DNA from: a virus
IMG/VR virus record: IMGVR_UViG_3300042141_000028
Coordinates: 1 to 38,280 of that record
Strand: one strand, 5' to 3'
Length of the DNA stretch: 38,280 nt
Made by a program: the position numbers and the translations under genes. The notes under the pieces were generated by a model, which saw nothing but the letters and a program-made list of their open reading frames with translations, was not told where the DNA came from and did no database searches. This document shows, piece by piece, positions 1-38,280 of the stretch (position 1 is its first letter; the number at the start of each line of letters is the position of its first letter).

Positions 1-142
1 TACGTTAACCAGTACTCGGTTATGAGCCCCTTGTTCAAATAGCATAGACGGGTGTAGCCAAGATGGCTCCCGTCCCTCAATTAAATCTATCCAGGTTCTC
101 TGGTGAGGAAAAATCTTAGTCTCAAGAAACTCTTCTGAGAAT
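1..142. repeat. Terminal overlap, left copy
   Basis: These 142 bases recur at 38139-38280 with a single difference (A at 127, G at 38265). The repeat lies inside the terminase gene, and the difference is silent (Phe TTT or TTC on the minus strand). It shows that the contig closes on itself. It may be an assembly overlap of a circularly permuted genome or a collapsed terminal repeat; the sequence alone does not decide. Confidence 0.95.
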
Positions 143-384
143 TGTTCAAAGGAAATCTCTTTTAGGTTCTTTAGGTCAGCCTTGACCCCTTTGCCCTCTA
201 GGCGAGCCTTGTCGGACCTCTCCTTAAAGTCAGGGTCATTCATCACCCATTGTCGGAAGGTAACCTCATTACGGTTAACCGACTCCATAGCAGCCTTAAT
301 GGTGCTACCTTGGCTCAGTTGGTTAAGGACCCTTTGCTGCGCCTCGTGCTTTGGTATATCAATCTTTCCTGCTTTACGTCCCAT
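1..384 (-). CDS. terL: Terminase large subunit, N-terminal part (gene crosses the contig junction)
   Basis: The start ATG is at 384-382 and reading runs off the left edge. It continues in the same frame at the right end, giving a 621-residue protein when the ends are joined. Residues 26-61 (starting GSTIKAAMESVNRNEVTF) resemble the helix-turn-helix segment of phage small terminases: an Ala-rich helix, then a recognition helix with WVMNDPDF. Residues 75-113 lead into the ATPase domain. I see no separate small terminase gene, so DNA recognition may be carried by this N-terminal extension; that is inference. A purine-rich GGGGG lies about 8 bases upstream of the ATG. This is the first gene of the leftward late operon. 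Its role is to cut concatemeric DNA and pump it into proheads through the portal. Confidence 0.9.
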   Translation of the reverse strand, partial: MGRKAGKIDIPKHEAQQRVLNQLSQGSTIKAAMESVNRNEVTFRQWVMNDPDFKERSDKARLEGKGVKADLKNLKEISFEQFSEEFLETKIFPHQRTWIDLIEGREPSWLHPSMLFEQGAHNRVLVNV

Positions 385-449
385 CAGATACCCCCGTTAA
401 AACTTACAATAAACACCCACCTATAAACGGTCAGAATATGGGCACCTGA

Positions 450-539
450 TATATATAATATATTTATATATATTATATTACGTCGCGTAGCCCGCAAGAG
501 GCGGAGCGACGCTCCGTATAGATATATAAAATATCTATA
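450..539. repeat. AT-rich palindromes flanking a GC hairpin
   Basis: Bases 450-480 are almost pure alternating A/T. A GC-rich island follows with two competing stems: CGTCGC (481-486) with GCGACG (506-511), and GGAGC-GAC-GCTCC (503-515). Then comes a perfect 9-bp stem TATAGATAT (517-525) / ATATCTATA (531-539). The design (A/T arms around a short GC hairpin) is repeated at 11381-11458, the other divergent region. It could be an origin, a promoter region or a topological element; which one is not decidable here. Confidence 0.6.
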
Positions 540-552
540 CATATAAGATAAC

Positions 553-583
553 CTGTTCAAATCGGAAAACCGAACAGTTTTCC
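553..583. repeat. Two competing inverted repeats
   Basis: CTGTTC (553-558) pairs with GAACAG (572-577). Alternatively GGAAAA (564-569) pairs with TTTTCC (578-583). The first stem followed by TTTTCC resembles a weak rightward terminator or an operator with GAACA half-sites. No function can be assigned from sequence. Confidence 0.4.
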
Positions 584-788
584 TTAAAGATTCTAGAAAA
601 GTCGCCCTTTGGGCTCCCATATGTCCGATTTATATAGATATTGGGGGATATAACAGAAATATTTTGGGTGACTATATGTACATATAAACGCGAGAATTTA
701 ACGAAGGCGGGGTCAAACCGCCTGAGCAGGTGGCAGGCTAGGCAGGCTCACGACTTAAGACGGGAGAGACTTAGTCTTCTTAGGGAAT

Positions 789-809
789 TATTGTTAACTG
801 TAAACAATA
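789..809. promoter_or_regulatory. Perfect inverted repeat TATTGTT-N7-AACAATA, operator candidate
   Basis: Seven-base arms at 789-795 and 803-809 separated by seven bases, in AT-rich non-coding DNA upstream of the early genes. The geometry suits a dimeric repressor, but no cognate protein is identified. Confidence 0.4.
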
Positions 810-908
810 TTAAACTCGGGAATGAGGCAGGGATAGGAATTTCTAGAACTATTGGAAGGGGGCGACTATCCCCCCGCAATCTAGGCGGGCGGTAATGAAT
901 AGATAGAT

Positions 909-937
909 AGTTGAAAGTTCAACTAATAATCTATTAG
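909..937. promoter_or_regulatory. Two adjoining perfect palindromes, operator candidate
   Basis: AGTTGAA-AG-TTCAACT occupies 909-924. CTAATA-ATC-TATTAG occupies 923-937 and shares two bases with it. Two perfect inverted repeats side by side in a control region suggest protein binding sites overlapping a promoter (TTGAAA at 911-916 could be a -35). The function is inferred only. Confidence 0.45.
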
Positions 938-953
938 ACGAGGGGGGAATCTA

Positions 954-969
954 TAGAACAGATGTTCGA
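954..969. promoter_or_regulatory. LexA (SOS) box candidate
   Basis: TAGAACAGATGTTCGA matches the actinobacterial LexA consensus TCGAAC-N4-GTTCGA at 11 of the 12 defined positions (A for C at position 2). It sits about 33 bases upstream of the TTGACA at 1002. Host LexA could therefore restrain the early promoter until DNA damage or infection stress. The phage has no lexA gene, so the host protein would be used. Confidence 0.5.
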
Positions 970-1001
970 GGGAAAATGTGACACAACTAACGCGTTTTGA
1001 T

Positions 1002-1031
1002 TTGACAGGCTCCCGCCTTAAGCCCTAAGGT
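1002..1031 (+). promoter_or_regulatory. Candidate early promoter
   Basis: TTGACA at 1002-1007, an 18-base gap, then TAAGGT at 1026-1031, a sigma70-like pair in front of the first early gene at 1081. The -10 also forms the right arm of a CCTTA/TAAGG hairpin (1016-1030), so it may instead be part of an RNA leader. A second hairpin at 1042-1060 (GGCAGGC with GCCCGCC, one mismatch) would lie in the 5' leader. The -10 match is weak. Confidence 0.35.
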
Positions 1032-1080
1032 TCTACCTATCGGCAGGCAGACAGCCCGCCACCTAGACAGGAGAAAAAAA

Positions 1081-1290
1081 ATGAACGCAAGCCTACACAA
1101 CACCGACAGCAACAGCGCAACAGTTAAGACATTCAAGAAAGACAACACCGACATATTCTCAAAAGATTTTGCGGTGGTATCGGTTCAAGATTCCGACAGA
1201 AACGAGGTCGCTCTATTCTTCTCAAACCTCGCCGAGGTTCTTAATTTCGCCAAAATGATTGAGGAACAGGCTCACAACCTCGCCAAATAG
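1081..1290 (+). CDS. Small early protein, 69 aa, unknown
   Basis: First rightward gene. An AGACAGGAG ribosome site ends 9 bases before the ATG, the leader shared by most early genes here. The product is hydrophilic, without Cys or membrane segments. The C-terminal half (residues 33-69) contains VVSVQDSDRNEVALFFSNL and then FAKMIEEQAHNLA, which look like a short beta hairpin and a helix. I recognise no family. Its stop codon TAG (1288-1290) is the first element of hammerhead ribozyme 1, so ribozyme cleavage would leave this mRNA with a 3' end only about 20 bases past the stop, capped by a GNRA hairpin. Confidence 0.75.
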   Translation: MNASLHNTDSNSATVKTFKKDNTDIFSKDFAVVSVQDSDRNEVALFFSNLAEVLNFAKMIEEQAHNLAK

Positions 1291-1345
1291 TCGAAACCCC
1301 CGCAAGGGGGTAAGGTAGGGGATAGCCTCCCGCCTCTGATGAGAC
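1290..1345 (+). ncRNA. Type II hammerhead ribozyme 1
   Basis: All core parts are present in the type II order. The open stem II 5' strand is GTC (1290-1292). Core GAAA is 1293-1296. Stem III is ACCCCC (1296-1301) / GGGGGT (1306-1311) with a GCAA tetraloop. The cleavage triplet GTA ends at 1312. Stem I runs 1313-1335 (AGG/CCT, an internal loop, then GGG/CCC). Core CTGATGA is 1336-1342, followed by the stem II 3' strand GAC (1343-1345). Cleavage is expected after A1312. Stem II starts on the last base of the upstream stop codon, and the next ATG is 24 bases past the ribozyme. Stem II is short (3 bp), so activity needs testing. Confidence 0.88.
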
Positions 1346-1369
1346 AGGCTAAGAAAGACAGGAGAAGAA

Positions 1370-1990
1370 ATGAAGACAGCAACACGCACCGAGAATCTCT
1401 CGGGAATCGTGACAGCACTAGAAGAGGCTCACGCCTCGATTCGCGAGAAGACAGGCGCCCCTCGGGCGACGATTCTAGTCACTCGCAAGACAGGGCGCAC
1501 AATGGGTCACTTTACCCACGCCAAAATCTGGAAGGCGGGAGAAGAACAGTTTCACGAGATAATGGTATCGGCGAACTATTTCGAGCGAGGCGCCCGCGCT
1601 GTTCTCGGCACCTTGCTACACGAGACCGCTCATTCCCTAGACCTACAGGCAGGGATTCTAGGCGTAACAGGCGACGGCTATCACAACAAAAAATTTAAGG
1701 CTACTGCCGAGGCGCTAGGGCTCACAATCACGCAAGCAAAAGGAATCGGCTACAGCGTGACCGAGGTAGGCGACGAGTGCGCCAATCGGTGGGCGGACGA
1801 GTTAGCGCTAATCGAAAACGCAATGGCACTTATGGCAGACAGCGAGGCAGGTCAAGCAGGCAAGAAGGGCAGAAATAAGAATCTCCACTCGGCGCGGTGC
1901 GGGTGTGGTGGCGTTATCCGCCTCTCGGCGACGGTGCTTGAAAAGTGCGCCCCTAAGTGCGACAATTGCGGGGAGTATTTCCGAGCATAA
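1370..1990 (+). CDS. SprT-like zinc metalloprotease with C-terminal zinc ribbon
   Basis: 206 aa. The HETAH motif (His84, Glu85, His88) is the zinc-binding catalytic HExxH of the SprT/SprT-like family, and His105 in GDGYHNKKFK is the likely third ligand. The C-terminus carries a zinc ribbon (Cys177, Cys179, then Cys197-x2-Cys200). The size and two-part design are typical of SprT-like proteins in actinophages. Relatives act on DNA-bound proteins, but the target here is unknown. GACAGGAG lies 6-10 bases before the ATG. The gene is bracketed by the two hammerhead ribozymes, so its message should be released as a monocistronic RNA beginning near 1313 and ending near 2024. The stop TAA (1988-1990) abuts stem II of ribozyme 2. 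Confidence 0.88.
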   Translation: MKTATRTENLSGIVTALEEAHASIREKTGAPRATILVTRKTGRTMGHFTHAKIWKAGEEQFHEIMVSANYFERGARAVLGTLLHETAHSLDLQAGILGVTGDGYHNKKFKATAEALGLTITQAKGIGYSVTEVGDECANRWADELALIENAMALMADSEAGQAGKKGRNKNLHSARCGCGGVIRLSATVLEKCAPKCDNCGEYFRA

Positions 1991-2053
1991 GGCGAAACCT
2001 AGCCCCCGCAAGGGGGCGACGGTCTCGGGGTAAGTGCCCCGACTGATGAGCCT
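1990..2053 (+). ncRNA. Type II hammerhead ribozyme 2
   Basis: Complete consensus. Stem II 5' strand is AGGC (1990-1993) and core GAAA is 1994-1997. Stem III is ACC (1997-1999) / GGT (2021-2023), an internal loop, then GCCCCC (2002-2007) / GGGGGC (2012-2017) with a GCAA loop. The cleavage triplet GTC ends at 2024. Stem I is TCGGGG (2025-2030) / CCCCGA (2037-2042) with loop TAAGTG. Core CTGATGA is 2043-2049 and the stem II 3' strand is GCCT (2050-2053). Cleavage is expected after C2024. As in ribozyme 1, the stop codon of the upstream gene adjoins stem II. Stems differ in sequence from ribozyme 1 while pairing is kept, which is strong support. Confidence 0.95.
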
Positions 2054-2085
2054 AAAAACTTTCAGACTTAAGACAGGAGAAAAAA

Positions 2086-2412
2086 ATGGAAAAGAAAATA
2101 AATCGCTCGCTCTTCATCGAGGCGCGGGAATGGTTCGACAAGGTAAACGGGAACTCCTATTTTTCCGCCCGAATATGGGTAGACGGTGAGGTTGTTGGTG
2201 TTCTGCCTTTCCAATATGGATATGGAAATCAGCACGAATTCGAGGCGCAAAGGTGGCTCATCTCTGAGGGTTACCTCCTACAGGAAAGCGGAAGACTTAG
2301 GGGGCTATGGTCTCTCGCCGAGGAGGCGGGGTTCGATTACTACTCGGTGAAATCCCTCACAACAAAACGCGAAATGTTCAAGCCTTCAACTTACGCAAAG
2401 GTGGGCGCATAA
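2086..2412 (+). CDS. Hypothetical early protein, 108 aa
   Basis: Preceded by CTTAAGACAGGAG, the standard leader, 6-11 bases before the ATG. No cysteines, signal or membrane segment. Residues 8-50 alternate aromatic and charged residues (REWFDKVNGNSYFSARIWV), suggesting a beta-rich N-terminal half. The second half contains WLISEGYLLQ and is probably helical. Similar small proteins are common in actinophage early regions, but I cannot name a function. The message is predicted to start at the ribozyme 2 cleavage site. The stop overlaps the next start as TAATG, so the two are translationally coupled. Confidence 0.8.
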   Translation: MEKKINRSLFIEAREWFDKVNGNSYFSARIWVDGEVVGVLPFQYGYGNQHEFEAQRWLISEGYLLQESGRLRGLWSLAEEAGFDYYSVKSLTTKREMFKPSTYAKVGA

Positions 2413-2540
2413 TGAAAACAGCACTCAACAAAGTTTTAGACTTTATGACTGAAGACTCTCCCCGTTTCCTCGTGGCTTTCGCCTCGGTGATTCTGGCAGA
2501 ACTCCTAATCCTGATAAAGTTTTTCCCGCCTCAAATCTAG
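2412..2540 (+). CDS. Small membrane protein, 42 aa
   Basis: ATG at 2412 overlaps the previous stop (TAATG). The N-terminal 18 residues are amphipathic and charged. Residues 19-38 (FLVAFASVILAELLILIKFF) form one transmembrane helix with a short PPQI tail. No holin context is near, since the lysis cassette is at 12-13 kb. The small size and early position fit the host-takeover membrane peptides often found in phage early operons, but the role is unknown. The stop TAG is followed after 7 bases by the three-way-junction RNA element at 2548. Confidence 0.7.
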   Translation: MKTALNKVLDFMTEDSPRFLVAFASVILAELLILIKFFPPQI

Positions 2541-2547
2541 CAAGACA

Positions 2548-2617
2548 GCCCCCGCACCCGATAGCGGGCGCAGGTTCAAGACCTAGCGGGGGCACGATAG
2601 GGGAAAGGTTCCCCTAT
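2548..2617 (+). ncRNA. Structured RNA element A (three-way junction plus hairpin), family not recognised
   Basis: P1 is GCCCCCGC (2548-2555) / GCGGGGGC (2586-2593). Inside it are P2, CCCG-ATAG-CGGG (2557-2568), and P3, AGG (2572-2574) / CCT (2582-2584) with the 7-base loop TTCAAGA. Downstream, after ACG, P4 is ATAGGGGAA (2597-2605) / TTCCCCTAT (2609-2617). CTTAAGACAGGAG follows directly, then the ATG at 2641. Element B (2987-3055) has the same layout with compensatory changes in P2, P3 and P4. It has no hammerhead core. It sits exactly where the hammerheads sit (stop codon, structure, ribosome site), so it may be another self-cleaving RNA, a processing site or a riboswitch. Confidence 0.75.
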
Positions 2618-2640
2618 TACTTAAGACAGGAGAAAAGCAA

Positions 2641-2817
2641 ATGACACTCGAAGAACTACGCAAGGAACTTGCGGACGGTTACAATGCTTGTTTAGAGTCT
2701 GCTCTAAATCAAAACCTAGACAAGAGAGCACGAGATTACTACTCGGGAAAAGCGGACGCAATAATTATCACAATCGGACGCATTGACACGATACTAAATG
2801 AAAGGGTGAACGCCTAA
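2641..2817 (+). CDS. Small hypothetical protein, 58 aa
   Basis: The AAGACAGGAG leader ends 9 bases before the ATG. The product is helical and charged (MTLEELRKELADGYNACLES...), with DKRARDYYSGKADAIIITIGRID in the second half. One cysteine, no membrane segment. No family recognised. It lies between the two copies of the unknown structured RNA, and its stop overlaps the next start (TAATG at 2815-2819). Confidence 0.72.
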   Translation: MTLEELRKELADGYNACLESALNQNLDKRARDYYSGKADAIIITIGRIDTILNERVNA

Positions 2818-2975
2818 TGTGGGACGACGATTTTTTCTCGATACATTTCGACAGTTTCGGAATTACTCTCAACTCAACGCCCTTTTATATCTCACTCTCG
2901 TGGGTGAGCATAATCGTGGCAATGGTGCTAATTATAGGACTTAAGACACTAAGGAGACGCAAGCGCAACAAGTGA
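2817..2975 (+). CDS. Small membrane protein, 52 aa
   Basis: The start overlaps the previous stop (TAATG). An acidic aromatic N-terminus (MWDDDFFSIHFDSFG) is followed by a hydrophobic helix at about residues 24-41 (YISLSWVSIIVAMVLIIG) and a basic tail (KTLRRRKRNK). This predicts an N-out, C-in single-span protein. The function is unknown. A CTTAAGACA word lies inside the gene at 2940-2948, encoding Leu-Lys-Thr. The stop is followed after 11 bases by structured RNA element B. Confidence 0.7.
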   Translation: MWDDDFFSIHFDSFGITLNSTPFYISLSWVSIIVAMVLIIGLKTLRRRKRNK

Positions 2976-2986
2976 GCAAACTCACA

Positions 2987-3055
2987 GCCCCGCACCCTTG
3001 ACAGGGGGCGAATGGAGCGAGACCATAGCGGGGCACGAGGCGGAAAGTATCCGCC
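2987..3055 (+). ncRNA. Structured RNA element B, second copy of the three-way-junction element
   Basis: P1 is GCCCCGC (2987-2993) / GCGGGGC (3028-3034). P2 is CCCT-TGAC-AGGG (2995-3006). P3 is ATGG (3012-3015) / CCAT (3023-3026) with the 7-base loop AGCGAGA. After ACGA, P4 is GGCGGA (3039-3044) / TCCGCC (3050-3055). TTAGACAGGAG then the ATG at 3079 follow. Fixed features shared with element A are a single A between P1 and P2, a single A between P3 and P1, the 4-base P2 loop, the 7-base P3 loop, GCACGA after P1, and GGAAAG or GGAAAGG at the P4 loop. Stem sequences differ but pairing is kept. Confidence 0.75.
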
Positions 3056-3078
3056 CAAGTTAGACAGGAGAAAACAAA

Positions 3079-3423
3079 ATGAGCACGACAGCACAGGTTC
3101 AAGCGGACACACTAAGCCCCGAGGTCACTCGCCTTGTGGTTTCGGATTGGTTCGCTGGTGAATGGCAAATGGTAACAATGAACGACAGCGATAGTTATTC
3201 GCAACTAATGAGCGACGCGATGTTCTACAATAACACCGCCGAACTTTCCGACAAATTGCGCGGAGATTGGGAACACCTAGCCGAGCAAGTGGGCGAACTC
3301 GTAGCCGAGCACGTAAGCGAGACCGCCTCGCTATACATCAAGCAACTTCTCCAGGGCTGGGGTTCGCTACCTTTCGACATCATAGCCCGCGAAGCAATCG
3401 CAACAAAGAACGAAATCAACTAA
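3079..3423 (+). CDS. Hypothetical early protein, 114 aa
   Basis: AGACAGGAG lies about 8 bases before the ATG, directly after RNA element B. The product is acidic, mostly helical and free of cysteine. Residues 25-57 are rich in Asp, Ser and aromatics (GEWQMVTMNDSDSYSQLMSD). Residues 60-95 form a long helical stretch (GDWEHLAEQVGELVAEHVSE). No domain recognised. Similar acidic proteins of this size occur in actinophage early operons; inhibitor or DNA-mimic roles would be speculation. Confidence 0.78.
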   Translation: MSTTAQVQADTLSPEVTRLVVSDWFAGEWQMVTMNDSDSYSQLMSDAMFYNNTAELSDKLRGDWEHLAEQVGELVAEHVSETASLYIKQLLQGWGSLPFDIIAREAIATKNEIN

Positions 3424-3451
3424 CCTAACGACTTAAGACAGGAGAAAAATA

Positions 3452-3652
3452 ATGAACGAATATGAATATGAAGTGACCTTTTACGGGTCACAATGGAAGG
3501 CAACTATTGCGGTCTATCACGAACTGGACAGCGAAGAAGGACAGGAAGAGCGCGACAAAATCCAAGGGTGGGCGGAAGGTGTAGCCGACCAGTTGGGATT
3601 AGGTCTCGCCAACTTTCACGAGGTAACAGTTGAGAAGGTGGCGACCCTATGA
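3452..3652 (+). CDS. Small hypothetical protein, 66 aa
   Basis: CTTAAGACAGGAG ends 8 bases before the ATG; the spacer from the previous gene is only 28 bases and holds no structure. The N-terminus NEYEYEVTFYGSQWKATIAVYHE is a likely beta hairpin, followed by an acidic stretch and a helix. No family recognised. The C-terminal codons overlap the next gene as ATGA (3649-3652), so translation is coupled. Confidence 0.72.
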   Translation: MNEYEYEVTFYGSQWKATIAVYHELDSEEGQEERDKIQGWAEGVADQLGLGLANFHEVTVEKVATL

Positions 3653-3789
3653 ACGAGATACTAAATCCCGCTAAGTGTACTGACTGCGGGGAAATCTACG
3701 AGTTAGACGGGCTAGACCTAGACCTCAGATGTGAGGATTGCGTGGAACAGTGGGAGATAGACGAATTGGAAGGGGAAGCAAATGCCTAG
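3649..3789 (+). CDS. Zinc-ribbon microprotein, 46 aa
   Basis: Two CxxC knuckles: CTDC (residues 10-13) and CEDC (28-31), about 14 residues apart, fitting one structural zinc. The rest is very acidic (ELDGLDLDLR, EQWEIDELEGE). It overlaps both neighbours by ATGA-type junctions. First of a run of CxxC microproteins in this operon. The function is unknown; such ribbons often bind proteins or RNA polymerase. Confidence 0.7.
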   Translation: MNEILNPAKCTDCGEIYELDGLDLDLRCEDCVEQWEIDELEGEANA

Positions 3790-3925
3790 ATATGACTTCC
3801 AAGTGACCAAGACCTATCAAGTCGTAGCCGACTCTAAAGAGCAAGCGTTGGAGATGATTAACTCTCCGCAAGAATACGACTACCTAGTTGACGAAGAATG
3901 GGGCGAGGTGATTGCTAATGTGTGA
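3782..3925 (+). CDS. Small hypothetical protein, 47 aa
   Basis: The start ATG (3782) lies 8 bases inside the previous gene. The sequence MPRYDFQVTKTYQVVADSKE is a beta-hairpin-like start followed by a helix (EQALEMINSP) and an acidic end (VDEEWGEVIANV). This resembles the short domains annotated in phages as DUF-type beta-alpha-beta proteins, but I cannot name it. Tight overlap on both sides supports a real gene. Confidence 0.65.
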   Translation: MPRYDFQVTKTYQVVADSKEQALEMINSPQEYDYLVDEEWGEVIANV

Positions 3926-4028
3926 CCTATGTTCTAGTTATGGAGTTCAAACCGTATTAACTAAAGTTAATAACGAAGAGGTAAAGGTCTGCTTTGAGTG
4001 TCTAGTAGCGAGGAAAACCTATGCCTAG
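3918..4028 (+). CDS. Zinc-ribbon microprotein, 36 aa
   Basis: MCDLC (Cys2, Cys5) and CFEC (Cys25, Cys28) make a single zinc ribbon. The start overlaps the previous stop region (ATGTGTGA), and its stop TAG (4026-4028) lies within the next gene, which starts at 4021. It is very short, but the paired knuckles and the overlap pattern argue for coding. Confidence 0.6.
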   Translation: MCDLCSSYGVQTVLTKVNNEEVKVCFECLVARKTYA

Positions 4029-4194
4029 ATGTGGAGTATGTGGGCAGAGATACGGTGACCTCATAATCAAACACGCCTGCCAATGCGAGGACGATTCCCA
4101 AGCCTTAAGACATAACCCAATGTGCGGGGATTGTTTAGTTCCGCTCAACGAGTGTGCGCACAAACCTAACAAGTCAACGAAAGGACGAAATTAA
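4021..4194 (+). CDS. Double-knuckle zinc protein, 57 aa
   Basis: Starts MPRCGVCGQRYGD, with a C-x2-C knuckle at residues 4-7. Further Cys pairs are CQC (20-22) and CGDC (35-38), with Cys45 and two histidines. There are enough ligands for two zinc ions. The start overlaps the preceding gene by 8 bases. A CTTAAGACA word at 4104-4112 encodes Leu-Arg-His. The function is unknown. Confidence 0.65.
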   Translation: MPRCGVCGQRYGDLIIKHACQCEDDSQALRHNPMCGDCLVPLNECAHKPNKSTKGRN

Positions 4195-4195
4195 A

Positions 4196-4351
4196 ATGGA
4201 ATTTCTAACTGAGATACAAATAGCGTGGCTCCCTGCCTTGCTACAACTAATCGCTTATGTCTTCATCTTATTCGCTGGAGCGGTGCTCTTTTGGTGGGGC
4301 TCAATAGTTATCAACGACTTAATCAAACGTCTTAAGACAGGAAAAGGATAA
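4196..4351 (+). CDS. Small membrane protein, 51 aa
   Basis: I choose ATG 4196 because GAAAGGA lies 8 bases upstream; an in-frame GTG at 4154 would add 14 hydrophilic residues and overlap the previous gene. Residues 10-34 form a long hydrophobic segment (WLPALLQLIAYVFILFAGAV, LFWWG), followed by a short basic tail ending RLKTGKG. One transmembrane helix. The final codons contain CTTAAGACAGGA, which also acts as the ribosome site for the next gene at 4351. Confidence 0.7.
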   Translation: MEFLTEIQIAWLPALLQLIAYVFILFAGAVLFWWGSIVINDLIKRLKTGKG

Positions 4352-4515
4352 TGATAAATCGGGGGCAACAATTAAAAGAACTTCAAAAAGAATATCAAAA
4401 GGCAAGAGAAATGCGTAATGAATCCTTGACCAATGAAGACTTTGATAGGTACCATAATCTAATGGTACAAAAGGCAGAACAAATTAAACAACTACAGACA
4501 GGAGCACAGCAATGA
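4351..4515 (+). CDS. Small coiled-coil protein, 54 aa
   Basis: The start overlaps the previous stop (TAATG), with AGACAGGAAAAGGA just upstream. The protein is almost entirely helical and charged (QQLKELQKEYQKAREMRNE, then HNLMVQKAEQIKQLQ), with leucine spacing fitting a short coiled coil. No family is recognised. The last codons contain ACAGGAGCACAGCAATG, the ribosome site of the next gene, which overlaps by ATGA. Confidence 0.68.
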   Translation: MINRGQQLKELQKEYQKAREMRNESLTNEDFDRYHNLMVQKAEQIKQLQTGAQQ

Positions 4516-4796
4516 AAGTGATTGACGTAATCAAGAAACTCACAGAAAACTACTCGCCTTATGATGAGATTATGGTGGCGTGGTGGGACTCTAACTTCAG
4601 AGAGACATCTCTTGAGGTGTGGGAAAAAGCAGTAGAAATCTACGACAGCGAGAACAACCGTTACCAAATGGAAGACTACATCGTGGACTGTATTACCGAC
4701 GCCGAGATTTATTTTGAGAAGCAGTCAGAGAAGGCAGACCTAGCGATTGACTCTTACCTTCACGACATAGCCGAGAGGGAATTAAATGACAACTAA
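4512..4796 (+). CDS. Hypothetical early protein, 94 aa
   Basis: Starts MKVIDVIKKLTENYSPYDEIMVAWWD, a form common in small phage proteins of unknown function (beta-strand DEIMVAWWD after an N-terminal helix). The rest is acidic and helical (VEIYDSENNRYQMEDYIVDC, then EIYFEKQSEKADLA). One cysteine, no membrane segment. It overlaps the previous gene by 4 bases and the next by 11, so it sits in a tightly coupled block. Confidence 0.75.
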   Translation: MKVIDVIKKLTENYSPYDEIMVAWWDSNFRETSLEVWEKAVEIYDSENNRYQMEDYIVDCITDAEIYFEKQSEKADLAIDSYLHDIAERELNDN

Positions 4797-5010
4797 ACAC
4801 AGGATAACTTACGAACTAACGGGCGTTCGGATTATAGACGTAACAACCAGCGCCCCTCTTCCTGAAGATTGGAACAGACTTAAGACAGAAGAACAAGACG
4901 AATGGCTTTATGAGAATCAGGAATTTACTTTGCTACACGCAGAGGATATTGACTACGGTAAAGCCATATCGGTTATTGAATTGCGAAGCGACCTTAGGGT
5001 GGTACCGTGA
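4786..5010 (+). CDS. Hypothetical early protein, 74 aa
   Basis: GAGAGGGA precedes the ATG within the end of the previous gene. The product has an N-terminal beta region (HRITYELTGVRIIDVTTSAP) and an acidic helix (EEQDEWLYENQEFTLLHAED). Many small phage proteins share this layout, but no named family is recognised. A CTTAAGACA word is present at 4879-4887 (Leu-Lys-Thr). The stop TGA overlaps the GTG start of the WhiB-like gene. Confidence 0.72.
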   Translation: MTTKHRITYELTGVRIIDVTTSAPLPEDWNRLKTEEQDEWLYENQEFTLLHAEDIDYGKAISVIELRSDLRVVP

Positions 5011-5354
5011 TAGATACCGTCAGGAAAGCACCCGAGTGGCACGAGCAAGCCTTATGCCAAGCGCACCCCGACCCCGATTTATGGTCTTACAAGGGGTGGA
5101 CTGACCCCGATGATAAACAACTTCAAGTCTTAAGACTAGTCGAAGCCCTTGAATACTGTAATGATTGCCCAGTTAGGAACCAATGTCTTCAGCAAGGATT
5201 GGAAAGGGAGAACCTAGTTCCTGGTATAATATGGGGTGGTCTATTTACCTATGAACGTATCAAGTTAGTCAAGAGTAAGTCTATTCACTCATACAAGAAT
5301 GAATGGATTTTAATCCGTAAAGTCAGAAGGATACTGAGCAAAGGTGTCAGATGA
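5007..5354 (+). CDS. whiB: WhiB-family iron-sulfur transcription regulator
   Basis: 115 aa with the four cluster cysteines of WhiB proteins: Cys17 (ALCQAHPD), Cys51 and Cys54 (CNDCP), and Cys60 (NQCL). After them comes the turn G-x-x-W-G-G (PGIIWGGL, residues 72-79) and a basic C-terminal tail for DNA contact. WhiB proteins are confined to Actinobacteria and their phages, bind a [4Fe-4S] cluster and act on the primary sigma factor. A phage copy may redirect or silence host transcription. It starts at GTG 5007, overlapping the previous stop, and its stop overlaps the next gene. Confidence 0.93.
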   Translation: MIDTVRKAPEWHEQALCQAHPDPDLWSYKGWTDPDDKQLQVLRLVEALEYCNDCPVRNQCLQQGLERENLVPGIIWGGLFTYERIKLVKSKSIHSYKNEWILIRKVRRILSKGVR

Positions 5355-5764
5355 TGAAACGCAAGACGATTGTGGGTGTGGGGGTTGGTGCTCTTCTCCT
5401 GGTGTCAATGCCACACACCCTTTCCCCAGTCTTAAGACCGAAAGAAAAACCAGTAGAAGAAAGACTCGCAACGTGGGAAGAGAAGAAAGCAAACAAAGCC
5501 CTCGCTAAAGAGATAGCCTGGGCAGGTTATGGGTGGCGAGAAATGCAATGGAAGTGTATTGACTACATCATTATGAAGGAGAGTAAGTATGACCATTTGG
5601 CGAAGAACAGGCAAGGTTCCTCAGCGTTTGGGATTGGTCAGCGCCTTAAGGAGACTAGCAAAGAACCCCTCATTCAAATCCTCCATACATACAAGTACAT
5701 CCAGCACAGATACGAAACGCCCTGCCAAGCGATGAAGTATCACTTAAGACATAATCATTACTGA
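5351..5764 (+). CDS. SLT-type lytic transglycosylase with N-terminal membrane anchor
   Basis: 137 aa. Residues 5-20 are hydrophobic after a basic start (MMKRKTIVGVGVGALLLVSM), a signal peptide or anchor. The lysozyme-like fold is shown by IIMKESKYDH (catalytic Glu77), then SSAFGIGQ (91-98) and YIQHRYETP (116-124), the standard E, GxxQ and YI..RYG.P blocks of SLT-like muramidases. It would cut peptidoglycan glycan strands outside the membrane. It lies in the early operon, far from the lysis cassette, so it may aid DNA entry, superinfection exclusion or early wall changes rather than final lysis. Either of two adjacent ATGs (5351 or 5354) may start it; the previous stop overlaps both. Confidence 0.85.
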   Translation: MMKRKTIVGVGVGALLLVSMPHTLSPVLRPKEKPVEERLATWEEKKANKALAKEIAWAGYGWREMQWKCIDYIIMKESKYDHLAKNRQGSSAFGIGQRLKETSKEPLIQILHTYKYIQHRYETPCQAMKYHLRHNHY

Positions 5765-5931
5765 TGCTAGACTTAAGAGGCGAGCCAATCACAGTATGCC
5801 TATGTGGCAGTAAGATGTGGATAATTACAGTTGTATGGGATGAGGAGACTCGAACTGTAGGTTGGTATGACTTAAGACAAGAATGTAAATTATGCGGGGC
5901 TATTGCCACCGCTCCTACCGAGATAGATTAG
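5764..5931 (+). CDS. Zinc-ribbon microprotein, 55 aa
   Basis: CLCG (Cys12, Cys14) and CKLC (Cys41, Cys44) form the knuckles, with beta strands between (MWIITVVWDEETRTVGWYDL). The start overlaps the preceding TGA. CTTAAGACA at 5871-5879 encodes Leu-Arg-Gln just before the second knuckle. Unknown role; it belongs to the run of CxxC microproteins at 3.6-6.1 kb. Confidence 0.7.
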   Translation: MLDLRGEPITVCLCGSKMWIITVVWDEETRTVGWYDLRQECKLCGAIATAPTEID

Positions 5932-5935
5932 GACA

Positions 5936-6106
5936 ATGCCAAGATACGATTACAGATGTAACGAATGTAAGTCTTTCGTAGAAACGACAGAGCACTACGA
6001 GTTCGGTCCTGAGTGTTTACAGTGTGGCAGAAATATGACACGCGTTTGGTCAGCGCCTTCTGTACAATTCAAAGGCTCAGGTTTTTACAGTACAGACAAC
6101 CGCTAG
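5936..6106 (+). CDS. FmdB-like zinc-ribbon protein, 56 aa
   Basis: The sequence begins MPRYDYRCNECKSFVE and has a second knuckle CLQCG. It ends with SAPSVQFKGSGFYSTDNR, which is the usual form of the FmdB/putative regulatory zinc-ribbon family found in bacteria and many phages. The exact role of the family is not settled. Last gene of the rightward block. Its stop TAG (6104-6106) overlaps the stop of the convergent sigma-like gene in the four bases CTAG, leaving no terminator between them. Confidence 0.88.
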   Translation: MPRYDYRCNECKSFVETTEHYEFGPECLQCGRNMTRVWSAPSVQFKGSGFYSTDNR

Positions 6107-6759
6107 TCTTCTTGTTCTTCCTCTTTTGACTCTTCTGAATCATAATCAGGGAATGGCTTGAAGCCACCAAGTTTTCTAATTAACCGATTGATACTACGCT
6201 TGTGTCTCATACGGGCAGCGTCTTCAGTTCCAAGACTTAAGAAGTTAGCCATCTCTTTGAAGTCCATAGATTCTGCGTGACGCATAAAGAGAATCTTTCT
6301 ATCTTCTTTGCCTAGTTTCCAGTAGGCATAGTCAATCTCAATCATCATAGCAACTAGGTTTCCGCCTTCAGCAGGAGCCGACGGGCGACCAACCCTACCT
6401 AAGTTTAACTTATGTGCTGTGTTGTATTCACTTCTTAAGACAGAGGGCAACAGGGCTTCAACCATTTCAGGTGCGTAGTAATATAAATCAGAGACATCAT
6501 AACCAATTGTCTTAGCCTTCCACTTCTGACAGTAATCAAGAGCCTGGTTCCTAAGGCTACGATAGATTAAATTCTTTGCATCCTTCTCACCCTTTGCTTC
6601 CCACTCTTTTAGTTTGTTGGGGTGCTCAGAAAACCACATCCATAGCACCTGTCTTAAGTCTGAAATCTCTACCATATCAAACTTGCGGGAGTATTCCAGG
6701 GCTACGCTATCAACAATGTAATCCCACTTCCGAAGGTTATCCCAGTTCGCACTTATCAT
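6103..6759 (-). CDS. Sigma-factor-like protein
   Basis: 218 aa. Residues 25-80 resemble sigma region 2: a helix (ISDLRQVLWMWFSEHP), then NLIYRSLRNQALDYCQKWKA, the position where region 2.2-2.4 helices lie. Residues 155-200 resemble region 4, with an HTH read as EDRKILFMRHAESMDFKEMA, NFLSLGTEDAARMRHKRSIN and RLIRKLGG. The 50-residue linker and an acidic tail (DYDSEESKEEEQED) fit small alternative sigma factors. It could direct host core polymerase to the late promoters; that is inference. It is the last gene of the leftward replication block and overlaps its upstream neighbour by 4 bases. The match is structural rather than motif-exact, hence the moderate confidence. Confidence 0.68.
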   Translation of the reverse strand: MISANWDNLRKWDYIVDSVALEYSRKFDMVEISDLRQVLWMWFSEHPNKLKEWEAKGEKDAKNLIYRSLRNQALDYCQKWKAKTIGYDVSDLYYYAPEMVEALLPSVLRSEYNTAHKLNLGRVGRPSAPAEGGNLVAMMIEIDYAYWKLGKEDRKILFMRHAESMDFKEMANFLSLGTEDAARMRHKRSINRLIRKLGGFKPFPDYDSEESKEEEQED

Positions 6760-7154
6760 ATTAGTTTAGTTCCCCAATTTATATTTAATAATCCAATTTT
6801 CTTCACGCGATTGTTAGTGTTAGCAAACTCGGTAGTTGTTGGTAACCATTTATCCTGCCATTTCATATCTAGTTCAGACTTAAGTATTGAATCAAGGTCA
6901 AAAAAATATACCCCTTGTGGGGTGTAATTTATGTAGCAAGGCGTATAAGATAACTTACCTGCCTCTGTCATCAAGAAATCATATTTATATTTTTCAATTA
7001 TCAACTCATCATAATGAGTCTTTCGTGACTTAAGTTCTATAAATAACTTAGCCGTATTTGATTGACAATCGAAGCCGTCGAACTCGGACTCTGACTTGTT
7101 AAGGTCGGGGAAGTGATTGGTCTTTAGCCAATCAAAGAGTTGTTGTTCGTTCAT
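6756..7154 (-). CDS. PD-(D/E)XK-like nuclease, 132 aa
   Basis: Residues 22-46 read SESEFDGFDC, then AKLFIELKSRKTHYDELIIE. The spacing E/D ... E-x-K (FIELKSRK) is the active-site pattern of PD-(D/E)XK nucleases, with Tyr/Asp-rich helix KYKYDFLM after it. Similar short proteins are found in T4-like and other phages as putative nucleases. Likely role: DNA end or junction processing during replication. Starts with ATG at 7154, overlapping the next upstream gene by 4 bases (ATGA type). Confidence 0.65.
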   Translation of the reverse strand: MNEQQLFDWLKTNHFPDLNKSESEFDGFDCQSNTAKLFIELKSRKTHYDELIIEKYKYDFLMTEAGKLSYTPCYINYTPQGVYFFDLDSILKSELDMKWQDKWLPTTTEFANTNNRVKKIGLLNINWGTKLI

Positions 7155-7522
7155 CTATCCCACTTATCTCTTAAGACTAGAAGACCTATGATTGCGTAGT
7201 TCGCCATATCTTTGAAAGAGTCTTCGAGTGATTCGTACTGTGGGTTTGACACTTGCTTGTCGACGAGGTTGTTAATCCTTGCCAATTTGTCGTGCATACG
7301 TACTCGCAATCCATTGATAGGTCCACCTGGCGATTCAGAAATATTCTTCGGACCGTAATCAAGATGTTTCTTGATGAGTAACTCTTGGAGTTCATTGAAA
7401 GTATCCTCTACATTTTTGATGAAAGAAGAGGGATTGTGAGGGTAACCGTAAGCATCCCGTCCTGTGATTTCAGAGATGTAATTTTGTAGCCCATCCCTTC
7501 TAGATGGGTTGTAATCTGCCAT
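7151..7522 (-). CDS. MazG/DUF1599-like nucleotide-processing enzyme
   Basis: 123 aa. Helical core with KKHLDYGPKNI (residues 51-61), GLRVRMHDKLARINNL (71-86) and LEDSFKDMANYAIIGLLVL (99-117). These three blocks match the DUF1599/MazG-like all-alpha fold, in which acidic residues on two helices bind Mg and a nucleotide. Related enzymes hydrolyse (d)NTPs to monophosphates; some are linked to modified-base pathways, but no purZ or other modification gene is seen here, so nucleotide pool adjustment is the safer view. Located in the replication block. Overlaps the downstream nuclease by 4 bases. Confidence 0.78.
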   Translation of the reverse strand: MADYNPSRRDGLQNYISEITGRDAYGYPHNPSSFIKNVEDTFNELQELLIKKHLDYGPKNISESPGGPINGLRVRMHDKLARINNLVDKQVSNPQYESLEDSFKDMANYAIIGLLVLRDKWDR

Positions 7523-7528
7523 ATTTCT

Positions 7529-7897
7529 TCACGCTCTGCTCTCGTTGTCATCGGGTCCCTTTTCATTTAATAGATGTCTTAAGGAGTCATTGAACCTTAG
7601 CATCTCGTTCTCAACCACAACGTCCTCAATCATCTCTTCAAGACCAGGGAATCCAGTCTCAGCAGCGAATAGTGTAACATATGTGGATTGTGCTATTTGT
7701 CTTATTTCTTCAGGCTTGTGTGCTCTCTCGTATATAAATCTTAAGAGTGAACCAACCATCAACTTAATCCCATTGGGTAATACTATTGAGGGGTCGAACT
7801 CTGCATTTTCTTCTTCTATAAAATGGTCGACATATTCAAAGGCATTGTCAAACTGTTCGCCACAGGCATCACAATAGTTATCCAATGGCTCATTCAT
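7529..7897 (-). CDS. Hypothetical replication-block protein with zinc-finger-like N-terminus
   Basis: 122 aa. YCDACGEQFDNAFEYVDHFIEEE (residues 8-30) has a C-x2-C knuckle followed 13 residues later by His, a C2H2-like pattern with Glu as a possible fourth ligand. The remainder is acidic and helical (RFIYERAHKPEEIRQIAQST). Proteins with this YCDACG start occur near primases in actinophages, without a proven role. The ATG shares one base with the end of the Toprim gene, so it is coupled to the primase. Confidence 0.68.
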   Translation of the reverse strand: MNEPLDNYCDACGEQFDNAFEYVDHFIEEENAEFDPSIVLPNGIKLMVGSLLRFIYERAHKPEEIRQIAQSTYVTLFAAETGFPGLEEMIEDVVVENEMLRFNDSLRHLLNEKGPDDNESRA

Positions 7898-8517
7898 TAT
7901 CTGAATCCTGCCTTTTGGAGGATTGCCTCTGACCCGTTTCCAATATAATACGAGTTAACATCTTCTCCGTCGGGGAATTGGACGATAGTACACGGTAGTT
8001 CTCTAGCGAGACTGGCAGCGAACTCTCGCCCTGGCTGGTCTCCGTCTGCAAATACATAGACTCTCTCGAAATCTGCGAGGAGTCTCGTATAATGTTTCTT
8101 CCACGAATTCGCTCCAGGTACACCAACGCAAGGAATACCAACACAAGAAGAGACAGTAAGAGTATCCAGTTCACCTTCACATACACCAATAAAATCACCA
8201 GCACGCTCAATGTCAAGAACATTATACATTTTAGTCTCAGCGCCAGTGAGCCCCATATACTTCGGCTCAACTGCGGGATTGAGACTACGAAATCTAATGT
8301 CAACCACACCAGTCTTAGTAACATAAGGGATACTTAACCTTCCTTGATACTGTTCGTGTCCAATCTCAGGTACCTCGACTACGCCTAATCGCGCCAGACG
8401 TGCTACCTCCAGAGGAATTCCTCTTTGCCTGAGGTAATCTTCCGCCAGATGAATACTTCCCGCGTACTTCTCCGTTGCTTTCCCCAGTAATTCTTTCTGC
8501 AATGCGCTTTGCTTCAT
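7897..8517 (-). CDS. DNA primase, Toprim catalytic half
   Basis: 206 aa. Toprim motifs are clear: IGVCEGELDTL with Glu114, and YVFADGDQPGRE with Asp158 and Asp160, the metal ligands of DnaG-type primases. Before them EDYLRQRGIPLEVARLARLG (residues 26-45) is the usual DnaG linker helix. It lacks the zinc-binding domain, which is encoded by the overlapping gene at 8366-8752 in a different frame. The two together equal one phage primase. ATG at 8517; no strong ribosome site, so translation may depend on the upstream gene or on frameshifting. It would make RNA primers for host polymerase at the fork with the helicase at 9277. Confidence 0.9.
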   Translation of the reverse strand: MKQSALQKELLGKATEKYAGSIHLAEDYLRQRGIPLEVARLARLGVVEVPEIGHEQYQGRLSIPYVTKTGVVDIRFRSLNPAVEPKYMGLTGAETKMYNVLDIERAGDFIGVCEGELDTLTVSSCVGIPCVGVPGANSWKKHYTRLLADFERVYVFADGDQPGREFAASLARELPCTIVQFPDGEDVNSYYIGNGSEAILQKAGFR

Positions 8518-8752
8518 TTATTTTTACGTTCTCCTGTCTGGCGATTATTTGTAAACTGTTTCCCTGCACGCCACAGGCGAAACAGATGAAGATGTTCTTG
8601 TCGAGATTCGCGGTTCCACTTTGATGAGTGTCCGAATGGAATGGACATCGGAGATTAACCTGCCCGTGAGTGCTTCGTATGTTCGCACCGTAGTGACGGA
8701 GAATGTCTCCGATACTTGGTAGGTCTCCACTTACTGTCTCTCTTCGAGCCAT
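8366..8752 (-). CDS. DNA primase, zinc-finger half
   Basis: 128 aa from ATG 8752. CHC2-type zinc site: CPFHSD (Cys36, His39) and CFACG (Cys57, Cys60), with SGTANLDKNIF between. This is the DnaG zinc-binding domain that recognises template DNA. I prefer ATG 8752 (AGGA 9 bases upstream) over an in-frame GTG at 8776, which would overlap the resolvase gene by 46 bases. After about residue 85 (RIAERITGES) the product becomes Ser/Gly/Arg rich and overlaps the Toprim gene for 152 bases in another frame. This looks like the tail left after a frame change, by design or by an indel. Confidence 0.82.
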   Translation of the reverse strand: MARRETVSGDLPSIGDILRHYGANIRSTHGQVNLRCPFHSDTHQSGTANLDKNIFICFACGVQGNSLQIIARQENVKINEAKRIAERITGESNGEVRGKYSSGGRLPQAKRNSSGGSTSGAIRRSRGT

Positions 8753-9081
8753 TGTCTTAAGTCCTGAATAACCCACGCTCTATCAACTCCGTGATTTCTA
8801 CGTTTGACTATTACGAATGATGGTGGAGTATATGACATACCACGCGCCTTGGCGTAGTTGTCTGCCTCCACCTGTGCCTCTTCCCAAAACTCAGGAAGGT
8901 CTAACTTCTTTCGATTCTTAAGTTCTAAAATATAGGTCTGACCTGCGATTATGGTAACTAAGTCGCCCTCATCTTTGGCTCCTGCCTTAGTTAATCGTTC
9001 GGCTATTACACCCTTAGACCTCAGCCACTTCATAACATCGGTCTCAAACTGTGCGCCCTTGCGCCCGTTGGGGTTAGCCAT
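8731..9081 (-). CDS. Holliday-junction resolvase-like PD-(D/E)XK nuclease
   Basis: 116 aa. RKGAQFETDVMKWLRSKG (residues 7-24, Glu13) then GAKDEGDLV (Asp37 region) and YILELKNRKK (Glu-x-Lys) follow the E...D...ExK pattern of archaeal Hjc-like and phage resolvases. It ends in a helix VIQDLRQWLEERQ whose codons include a CTTAAGACA word (minus strand, 8753-8761). Likely role: cutting branched DNA before packaging. Ends 22 bases inside the primase zinc-finger gene and begins one base from the next upstream gene. Confidence 0.82.
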   Translation of the reverse strand: MANPNGRKGAQFETDVMKWLRSKGVIAERLTKAGAKDEGDLVTIIAGQTYILELKNRKKLDLPEFWEEAQVEADNYAKARGMSYTPPSFVIVKRRNHGVDRAWVIQDLRQWLEERQ

Positions 9082-9269
9082 TAGTAAGCGCTCTTATCCT
9101 TTTCAAGAATTCTGATAGCCCAATCAAGACCATCGTGAATTCCTTGAGTGTACTCATCTTGAATCGTAACCTTAGCAGCATCTATCTTCTTGATGCACTT
9201 TGCTAAGTGTCTTAAGTATTCAGATTGCGCCATTTCTTTTGCGTGTATTTCTAAGTAATCGTCGTCCAT
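9081..9269 (-). CDS. Small hypothetical protein, 62 aa
   Basis: Helical, acidic start (MDDDYLEIHAKEMAQSEYLR) followed by KCIKKIDAAKVTIQDEYTQGIHDGLDWAIRILEK. No family is recognised. It lies between the helicase and the resolvase, sharing one base with the latter (ATGG/TAATG type), so it is part of the replication operon. The word CTTAAGACA occurs at 9208-9216 on the minus strand (Leu-Arg-His). Confidence 0.72.
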   Translation of the reverse strand: MDDDYLEIHAKEMAQSEYLRHLAKCIKKIDAAKVTIQDEYTQGIHDGLDWAIRILEKDKSAY

Positions 9270-9276
9270 TGTTTTC

Positions 9277-10059
9277 CTATGCTGACTCGGGGATGTCTTC
9301 TATGTACATAAACTCAGGATTGAAGGCTAGCCACGCCGTAAGATTCGCGTTAGCATCCGCTCGACCATACCTGTTTTTGACTGGTGCAACTGCCATAGCA
9401 GTTCCGACAACTCCGAGAGTGCAGATAAGCGCAGGGAGTTGAGCCACCTTTCCTTGGAGTGCCGACCTTGGTTGGCAAGGTTTGCCTTCCACAGCCTCCG
9501 ATGTATGATGTAATACGATAATCGCAGTATTAGTCGCTCTAGCAAGGAACTTCAACTCCTTCATAATCGCTCTCATCGAAGCGAACTCTTCGCCTCCATC
9601 AGTTGCTATGTCCATAAGGTTATCAACAAAGATAGCAACAGGAGGACAACCCCATAATTCTTCAAAGGCTTGTACTTCCTCGTCAATATCTTGAAGGCTA
9701 GGACTAGACTCAAATGACCAGACGACGTGACTGCCTCTGGCAAGTGTTGCCTTTGTCCAACCTAAATCATTCTGTAGTAGATACTCAACGTCAGTCTGAT
9801 TCTTACCGCTAATCATTGACGCTAGGCGCATAGCCATAGTGTGTGCGTTGGTATCTGCTGAGATATAAAGCGTAGGCACTTTCATCTTAAGTGCTAAAGC
9901 CAAGGCTAGTGTTGACTTACCTACACCTGGAGTTCCTGCAAGCATAGATACTTCTGCCCTACGAAAAACAATCTTATTGCTTTCAAAAGATTTGAATATG
10001 TGTGGCAATGGTTCACCGCCGATGTCGGCTCTGCCGATGCTTCTTGTTAATGTCTTCAT
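9277..10059 (-). CDS. RecA-fold ATPase, DnaB-like replicative helicase
   Basis: 260 aa. Walker A is AGTPGVGKST (residues 41-50) and Walker B AIFVDNLMD with Asp146. Next come IIVLHHTSE (sensor His) and KNRYGRAD near residue 230, the arginine-finger type loop of RecA/DnaB-like ATPases. It lacks a DnaB N-terminal domain, as short phage helicases do. Likely unwinds the fork and works with the two-part primase. The leader has a 7-bp hairpin (10082-10114) and then CTTAAGACAGGAG 5-10 bases before the ATG, so expression may be tuned by RNA structure. It could instead be a RadA/Sak4-like recombinase. Confidence 0.85.
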   Translation of the reverse strand: MKTLTRSIGRADIGGEPLPHIFKSFESNKIVFRRAEVSMLAGTPGVGKSTLALALALKMKVPTLYISADTNAHTMAMRLASMISGKNQTDVEYLLQNDLGWTKATLARGSHVVWSFESSPSLQDIDEEVQAFEELWGCPPVAIFVDNLMDIATDGGEEFASMRAIMKELKFLARATNTAIIVLHHTSEAVEGKPCQPRSALQGKVAQLPALICTLGVVGTAMAVAPVKNRYGRADANANLTAWLAFNPEFMYIEDIPESA

Positions 10060-10067
10060 CTTGCTCC

Positions 10068-10114
10068 TGTCTTAAGTTAGAAACCACCCACCGCTTCCCC
10101 GTCGGCAGGTGGTT
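10068..10114 (-). promoter_or_regulatory. Structured leader and ribosome site of the helicase gene
   Basis: On the minus strand AACCACC (10114-10108) pairs with GGTGGTT (10088-10082), with an inner CCG/CGG pair. Then CTTAAGACAGGAG leads into the ATG. This is the only spacer over 70 bases inside the replication block. There is no hammerhead core and no U-tract. It may be an mRNA processing or stability element like those at 1.3-3.0 kb. Confidence 0.45.
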
Positions 10115-10135
10115 CCCTGATGTGTCCCCAGTAGT

Positions 10136-10519
10136 TTAGTTAACTGGTTTGCACTGGTCCGCACCCTGTGGTTGAGGGCAAGACCAGAACGCATATGGTT
10201 GTCCGTTCTTTTTACTTATGCCACTTCGGAATACTCGCGGTCCGTGAATACAGGTAGGGGATGCTGCTTTTGCCTGGTCTGGAACGGAGGAGACTTTGGG
10301 CGTTGTGACGGGAGTTGAAGCGGGCGTCGCTAAAGGGAGTGTGTTATACGCTGCCTGCACCATCTTCGCTGTCGCTGCGATTTGAGTTGAGTAATCTGAT
10401 ACGCCTTCAAGTAAGACGCTCAGTTCATCCGCAGTATTAGCGCGGATGTTAATCATATCCGCATCCTTAGATGCAGATGACTTTATGGAGACTTGAATCT
10501 TCCAATCGTCGTTGTTCAT
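10136..10519 (-). CDS. Hypothetical replication-block protein with C-terminal zinc ribbon
   Basis: 127 aa. N-terminal half MNNDDWKIQVSIKSSASKDA through EVLLEGVSDYS-like helix (residues 1-55) is a small alpha-beta domain. A Pro/Thr/Ser linker (65-88) follows. The C-terminal part CIHGPRVFRSG, then AFWSCPQPQGADQC is a four-ligand zinc ribbon of the type seen in phage single-stranded-DNA handling proteins. Function is inferred from context only: between the exonuclease and the helicase. Overlaps the upstream nuclease by 4 bases. Confidence 0.65.
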   Translation of the reverse strand: MNNDDWKIQVSIKSSASKDADMINIRANTADELSVLLEGVSDYSTQIAATAKMVQAAYNTLPLATPASTPVTTPKVSSVPDQAKAASPTCIHGPRVFRSGISKKNGQPYAFWSCPQPQGADQCKPVN

Positions 10520-11118
10520 TTATTCTCTTTCGTAAATGTGCAGTGTTCTGTGAGTCCACAGTAACTGCAACTGGATAGGTTGGGGAGAAATATACCAGCC
10601 TGCCGTGCCTTATCGAAGCCCGACACAAGATATTCAAGCATATCCAAGGTATATCTCGATAGGTCAATCATCTCTCCTGTCCCCGCATCGCGGGACATCC
10701 AGTAGTTTCCGAGATTGACTTTTACACCAAGCATCTGCTCAAGCCCGACTTTGTAAAAGCCAAGTTGTAAGTCAGAGGTTGGTCTGCGTGTTGATGTCTT
10801 AAGGTCGACAATGACTAGTTCGCCGTCAACCTCAAAGACACGGTCAATCACCATCTTCACAGGCACGTCTGCGATTTTGGGATTGAGTTCTAGTTCGATT
10901 GCCTTGGCACCCTGAGGAGTAACCCAAATCTTCCAGTTCGGATTAGCCTTGCGCCATTGTATGTACTGGTCTACCCATATAGGTCCCTGCTCGTTCCACC
11001 AGTTAGCATCTTCTTTATTCGGGTTAGCCTTGGTTGCTCTACCCGCAACGCGGGCTTTGGTAAAGTCTAAATCTTTTGTCTCTTGTGCCCAGGCTTTAGC
11101 CCATAGTTCATTAGTCAT
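10516..11118 (-). CDS. RecB/Cas4-type exonuclease, catalytic part
   Basis: 200 aa. VKMVIDRVFEVDGELVIVDLKTSTR (residues 82-106) holds the PD-(D/E)XK motif II/III: Asp in VIDRV, then Asp-Leu-Lys. DLQLGFYKVGLEQ is the QxxxY-type motif IV helix. A Cys cluster near the end (CSYCGLTEHC) may bind a metal, as the Cas4/AddB type does with an iron-sulfur cluster, though only three cysteines are seen here. The N-terminal piece of the same family is encoded separately at 11111-11299. Role: DNA end resection in recombination-dependent replication. ATG 11118 overlaps the previous stop by 8 bases. Confidence 0.82.
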   Translation of the reverse strand: MTNELWAKAWAQETKDLDFTKARVAGRATKANPNKEDANWWNEQGPIWVDQYIQWRKANPNWKIWVTPQGAKAIELELNPKIADVPVKMVIDRVFEVDGELVIVDLKTSTRRPTSDLQLGFYKVGLEQMLGVKVNLGNYWMSRDAGTGEMIDLSRYTLDMLEYLVSGFDKARQAGIFLPNLSSCSYCGLTEHCTFTKENK

Positions 11119-11299
11119 TGGCTAGGTCCCATTCTTCTGTCGCTGCGTGAAATGCCCTGCCACCAGCAGACCAGATGCTAGGTTCCTCAGGCATCTGAAG
11201 TAATCGACCTAGGTAATACTGATAACCACAGGTCAGGTAGGTAGTAAAGGCTGAGTACGAAATGTGTGGGGGTAGTTGATACCCCTGAAGTTGAATCAT
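11111..11299 (-). CDS. RecB/Cas4-type exonuclease, N-terminal part
   Basis: 62 aa. HISYSAFTTYLTCGYQYYLGRLL (residues 13-35) and GGRAFHAATEEWD (46-58) are the usual N-terminal motifs of the RecB nuclease family (S.S....y..Cp..yyl and G...H...E). The chain stops right after, and the catalytic part follows in another frame with an 8-base overlap. Normal relatives are one chain. Either two coupled subunits, a programmed frameshift, or an indel explains this. GACAGGAG lies 6 bases before the ATG. It is the first gene of the leftward replication operon. Confidence 0.75.
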   Translation of the reverse strand: MIQLQGYQLPPHISYSAFTTYLTCGYQYYLGRLLQMPEEPSIWSAGGRAFHAATEEWDLAND

Positions 11300-11322
11300 T
11301 TTATCTCCTGTCGAAAAGGTAT

Positions 11323-11368
11323 CCTAGCCTAAGGGGAGGACAGGAGAGTACTCGACGCTCAGGCTAGG
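11323..11368. repeat. Inverted repeat in the leader of the replication operon
   Basis: CCTAGCCT (11323-11330) and AGGCTAGG (11361-11368) are perfect 8-base arms. The 30-base interval holds the palindrome GAGTACTC (11346-11353). On the minus strand this lies in the leader of the exonuclease gene, about 25 bases from its start, and could be an RNA hairpin or an operator. Confidence 0.45.
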
Positions 11369-11380
11369 AATATTAGGTTG

Positions 11381-11458
11381 TATATATTATATTATATATA
11401 TTATATAAGGGGCTTCGCCCCTATATATTATATATTATATTATATGATATATTATAGT
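11381..11458. repeat. AT-rich palindrome around a GC hairpin, second divergent region
   Basis: Nearly pure A/T runs on both sides of GGGGC-TTC-GCCCC (11409-11421). The arms pair imperfectly to give a long hairpin. Same design as 450-539. It separates the leftward replication operon from the rightward methyltransferase gene. Likely contains divergent promoters (several TATAAT/TATTAT-like words) and may be an origin or unwinding site. Confidence 0.55.
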
Positions 11459-11481
11459 CAAGTTTTTCTAAGGAGGTCAAA

Positions 11482-12075
11482 TTGACCGACAATGGGCGTG
11501 TCGAGAATTATCCCAACTGGTTTGCTGGAACTGAAGCACTAGATAACTTTGCTAAAAATCTAAACCATTTCAAGGGACAACCTAATCTGAACTTTCTGCA
11601 GTTAGGTGTATATACAGGTGATGCCACAGTATGGCTATTGGATAATATCCTTACTGACCCTTCATCGGTTCTGACTGATGTGGATACTTGGCGAGGTAGC
11701 GATGAGGCTGTTCATCACAGTATGAACTTTGCTGAAATCTTTGAGCATTACAAAGACAGAATTGCTAAGTACCCCAATGTTTACTTCCACAGAATTACTA
11801 CGTTTCAATACTTGAGATTTCATCCTGATGATTTTCTTTATGACTTCATCTACATTGATGCTGACCATACAGCAGCAGGTGTATTGCTGGATGCTGAACT
11901 GTCCTGGAATTTACTTAAGACAGGAGGACTTATGGCATTCGATGACTACGAATGGAGGTCTGGAAAAGATGCTAATTTTGACCCTAAATTAGGCATCAAC
12001 AATTTCTTAACCCGTCATCAAGGTGAGTTCAAGGTCATCCATAAGGGCTGGCAGGTCTGGATAATCAAGGGTTAG
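11482..12075 (+). CDS. Class I methyltransferase-like protein
   Basis: 197 aa. It starts at TTG 11482, chosen because AAGGAGG lies 5 bases upstream, the strongest ribosome site in the window. Residues 37-50 (LNFLQLGVYTGDAT) resemble the SAM-binding motif I (here LGVYTGD), with DVDTW near residue 67 as the strand 2 acidic site. YDFIYIDADHTAAGVLLDAELSWNLLKTGGLMAFDDY (114-150) matches the Methyltransf_24/cephalosporin-hydroxylase-like pattern. The target is unknown, possibly a sugar or nucleotide, given the phage glycosyltransferase. It is the only rightward gene between 6.1 and 38 kb, so it is separately controlled. Base use is more AT-rich than its neighbours, hinting at acquisition. CTTAAGACAGGAGG occurs inside it (11914). 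Confidence 0.8.
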   Translation: MTDNGRVENYPNWFAGTEALDNFAKNLNHFKGQPNLNFLQLGVYTGDATVWLLDNILTDPSSVLTDVDTWRGSDEAVHHSMNFAEIFEHYKDRIAKYPNVYFHRITTFQYLRFHPDDFLYDFIYIDADHTAAGVLLDAELSWNLLKTGGLMAFDDYEWRSGKDANFDPKLGINNFLTRHQGEFKVIHKGWQVWIIKG

Positions 12076-12083
12076 AAAAACAA

Positions 12084-12128
12084 AAAGAACCCCCTATCCC
12101 AAGGGATTACCTTAGGTAGGGGGTCTTT
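12084..12128. terminator. Bidirectional intrinsic terminator
   Basis: ACCCCCTA (12089-12096) pairs with TAGGGGGT (12117-12124), extended outwards by AAG/CTT with one bulge; the 20-base loop holds a small TCCC-AA-GGGA hairpin. Rightward it is followed by TCTTTGTGT; leftward by TTCTTTTTGTTTTTC, a strong U-tract. It would stop both the methyltransferase transcript and the long late transcript. Confidence 0.88.
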
Positions 12129-12163
12129 GTGTCTCTAAAGGGCGTTTATGCCCACTTACGGGG

Positions 12164-12349
12164 CTACTCTGCGCCTCTGCCGAACTCCTTTGCGGATGGG
12201 TCGAGCCACTTAAGTACTGGTCCGAGGAACCCTGCGAGGGCTGCCATTCCGAGAGTCTTAAGGTCGGTCTCGCCTGCGAGGTAGAGTGCTATGGCAGCGG
12301 AGGCTGCAGCACGGAACCAGGTCAGCGATACTTGCTTTAGTGCTTCCAT
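12164..12349 (-). CDS. Holin-like small membrane protein
   Basis: 61 aa. Residues 9-27 (LTWFRAAASAAIALYLAG) and 32-48 (LGMAALAGFLGPVLKWL) are two short hydrophobic stretches, then a charged tail DPSAKEFGRGAE. This form fits the small phage holin family seen in actinophages, in which the membrane segment lets endolysin reach the wall. It lies next to the endolysin (1 base apart) and is the last gene of the late operon. Confidence 0.72.
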   Translation of the reverse strand: MEALKQVSLTWFRAAASAAIALYLAGETDLKTLGMAALAGFLGPVLKWLDPSAKEFGRGAE

Positions 12350-12874
12350 TTATTTTGCCTTTCGTTTAGGATTGTGAACTTTGCAGCAGGTGCAGACAGG
12401 TGCCAAATTGTCACCTTTTGCTACCTTCTTCTTAGGCTTAGGCTGCAGTTTAGCCCTTACCTGATTCACAATCTTAGGTTGATTCATCCACCAAAACCAA
12501 GGACTAGTATCACTAGCGGTATCAGGATTGATAGAAATATGAAGATGCTTAACGTGAGGGTTAAGACCAGCGTAAGGACGATTGCCAGACTTAACCAACT
12601 TGCGTGACCAAATTTTCTTATTGAAGATAAGGTAAGCAACCCTTTCATCCTCTTTAAGTTTTTCAAATATGACAGCACAATCAACCCCGTTCTCTGGGTC
12701 GTGGGTTAAATCAACAGCAAGACCCGTGTTGTGGTCGCTGTTTGGACTCGCCTTCAGATGTGCTGCTGAGGGCAATAATCCGTCTGACAGTTTCTTGCGC
12801 CTCGGAAACAACGCTGTCGCCTGGCGTAGCACAGCAATAGCAGCAGGACTCGCGACCTTCACTACAGGTTTCAT
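12350..12874 (-). CDS. Endolysin, M15-type peptidase
   Basis: 174 aa. SDHNTGLAVDLTHD (His48, Asp55) and HVKHLHIS (His110, His112) are the zinc ligands of the M15 D-Ala-D-Ala carboxypeptidase/endopeptidase fold (VanY, phage L-Ala-D-Glu peptidases). KSGNRPYAGLNPH is the substrate loop before them. A basic tail with three Cys (CTCCKVH) after residue 145 may help in wall binding. It cuts peptidoglycan cross-links at lysis. There is no signal peptide, so export would depend on the holin-like neighbours on both sides. Confidence 0.9.
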   Translation of the reverse strand: MKPVVKVASPAAIAVLRQATALFPRRKKLSDGLLPSAAHLKASPNSDHNTGLAVDLTHDPENGVDCAVIFEKLKEDERVAYLIFNKKIWSRKLVKSGNRPYAGLNPHVKHLHISINPDTASDTSPWFWWMNQPKIVNQVRAKLQPKPKKKVAKGDNLAPVCTCCKVHNPKRKAK

Positions 12875-13078
12875 TCATTTCCTCAATGCTTCCTTGACTA
12901 AGTCGGTTAGTAAATCTACTTTGTCTTCCAAGGCATTAACCTTGTCTTTAATGCTTGACCCACCGTTGGGCTTTAGTTCTGACAGATAATGTTTAGTTAA
13001 ATGTTTAACTCCCATAGCCAATACTCCAGCAAGGGTAGTTACAGATACGGCTAGTGCAGCCCAATCAGCAGGTGACAT
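12875..13078 (-). CDS. Single-span membrane protein, holin or lysis accessory
   Basis: 67 aa. Hydrophobic segment at residues 5-24 (DWAALAVSVTTLAGVLAMGV), then a basic patch (KHLTKHY) and a coiled-coil tail (IKDKVNALEDKVDLLTDLVKEALRK). This one-span plus coiled-coil design is common for a second holin-like protein or a phage membrane protein next to endolysins. Together with the 61-aa protein it brackets the endolysin. Confidence 0.72.
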   Translation of the reverse strand: MSPADWAALAVSVTTLAGVLAMGVKHLTKHYLSELKPNGGSSIKDKVNALEDKVDLLTDLVKEALRK

Positions 13079-13080
13079 AA

Positions 13081-15069
13081 TTATACGGTCCTTATTGTTA
13101 TATCAATGACACCACCGTAGCCAGAGAATCCTCTGTCAGGTGGTGTTAGTCGGGTGAATGAGATTTGTTCAATGACGCACTGACGAGACTCACTTGTGGT
13201 TAAGTCTTGCCAAGTTACTACGTCACCATTTTCTTCGATTGTCTCTAGTGTTGACAATCTATCGAAAGCCCTGCCTTCATACCCAACGAGGACGTTGTAT
13301 CTGTCAGTCTCTACGTCGAAGCAGTAGACAGGAAACCTGATTACTCTCTGGCGAGGAGTAGCGATAGTCGCTTTAATTTGATAGCCCTTAAATGTAGGAC
13401 CTTTAGTATTATCGGTTGCATCTCTGTACATAATAAACTTGTATGCAAGATACTCTTGAGCATCAAAGGGCTGAGTAGTTGTTACCTCAACAGGAGGAAC
13501 AGTTGCGTCGTAAGAAATAATATCGTACTCAGTACCGTCAGCATCAACAGTTTCAAGAGTCATAGAGCCATAGGTAAAATCACCGCGCCCTATCAGGCGC
13601 TTAAAGTTTTTAGGTTCTAGTGTGTTGTATCGGATATAGCCTGTGGTCAGATAACCACTGGCTGCCTTTTCAGTAAGGCTTTCAATATAGGTAGCACCAT
13701 AATCGGCAGAGGTTGCGCCTGTTGCTTCGCTACAAAATATTAATTGGTCTGTTCCGTTAGCAAAGGCTACTGCTGTGGTTTCGTGTCCAGTACTAGAGCC
13801 ATAGTAAATATCATTTGCATAAGCAAAAACCAGTGGCTCTAATTGCTGACTTAAGTCTAAACGAATTAGACCAGGGTAGCCACCAACTCCAGTGGTTGCC
13901 CATACATAATGGTCGCGTGAACAGAAGTCATAGACGGGCTGGCTCGTTTCTACAATCAGTGGACCATAGTTAATTGAACCGTCTACATCTGATACTGTGG
14001 CTACACGGATACCTTTATCGGTTCCAATAACCATATAACCAAGGTAATAGTGAATCTTATGAATCACTTCACCTGTTGGCATTTCTGCTGCAACTACGCC
14101 TTGCGTTAAGGTAGGCATTAAACCCGCCGAAGAAAGAGTAAACTTTAGAATCGTAGACTGAATACCGTTATAGCCAGACACATAAATAGCAGCACCCGAG
14201 GCTGCAATACTGGTATAAACGTGAGTAGAAGACGGATGCGTATAAACAGCGGTAGGCAACGCAGCGGCACTGGTTGCAAACTCATAAATCTTGTTATCGG
14301 CTGCAAGCACAATGCGCTCTTTAACGTATTCCATAACCCCAGTTGTAACTTCAAAGTTAGAATCAAATAGTTTTGTTGCAGAGGTAGATGAGTTACCTGT
14401 CAATGGTTTGCTATAAACTGTAATCTTAAATGAACCACCAGAGTTTACGTTAGTCATCCAGTATGCGGTAGTTCCATCATCACATATTGCAAGTACTGGT
14501 CTATCTGTACCTGAATTGTAATCAACAAAGTGAGTAACCGTTCCAGCAGAATCAATTTTATCTACATCATAATCATCACGTAGCAATACTCCACTTGTAG
14601 TATTCCATTTAATAGAACGCAGATTCTGATTAGCCTTACCATTGCTTTGAGTTTGACCAGTAATCTCGTGACCTGAACTTACGGAATTGAGCAGAGTCAC
14701 CTGTCCTTGAGTCCAAACATCTACGTTACGGCTATCGGCAAAGCGATATGCGCCTTCATTAGATACTAAAGCAGGGTCAAAAAAAGTAATCCCCGCTCCG
14801 TTATGGAACGAGGACTGGCTTCTAATCCACCAACCTGTGAGGCTTTGCTCCCCAGGTTCGGTCTGATTATCAAATTGTTCTTTACGGAATGGAGCAGTCT
14901 GCCTGATATAAGGACGCCCATCGGTTATGGCATAAATGAATGGCTGTCCACCAAGTGCTATATCATAAGCGATATCAGTATTAACCCAGACAGAAGTGTC
15001 AGTTAATACACCAACATCTACCGCTACGGCACGAGAGGCTCTACCTTCGGTAATATCACGACCAGCCAC
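13081..15069 (-). CDS. Tail protein, large beta-rich (nozzle or minor tail protein candidate)
   Basis: 662 aa, mostly short beta strands with Gly/Asp turns, and repeated blocks such as TTAYWMTNVNSGGSFKITVY, ATSAAALPTAVYTHPSSTHVY and IYVSGYNGIQSTILKFTLS, spaced like blades of a propeller. The N-terminus (DVGVLTDTSVWVNTDIAYDI) is a capping domain, and the C-terminus (PRQRVIRFPVYCFDVETDRY and later) a different beta domain, as in phage adapter-type tail proteins. In podoviruses the nozzle is a beta-propeller of this length. No name can be given by motif alone. It lies between the lysis genes and the glycosyltransferase. Confidence 0.65.
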   Translation of the reverse strand: MAGRDITEGRASRAVAVDVGVLTDTSVWVNTDIAYDIALGGQPFIYAITDGRPYIRQTAPFRKEQFDNQTEPGEQSLTGWWIRSQSSFHNGAGITFFDPALVSNEGAYRFADSRNVDVWTQGQVTLLNSVSSGHEITGQTQSNGKANQNLRSIKWNTTSGVLLRDDYDVDKIDSAGTVTHFVDYNSGTDRPVLAICDDGTTAYWMTNVNSGGSFKITVYSKPLTGNSSTSATKLFDSNFEVTTGVMEYVKERIVLAADNKIYEFATSAAALPTAVYTHPSSTHVYTSIAASGAAIYVSGYNGIQSTILKFTLSSAGLMPTLTQGVVAAEMPTGEVIHKIHYYLGYMVIGTDKGIRVATVSDVDGSINYGPLIVETSQPVYDFCSRDHYVWATTGVGGYPGLIRLDLSQQLEPLVFAYANDIYYGSSTGHETTAVAFANGTDQLIFCSEATGATSADYGATYIESLTEKAASGYLTTGYIRYNTLEPKNFKRLIGRGDFTYGSMTLETVDADGTEYDIISYDATVPPVEVTTTQPFDAQEYLAYKFIMYRDATDNTKGPTFKGYQIKATIATPRQRVIRFPVYCFDVETDRYNVLVGYEGRAFDRLSTLETIEENGDVVTWQDLTTSESRQCVIEQISFTRLTPPDRGFSGYGGVIDITIRTV

Positions 15070-15077
15070 TTACTCTC

Positions 15078-15800
15078 CTAGCCTTGTTGTTCTCTTAACT
15101 TTTCTTTTAATTGTTCGTTAGTCCAGTACAATGCATAGTAATCAAAGTCAACGCTAAAGCGTTTCATATGTTTGACTAGCGCCCCAGTGTGGGCGTGTAG
15201 TGGTATGCCTGCCTTCTTCATTCGGCGGAAGAAGATAATATCTTCACCGATGAAATGGTCATCTACACCGTCACCAGTCTCCATAAACATACCCTTGCCA
15301 GGGTTAGCCTCACGCATCTTAGGCACAATAGACTTGTGCATTAAGACAAAACCAAAGCCTGCATTGTCTACCTGTACTACTTGATTGTCAGGTAGCGGGT
15401 GTAGGTATTGAATCTGATACTCAGATATGTCATTAAACAGACAAGGGAATGGACGCATCAGCGTGCCCTCATTCTCTTTAGAGATGAAATAGACACCGCT
15501 TACTACTGGCTTGTTAATCTTATCTGCCGTCTGCCAGAGTTTCTTCATAGCCTCAAGGTTAAGTACTATGTCTGAGTCAACCCAGAGTAGCCAATCTGTC
15601 TTAAGTTTATCTGCCCAATAGTCAAATAGATTTTGGCGTTGTCTGCCAATCTGATTGCCTTGAACCCTAATGCTGGTATTGATGAACATATCATTGGATG
15701 CACCAGCGATAAATGCTGTCATCAATCCTTCAGTAAACTTGCCATCGGTGGTGCCATTGTCGCACCAACCGATAGCGACTGTATCATTCTTGCCTATCAT
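15078..15800 (-). CDS. GT-A type glycosyltransferase
   Basis: 240 aa. LLWVDSDIVL (residues 71-80, DxD at 75-77) is the metal/nucleotide-sugar motif of GT-A enzymes. RVQGNQIGRQRQNL (45-58) and SGVYFISKENEGT follow the usual pattern. A C-terminal LHAHTGALVKHMKRF may complete the acceptor site with conserved His. It lies amid tail genes, so it may decorate virion proteins or the host envelope; the acceptor is unknown. Possibly linked to the methyltransferase at 11.5 kb. Confidence 0.82.
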   Translation of the reverse strand: MIGKNDTVAIGWCDNGTTDGKFTEGLMTAFIAGASNDMFINTSIRVQGNQIGRQRQNLFDYWADKLKTDWLLWVDSDIVLNLEAMKKLWQTADKINKPVVSGVYFISKENEGTLMRPFPCLFNDISEYQIQYLHPLPDNQVVQVDNAGFGFVLMHKSIVPKMREANPGKGMFMETGDGVDDHFIGEDIIFFRRMKKAGIPLHAHTGALVKHMKRFSVDFDYYALYWTNEQLKEKLREQQG

Positions 15801-15816
15801 ATTGTCCCCTTCTTTC

Positions 15817-16209
15817 TTATAGTGCTACTTGAATCCATTCTTGATTAGGTTCAGACCATTTCCAAACATAACCTTCTACATTTGCAGGCATAGGAATAGG
15901 TGCTTCCCATTGGAAAGTAGTATAGTTTAACTTCCAAGATAGGAAAGGTTGAGGTGCTATAAACACATCAAAAATAGGGTCATATTTATACCCAATACCA
16001 GCAAAATTTGCACGGATATTTTTGTTGTAAGAAGTACGCTTGCAAGTTAAACCCTCAAACCAAGGGCGAGAAGCATAAAATTTTTCCCAAGCCTCAGTAG
16101 AGCCACCAACTTGTGTGCCATCTAAATCGGTTTGAATTACATTTTCGTCAACACCAGTAATTACTTGAACTACTATATTGTCTGAATTAATAAGTGCATA
16201 GTGTGCCAT
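15817..16209 (-). CDS. Putative tail-associated protein, 130 aa
   Basis: Starts MAHYALINSDNIVVQVITGVDE. It ends in a Trp/Pro repeat (FLSWKLNYTTFQWEAPIPMP, then YVWKWSEPNQEWIQV). This form is widespread in marine and freshwater phages next to fibre genes and probably is a virion or fibre-associated protein; the role is not proven. It overlaps the fibre gene by 1 base and precedes the glycosyltransferase. Confidence 0.65.
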   Translation of the reverse strand: MAHYALINSDNIVVQVITGVDENVIQTDLDGTQVGGSTEAWEKFYASRPWFEGLTCKRTSYNKNIRANFAGIGYKYDPIFDVFIAPQPFLSWKLNYTTFQWEAPIPMPANVEGYVWKWSEPNQEWIQVAL

Positions 16210-17705
16210 TATGAGAAACTCACATTCCCACTGCCAGCAGTGAATTTTTTATATGAATAAGAACCATCTGTTCCAGTTGCATCGGCAGTTAAGCCTGCGC
16301 CAACTGTAATAGTGTTACCTGAAGTAAGCCAGCGTAAAATTACAACACCACTTCCACCTGCGCTGCCAGAACCACCGCCACCACCACTATTTGTTGTTCC
16401 TGCTGTGTTGTCACCGCCACCGCCACCTGCGCCACCATTGCCACCTTTTGCTGCTCCACCTCCTGCATAAGTTACAGATGAACCTGTAATAGATACAGCA
16501 ACGCCATCACCGCCATCAAAATCAGCATCAGTATCTCCTGCTTCACCTGCACCTCCACCGCCACCTGGACCTTGCCCGCCAGCATAGCCTTGATTTGCAG
16601 TTCCTGCGCCACCATTGGCTCCATTACCTCCACCGCCACCACCAGAACCTCCGCTACCTGGATTGTCCCAAGCAGGACCAGGGACAACGCTACCTCCGTG
16701 ACCGCCGCCAATTGAAGTAATGCTACCAAATACGGAATCAGTGCCATTTACAGCATCGGTAGAGTTGTAAACACCTCCAGCACCTCCGCCACCAACTGTT
16801 ACTGTGTAATTAGTTCCTTTTGCTAATGTTAAAGCGCTTTCAAGTGAACCGCCACCACCAGTAGCAGTTACAGTGCTTCTAAGACCTCCAGCACCTCCGC
16901 CACCAACGCTGGCATTACCACTTGTATTTCCACCACCACCGCCTCCACCTGCGACAACAAGATAATCAACAGTTATATATCCTGGGACAGTTATTGAATT
17001 TGTAGCACTTGATTCATTGGAAATTCCATTAGCATTAGTTGTTTTTACTTTGAAAGTATAACTAGAGCCTTGAGTTAAACCAGTTATTGTTGCTGATGTA
17101 GCAGTAGTTGTTGCTGCTGTTGTAGCAGTCTGAGCAGTTGTGCCATTTAAGTATGGAGTAATGGTAATTGCTGTAAGATTTTTACCACCATTATTACCAA
17201 GTGTCCAAGTAACTGTTACATCTGATGTTACACCAGATGTAGTAGCAGTACCAATAGTCGGAGCCTGTGGAACTGTTGTAAGGGTTGCAGAAGTAGATGG
17301 TCCAGCAACGCTTGTTCCAAAATTATTTATGCCCTGTCCGCTAAAAGTCCAACTACCATTATTGCCAACAGTAATAGTAACAGTTGTTCCAGTAGTTGTA
17401 GCGGTATATCCACCAGTGCTTGCCGAAATTAAAAACGAATCAGCAGGTCCTCCACTAGTACCATCAGTGATAGTTACAAGACCCTGAGCGCTTCCATATG
17501 CAACACTAGTACCAACATCTGAAACAGAAATTGTAGGCGTTGCAGCAGGAGCAGAGCAAGGAACCCAAGCAGTGCCATCATAAATTTCAAGAATGGCTAA
17601 AGTGCCATTGTAAAATACATCACCAATAGAAGGGCTGGCTGGTCTATCTGCAGTTGCTCCAGTTGGGATACCGCCAGCAGGTGCTGGATATTGCTGAATT
17701 GTCAT
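16209..17705 (-). CDS. Tail fibre with fibronectin-III repeats and Gly-rich domain
   Basis: 498 aa. Residues 50-240 are Thr/Ser-rich beta modules (PQAPTIGTATTSGVTSDVTV; GSSYTFKVKTTNANGISNES) of fibronectin type III type. Residues 250-440 are extraordinarily Gly-rich (repeats such as GGGGGGGNTSGNASVGGGGA, SGGSGGGGGGNGANGGAGTA), a polyglycine-helix sandwich of the kind found at the tip of phage receptor-binding adhesins. The C-terminus (FTAGSGNVSFS) closes the module. Likely contacts the host surface. It could be swapped easily, as such adhesins evolve quickly. Confidence 0.8.
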   Translation of the reverse strand: MTIQQYPAPAGGIPTGATADRPASPSIGDVFYNGTLAILEIYDGTAWVPCSAPAATPTISVSDVGTSVAYGSAQGLVTITDGTSGGPADSFLISASTGGYTATTTGTTVTITVGNNGSWTFSGQGINNFGTSVAGPSTSATLTTVPQAPTIGTATTSGVTSDVTVTWTLGNNGGKNLTAITITPYLNGTTAQTATTAATTTATSATITGLTQGSSYTFKVKTTNANGISNESSATNSITVPGYITVDYLVVAGGGGGGGNTSGNASVGGGGAGGLRSTVTATGGGGSLESALTLAKGTNYTVTVGGGGAGGVYNSTDAVNGTDSVFGSITSIGGGHGGSVVPGPAWDNPGSGGSGGGGGGNGANGGAGTANQGYAGGQGPGGGGGAGEAGDTDADFDGGDGVAVSITGSSVTYAGGGAAKGGNGGAGGGGGDNTAGTTNSGGGGGSGSAGGSGVVILRWLTSGNTITVGAGLTADATGTDGSYSYKKFTAGSGNVSFS

Positions 17706-18007
17706 TAGGCTATCTCCACTCCGCTAATATGGAAATTGACAGCAGTTGTAGAGGCTGAACCCTTAATAGTGTCAGAGGCATCTACCACCTGCTTCAAGTC
17801 AATAAAGATAGAAGTCTTGGCATCAACCGATACGCTAGATAGCAAAGCAACATCATCAAGCAAAATGCTTGCTGTTACTGCTGAGGTAGTCGTATTAGTT
17901 ACGCCAATGTTGGTTACTACCGCTACTGCTGTAGCAGGAGTTGTGTATAGCGTTGTGCTTGTTGTTGCTGCTGCCCCTCTAAAGAGGACTTTGGATGTTA
18001 CAGCCAT
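17705..18007 (-). CDS. Putative virion protein, 100 aa
   Basis: Ala/Thr/Val-rich beta protein (LFRGAAATTSTTLYTTPATA; VSVDAKTSIFIDLKQVVDAS). Compact small beta domains like this occur in phage tail regions, for example as fibre connectors. It lies between two fibre genes with one-base junctions. No certain family. Confidence 0.62.
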   Translation of the reverse strand: MAVTSKVLFRGAAATTSTTLYTTPATAVAVVTNIGVTNTTTSAVTASILLDDVALLSSVSVDAKTSIFIDLKQVVDASDTIKGSASTTAVNFHISGVEIA

Positions 18008-18025
18008 TAGTTACTGTATCCTTTC

Positions 18026-19876
18026 CTAGAGTAATACACCCATAAGGGTCTTGATTTCAATAGATTCTGTGTCAACTTCAGCCCAAGCAAGACCTGAAGT
18101 AGTAGCAGATGAAACTGTTAAAACATAGCCATCGGTTGCTGCAACTGTCAGTGCAACTGGAGTTGAAGCAGTGCTTGCCGAAATAATTGAGCCTTTGGCA
18201 GTTAAGATAGCCTTATCAATAAAGTTAGATGTGTCAGGGGCTACTAAATCCCATTGTGCACCATCATAAACTTTCATTGCCCCAACTACTGTATTAAAGT
18301 ACAGAGCACCAGTTAGTAGTGGGTTGCCATCATTATCTACAGTTGGGTCAGATGACTTGTCTCCAAGGTATCTATCATCAAACTGGTCATAAGATGTGGC
18401 AGCAGATGAAGCACTTGTTGCTGCCGAGTTGGCAGATGTAAGCGCTGAAGAAGCCGAAGTGCTAGCACTAGATGCAGAAGTTGCTGCTGAGGTAGCAGAT
18501 GTACTTGCGCTATTAGCGCTAGTCAAAGCAGATGAAGCAGAAGTGCTTGCATTAGATTCTGAAGTAGAAGCGCTGTTAGCCGAAGTTAATGCACTAGAAG
18601 CGGATGTACTTGCCGATGATGCAGATGTAGCGGCAGCGCTGGCAGAGTTAGAAGCACTAGTTGCACTTGTAGCAGCAGCAGTAGCGCTAGCAGCAGCAGA
18701 AGTAGCAGAAGTAGCAGCAGCCGTTGCACTTGCTGCAGCAGATGTTGCTGAAGTAGAAGCAGCAGAAGCACTTGTAGATGCGCTATTGGCTGAAGTCAGA
18801 GCAGACGATGCTGAAGTGCTGGCTGAGTTAGCCGAAGTTAAGGCAGATGATGCTGAGGTGCTAGCCGAGGATGCTGAGGTTGCTGCTGCAGTTTCTGATG
18901 AAGATGCTGCAGTTGCCGAGTTAGCAGCCGAAGTAGCAGAGGTAGATGCAGCCGAGGCAGAGTTGCTTGCAGAGGTTGCAGAGGTGGCTGCTGAGGTGGC
19001 TGAGGTAGATGCACTGTTAGCGCTAGTTAGGGCGCTAGAAGCGCTTGTAGAGGCGCTAGAGGCACTCGTAGCAGCACTGGTAGCCGATGTGGCTGCGGAG
19101 GCTGCGCTTGTGGCTGCAGCAGTTGCAGAGCCTAGAATTGAGTCTACATAATCTTTAGGGGTAGCAGAGGATGAAACCATACCTGCGCTAGACAAACCTG
19201 TAATGACTGGGCTACCAGAGATGGTAGGGCTGGTCAGAGTCTTGTTAGTCAGAGTCTGAGTTGCATCATTAATAGTTACCGTACCTGTTGTATTAGGTAG
19301 GGTGATTGTGTTGTCCTGTGTAGGGTCAACTACAGTCAGGGTAGTCTCATAGGCATCAGCCGTTGAGCCTTCAAAGACAATGCTTGCTTCAGCAGAAGGT
19401 GTACCTGTAAGGGTAGGGTTAGAGATTGTTGGGCTAGTAAGAGTCTTGTTAGTTAGAGTCTGTGTCTTAAGTGTACCTACTACAACACCTTCGCCAGAGG
19501 CAATACCGTGCATATCGTGAGCAACACCAGCACCGTCATTGTAGGACTGAGTAGCCTCTGCGTGTAGGTTGGCATCACGGTAATCCCTACCGATAGCCAT
19601 ATGTCTTACGACAGCACCCGCTGAGTGAGCCTGGGCTGTTGAGCCATCTATGGCGCGAGTAATTGTAAAAGTGTTGGTAGATACCGCAGTCGCATCTACA
19701 ATTTCTTCAAGCGCGGTGTCAGGGTCGATTACCAATGTAAAGGTTCGACCAGATGGAATTGTTACACCACCTAGAAGAGTCGTTCCAGAGACAACTGTGA
19801 TTGATGATGCGCCAGCAGTAATGGCGCTTGTCAGCGTTGACTGCTGAGAACGAGATGAGTATTGACGAGTTGTCAT
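18026..19876 (-). CDS. Long tail fibre with Ala/Ser/Thr heptad-like repeats
   Basis: 616 aa. The N-terminus (SITVVSGTTLLGGVTIPSGR) and LTNKTLTSPTISNPTLTGTP repeats are the usual phage-fibre beta start. Residues 245-495 are almost only Ala, Ser and Thr with some Asn (motif SASTSASSALTSANSA and variants), a long trimeric coiled-coil or fibrous rod. A C-terminal head domain (YLGDKSSDPTVDNDGNPLLT and GALYFNTVVGAMKVYDGAQW) holds the bacterial-fibre N-type fold. It is probably the shaft that holds receptor-binding proteins. Confidence 0.8.
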   Translation of the reverse strand: MTTRQYSSRSQQSTLTSAITAGASSITVVSGTTLLGGVTIPSGRTFTLVIDPDTALEEIVDATAVSTNTFTITRAIDGSTAQAHSAGAVVRHMAIGRDYRDANLHAEATQSYNDGAGVAHDMHGIASGEGVVVGTLKTQTLTNKTLTSPTISNPTLTGTPSAEASIVFEGSTADAYETTLTVVDPTQDNTITLPNTTGTVTINDATQTLTNKTLTSPTISGSPVITGLSSAGMVSSSATPKDYVDSILGSATAAATSAASAATSATSAATSASSASTSASSALTSANSASTSATSAATSATSASNSASAASTSATSAANSATAASSSETAAATSASSASTSASSALTSANSASTSASSALTSANSASTSASAASTSATSAAASATAAATSATSAAASATAAATSATSASNSASAAATSASSASTSASSALTSANSASTSESNASTSASSALTSANSASTSATSAATSASSASTSASSALTSANSAATSASSAATSYDQFDDRYLGDKSSDPTVDNDGNPLLTGALYFNTVVGAMKVYDGAQWDLVAPDTSNFIDKAILTAKGSIISASTASTPVALTVAATDGYVLTVSSATTSGLAWAEVDTESIEIKTLMGVLL

Positions 19877-19884
19877 TCAGGTTC

Positions 19885-20802
19885 CTATCGGTTGAAGCGA
19901 ATGCGGGGAGGGTATTGACCTTGGAAAGCAGAAATCTCTTCCCGTAGTCTTTGTGTATACAAAGCAAATACTTGACGCACTGCAACGTTGGCTGAACCAA
20001 ACGGACGCTTTGCATCAATTTCATCAGCCTGTGGGCTAATCTGGCTAGCACGGGCTGGGTCTAGATAAGTCAGAAGTCTGTAGGCAGCGCCAAGAATTAC
20101 TACATCTCTTGCTGTCTCTGGGTATCCTGTCTGAGTTGTAAAGGTTTCTGTATTAGAAGTAAAGGCTGTAGGTTGAGTAACGTACATAACTTTGACTGTA
20201 CGACCAGGAGTAATAAAGTCATAGATTGTAAGAGTCTGGCTACCTGCACCCCAAGTATTAGTTTCGGCTAGTGGGTCAAAGTCATAACGGTTAACTCGAA
20301 TCCACTCTTGAGATGGACCAGTGTCTTGCCACATAACAGTCAGGATAGATTCGATTCCAAGAGCACCAAGGTCGTAAGTATTTTGTGCTGCGTTAAATGT
20401 GAATGTAGTTTGCTTAATAACCATCAACTGCGTGCCCATTGCTCGGATGGTGTCATTGATTGCTCGCTTGACCACATAACGTGGGAAGATTGGAGAGACT
20501 GTAACCTTTGTGTCAACCGCTGCTGTGGCTGCTGTAGTTCCTAGGTAACCGCGACCATAGGGAGCAATCGTTGCTGTATTGGCTACGCGGTCAAAAGAGT
20601 CAACCCACATTAACTCTTCGCCTACCTCGATAATACCTTTGCCTACTGAATCAGTAGAGCCTAGGCTCAAGATAGTTGGAGAAGAACTAGGAGAAGTCAA
20701 TGTAGTGACTGCTGCTGTTAGGTATGTGGAGCGGTCTTGCTGATAAGTATATCCTGAGAGGTTAATCAAAACCTCATCAATCATTTGGCTAAGTGTTGTC
20801 AC
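19885..20802 (-). CDS. Neck or tail connector protein candidate, 305 aa
   Basis: GTG start at 20802 overlaps the stop of the upstream gene. The layout has an N-terminal helix (MTTLSQMIDEVLINLSGY), a beta domain (GVGEELMWVDSFD-like block, residues 55-110), then RYVVKRAINDTIRAMGTQLM (110-130), a further beta region and a final helix (NVAVRQVFALYTQRLREEIS). The combination of a helical bundle and an inserted beta domain resembles podovirus adaptors or head-tail joining proteins. The position, after the head genes and before the fibres, supports this. Not proven. Confidence 0.55.
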   Translation of the reverse strand: MTTLSQMIDEVLINLSGYTYQQDRSTYLTAAVTTLTSPSSSPTILSLGSTDSVGKGIIEVGEELMWVDSFDRVANTATIAPYGRGYLGTTAATAAVDTKVTVSPIFPRYVVKRAINDTIRAMGTQLMVIKQTTFTFNAAQNTYDLGALGIESILTVMWQDTGPSQEWIRVNRYDFDPLAETNTWGAGSQTLTIYDFITPGRTVKVMYVTQPTAFTSNTETFTTQTGYPETARDVVILGAAYRLLTYLDPARASQISPQADEIDAKRPFGSANVAVRQVFALYTQRLREEISAFQGQYPPRIRFNR

Positions 20803-21074
20803 AGATTAATGCTCCTTAGGGCGTCGTTGGGTGATAACCCAGAAGTTCCAGCAAGTTCATTACAGATACCGCCAAGGGCTTTGTAATCATTCGGTTGGCG
20901 ATTAGCATCTGCCTTTTTATTCAATGCAGCAATAAGGGCTAGCCCAGTAGTGCCAGCATAAACATTAGCAGCCTGAGTAGGTGCTAAGTAATCTGCTAAC
21001 GCTGGATATGTACCACCATTAGCCAAGCGATTTAGTTCGCTGGTAAAAGAACTACCTGCTGTGCCTGTTGCCAT
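20799..21074 (-). CDS. Small hypothetical virion-region protein, 91 aa
   Basis: Ala/Gly/Thr-rich with a helical run (FTSELNRLANGGTYPALADY, LALIAALNKKADANRQPNDY). No family recognised. ATG 21074 adjoins the stop of the previous gene. It lies in the late block between small basic proteins and the neck protein. Coding is supported by tight junctions on both sides. Confidence 0.65.
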   Translation of the reverse strand: MATGTAGSSFTSELNRLANGGTYPALADYLAPTQAANVYAGTTGLALIAALNKKADANRQPNDYKALGGICNELAGTSGLSPNDALRSINL

Positions 21075-21469
21075 TATCTATACCTTGCCGTTTTCTTTGC
21101 TATGGACTTTGGTTGTTTGACGAACTGCTTGCCCTTCTTCATACCTTCACGCTTTGCTTTACTAGTAGCAGCGTACTCGGAAGCGCTTAGCGCCTTCCTT
21201 GCTTTCTCTGGGAGATATCTCTCACCTGTCGCCTTAGAGCCCTGAGTGCTTGGCTTGCCAGACTTAGTGCCCCATTTTTCTTTGGTCCACTTTGATAGAG
21301 ATTTCTGCTTACTGGTTTTTGCACCTGAGTATCCTCCGCCTGCCTTCTTGTATTCTTGTGCTACAAGTTGCGCTTTGCGAGCAGACCATTGACCAGGCTT
21401 ACCGCCCTTACCACTAGCCATAATCTTATTCTTAATTCGCTCACGAAGTGCTGGGTTAGTGTAAGCCAT
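21074..21469 (-). CDS. Small basic protein of DUF5872-like type, 131 aa
   Basis: Starts MAYTNPALRERIKNKIMASG; the next block is GGKPGQWSARKAQLVAQEYK. Then come SLSKWTKEKWGTKSGKP and RYLPEKARKALSASEYAATS. These blocks agree with a conserved domain (DUF5872) known from phages and giant viruses, function unknown. Strongly basic. I choose ATG 21469 (TAATG overlap with the previous stop) rather than the in-frame ATG 21475. Confidence 0.8.
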   Translation of the reverse strand: MAYTNPALRERIKNKIMASGKGGKPGQWSARKAQLVAQEYKKAGGGYSGAKTSKQKSLSKWTKEKWGTKSGKPSTQGSKATGERYLPEKARKALSASEYAATSKAKREGMKKGKQFVKQPKSIAKKTARYR

Positions 21470-21768
21470 TACCATTTAACCTTATCAGCCCAGTATGCTG
21501 CGGATAGTTTACCCTTAGCGATGTTTTTAGCGTGGCGTGCTTTGAAGGATGCACGCTTCTTCTTCATACGAGTAGACTCTCCAGCCTTCGGTGCACCAGC
21601 AGTCTTTGCTCCTTGCTCACCGAAACGGATTGTCTTAATAGTGTCCCCTTGTTTAGCCACAACTATGTGCGACTTCTTAGGGTGATTCGGCGTACGCTTA
21701 GGTTTATTAAACCCAGATACTCCTGCTCTAGCGAGCCTTGAGTCCTTCTTGCTTGCCATATTCCCCAT
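21469..21768 (-). CDS. Small basic protein of DUF6321-like type, 99 aa
   Basis: ARAGVSGFNKPKRTPNHPKK, then SHIVVAKQGDTIKTIRFGEQG and RASFKARHAKNIAKGKLSAA followed by YWADKVKW are the conserved blocks of this phage protein type (DUF6321), whose role is unknown. Very rich in Lys/Arg, so it may bind DNA or RNA in the virion. AGGAAAG lies before the start ATG 21768. The N-terminal codons overlap the end of the small gene at 21728-21880. Confidence 0.8.
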   Translation of the reverse strand: MGNMASKKDSRLARAGVSGFNKPKRTPNHPKKSHIVVAKQGDTIKTIRFGEQGAKTAGAPKAGESTRMKKKRASFKARHAKNIAKGKLSAAYWADKVKW

Positions 21769-21880
21769 ACTTTCCTAGTACTGACCTTATTGTTCCATTC
21801 TTGCTAAGCCGCACAACCATTCCATTTTTAATCTGGACAGGGTTAAATCCTCTGTGCGGCTTGTATTTACCTGATGACAT
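21728..21880 (-). CDS. Small basic protein, 50 aa
   Basis: Translates as MSSGKYKPHRGFNPVQIKNG, then MVVRLSKNGTIRSVLGKYGEY and a basic end. The start ATG 21880 overlaps the previous stop as TAATG, and its last 41 bases lie in the next gene in another frame. The protein is coherent (beta-hairpin-like ring of V/I and R/K). It would be missed by a 60-residue cut-off. Unknown function. Confidence 0.65.
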   Translation of the reverse strand: MSSGKYKPHRGFNPVQIKNGMVVRLSKNGTIRSVLGKYGEYGKQEGLKAR

Positions 21881-22329
21881 TACTTAGGCAACTTGCCGAA
21901 CAAACCGCCAAGACCGCCACCGCGACTCATCATTCGGTATACTGGAGTTACTTTCTTATCAGCACCCTTACCGATACCACCTTGTGAGCGTGGCTTATCT
22001 GGGAAAACAGAAACAGTTTTACCTAAGCCTTTAGCCTCTTTAATTGAACCACCCTTAGCAGCAGCAGTTACCTGTGCTCTTGTAGTTGCAGTCTTCTTGA
22101 CTGGACCCTTTTTGGCTCTTGCTTCATCTGGACTAGAAGCAACTTTCTTTACAGATTTAGTTGTTTCTTCAGCGCTACCCACATTTCCTGGAAGAAGTGC
22201 ATTTGAGCCCGTAACAAATGGACTATCGATACTTTTGAATTGATTTCTAAAAGCATCTACTGAATATGTTTTGCCACCAGCCTTAACAGTTTTACCATCC
22301 TTGGAAACTTCCCATCTTATTTTTGCCAC
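21880..22329 (-). CDS. Basic low-complexity protein, 149 aa
   Basis: The first 30 residues (MAKIRWEVSKDGKTVKAGGK) are a small ordered part. The rest is Lys/Ala/Gly-rich and probably disordered (TTKSVKKVASSPDEARAKKG, TTRAQVTAAAKGGSIKEAKG), ending in MMSRGGGLGGLFGKLPK. No family recognised. It is part of the row of basic late proteins downstream of the capsid gene. Confidence 0.65.
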   Translation of the reverse strand: MAKIRWEVSKDGKTVKAGGKTYSVDAFRNQFKSIDSPFVTGSNALLPGNVGSAEETTKSVKKVASSPDEARAKKGPVKKTATTRAQVTAAAKGGSIKEAKGLGKTVSVFPDKPRSQGGIGKGADKKVTPVYRMMSRGGGLGGLFGKLPK

Positions 22330-22330
22330 T

Positions 22331-22495
22331 TTACTTACCTTTTCTCTTACGAGCCATACCCGCCTGTGACAACGCTATGGCTACTGCTTGTTTCTTGGAC
22401 TTTACTTTCTTGCTTGACTTTCCAATATTGAGTTCGCCCTTTTTGAACTCACGCATAACCTTGGAAACCTTCTTCTGTTTAGCAGTCTTCTTCAT
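22331..22495 (-). CDS. Small basic protein of DUF6496-like type, 54 aa
   Basis: VSKVMREFKKGELNIGKSSK, then KVKSKKQAVAIALSQAGMAR is a well conserved phage/bacterial motif (DUF6496-like: K..VM.Ef..G.L..g....V...kQA.AI.l..Ag). The function is unknown; very basic. ATG 22495; the stop TAA is at 22331-22333. Confidence 0.75.
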   Translation of the reverse strand: MKKTAKQKKVSKVMREFKKGELNIGKSSKKVKSKKQAVAIALSQAGMARKRKGK

Positions 22496-22497
22496 TA

Positions 22498-22851
22498 TTA
22501 CTTAGCCCTCATTCCAGACCTATTGCTACCTAGGTTGCCCATACGGGTTTTACCAGATACAATATTGCCGCCGCCCCAGTTAGGCATTTCTTTCCTGGTT
22601 CCAAAGTCTTTAACTCTTGCCGTGTACTTAGGATACTTTTGCTCTAAGTAAAGCATATCAGCCTTTGCTTGGCGTTTCATCTTTTTATCTTTAGCCGTAA
22701 CTGCTGGTTGACCTGCAACCTCTAGGGCATATAAGTAGTCATCTTTTGTTAATTTAGTATTTGGTGCTGGAAGTGGTTTCTTTCCTCTTACTGTTCCCTG
22801 GTTACCTGGCTTTCCTTTTGCCGCTCCTGGGTTACTTGATGTTGTTGCCAT
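22498..22851 (-). CDS. Hypothetical basic protein, 117 aa
   Basis: N-terminal 35 residues are Gly/Pro/Lys-rich and disordered (NPGAAKGKPGNQGTVRGKKP). Residues 36-85 are helical (TKDDYLYALEVAGQPAVTAK, QAKADMLYLEQKYPKYTARV), and the tail is Gly/Asn/Arg-rich. No family. Adjoins the next gene by one base (TAATG type). Confidence 0.65.
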   Translation of the reverse strand: MATTSSNPGAAKGKPGNQGTVRGKKPLPAPNTKLTKDDYLYALEVAGQPAVTAKDKKMKRQAKADMLYLEQKYPKYTARVKDFGTRKEMPNWGGGNIVSGKTRMGNLGSNRSGMRAK

Positions 22852-23060
22852 TAGTTTCCTCCTGCAGCCTTACGGGCTTGCTTTAGTGTCTTTCTAGCAT
22901 CAGCAGCGGCTTTTTTAGCACGAGCCAATTCTTTCTTTACATCTTTACGAATCATAATTGCTTCAAATTCTTTATATGGCATAACTGGATTTACGCCCTC
23001 GGCATCACCACTCCAAGGAGAATTTTTCCATTCATCCCAATATGGACGATTTTCTGGCAT
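22851..23060 (-). CDS. Small hypothetical protein, 69 aa
   Basis: MPENRPYWDEWKNSPWSGDA starts with many Trp/Pro. Then a long basic helix (AIMIRKDVKKELARAKKAAA, ARKTLKQARKAAGG) suits nucleic-acid contact or a coiled coil. No family. ATG 23060 is directly after the stop of the upstream gene. Confidence 0.65.
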   Translation of the reverse strand: MPENRPYWDEWKNSPWSGDAEGVNPVMPYKEFEAIMIRKDVKKELARAKKAAADARKTLKQARKAAGGN

Positions 23061-23216
23061 TTACTTACCTTTTTTCATAGGCTTCTTAGCCATACGCTTT
23101 TTAGCCATCTTCATCATTGTGGCTTTCTCTTCCATCTTCTCAGCCTTAGCATACATCTTCGCTGCCTTCTTACCCTTGGCTGTGTATGGGAACTTCTTTC
23201 CATTTACCTTTGGCAT
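23061..23216 (-). CDS. Small Lys/Met-rich basic protein, 51 aa
   Basis: MPKVNGKKFPYTAKGKKAAK is a form often met in phage late regions (it matches the K-F-P-Y-T...G...A motif of small virion-associated proteins). The rest (MYAKAEKMEEKATMMKMAKK and following) is a charged helix ending in RMAKKPMKKGK. Unknown role. The stop TAA (23061-23063) touches the ATG of the downstream gene. Confidence 0.72.
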   Translation of the reverse strand: MPKVNGKKFPYTAKGKKAAKMYAKAEKMEEKATMMKMAKKRMAKKPMKKGK

Positions 23217-23217
23217 T

Positions 23218-23529
23218 TTATACTCCTAGTTCTTTCATTACCGCTGCTGATTTATTATTGATTGTTTTGGCTGGTGGCATTTTGTTGCCGTCATACGGTC
23301 TACCCATAACCTCACTAGCCTTGACTGCCTCTTGTATCTTCGCCATAGAAGTTCCATTCGGCTGAATGCCCTGGGCTCTTGCCTCTTTGTAGGCATTCAA
23401 TTCTGCGTTAAACGCTTTGTTCGGCATACTTCTGCGAGAATCCGCATCGCCTGCGTTCATTTGTACGGACATACCTTTGCACCCGAAACATCCGTCCACA
23501 TACTCGGGGTGATATTCCCAATGTTTCAT
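23218..23529 (-). CDS. Hypothetical phage protein, 103 aa
   Basis: Starts MKHWEYHPEYVDGCFGCKGM, with a CxxC pair, then SRRSMPNKAFNAELNAYKEARAQGIQPNGT and a helical end. Proteins with this start and FNAELNAYKEAR block are often found between capsid and tail genes of actinophages. Function unknown. It overlaps the upstream gene by 4 bases. Confidence 0.72.
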   Translation of the reverse strand: MKHWEYHPEYVDGCFGCKGMSVQMNAGDADSRRSMPNKAFNAELNAYKEARAQGIQPNGTSMAKIQEAVKASEVMGRPYDGNKMPPAKTINNKSAAVMKELGV

Positions 23530-23798
23530 AGTGCAGTAAAATTACTTTCTGTTATTCCTACACCACCTGCGATGAGCCTAGCCTTTGTGGCATCATCCAC
23601 TACGTGGTTATATCCACCCTGATAAATCTCAGGATAGTTTGCATAGTCCTCATCCATTAAATAACGAACCTGTGCATACTGACCATTAGTATTTCTTACT
23701 ATGGTTATGCCTCGGTCAATTTTATAGAAGTAAAATAAACGAGCCTGTCCCGCAGGACCTTCTTCTACAGTTGGTGTCTTAAACAACCATTCAGTCAT
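23526..23798 (-). CDS. Small structural-region protein, 90 aa
   Basis: TEWLFKTPTVEEGPAGQARL and FYFYKIDRGITIVRNTNGQY give a beta-rich core, followed by NYPEIYQGGYNHVVDDATKA and a short end. Conserved in related phages beside the capsid gene, perhaps as a head accessory protein; unproven. CTAGGAGG lies 5 bases before the ATG. A hairpin (23826-23854) lies between it and the capsid gene. Confidence 0.7.
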   Translation of the reverse strand: MTEWLFKTPTVEEGPAGQARLFYFYKIDRGITIVRNTNGQYAQVRYLMDEDYANYPEIYQGGYNHVVDDATKARLIAGGVGITESNFTAL

Positions 23799-23825
23799 TA
23801 AGTCCTCCTAGTGAACTCACCCCGA

Positions 23826-23854
23826 AGGGCAGACTTTTCAAATATGCCTGCCCT
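23826..23854 (-). terminator. Hairpin after the capsid gene, partial terminator or attenuator candidate
   Basis: AGGGCAG (23826-23832) and CTGCCCT (23848-23854) pair perfectly over seven bases with a 15-base loop. There is no strong U-tract in the leftward direction, so it may stabilise the 3' end of the capsid message or reduce read-through rather than stop it. Confidence 0.4.
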
Positions 23855-23868
23855 GCAGAGTCAATCAA

Positions 23869-25071
23869 CTAAAGAGCAGCGATTGAAGAACCAGTCTCAA
23901 TACGATACAACGCTTCCTCACGGTAGCGAGCAAAGCCGAGTACGCCGTACCAACCCATTGGGCGGAAGCGCATCAACTTGTCGGTTACGTTACCGATAAC
24001 GATGTGTGGCTCTTCTGCAACAGCCTCAGCAAGTGCTTGCTGTCCGCAGAGGAGAGTATCAAATACACGGGTTACTGGAGTTACAGTTACAGTTGTTGTA
24101 GCAGTAACTGCTGCAGTGTTTGCTGTATCTACAGTGAAAGTCGTGGTTGAGCCAGTGGTGCTAATTGCAGTAATCTTTGCACCTGAAGCAATACCAGTTC
24201 CAGCAATCTTGTCGCCAACTTCTGCACGAGTTGCAATAACAGCAGAAGAAGCAACACCGAAGGTGAAGCCTGCTGAAGTACCAGCAACAGTTACAGCGGT
24301 TGTAGCAAGTGCAGTCTGGTCTGCGCCATCCTTGGCATTTGGTAGACGTGAAGACTCTACGAAGAATGCGCCTTCGTAATCTCCAATTTCGCCTGCCCAA
24401 ACTTTGTCAACATTGCCAGGAGTCTGAATGTGGGTGAAGTTCCAGCCCATATTGCCAGTCTCTGCACGAAGGTCGTGTGAAACTTCTGGGTGGATACCGC
24501 ACCAGTAGTAAGAACCACGGCGAGCCTTTGCTTTGTTGGCACGCAACTTAGCGACAGCCTTGCGGATGTCTGCTGAGTCAATCGTGTCAGAAGCAGTTAG
24601 AGTTGCTGTAGTAGTACGAGCACCTCCGTAAATTACATTTGTTCCGCCAGTTAAGGTTGTAGAAACAACTGCGTCGATAGAATCAGCGAGGTTGTATGCA
24701 ATGATATTTGCAATCGCTGGGTCTACATCGGCAAGTGAGAACAACTCAAGAGCGCGGGTTACGAGGACTGCATTACCGTACTCATTAAGAGTAATGGTTA
24801 CTGAAGTCGGTGTTGAGAGCGCTACTGCATCTGGGTCAGTTGTCTCAGATAGAGTAGAGGTCTTTTGGTCAAGGTCAACATAGCGTTGTAGAACAACGGT
24901 TGAACCTGGAATTGCTTGGCGTGCTGGACGCTTATCGGCAACCGAACGAAGTAGTGGTTCGGAACGAAGAGCAAACTCGAGAAGACGGTCATACGCCTTC
25001 TGTACGAGACCAGCGCCACCAACTGAACCACCGAGAGACGTGCTCGCGGTAGAGGTATATTGGTTTGACAT
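23869..25071 (-). CDS. Major capsid protein, N4-gp56 / HK97-fold type
   Basis: 400 aa. RLLEFALRSEPLLRSVADKR, GSTVVLQRYVDLDQKTSTLS and ATTPTSVTITLNEYGNAVLV are the N-arm and E-loop region of N4-type HK97-fold capsids. SYYWCGIHPEVSHDLRAETG and MGWYGVLGFARYREEALYRI are P- and A-domain segments. Residues 257-345 are an inserted Thr/Ala/Val beta module (ATTAVTVAGTSAGFTFGVAS, then TTFTVDTANTAAVTATTTVT), absent in the short members, that could form a surface decoration. It starts after GTCTAGGAGAC. The scaffold gene is directly upstream (25101). Confidence 0.86.
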   Translation of the reverse strand: MSNQYTSTASTSLGGSVGGAGLVQKAYDRLLEFALRSEPLLRSVADKRPARQAIPGSTVVLQRYVDLDQKTSTLSETTDPDAVALSTPTSVTITLNEYGNAVLVTRALELFSLADVDPAIANIIAYNLADSIDAVVSTTLTGGTNVIYGGARTTTATLTASDTIDSADIRKAVAKLRANKAKARRGSYYWCGIHPEVSHDLRAETGNMGWNFTHIQTPGNVDKVWAGEIGDYEGAFFVESSRLPNAKDGADQTALATTAVTVAGTSAGFTFGVASSAVIATRAEVGDKIAGTGIASGAKITAISTTGSTTTFTVDTANTAAVTATTTVTVTPVTRVFDTLLCGQQALAEAVAEEPHIVIGNVTDKLMRFRPMGWYGVLGFARYREEALYRIETGSSIAAL

Positions 25072-25100
25072 TAGTTTTAGTCTCCTAGACTATGAACGAG

Positions 25101-25571
25101 TTATTCTTGTGAACGCAGTAAACCTAAAATTTCCTCTGCGGAATCAGCGTTGTTTAGACGCATCTCGAGGTCTTCTGCTCTGTCGGGAGTAAATGCTCCC
25201 TGAGTAAGAACATCTTGATTGCGTAGTGCAGCCAAATCGTTCTTATCTACTGCGGGGGCGTCTGTCACCTTTATTCCAAACAAGTCAGCGTTATCATCGA
25301 GCCAGTTATTCACTGCCTCTTCGTTAACGTCTTCCAAGTCCTTCATAATTAGGCGAGCAGCCTTTGCGTTTACGCCCTTCTTTTCTAGGACTGAACGAAC
25401 TGTTGTTTCTTTCTTTTCCTTGAGGAATCCATCAAGTTGCTCAGAAAGTTCCTTGATACGTTTCTCATCTGCTCTTTTGGCTTTACGTAGTTTCTTAACT
25501 AAGTCATTGCCTTCTAGAACTTCTGGAGTATCTAGGTCGTCGTCTTCTTCATCCCAGTAGTTGTTGCTCAT
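25101..25571 (-). CDS. Capsid scaffold protein
   Basis: 156 aa, acidic and helical. The middle (KKLRKAKRADEKRIKELSEQ, LDGFLKEKKETTVRSVLEKK) is a coiled coil. The C-terminal part (GAFTPDRAEDLEMRLNNADS) is a small acidic helix that could contact the capsid protein. Its place directly upstream of the capsid gene, and its size, fit a scaffold protein; assignment by context and composition. Confidence 0.78.
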   Translation of the reverse strand: MSNNYWDEEDDDLDTPEVLEGNDLVKKLRKAKRADEKRIKELSEQLDGFLKEKKETTVRSVLEKKGVNAKAARLIMKDLEDVNEEAVNNWLDDNADLFGIKVTDAPAVDKNDLAALRNQDVLTQGAFTPDRAEDLEMRLNNADSAEEILGLLRSQE

Positions 25572-25691
25572 AGCAACGTTCCACCCTTCTATTCGTTGTT
25601 AGTCGTAAGCCTCAGTTACCATTCGGGGAAATGGGCTGGCTCTTACTACCAGTCTGTTACGCTGGCGGGGCTGGTCGGTCCGCTCAGGATT
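25572..25691. other. 120-base spacer between scaffold and virion protein genes
   Basis: Largest spacer inside the late operon. On the minus strand it contains CCATT-TCCCCG-AATGG and CTGG-N9-CCAG hairpins before the weak ribosome site AAGGGTGG of the scaffold gene. It may hold an internal promoter or a processing point to raise capsid and scaffold expression; no convincing -35/-10 pair is seen. Confidence 0.4.
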
Positions 25692-27173
25692 CTAGAATGC
25701 GCGATTTGCTCTGCGCTGTGATGCAAGTCCAAGTTCAGCACGACCCGCTTTACCAGCGAATCTTGCTTCTTCTTCTTTTGACAACTGTTCAAGTTGCTGA
25801 AGTTCTTTTGCCGAACGAGAAATAACTGCTTTTTCTACGCCTACTTGTCCAAGGTCTTGAGTTCTTGAGAACCCAGCAAGTTGAGATGCTCTTGGAGTTG
25901 CAATAGCAACTTGAGATAATTTAGGCGTAATAGTTTCAAACGTCTCACCAAGGGCTGCGTATTCCTTTGCTCGCTCCTCGGTTAGACCACCCTTGATAGC
26001 ACCTGCGCCCGTTGCTGCAATTCCTTGGGCTTCTGCTGCCGACAGAACTTCGTAGCCAGCAAGTTCATCTTGCAACTGCTTAACTCCCTTTTCTCCAAGA
26101 AGAAGAGTCTTTGCTAAAGTTGTTCTATCTACTGTTGGGAAATATCTTGAGAGCGTGCTCTTGATTACTTGAGGCGCTCTATCAATTCTGTCAAATACTT
26201 TAACTAGGCGGTCAGCCACTGTTGAATACGATAATCCTTTGCCGATTAGACTAGAAGTAAAGTCTTCTGTAGAAATATCTTTTAATCCTGAACTGCTTAG
26301 AAGGTCAGCCATTTCACTCTGAGTCTTAACATACTCAGCAATTGTAGGTACAGTTACTGGCTTGCCTTGCTGTCTTAAGTCTTGAAGGTCATAGATACCC
26401 TTAAAGCGCTTTGTAAACTCAGCAAGATTTGGATTATTTCTAGCATCTTGCAGGGCAAGATTTAATGACTCATCAATAGTAGAACCAGTTAAGTAGAACT
26501 TAGATACTATGTTGTAAAGTTCATTTATCCAGGCTTTATTCATTTCGGCTGCGCCGAAGAAAAGAGCAAGAGTATTTCTAAATGTATCTCTGGCTAGACT
26601 AGGACCTGCAAATTTGTCTGTTACAGAAGCCGTACTAGGTGTAGTAGTACTTGGTGTAGTAGTACTTGGTGTAGTAGTACTTGGTGTAGTAGTAGAAGGT
26701 GTAGTAGTGCTAGGTGTAGTAGTAGAAGGTGTAGTAGTGCTAGGTGTAGTAGTAGAAGGTGCCGTTTTTAAGGCATTAGCACCAACTGCACTACCAAATG
26801 TTGCCTGCGTAGCACCGCCTTCTGAACGAGCCTGAGCGCTTGCTATTTGAGAAGAGTTGCTAGTCTTTTTAGGTTGCTTGTAAAGTTTCCATTGACCAGA
26901 ACTTGCTCCGCCAATCCAACCATAATAATAAATATTATCTTCATCTTCTGGTGGCGCTTCTGGTCTATTGGTTGGGTCTTTCATTGGGTCGGCTTTAGCG
27001 CGAGCAGCAGCCTCTTCTGCTAGACGCTTTTCGCGTTCAGCCTTTAGTTCGTCCATTCTGGCTTGGCGCTTTTGTTCTGGAGTTAATTCAACAGTTGGGG
27101 TAACGCCTCTTGGAACAATCTTTTCAGGACTATCTACATATTCACCTGTATAGTAATTATAGTATCTAGCCAT
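25692..27173 (-). CDS. Putative virion protein with PSTTT repeats, 493 aa
   Basis: The N-terminal 135 residues are charged (Glu/Ala/Lys-rich, LKAEREKRLAEEAAARAKAD). Then come eight tandem PSTTT units (residues 140-179), encoded by a 15-base DNA repeat. The remainder is helical (NMNKAWINELYNIVSKFYLT-like; LFGRDTFRNTLALFFGAAEM region), with a C-terminal coiled-coil (KELQQLEQLSKEEEARFAGK). Its place between the scaffold and the 369- and 1700-aa proteins suggests an internal virion or ejection protein. Pro-Thr rich stretches often are flexible linkers. Confidence 0.62.
   Translation of the reverse strand: MARYYNYYTGEYVDSPEKIVPRGVTPTVELTPEQKRQARMDELKAEREKRLAEEAAARAKADPMKDPTNRPEAPPEDEDNIYYYGWIGGASSGQWKLYKQPKKTSNSSQIASAQARSEGGATQATFGSAVGANALKTAPSTTTPSTTTPSTTTPSTTTPSTTTPSTTTPSTTTPSTTTPSTASVTDKFAGPSLARDTFRNTLALFFGAAEMNKAWINELYNIVSKFYLTGSTIDESLNLALQDARNNPNLAEFTKRFKGIYDLQDLRQQGKPVTVPTIAEYVKTQSEMADLLSSSGLKDISTEDFTSSLIGKGLSYSTVADRLVKVFDRIDRAPQVIKSTLSRYFPTVDRTTLAKTLLLGEKGVKQLQDELAGYEVLSAAEAQGIAATGAGAIKGGLTEERAKEYAALGETFETITPKLSQVAIATPRASQLAGFSRTQDLGQVGVEKAVISRSAKELQQLEQLSKEEEARFAGKAGRAELGLASQRRANRAF
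26638..26757. repeat. Eight tandem 15-bp repeats coding PSTTT
   Basis: Unit GGTGTAGTAGTACTT on the plus strand, with two variant types: (a) ...ACTT in the first three units, (b) ...AGAA and GCTA alternating in the last five, so units 4-8 also form a 30-bp pattern. Length variation by slippage is likely between isolates. It codes the Thr-Pro linker of the 493-aa protein. Confidence 0.9.
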
Positions 27174-28283
27174 TTATACTCCAAATCCCATTGCTCGTGC
27201 TAAACCAGTAGCAAGGTCTCTTGCTGACTCATTCTTCCAAGAAGTTTTTTCTGAATTAGGATGGAACTTCAAATAATTATCAAACTCACTAAGGCTTGCC
27301 ATATTTACTTTTCCAGCAGTTCCATCTGGTCGAAGAAACTTATCTAAATCAGAATTTGATAAATCAATAGTTGTAGGGTCAATTTCCCACCACTTAGCCA
27401 TACGAGCCACATATGGTTCAGCCAAATCCATAACGGTAAGATTTGGATTAGCCTTAAGTCTGTCAGCAAATAATGGGTAAAGTTCTGCAGCCTTTGTATT
27501 GAATTGACTCTTTATGGTATCTAAAGTCATTTCGCCCTTAGATAACTGAACCGCCATATTGGCTAGTTCTTTATCACTTAAGTAGTCAAGACCATTATTT
27601 TTTGCAAGAGTCTTTAGAGCGGTAACTTGGTTAATTACTGTGGACGGCAAACTCTTCGGGTCGCCTACGTTTACCTTAGCCCATAGATAATCACGAGCAA
27701 AAGAATTAGCATCAAAGGAAGAGGGTTTAGCCGCTATCTCTGTAACGCCTTCTTTTGTTACCGTTGTAGTTCTTTGCTTGCCAGCATCTTTGGCTGCCTC
27801 AGTCAGTTTCTTAAAAAAGTCAGCAAAATCTGCAGCGGTTATTTGAGCGTCAATGCCTGACGTAAATCCTAAATCTTTAGCAGCCTTGCTTAATAAAGCA
27901 TCTGATGTGACTTGGTCATAATCCACATAGTTAATTACTGTCCCATCAGAACGAGGGGTTGTCTTTGTTAATTTATCTAATACGTCCCAAGGGCTCATCT
28001 TCTGACCTTGAGCAAAGGCGGAAATGGCACCGTCTACAAGAGAGTTCCAAAGAGTTTGACGCATAGCCCTGGTAGGGGATGCCTTCTTCTCTACTGTAAT
28101 TAGATACTCTTGTAGGGCAAGGACAGCGCTCTGAGGTAGTTTGCTAAATGACTTTTTAATAATTGAAGCATCAGCCTTGACAAGGTTACCGTCTTTATCT
28201 GGCATCCAGATATAAGTAATCTTAGGACCTTTAGGTTTGGGTGTAACCTTTGGCGCTTCAAGCACTGGGGGTGGTTTAGCCAT
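27174..28283 (-). CDS. Putative internal virion protein, 369 aa
   Basis: A Pro/Lys-rich start (VLEAPKVTPKPKGPKITYIW) precedes a helical body (SFSKLPQSAVLALQEYLITV; EQFNTKAAELYPLFADRLKA-like). Calm charged helices with no membrane segment or known motif. Starts with TAATG overlap to the 1700-aa gene and leads without gap to the 493-aa gene; the three probably form one ejection or core module. No family recognised. Confidence 0.62.
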   Translation of the reverse strand: MAKPPPVLEAPKVTPKPKGPKITYIWMPDKDGNLVKADASIIKKSFSKLPQSAVLALQEYLITVEKKASPTRAMRQTLWNSLVDGAISAFAQGQKMSPWDVLDKLTKTTPRSDGTVINYVDYDQVTSDALLSKAAKDLGFTSGIDAQITAADFADFFKKLTEAAKDAGKQRTTTVTKEGVTEIAAKPSSFDANSFARDYLWAKVNVGDPKSLPSTVINQVTALKTLAKNNGLDYLSDKELANMAVQLSKGEMTLDTIKSQFNTKAAELYPLFADRLKANPNLTVMDLAEPYVARMAKWWEIDPTTIDLSNSDLDKFLRPDGTAGKVNMASLSEFDNYLKFHPNSEKTSWKNESARDLATGLARAMGFGV

Positions 28284-31200
28284 TACTTATTCTCCCTCAA
28301 GTTATCATTGACAAAATATCTTAATATTACTCTTTGAAGAACTGGGTCCCAAAGAGATAGGGTTCTGTCTAATTGCTCAACCCACTGAGCCCTAATCGTG
28401 CCCTTACTACCAGTTGGAGCATCTTCATAAGCCTTAACATATGAATTTCTAGATTTAACAAAAGCATCTGCGTGAGTCCAAAATTGGGTATTGCCAAACT
28501 CATTCATAAACTTCTTATCATTTGTAATTAGATATAGACCTTGTGACCATCTCCAGGCTGCGTCACCCTTGCTAGCATTATTGTTGTAATCATTTTTCCA
28601 AATTTCAGAGGCTTCGCTTAACTGATTAACGTACTGCTTTAGAGCATCTACATACTCAGGTACGCTTCTGTATGTAGCCTGTGGTCCAAGATACTTTTGA
28701 GCAGCATCATTGTAAACCTTTTTCTGTTCAGTATATGCCTTCCAGAACCTAGACAACTCAAGTTCTTCTTCGACTTTTTGTGGTGTCTTAAGTCTGTCGT
28801 TTAGATATGTGCCACCAGGAAGAGTTGTATTGGGGTCATTGAGAAACTTATTGACCTGCGGGCTGTACTCTTTAGGTAAGTCTGCGGTCATCAGTCCTAC
28901 AACATCAGGGCTAATTAACTCTAGTCTTTTTGATAGACCAGAATAATCTTCCCAAATTCTATTGTATGCCTGAATTGATGGAGTTACATATAGATTGCGA
29001 TTCTTATATGAAGCAAAAAGTCGGTCAATTGGGAACTTGTCTCCACCTGCTAAACGCATCTGAGCCTGGAAATCAGCCTCTGCTCTGTCTTGAACCTCTT
29101 CTTCTGGCAACCCTTGAGCACGGTATTTGTCAGTCAATAATGAATAATACTCGCTATAGAGTCTTGTTGGTATAGATTCAATTACCTGAGCAGTACCAAA
29201 AATAGACCAGAACTGGTTGAAAGCCTTACGCTTGTAAATGTCCTTTGCGCCCTTTAGGATAGTTTTATCTGTTGGCATAGGACCAAGTTTCATTTCATAA
29301 AGAATCCACTGACGCTGGGCTTCGGAGTTCCAGGTAGCCATCCAAGATGCGTTGGTTTTATCTTCGTTAAATTGCGTCTGCCAAGAACGGTACCAGGCTG
29401 GGGTAAAAGTTCTACCTAGTTGTGTACCTACTTTGGTCTCTAATCCAAACGGAAATAACTCTTCATATGAGTAACCAGGAATCTTGCCTACAGTATTATT
29501 TACAAATTCCTTCAGATATTCTTCTGAATTTGGCTTATCTTTGTAAATCTGTGATACACCAATTGGAACCATCCAGTTTGGACCAGGTAGGTTTGCAAGA
29601 TAGTTAGTTGCTCGGGTGCTGAGCATAATGCCCTTACCCTTATTTAGACCCATTTCTTTTGTTCCAGGAATCATAATATAAACTGCATCTTTAGGGTCTT
29701 CGACTGGATTGCCATACTGGTCTACACCAAATGTGTTGTATAAACCATAATAAGAGTTCAAAAATCCAGCAACGCGCTTTGGTTTACGAACAGCAAAGTT
29801 TGTATAACGATAGATACCACTAGCAGAAGCGTTAGGGAATACAAGTCCGTAACGAGCAAGATAAAGAGCACGATGTTGACGAGGAATCGTATAGAAGGTT
29901 CTGTTAATTCCAGTCACTAATTCTGCTGCAGCAGCCTGACGCACAGATAAAGCCGTAGCCAAACTTACTTCTTGACCCTGCGCTCTAAGTAGATTCAACT
30001 TCTCGGCGGTCAGTCTTGCGTGTTGCGGCGTAGCCCACACCTCACGGATAAGGTTTTCTGACTTAAGTAAACCTCTCCAGGCTGCCGAAAGTAAGGCATC
30101 AAAGTTCTGAGAGAAGTTAGCGGTTAGTGTTGTAGGCGAACCGTAGTTAACTTCAAGGGGCTCAATTGGAGCCATTTGGTCAATCTTGTCAGCCAACGAT
30201 GCTCGTAGTTCATTTTCAGTTACTCGACCAGATGCTGCAATAGTGCGAGCCTCTTGGGTTGGTAGATACTTATTGACGTATGCCATTGACTCATCAATGA
30301 TGGCAGCAATATCATCATAGTCTCTGCCCATTGAATTGGCATAGGAACGTGCTTGGCTTGTTCCAGCCCAGCCAGCAAGTAATTGTTCACGGCTTGCGCC
30401 CTGCAAAATCTGGTCTACAAGTACATCGCCTCGCATATGATTATTAACTACATATGCTAATTCAGCAAAATATCCTGGGTCAGCCTGATTAGTTGTTGTC
30501 CGAGCGCTTGAACGCATAATTAAGTTGATTCTACCAACAGTAGCCTTATTGCCAAGTAACTCAAGAGTTCTTGTTGAGTTATTTACAATCTCGCTCTTAT
30601 ATCCTTCGCCAAGATATTTGGGATTTGTAAATGAAGGAATAGTCATCTTTTGACCATCAAACAAAGTAATAGTTACTTCATCTGGCATAATTGGTCTTGC
30701 AGCATAAGCATTATCTGCTACTGAAAATAGTTCAGCCTGTTCTTTTAACTTAGGCTTTAGTTCATCAAGTATGCGTCCAATCTCAGCATACGCTCTAGCA
30801 ATTGCAGCCTCTTGGGCTAACAATTCTGGAGCCATAGTATTAATATTTTGAACTGCCTCAGCAAGGGTTATCTCGGCTTTGCGAATATCGCTGCCGTATT
30901 TTATTGCGCCTTCTTTTGTATTTTTGAGAGTCTCAATTCGTGCCTTAAGACTGTAAACTGTTGGCACATCTAACTTGGTATTCTTACCATAGTCCATTGT
31001 GTACTTGTTGAGTTTAGCCTCAAGAGCAGCAACTTCGCGCTCTGCTGCCCTAAGGTCTGAGGCTACATCATCAGCCCAGTCTGCCTTGGTTCTTGGAGAT
31101 ACACCAGGAGTATCAGCAAAGAATTTTTGATACTCAGCAAAAATAGTATCTCGATTGCTTAAGGCTATGTCGTATTGTTGAGAAATAGCATTAATCTCTC

Positions 31201-33385
31201 GTTGCACTTCCTTTTTGGCGTTAGGAAGCATAGTCTTTGATTTTTCAACATTGCGTCCAAGGAAACGAGCAAAGTTCTTTACGATTCCAGCAGCAGCGGT
31301 AGAAAACATAGGGCGAACAAAGTCCATACCCGAAGAAAGGGTCGCTGCCAACATAGGCTCAAATACCGAGTTTTTAGGAATATAAGAGAATCGGTACAAC
31401 TGAGCAATCGAAAATAGTTTGTTTCCAGTATTAAATAATGCTGCTATTGCATCACCTGTTGTTCCAACAGTCCTTTGCACACCACCCACAAATGCGTTCT
31501 TTTTGCTACGAGCCGCTCTAGCAATATGTTTATCTAGTTTTCCAAATGGCAACATAGGCATAGAGTCAATTAACTTGCGCTGAGTCTCAGCATTAACCCT
31601 TACTCTAACTCCAGATGGGTCAATTGCAAAACCGTGCTCGCGAAGTTGACCGTGAACAGTGTATACATTTTCCATTAGGTCATCAACAAATCCGTCAATT
31701 ATTGTATCGCTATAGTAACCACGAGTATAAGCAAGAGTTCTTGCTATCTCTTTATTTGCTGCATCAATAACAGCAGCCCGAGCGCCATCATTAGGGGCTG
31801 ACACAAACTTATCAATCAATTGACGACGATAATCAGATACTGTCATACGTTCTTTGGTATGTGTTACAATAACTCTATCGCCACGAGTAAATAATGGAAT
31901 ATCATCAAATACTGCAATTAGTTCTTCTACGCCATTCATAGGGCGAAGACCTGAGTTAGTGACAAGACCTTTAGGCATATAAGTACCAAAGGCACGCATA
32001 AGAACCGTAACTGGCTTACCTATAATATCGCCACCAAGGACGCTTTGGCTTACGCCACCAATCTTAGAGAAGTCGCGCTCAACGATTGCTGTCTTAATCT
32101 TACCTGCACGGCTACGAGCAGCAGCAAATCCAGCCTGACCAATAACTGGTTCTGCTGGCTTATAGTTTTTGCCAAAGAATGTAGGAGTTAACTCAACTAC
32201 ACCAGTTTCAGGGTTAACGGTCTCACGCATAAATGCGTCATAAATCTCTTGCTTCTTAGGGTCTTTCTTGATTGCATCGTCAAATGCTTGAGATACTCTA
32301 GCCCTTTGTTCAGGAGAATAAACATTAACCCGACCAGTAAGCGCAAAATCATTTTGAATCTGTGCCGCACCATTGCTGATATACCACAAATCATCAGCGT
32401 TGCCAGCCTCCATAAGTCTTAAGACGGAAGGCTCATAGCCCTTATCAGCCAAGATTAGGTCACGCACAAAACGTGGGTCTTTGGTATTACGTATTAAATC
32501 AGGAAGTCTTGGGTTAAGGCTGTGTTTCTTTACAATTCTTACAATGTCAATAATATTATCTGACTCAGCAAGGTCTTGAATATCTTGACCAAGTACGGTT
32601 CTATTACCCTGAGTTCCACCCGATTCAATCCATAGGATATGGTCATCGGCTGCCTTTTCCATCTTAGGCATAGCCTCAACATCGCCTACGCGAATCTTGG
32701 TACTCAATCCAGCCTTATATGCGCCTGCTTTTATCGCAGCACCTGCACCAGTAAAGGCTCCCTGGATAGCAGCATTTTTAATCAAGAAATCGCTAGTTCC
32801 AGTTACCCATTTACCAACAACATTATCTGTAAAATTCTTTTGAATATCTTCATCGTTCCAAAGGTCTACACCTTCTAAGTCAATACCCCCAAAACCCAAA
32901 GCAAGAGCCTGATATGCACTTAATGGATTGATTGGTGACTTAAGCGATGCAATACCTACAGAAACTTGTTCGGTTCTATTATAGGCATCTATTATATCGC
33001 TAAATTGAAAACCCTTTTGAAATTCATCTCTTTTGTAAAGAGCACTTGTTGGGTCACTAAGTAAAAATGCAGCGCCAAGTGGTCTAGCAATAATCGGGCT
33101 AAACACATATTCGTCAGCCTTTTGTGCAACATAAAGAACTGGGTCAACTATCTTTGCTGTACCTTGGTCATAAGTAAGAAGACCAGCATCCTTTAGAGAC
33201 TTACGAGTTCCAGCCTCAGCATACATACCAGCCTGCGCTGCAAGTTCTGGCTGACCTTTGAATACAGCACCAGTGCCAACTTTGGTACCAGTTGTCGCTA
33301 AGCCACCCACAATACCGCGAAGTGGTGAAGTCAATACGTCAGCGGTTCCCTTTAATACCTCAAGGAAGTTATCCCATAATGGCAT
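28283..33385 (-). CDS. Giant internal virion / DNA-ejection protein, 1700 aa
   Basis: By far the longest gene (13% of the genome). The N-terminal part (residues 1-260) is Gly/Ala-rich with hydrophobic stretches (LRGIVGGLATTGTKVGTGAV; IARPLGAAFLLSDPTSALYK; AAIQGAFTGAGAAIKAGAYK), which could enter a membrane. A middle region has coiled coils (EREVAALEAKLNKYTMDYGK). The C-terminal third is helical with many aromatics. No known catalytic motif is visible to me. The size and position fit inner core/ejection proteins of podoviruses (gp16- or N4-type). A tape measure is the alternative, but tail tube genes are missing. Confidence 0.7.
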   Translation of the reverse strand: MPLWDNFLEVLKGTADVLTSPLRGIVGGLATTGTKVGTGAVFKGQPELAAQAGMYAEAGTRKSLKDAGLLTYDQGTAKIVDPVLYVAQKADEYVFSPIIARPLGAAFLLSDPTSALYKRDEFQKGFQFSDIIDAYNRTEQVSVGIASLKSPINPLSAYQALALGFGGIDLEGVDLWNDEDIQKNFTDNVVGKWVTGTSDFLIKNAAIQGAFTGAGAAIKAGAYKAGLSTKIRVGDVEAMPKMEKAADDHILWIESGGTQGNRTVLGQDIQDLAESDNIIDIVRIVKKHSLNPRLPDLIRNTKDPRFVRDLILADKGYEPSVLRLMEAGNADDLWYISNGAAQIQNDFALTGRVNVYSPEQRARVSQAFDDAIKKDPKKQEIYDAFMRETVNPETGVVELTPTFFGKNYKPAEPVIGQAGFAAARSRAGKIKTAIVERDFSKIGGVSQSVLGGDIIGKPVTVLMRAFGTYMPKGLVTNSGLRPMNGVEELIAVFDDIPLFTRGDRVIVTHTKERMTVSDYRRQLIDKFVSAPNDGARAAVIDAANKEIARTLAYTRGYYSDTIIDGFVDDLMENVYTVHGQLREHGFAIDPSGVRVRVNAETQRKLIDSMPMLPFGKLDKHIARAARSKKNAFVGGVQRTVGTTGDAIAALFNTGNKLFSIAQLYRFSYIPKNSVFEPMLAATLSSGMDFVRPMFSTAAAGIVKNFARFLGRNVEKSKTMLPNAKKEVQREINAISQQYDIALSNRDTIFAEYQKFFADTPGVSPRTKADWADDVASDLRAAEREVAALEAKLNKYTMDYGKNTKLDVPTVYSLKARIETLKNTKEGAIKYGSDIRKAEITLAEAVQNINTMAPELLAQEAAIARAYAEIGRILDELKPKLKEQAELFSVADNAYAARPIMPDEVTITLFDGQKMTIPSFTNPKYLGEGYKSEIVNNSTRTLELLGNKATVGRINLIMRSSARTTTNQADPGYFAELAYVVNNHMRGDVLVDQILQGASREQLLAGWAGTSQARSYANSMGRDYDDIAAIIDESMAYVNKYLPTQEARTIAASGRVTENELRASLADKIDQMAPIEPLEVNYGSPTTLTANFSQNFDALLSAAWRGLLKSENLIREVWATPQHARLTAEKLNLLRAQGQEVSLATALSVRQAAAAELVTGINRTFYTIPRQHRALYLARYGLVFPNASASGIYRYTNFAVRKPKRVAGFLNSYYGLYNTFGVDQYGNPVEDPKDAVYIMIPGTKEMGLNKGKGIMLSTRATNYLANLPGPNWMVPIGVSQIYKDKPNSEEYLKEFVNNTVGKIPGYSYEELFPFGLETKVGTQLGRTFTPAWYRSWQTQFNEDKTNASWMATWNSEAQRQWILYEMKLGPMPTDKTILKGAKDIYKRKAFNQFWSIFGTAQVIESIPTRLYSEYYSLLTDKYRAQGLPEEEVQDRAEADFQAQMRLAGGDKFPIDRLFASYKNRNLYVTPSIQAYNRIWEDYSGLSKRLELISPDVVGLMTADLPKEYSPQVNKFLNDPNTTLPGGTYLNDRLKTPQKVEEELELSRFWKAYTEQKKVYNDAAQKYLGPQATYRSVPEYVDALKQYVNQLSEASEIWKNDYNNNASKGDAAWRWSQGLYLITNDKKFMNEFGNTQFWTHADAFVKSRNSYVKAYEDAPTGSKGTIRAQWVEQLDRTLSLWDPVLQRVILRYFVNDNLRENK

Positions 33386-33588
33386 TACTTAACCTCCGCA
33401 TATGTAAATGTATCCTGGTCCCCACCCTTTACTTCAGACCCAGTAATAGCCATAATAAAAATATCTCTATCTTGTGGCGATTCCCAAGGAATCATCGCAA
33501 GCGGAATTGCTATCTCAAAGTTTTCATAACCTAAAGAATTAGCAAACTTATCGAGATGGTCAAAAAAACTATTCTCCATCCATCTCAC
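33385..33588 (-). CDS. Small hypothetical virion-block protein, 67 aa
   Basis: GTG start at 33588 overlaps the previous stop (GTGA); an ATG at 33579 is an alternative. NSFFDHLDKFANSLGYENFE, then PLAMIPWESPQDRDIFIMAI. Tight overlap with both neighbours (TAATG with the 1700-aa gene). Unknown function. Confidence 0.65.
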   Translation of the reverse strand: MRWMENSFFDHLDKFANSLGYENFEIAIPLAMIPWESPQDRDIFIMAITGSEVKGGDQDTFTYAEVK

Positions 33589-34091
33589 AATATTTGCGCC
33601 TTTAGAAAGTTAACAAACTTTTTGTAAGAATCTGGTGCGCCCTGTAGGCGAGTTGCATTCATAAGGTCAGGTAGATAACGTTTAATCATATCTACGCCCT
33701 CTGTTTGATTAATTGCAGAGGTTACGCGTGGTGATACTGCTTCTCTTCCTCTTCCGCGACCAAAATCAATTCCATCAGATATTGGAAGGTATTCGGTTGG
33801 TTCTGCATCTATCGGCTCAATAGCCGACATAAAGTTAGAAAGATTCATATTTGAAGTTGGTAGTTCGGACGCTGGGTTTGCTGCGTTTGCCGTTGTAGCC
33901 ACATTACCACCTTCTGAAATTTGTTGTGCCATAGCAGTATTTTGTCCCTGAGGAAATCCTGAAGGGCGAAGTTGAGTTGCTTTAGCAACCTTTTGCGCTA
34001 CAAATTTTCCTGACTGTCCATTGCCACCAGTGGCTGAAACCTTTGTCGGGTTGTTCTGGTCCGCACCTGGACGAAAACCTCCACTTACCAT
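33585..34091 (-). CDS. Hypothetical virion-block protein, 168 aa
   Basis: Starts MVSGGFRPGADQNNPTKVSA and then a long Gly/Asn/Ala/Gln-rich, likely disordered region (GGNGQSGKFVAQKVAKATQL, MAQQISEGGNVATTANAANP). The end (VDMIKRYLPDLMNATRLQGA, PDSYKKFVNFLKAQIL) is a helical domain. The GGYRPG-type start is common in phages of this kind, next to the portal. The role is unknown. GAGGAGAAATA precedes the ATG. Confidence 0.7.
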   Translation of the reverse strand: MVSGGFRPGADQNNPTKVSATGGNGQSGKFVAQKVAKATQLRPSGFPQGQNTAMAQQISEGGNVATTANAANPASELPTSNMNLSNFMSAIEPIDAEPTEYLPISDGIDFGRGRGREAVSPRVTSAINQTEGVDMIKRYLPDLMNATRLQGAPDSYKKFVNFLKAQIL

Positions 34092-34318
34092 TATTTCTCC
34101 TCTGGTGTATATGAATATTCTTCAGCGCTTAACAACATTCCTTTGGCTAACCAAGGGTTCATATTGTCGCTAACATCTGTCATTAAATATCGAGTGCCCT
34201 CATAATCTGACCACTCGCTTACAAGAACCCATCCTGTACAGATTTGGCTCTCTGAATCTTCTAGTTCATCAGCAAGGATTCGCATAGCCTCATTTATGGC
34301 TTCTGTAAACTTGCTCAT
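34091..34318 (-). CDS. Small hypothetical virion-block protein, 75 aa
   Basis: A helical start (FTEAINEAMRILADELEDSE), then SQICTGWVLVSEWSDYEGTR and YLMTDVSDNMNPWLAKGMLL. The beta part has two Trp in a pattern typical for small alpha-beta phage proteins of unknown function. Overlaps both neighbours by few bases. Confidence 0.68.
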   Translation of the reverse strand: MSKFTEAINEAMRILADELEDSESQICTGWVLVSEWSDYEGTRYLMTDVSDNMNPWLAKGMLLSAEEYSYTPEEK

Positions 34319-34851
34319 TTAGATTGTTCTTCGGTATAAAATGGTGGAGATGAATAAGCGCTAACCTTAGATGCTATCTCCATTGCTTGCATTGGTTCTG
34401 CGCCTGCATAGAGCGCACCTAGAGCAAATGCTCCACCAGAACCTATTGCATAAAGATTGTCTTCATTTTTCATAACCGACAAATCTTCATCTACATCAAA
34501 CAGTTCTCCGCCAACTGCGATTAAGAACTGGAATCTCATTCCATCTTTTTTGTCTTCATCAAAGTTGTAACCATTCTCAGTCAAACATTTACGAAGCGAT
34601 GGCATTGCTTTGACAATCATAAAACGATATGGGTCTTTTTTATCCTTAGCCGTAAAGGTTGGTGGCACCCAGATATTCTGGGCTATATCGCAAGGTGCAA
34701 CTTCTCCTGCTCCTGCGATTAATAATGCACCACGTGATGCTATTTTCTTCATTACTTTGTGAGCGTAGATTCTTCCTGAATCATCAATTACTCGGCTATC
34801 GGCTACGAGGACGCTTTTATCGTCGTACTCAATTCCAATAATCGTCGTCAT
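34315..34851 (-). CDS. Proteasome-type Ntn-hydrolase, candidate head-maturation protease
   Basis: 178 aa. The start MTTIIGIEYDDKSVLVADSR follows proteasome beta-subunit/HslV: Thr2 would be the nucleophile after Met removal, Asp18 in ADSR the D17 equivalent, and Lys35 or Lys36 in HKVMKKI the K33 equivalent. LLIAGAGEVAPCD, LIAVGGELFDVD and YAIGSGGAFALGALYAGAEP complete the fold; GSGG is the typical C-terminal site. It sits directly after the portal, exactly where prohead proteases usually are, and no other protease candidate is in the head cluster. Either capsid/scaffold processing or a host-directed proteolysis role is possible. CTAGGAGGGG precedes the ATG. Confidence 0.82.
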   Translation of the reverse strand: MTTIIGIEYDDKSVLVADSRVIDDSGRIYAHKVMKKIASRGALLIAGAGEVAPCDIAQNIWVPPTFTAKDKKDPYRFMIVKAMPSLRKCLTENGYNFDEDKKDGMRFQFLIAVGGELFDVDEDLSVMKNEDNLYAIGSGGAFALGALYAGAEPMQAMEIASKVSAYSSPPFYTEEQSK

Positions 34852-34865
34852 CGTCCCCTCCTAGA

Positions 34866-36650
34866 TTATCTTCGTCGAATAGTTCTTACGCTTGCGCTCG
34901 CTTCGCCACCACCTGATAGTGAAGATAGTAGACTCATAATGTCTGGTGCTCCGCCGCCTGCTTCTGGTGCAGCCATTTCTGGGGGAAGAGCGCCTCCTAC
35001 TGGAGCGCCAGCGGGAGCAGGGGACGGTTGCTCAACCATTTGTTCAGCAGCCCCAGCAGGAGGAACTTGTTCTTGAGGAGCAAATACATCCTCAATCGCA
35101 TCTTCTAGCGCCTGTCCCTTTTGGCGTGCCTTGATGACTGAAGCAATCTTGCGTACAACTTCGGATGCGTCTCCACCTTGTGTTGCCATAGCAGGGATTG
35201 CCTGCGTATAAGCGGTAAGTGAGCCAAGCAAAGCCTGACGCATATTCTCAACTTCAATCTTTTCAAGTTCTTGTGTGACATTGACTGTGAAAGGAAGTTC
35301 GCGCATAGCCAAGTCTTTAGAAATTAAACCACCACCGAGGGCTTGGAGCATAAAGATAAGACCTTGTGCTGGATTTAGACCAGCGAGCATTCCGTAGCGG
35401 ACGTCTGCTGAGTAGTCACCCTTAATGTCCTTACGAGGACTGTATGTGATTTCATATGGGCTACCAGCATCAACACCACGAATGGTCTTTTGCTCAGGGA
35501 AAATTCTTTCATCTATTTCAAAACAAACCTGAATTACATCGCGCAATGCGCTAGCAAAGATTGCTTGAGCGCTTTTAACTTGGGTATCAAATGCACCCAT
35601 AAGAGCCTGGACACCTTGTCCTGTGACGATAGAGGCATCAATGTTTCCAGTACGTCCTTCAGGATAACGGGCGCCTACACGTAATTCTTGATTGAGAAGT
35701 TGCTGTTCGGTAAATGCGCCTGCTGGCAAAGTAAGTTCTACACGACGTACACCCGCTGGTGAGTTGGTACGGATAACCGCATCTCCACCAAGCATAAGTT
35801 CTTGTACATCCGAAGGTAGAACAATAGGAGCCTGAACAGACTTTTCTGCTGCCTCCATTGCAAGAAGAGCAAAGCGGTTGCGTAGCAACTGAATTCCGAT
35901 AATGTCATCGAACTGACCACGCATCTCACCATCAACAGATGGTTTGCGGGCTACAACAATCATCATCTTGCCTAGTGGATTCTTAGCCTTAGAAAGAACT
36001 AAGTTGCCCTTTGTAGGTAAGTAAACTATCGACTGGTCTTTGTCGTAGTAGCGAATCATCTCAACCTGGCTGTTTAAGTCTTGCTCATAACGTGACCTGC
36101 CGAGCAACTCATACTCAAACTCAGGGAATAGTGATACTAATTCGCCCAATGTAGACATATAACGTTTTGCAAAAGCAACGCACCGTCCATAGCGGTCAAA
36201 TTCAGGGTAAGCACCTATTGGGTTTTCTAGGCGGATACGCGGCAGTTTTGCTTCTTCATCCAGTTCAATTATGAACGGGAGGAATCCATATGTGATATAC
36301 CAGTCCGCCCCTTGATACATTTGTACAGATAAATCTGAATGAGCAAAATAGTTAGAGGCAATACGAGTGCGTGTATCAGCAAACTTACGAGCGCGGTCAG
36401 AAACCGAATTCGCCGCGTTGCAGTTAACCGCTGGTAGTGGCGCCATAACCTCTGATAGGTCTCGCGCAACAATATCCACAAAATTCGCAACGACATTCGC
36501 ATCTACCCCATCTGGAAAGAAGTCAGGATAAACACTGGCAATTTGCCCTTTGCGTACAGCAAGTACGTCAAGGTTGCGAGCATCTCGTTCTGAAGCGCGG
36601 TAGCGCAAAGACTGCACTCGCGCAGCGACTTGCTCAATGGTTAGTGCCAT
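34866..36650 (-). CDS. Portal protein
   Basis: 594 aa. The order terminase-portal-protease and the length fit. DVNVVANFVDIVARDLSEVMA-type N-terminal region (residues 48-70), the beta wing around 140-260, and a helical stretch LLNQELRVGARYPEGRTGNI are typical of portal subunits. VTGQGVQALMGAFDTQVKSA and MLAGLNPAQGLIFMLQALGG agree with the stem and clip helices. The last 80 residues are Pro/Ala/Gly-rich and probably disordered (PAPAGAPVGGALPPEMAAPE), ending in SVRTIRRR. TAGGAAAC lies before the ATG. Twelve copies should form the DNA entry channel. Confidence 0.85.
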   Translation of the reverse strand: MALTIEQVAARVQSLRYRASERDARNLDVLAVRKGQIASVYPDFFPDGVDANVVANFVDIVARDLSEVMAPLPAVNCNAANSVSDRARKFADTRTRIASNYFAHSDLSVQMYQGADWYITYGFLPFIIELDEEAKLPRIRLENPIGAYPEFDRYGRCVAFAKRYMSTLGELVSLFPEFEYELLGRSRYEQDLNSQVEMIRYYDKDQSIVYLPTKGNLVLSKAKNPLGKMMIVVARKPSVDGEMRGQFDDIIGIQLLRNRFALLAMEAAEKSVQAPIVLPSDVQELMLGGDAVIRTNSPAGVRRVELTLPAGAFTEQQLLNQELRVGARYPEGRTGNIDASIVTGQGVQALMGAFDTQVKSAQAIFASALRDVIQVCFEIDERIFPEQKTIRGVDAGSPYEITYSPRKDIKGDYSADVRYGMLAGLNPAQGLIFMLQALGGGLISKDLAMRELPFTVNVTQELEKIEVENMRQALLGSLTAYTQAIPAMATQGGDASEVVRKIASVIKARQKGQALEDAIEDVFAPQEQVPPAGAAEQMVEQPSPAPAGAPVGGALPPEMAAPEAGGGAPDIMSLLSSLSGGGEASASVRTIRRR

Positions 36651-36656
36651 AGTTTC

Positions 36657-38280
36657 CTATCCGTATATCTCTTGCCATTGTTCTGCAATAGCATCATCTA
36701 AATTTATTGACATTCTGCGTTGAGTCTGAGCCCTAGTTGCCCATCGGTTCTGGACCCAGCGTTGTTGTTGAGTTCCAGTCTGCATTAACTCGCGCAAACG
36801 AATCACGGCAAACCAAAGAGCCATCACGCAGTCGGTTGCGTTTCTGGTATCAGGCTTCCAGGTAATCAACTGCTGTACTAGCGCCTTAAGACCTTCGCTA
36901 CCTTCATTGCTTGGTAGTTCTATTAAATTGTTATCCTGGAATCTTCCATCTCGTAAAGTACCGAAAAGACTTGCCATAGAAGCCACACCAAAGTTAGTGT
37001 CCCACTTGTTTTTACCAGTAAAGTGAGAATTGAGTTGGCACCCGTGCATCGACAACCAGTTTCGCAGTTCATCGTCGAGCGCATATGCTTTTTGGTGTGC
37101 GTTGATTTCAATTCGTAATTCCTGTGGCTTGTAGCGTTCTACCCAATCTTCAATCAGGTATCTAATCTTCATTGGTGTTGGGTCAACCATATTGACCGCA
37201 TCTAAAATATAAATCATTGAATCGACCTTGTTGTAGGTCGCAATTACCGCAGCGGTATTACCTGTCATCGCTGGGTCAAGACCTATAACGGTATACCCCT
37301 CGATTTGTCGTGGATGACCTGCAGCACCAGGTTTAAGCGGTCCGCGCTTTCGCATACCGTTGACACATCCTGCAACTGCTGCTGGCGGAAAGATGGCGTC
37401 TTCGGTGACGTCTTCTTGTTGGTAGACCATAGCCCAGACGCTCGGAGCGACTTCACTACGCCTAGTAAAGAGCGCGGGTCCATCCCATTTCGGATAAAGT
37501 CCGTCAGCATCTGCTTCGTCATTCTCGCCCTCAGGGCGGTCTGTCTTAGCCCACAACGTCTTCCAGTTGTCAGGCTTCTCATCAAACTCGAGGACCGCTG
37601 GCATAGCCATATAAGTGAATGGCGATTTACCACCAGTCCAGTTGGAGCCGTCCCGTATTTGTTTGTATAAGTCAACGGGAGCAACACGGGTTCCTACGAT
37701 GAGGAGTTTCCCGTGTCGTCCCAAACGCGTGATAACTTCTTTTTGAAGCCATTCAATTTGCTTCTCCCACTCGTGGGCATTGGAGTTCATCACGACATCG
37801 TCTAGGATAATCAGGTCAGCACGAGCACCATAAATCTGGGAACCGAAGCCTAGGGCTTGAACCGTAGGGTCTTTCTCGCCAGAATCTCTGCCTGTACCTA
37901 GATAAATCATATCGGCGGACCACGTAGGAGAGTCCGCCTTATAGCCACCATTAGGACCGAAAGCCATCTGGAGTTTAATCCAAGACGGGTGGCTTAAGCG
38001 GGTCTTGATGGCTGAAAGGAATTTACGAGCCATACCTTGAGTCTTAGAGACCAAGATAATTCTGATGTTTGGGTTTGTAGCAATTCGGTAGGTAACGTAG
38101 TTAATCGTCAGTACCGTGCTCTTGGCGTGTTCAGGGGGTACGTTAACCAGTACTCGGTTATGAGCCCCTTGTTCAAATAGCATAGACGGGTGTAGCCAAG
38201 ATGGCTCCCGTCCCTCAATTAAATCTATCCAGGTTCTCTGGTGAGGAAAAATCTTAGTCTCAAGGAACTCTTCTGAGAAT
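36657..38280 (-). CDS. terL: Terminase large subunit, C-terminal 540 residues (rest at 1-384)
   Basis: Residues 82-621 of the joined protein. Walker A-type loop VNVPPEHAKST (residues 126-136, Lys134) and Walker B LIILDDVV in ARADLIILDDV. The coupling block is LLIVGTRVAPVDLY. The RNase H-like nuclease has YTVIGLDPAMTG (first Asp), ELRIEINAHQKAY (Glu region) and NATDCVMALWFAV (last Asp). So both motor and nuclease are intact. Packaging would produce unit genomes by headful or site-specific cuts. Transcribed leftward as the first gene of the late operon. Confidence 0.93.
   Translation of the reverse strand, partial: FSEEFLETKIFPHQRTWIDLIEGREPSWLHPSMLFEQGAHNRVLVNVPPEHAKSTVLTINYVTYRIATNPNIRIILVSKTQGMARKFLSAIKTRLSHPSWIKLQMAFGPNGGYKADSPTWSADMIYLGTGRDSGEKDPTVQALGFGSQIYGARADLIILDDVVMNSNAHEWEKQIEWLQKEVITRLGRHGKLLIVGTRVAPVDLYKQIRDGSNWTGGKSPFTYMAMPAVLEFDEKPDNWKTLWAKTDRPEGENDEADADGLYPKWDGPALFTRRSEVAPSVWAMVYQQEDVTEDAIFPPAAVAGCVNGMRKRGPLKPGAAGHPRQIEGYTVIGLDPAMTGNTAAVIATYNKVDSMIYILDAVNMVDPTPMKIRYLIEDWVERYKPQELRIEINAHQKAYALDDELRNWLSMHGCQLNSHFTGKNKWDTNFGVASMASLFGTLRDGRFQDNNLIELPSNEGSEGLKALVQQLITWKPDTRNATDCVMALWFAVIRLRELMQTGTQQQRWVQNRWATRAQTQRRMSINLDDAIAEQWQEIYG
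38139..38280. repeat. Terminal overlap, right copy
   Basis: Second copy of bases 1-142; only base 38265 differs from 127. It codes for the same terminase stretch as the left copy. The difference points to two close variants in the sampled population or to one wrong base at a contig end. Confidence 0.95.

Follow-up and report, generated by a model that had tools for sequence, protein, structure and literature searches.

The DNA analysed here comprises positions 1 to 38,280 of the virus record IMGVR_UViG_3300042141_000028 (IMG/VR), and this stretch of 38,280 nucleotides is hereafter designated as the window. Between several of its genes lie structured RNA elements, namely two type II hammerheads and two elements of a different fold, A and B, whose helices are named P1 to P4, with an additional hairpin P0 in B. 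These features are as follows:

1289..1353, plus strand: type II hammerhead ribozyme (RF02276, 38.1 bits; gathering 37), before a SprT-like gene (1370-1990)
1990..2057, plus strand: second type II hammerhead (RF02276, 24.0 bits, sub-threshold, with CGAAAC, CTGATGA and every stem present), before the gene 2086-2412
2538..2547, plus strand: leader of A, the upstream gene's stop TAG and single-stranded CAAGACA; predicted cut A2547/G2548
2548..2597, plus strand: element A (models R2, 81.8 bits, and R1, 39.6 bits; fold energy)
2548-2555/2586-2593, plus strand: P1 of A
2556-2571, plus strand: P2 region of A
2572-2574/2582-2584, plus strand: T-arm-like P3 of A, loop TTCAAGA at 2575-2581
2585 and 2594-2597, plus strand: junction A and tail ACGA of A
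2598..2616, plus strand: P4 hairpin of A, 3' of the element and 5' of the ribosome site; sequence variable in homologues
2641..2817, plus strand: gene 3' of element A (58 aa); its relative in L010 has a hammerhead in the equivalent slot
2972..2985, plus strand: P0 hairpin of B, GTGAG CAAA CTCAC, including the upstream gene's stop TGA (2973-2975)
2987..3038, plus strand: element B (R1, 84.8 bits; covariation); predicted cut A2986/G2987
2987-2993/3028-3034, plus strand: P1 of B
2994-3011, plus strand: P2 region of B
3012-3015/3023-3026, plus strand: T-arm-like P3 of B, loop AGCGAGA at 3016-3022
3027 and 3035-3038, plus strand: junction A and tail ACGA of B
3039..3055, plus strand: P4 hairpin of B (fold energy)
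3079..3423, plus strand: gene 3' of element B (114 aa); orthologues elsewhere are also preceded by an element

From 5' to 3', element A is composed of P1 (GCCCCCGC/GCGGGGGC), the P2 hairpin, P3 (AGG-TTCAAGA-CCT), a single A, the second strand of P1, ACGA and P4, and element B of P1 (GCCCCGC/GCGGGGC), P2 (CCCT-TGACAG-GGGG), P3 (ATGG-AGCGAGA-CCAT), again a single A, the second strand of P1, ACGA and P4. Both were found where a preliminary description had placed them, and both fold better than dinucleotide shuffles (RNAfold; z = -6.0 for A, with 0 of 200 shuffles equally good, and z = -3.0 for B, with 1 of 200). When the covariance model R1, built from B-type homologues, was run on the whole window, it recognised B and A (E = 1.3e-7 for the latter) with no further match. 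While the minimum-energy fold of A gives P3 a 5-bp stem and a loop of 3 bases, homologues favour 3 bp and a 7-base loop, so that the 7-base loop first proposed for this hairpin is supported in A as well. P2, initially drawn as a 4-bp hairpin, is indeed a hairpin but consists of three conserved base pairs and one U-A or U-G.

Homologues were gathered from pattern scans of viral contigs, from relatives of the SprT-like protein and with two covariance models. The pattern scans returned 5, 70, 64 and 79 stretches, with chance matches among the sets of 70 and 64. Overall, the family comprises 109 distinct cores and 323 occurrences at 174 phage loci, which partly overlap or come from one contig, and two to four copies often occur in one phage. 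Four subtypes were seen. The A type combines a P1 of 8 bp with a P3 of 3 bp, and the B type a P1 of 7 bp with a P3 of 4 bp, preceded by P0, whose stems covary in homologues and whose loops are mostly GNRA. The C type reads GCCCCCG...CGGG-TTCACAA-TCCG-A-CGGGGGC and the D type GCCCCGC...CCGA-TTCGAT-TCGG-A-GCGGGGC; BLAST searches of phage records with these two types gave no match. Positions 2970-3037 of the window have matches of 85-86% in two phage isolates (OX376641 and OX376640). These are the Planktophila phages F5 and E7, whose host, Ca. Planktophila LanE-43, belongs to the order Ca. Nanopelagicales (PMC10202952), and to which the phage of the window is related (86.5% identity for the portal and 80% for the terminase). 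No host copies were found, since R1 had no match in any of 148 genomes from an actinobacterial class, and a scan of bacterial genomes for the core pattern gave 47 matches, none of them with P1.

Covariation was assessed in a gap-free alignment of 23 B-type homologues, with 15 pairs and thus 345 cells. Pairing was kept in 344 of them (99.7%, against 85.2% in shuffles), 10 of the 15 pairs showed changes in both partners, against 3.9 in shuffles, and covariation was scored at 0.424, as compared with 0.138 in shuffled alignments and 0.025-0.048 when partners were slid by 1-3 columns. All three helices P1, P2 and P3 covary: P1 occurs as GCCCCGC, GCCCTAA, GCCCGCC, GTCCCGC, GCCTTGC and GCCTCCG, and P2 and P3 vary likewise. 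Compensatory changes had first been noticed between A and B in P2, P3 and P4. P4, the terminal hairpin, is conserved in neither sequence nor size. A and B are members of a real, previously unclassified RNA family. This agrees with the preliminary description, which had seen in them a covarying three-way-junction RNA of a possible new family and had proposed a covariance-model search; searches of this kind, run with two covariance models, gave matches across phage loci. Neither of the two outcomes named there as contradicting the proposal, loss of pairing in homologues and a strong match to a known family, occurred.

For the A, B, C and D types alike, Rfam accepted no family at gathering or at permissive thresholds, in keeping with the initial failure to recognise one. 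Plastid-ycf2, DUF3800-IX and Pseudomon-1 all fell below the Rfam threshold, and twister, twister-sister, pistol, hatchet and HDV-like ribozymes were absent from the four types at E up to 10. The elements are not hammerheads either, RF02276 matching neither 2548-2617 nor 2987-3055 with E values of up to 10; they occur in the same phages, in the same slot and before orthologous genes as type II hammerheads (RF02276; PMC3088659), but lack the hammerhead core and differ in sequence and fold. The best Rfam score of a B-type homologue came from salivarius-1 (RF03030; 23.7 bits, E = 0.0043, against a gathering score of 50). This RNA, for which we know of no established function, is likewise a three-way junction with a 7-bp P1 starting with GCC, but the loop drawn for its P3 does not resemble a T-loop, and it does not have the 12-layer geometry described below. 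Membership in mascRNA-menRNA (RF01684) was also rejected (19.1 bits against a gathering score of 42.5). Mammalian mascRNA and MEN beta RNA are released from long transcripts through RNase P cleavage, receive CCA and serve the 3' end of a non-coding RNA. Like the elements, they are tRNA-like folds within a longer transcript; the RF01684 model spans P1, P2 and the T arm of element A and, at its sub-threshold score, aligned its T arm GGGUUCaAgUCCC to AGGUUCAAGACCU, with the TTCAAGA loop.

The elements occupy a defined place, the slot between a stop codon and the Shine-Dalgarno site of the next gene. In 130 of 137 elements, P1 is preceded at 6-38 nt (most commonly 6, 7, 8 or 11) by the end of a long reading frame's stop codon, and the start codon of the next gene follows at a median of 41 nt 3' of the element. 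The usual order in the A, C and D types is the stop codon, CAAGAC(A/C) and P1, and the downstream gene has its own Shine-Dalgarno sequence, usually GACAGGAG. The hammerhead at 1289..1353, located in the same kind of slot, would be the functional counterpart of the elements. No third recurrent cutting element was seen when the remaining long intergenic slots were inspected by eye. A side observation concerns hammerhead-like elements in which CTGAAGA replaces CTGATGA, which were found in the same slots in L005 (3546-3610) and L081 (about 3966-4030) and fit the CUGANGA consensus.

Hammerheads are established self-cleaving RNAs and also occur in tandem within polycistronic phage-like RNA (PMC3088659). 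Their exchange with the elements was followed by clustering the proteins encoded 3' of each element or hammerhead and by reading the sequences one by one. In seven gene families (five under a stricter hammerhead filter), a hammerhead precedes the gene in one phage and an element precedes the orthologue in a relative. The proteins concerned may be nearly identical: those following the hammerhead of L082 and the A-type element of L088 are 96% identical, and those of a second exchange, between L017 and L025, are 97% identical. In the case of element A itself, the L010 counterpart of the following gene, preceded by a hammerhead, encodes a protein with 36% identity. Because hammerheads and elements replace each other before orthologues, a shared job, the cutting of polycistronic phage mRNA between genes, is supported, and this replacement is the strongest sign suggesting that the elements may mark a cut. 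It also strengthens the earlier remark that the elements share the slot of the hammerheads. As regards the SprT-like protein (window 1370-1990; phrog_6361), its gene was preceded by a hammerhead in all 11 distinct clustered cases and by a tRNA-like element in none.

Judged from its predicted architecture, the fold is tRNA-like, P1 corresponding to the acceptor, P2 to a small D arm and P3 to the T arm, and the anticodon arm is absent. The acceptor-like helix has 7-8 bp and the T-arm-like hairpin carries the loop TTCRAGA in many members. Loops of A- and B-type P3 (TTCGAGA, TTCAAGA, TGCGAGA, AGCGAGA) conserve C56 and R57; the C-type loop TTCACAA lacks the A58 of a true T-loop. Helix lengths trade off, a P1 of 7 bp going with a P3 of 4 bp and a P1 of 8 bp with a P3 of 3 bp (Fisher p = 4.5e-5, relatedness uncorrected). 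As a consequence, P1 and P3 add up to 11 bp and, together with one junction mismatch and assuming an inferred stacking of P1 on P3, to 12 layers in 57 of the 58 members found by descriptor. In a wider set of 82 parsed members derived from the covariance models, 71 have 12 layers, 8 have 11 and 3 have 10, the 11 deviating members comprising several parsing slips and a few true exceptions such as L094. The comparison with tRNA and with the tRNA-like domain of tmRNA has its limits: the 7-bp acceptor, the T arm and a reduced body, as in tmRNA, are shared, but the elements have neither an anticodon arm nor CCA and are missed by tRNA detection, with 0 genes reported by ARAGORN and RF00005 giving no match with E values of up to 10.

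In tRNA, RNase P likewise measures 12 bp, the distance from the T-loop to the 5' end being its ruler (PMC11143913). Hairpins made of acceptor, T-stem and T-loop suffice as substrates and are cut at the correct site (PMC11143913, PMC4919913), and the GGU in P15 of RNase P is the pairing partner of the discriminator and of C74/C75 (PMC11143913). Among the 82 parsed distinct members, position 73 is a purine in all and position 74 is C in 81, and the 1-72 end pair is G-C in 74, G-U in 7 and C-G in 1. N-1, either A or C, is in no case complementary to N73 (AA 58, CA 20 and AG 4 for N-1/N73), so that the helix ends at the predicted cut site. Position 75 is G, T or A in 81 of 82 members and C only in L085 (ACCA), RCCA thus being avoided. 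Since position 75 is not C, only two of the three RCC contacts are possible. Some RNase P substrates require the RCCA contact (PMC12710915), but it is not obligatory for every substrate, and the missing C75 weakens the RNase P reading without excluding it.

Taken together, the elements are probably tRNA-like mRNA-processing sites, cut by host RNase P 5' of P1 and doing the job of the hammerheads. Beyond the observed fold, covariation, position, 12-layer geometry and hammerhead exchange, we infer the cutting, RNase P as its agent and an effect on expression, along the following lines. Each element would fold as a reduced tRNA with an acceptor helix, a D-arm-like hairpin, a T arm and an R-C tail; host RNase P would dock at the T-arm end, count 12 layers and cut the polycistronic phage mRNA directly 5' of P1, that is, before G2548 in A and G2987 in B. 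The corresponding 5' ends are predicted at positions 23036 and 23538 of OX376641 (plus strand) and at positions 1434, 1794 and 2208 of OX376640 (minus strand). The upstream message would then end a few bases past its stop codon (in B, within the P0 hairpin), and the downstream message would start with a paired G and a stable tRNA-like fold, followed by P4 ahead of the ribosome site. Type II hammerheads of related phages would serve the identical purpose in those slots. In favour of RNase P, the conserved features (C56, R57, G1-C72, R73, C74 and the 12 layers) largely coincide with its determinants. Counting against it, position 75 is not C, C-type loops lack A58, no tRNA model matches, and P0 of B ends one base before the predicted cut, where an unpaired leader would be better suited to the RNase P protein. 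Tandem tRNAs separated by RNase P do occur with spacers down to 2 nt (PMC11143913).

The preliminary description had suggested tests for a riboswitch or a ribozyme; with a T-arm-like P3, a 12-layer stack and R73-C74, an RNase P substrate is likelier. A new class of self-cleaving ribozymes built on a tRNA-like fold and interchangeable with hammerheads is nevertheless the main rival, to which we attach a low but appreciable probability. It would account for the hammerhead slot and the exchange, the slot argument alone fitting it equally well, and for the strong conservation of several unpaired bases inside a subtype (A3: TTNACAG, CGAGA, ACG), and self-cleavage would make these RNAs categorically new. 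However, linkers, P2 size and P2 loop differ between subtypes, the invariant positions (C56, R57, the junction A, G1-C72, R73, C74) are mostly RNase P determinants, with few remaining to form a catalytic core, a ribozyme would have no need of the 12-layer rule, and no Rfam ribozyme matched.

Somewhat more doubtful is a role that involves no cut, the elements acting as stabilising or insulating structures (exonuclease block, ribosome insulation) or as a docking site for a tRNA-elbow-binding protein. The very stable folds, the flanking hairpins P0 and P4 and the constant location 3' of a stop codon and 5' of a ribosome site would suit such a role, which leaves unexplained the tRNA geometry, the purine-C tail and the unpaired N-1/N73, as well as the presence of self-cleaving hammerheads in the same slots. 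RNase Z-like 3' processing after position 73, in addition to or instead of the 5' cut, would set the element free in the form of a small RNA. An encoded CCA is inhibitory to many RNase Z enzymes, and both the tRNA-like fold and the non-C at position 75 in 81 of 82 members would be compatible with this proposal, which we regard as improbable, C74 being conserved in 81 of 82 although RNase Z needs none. Finally, chance or convergence of GC-rich hairpins is refuted by the covariation; the 109 distinct cores, a descriptor search with 56 distinct matches in real DNA (a few of them by chance) against 1 in shuffled sequence of equal length, and the lack of model matches in the 148 actinobacterial-class genomes also speak against it.

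Neither Rfam 15 nor the literature searched, which was mainly open-access, contained a description of the element. RNase P is already known to act on tRNA-like mRNA structures in single cases, and its substrates other than tRNA include polycistronic mRNAs (his), T4 gene 32 mRNA, phage C4 antisense RNA and M3 RNA (PMC11143913). Like the elements, these are phage or operon RNAs, but they are single cases and not a repeated, covarying family found before many phage genes and swappable with ribozymes. What appears to be new is a dedicated, repeated and covarying tRNA-like family serving as phage mRNA punctuation and exchangeable with hammerheads. If RNase P processing of these sites is confirmed, phages of a highly abundant order of freshwater bacteria would split long mRNAs gene by gene, using two unrelated cutting signals that evolution freely swaps, a self-cleaving ribozyme and a decoy tRNA for host RNase P. 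Such a system would be the phage counterpart of mitochondrial tRNA punctuation, would provide a concrete reason for the presence of hammerheads in phage operons and would make RNase P a regular participant in phage gene expression. The two cultured phages that carry the element make direct testing possible.

Two further observations concern sequences adjacent to the elements. The B-type P0 sequence TGTGAGGCAACTCACA (window 2972-2986 and homologues) has the TGTGA-N6-TCACA form of a CRP/FNR-type operator, and similar dyads precede promoter-like sequences with TTGACA-like -35 boxes in the related contigs L021, L055 and L101. A purely DNA operator of the CRP type is disfavoured for P0, since members pair via unrelated stems (GTCTA/TAGAC, GGCCT/AGGCC), and an RNA hairpin is preferred. 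The near-invariant string TTAAGACAGGAG, present in the window at, for example, 2622-2633 and 3432-3443, constitutes the Shine-Dalgarno region of many early genes, whether or not an RNA element is present.
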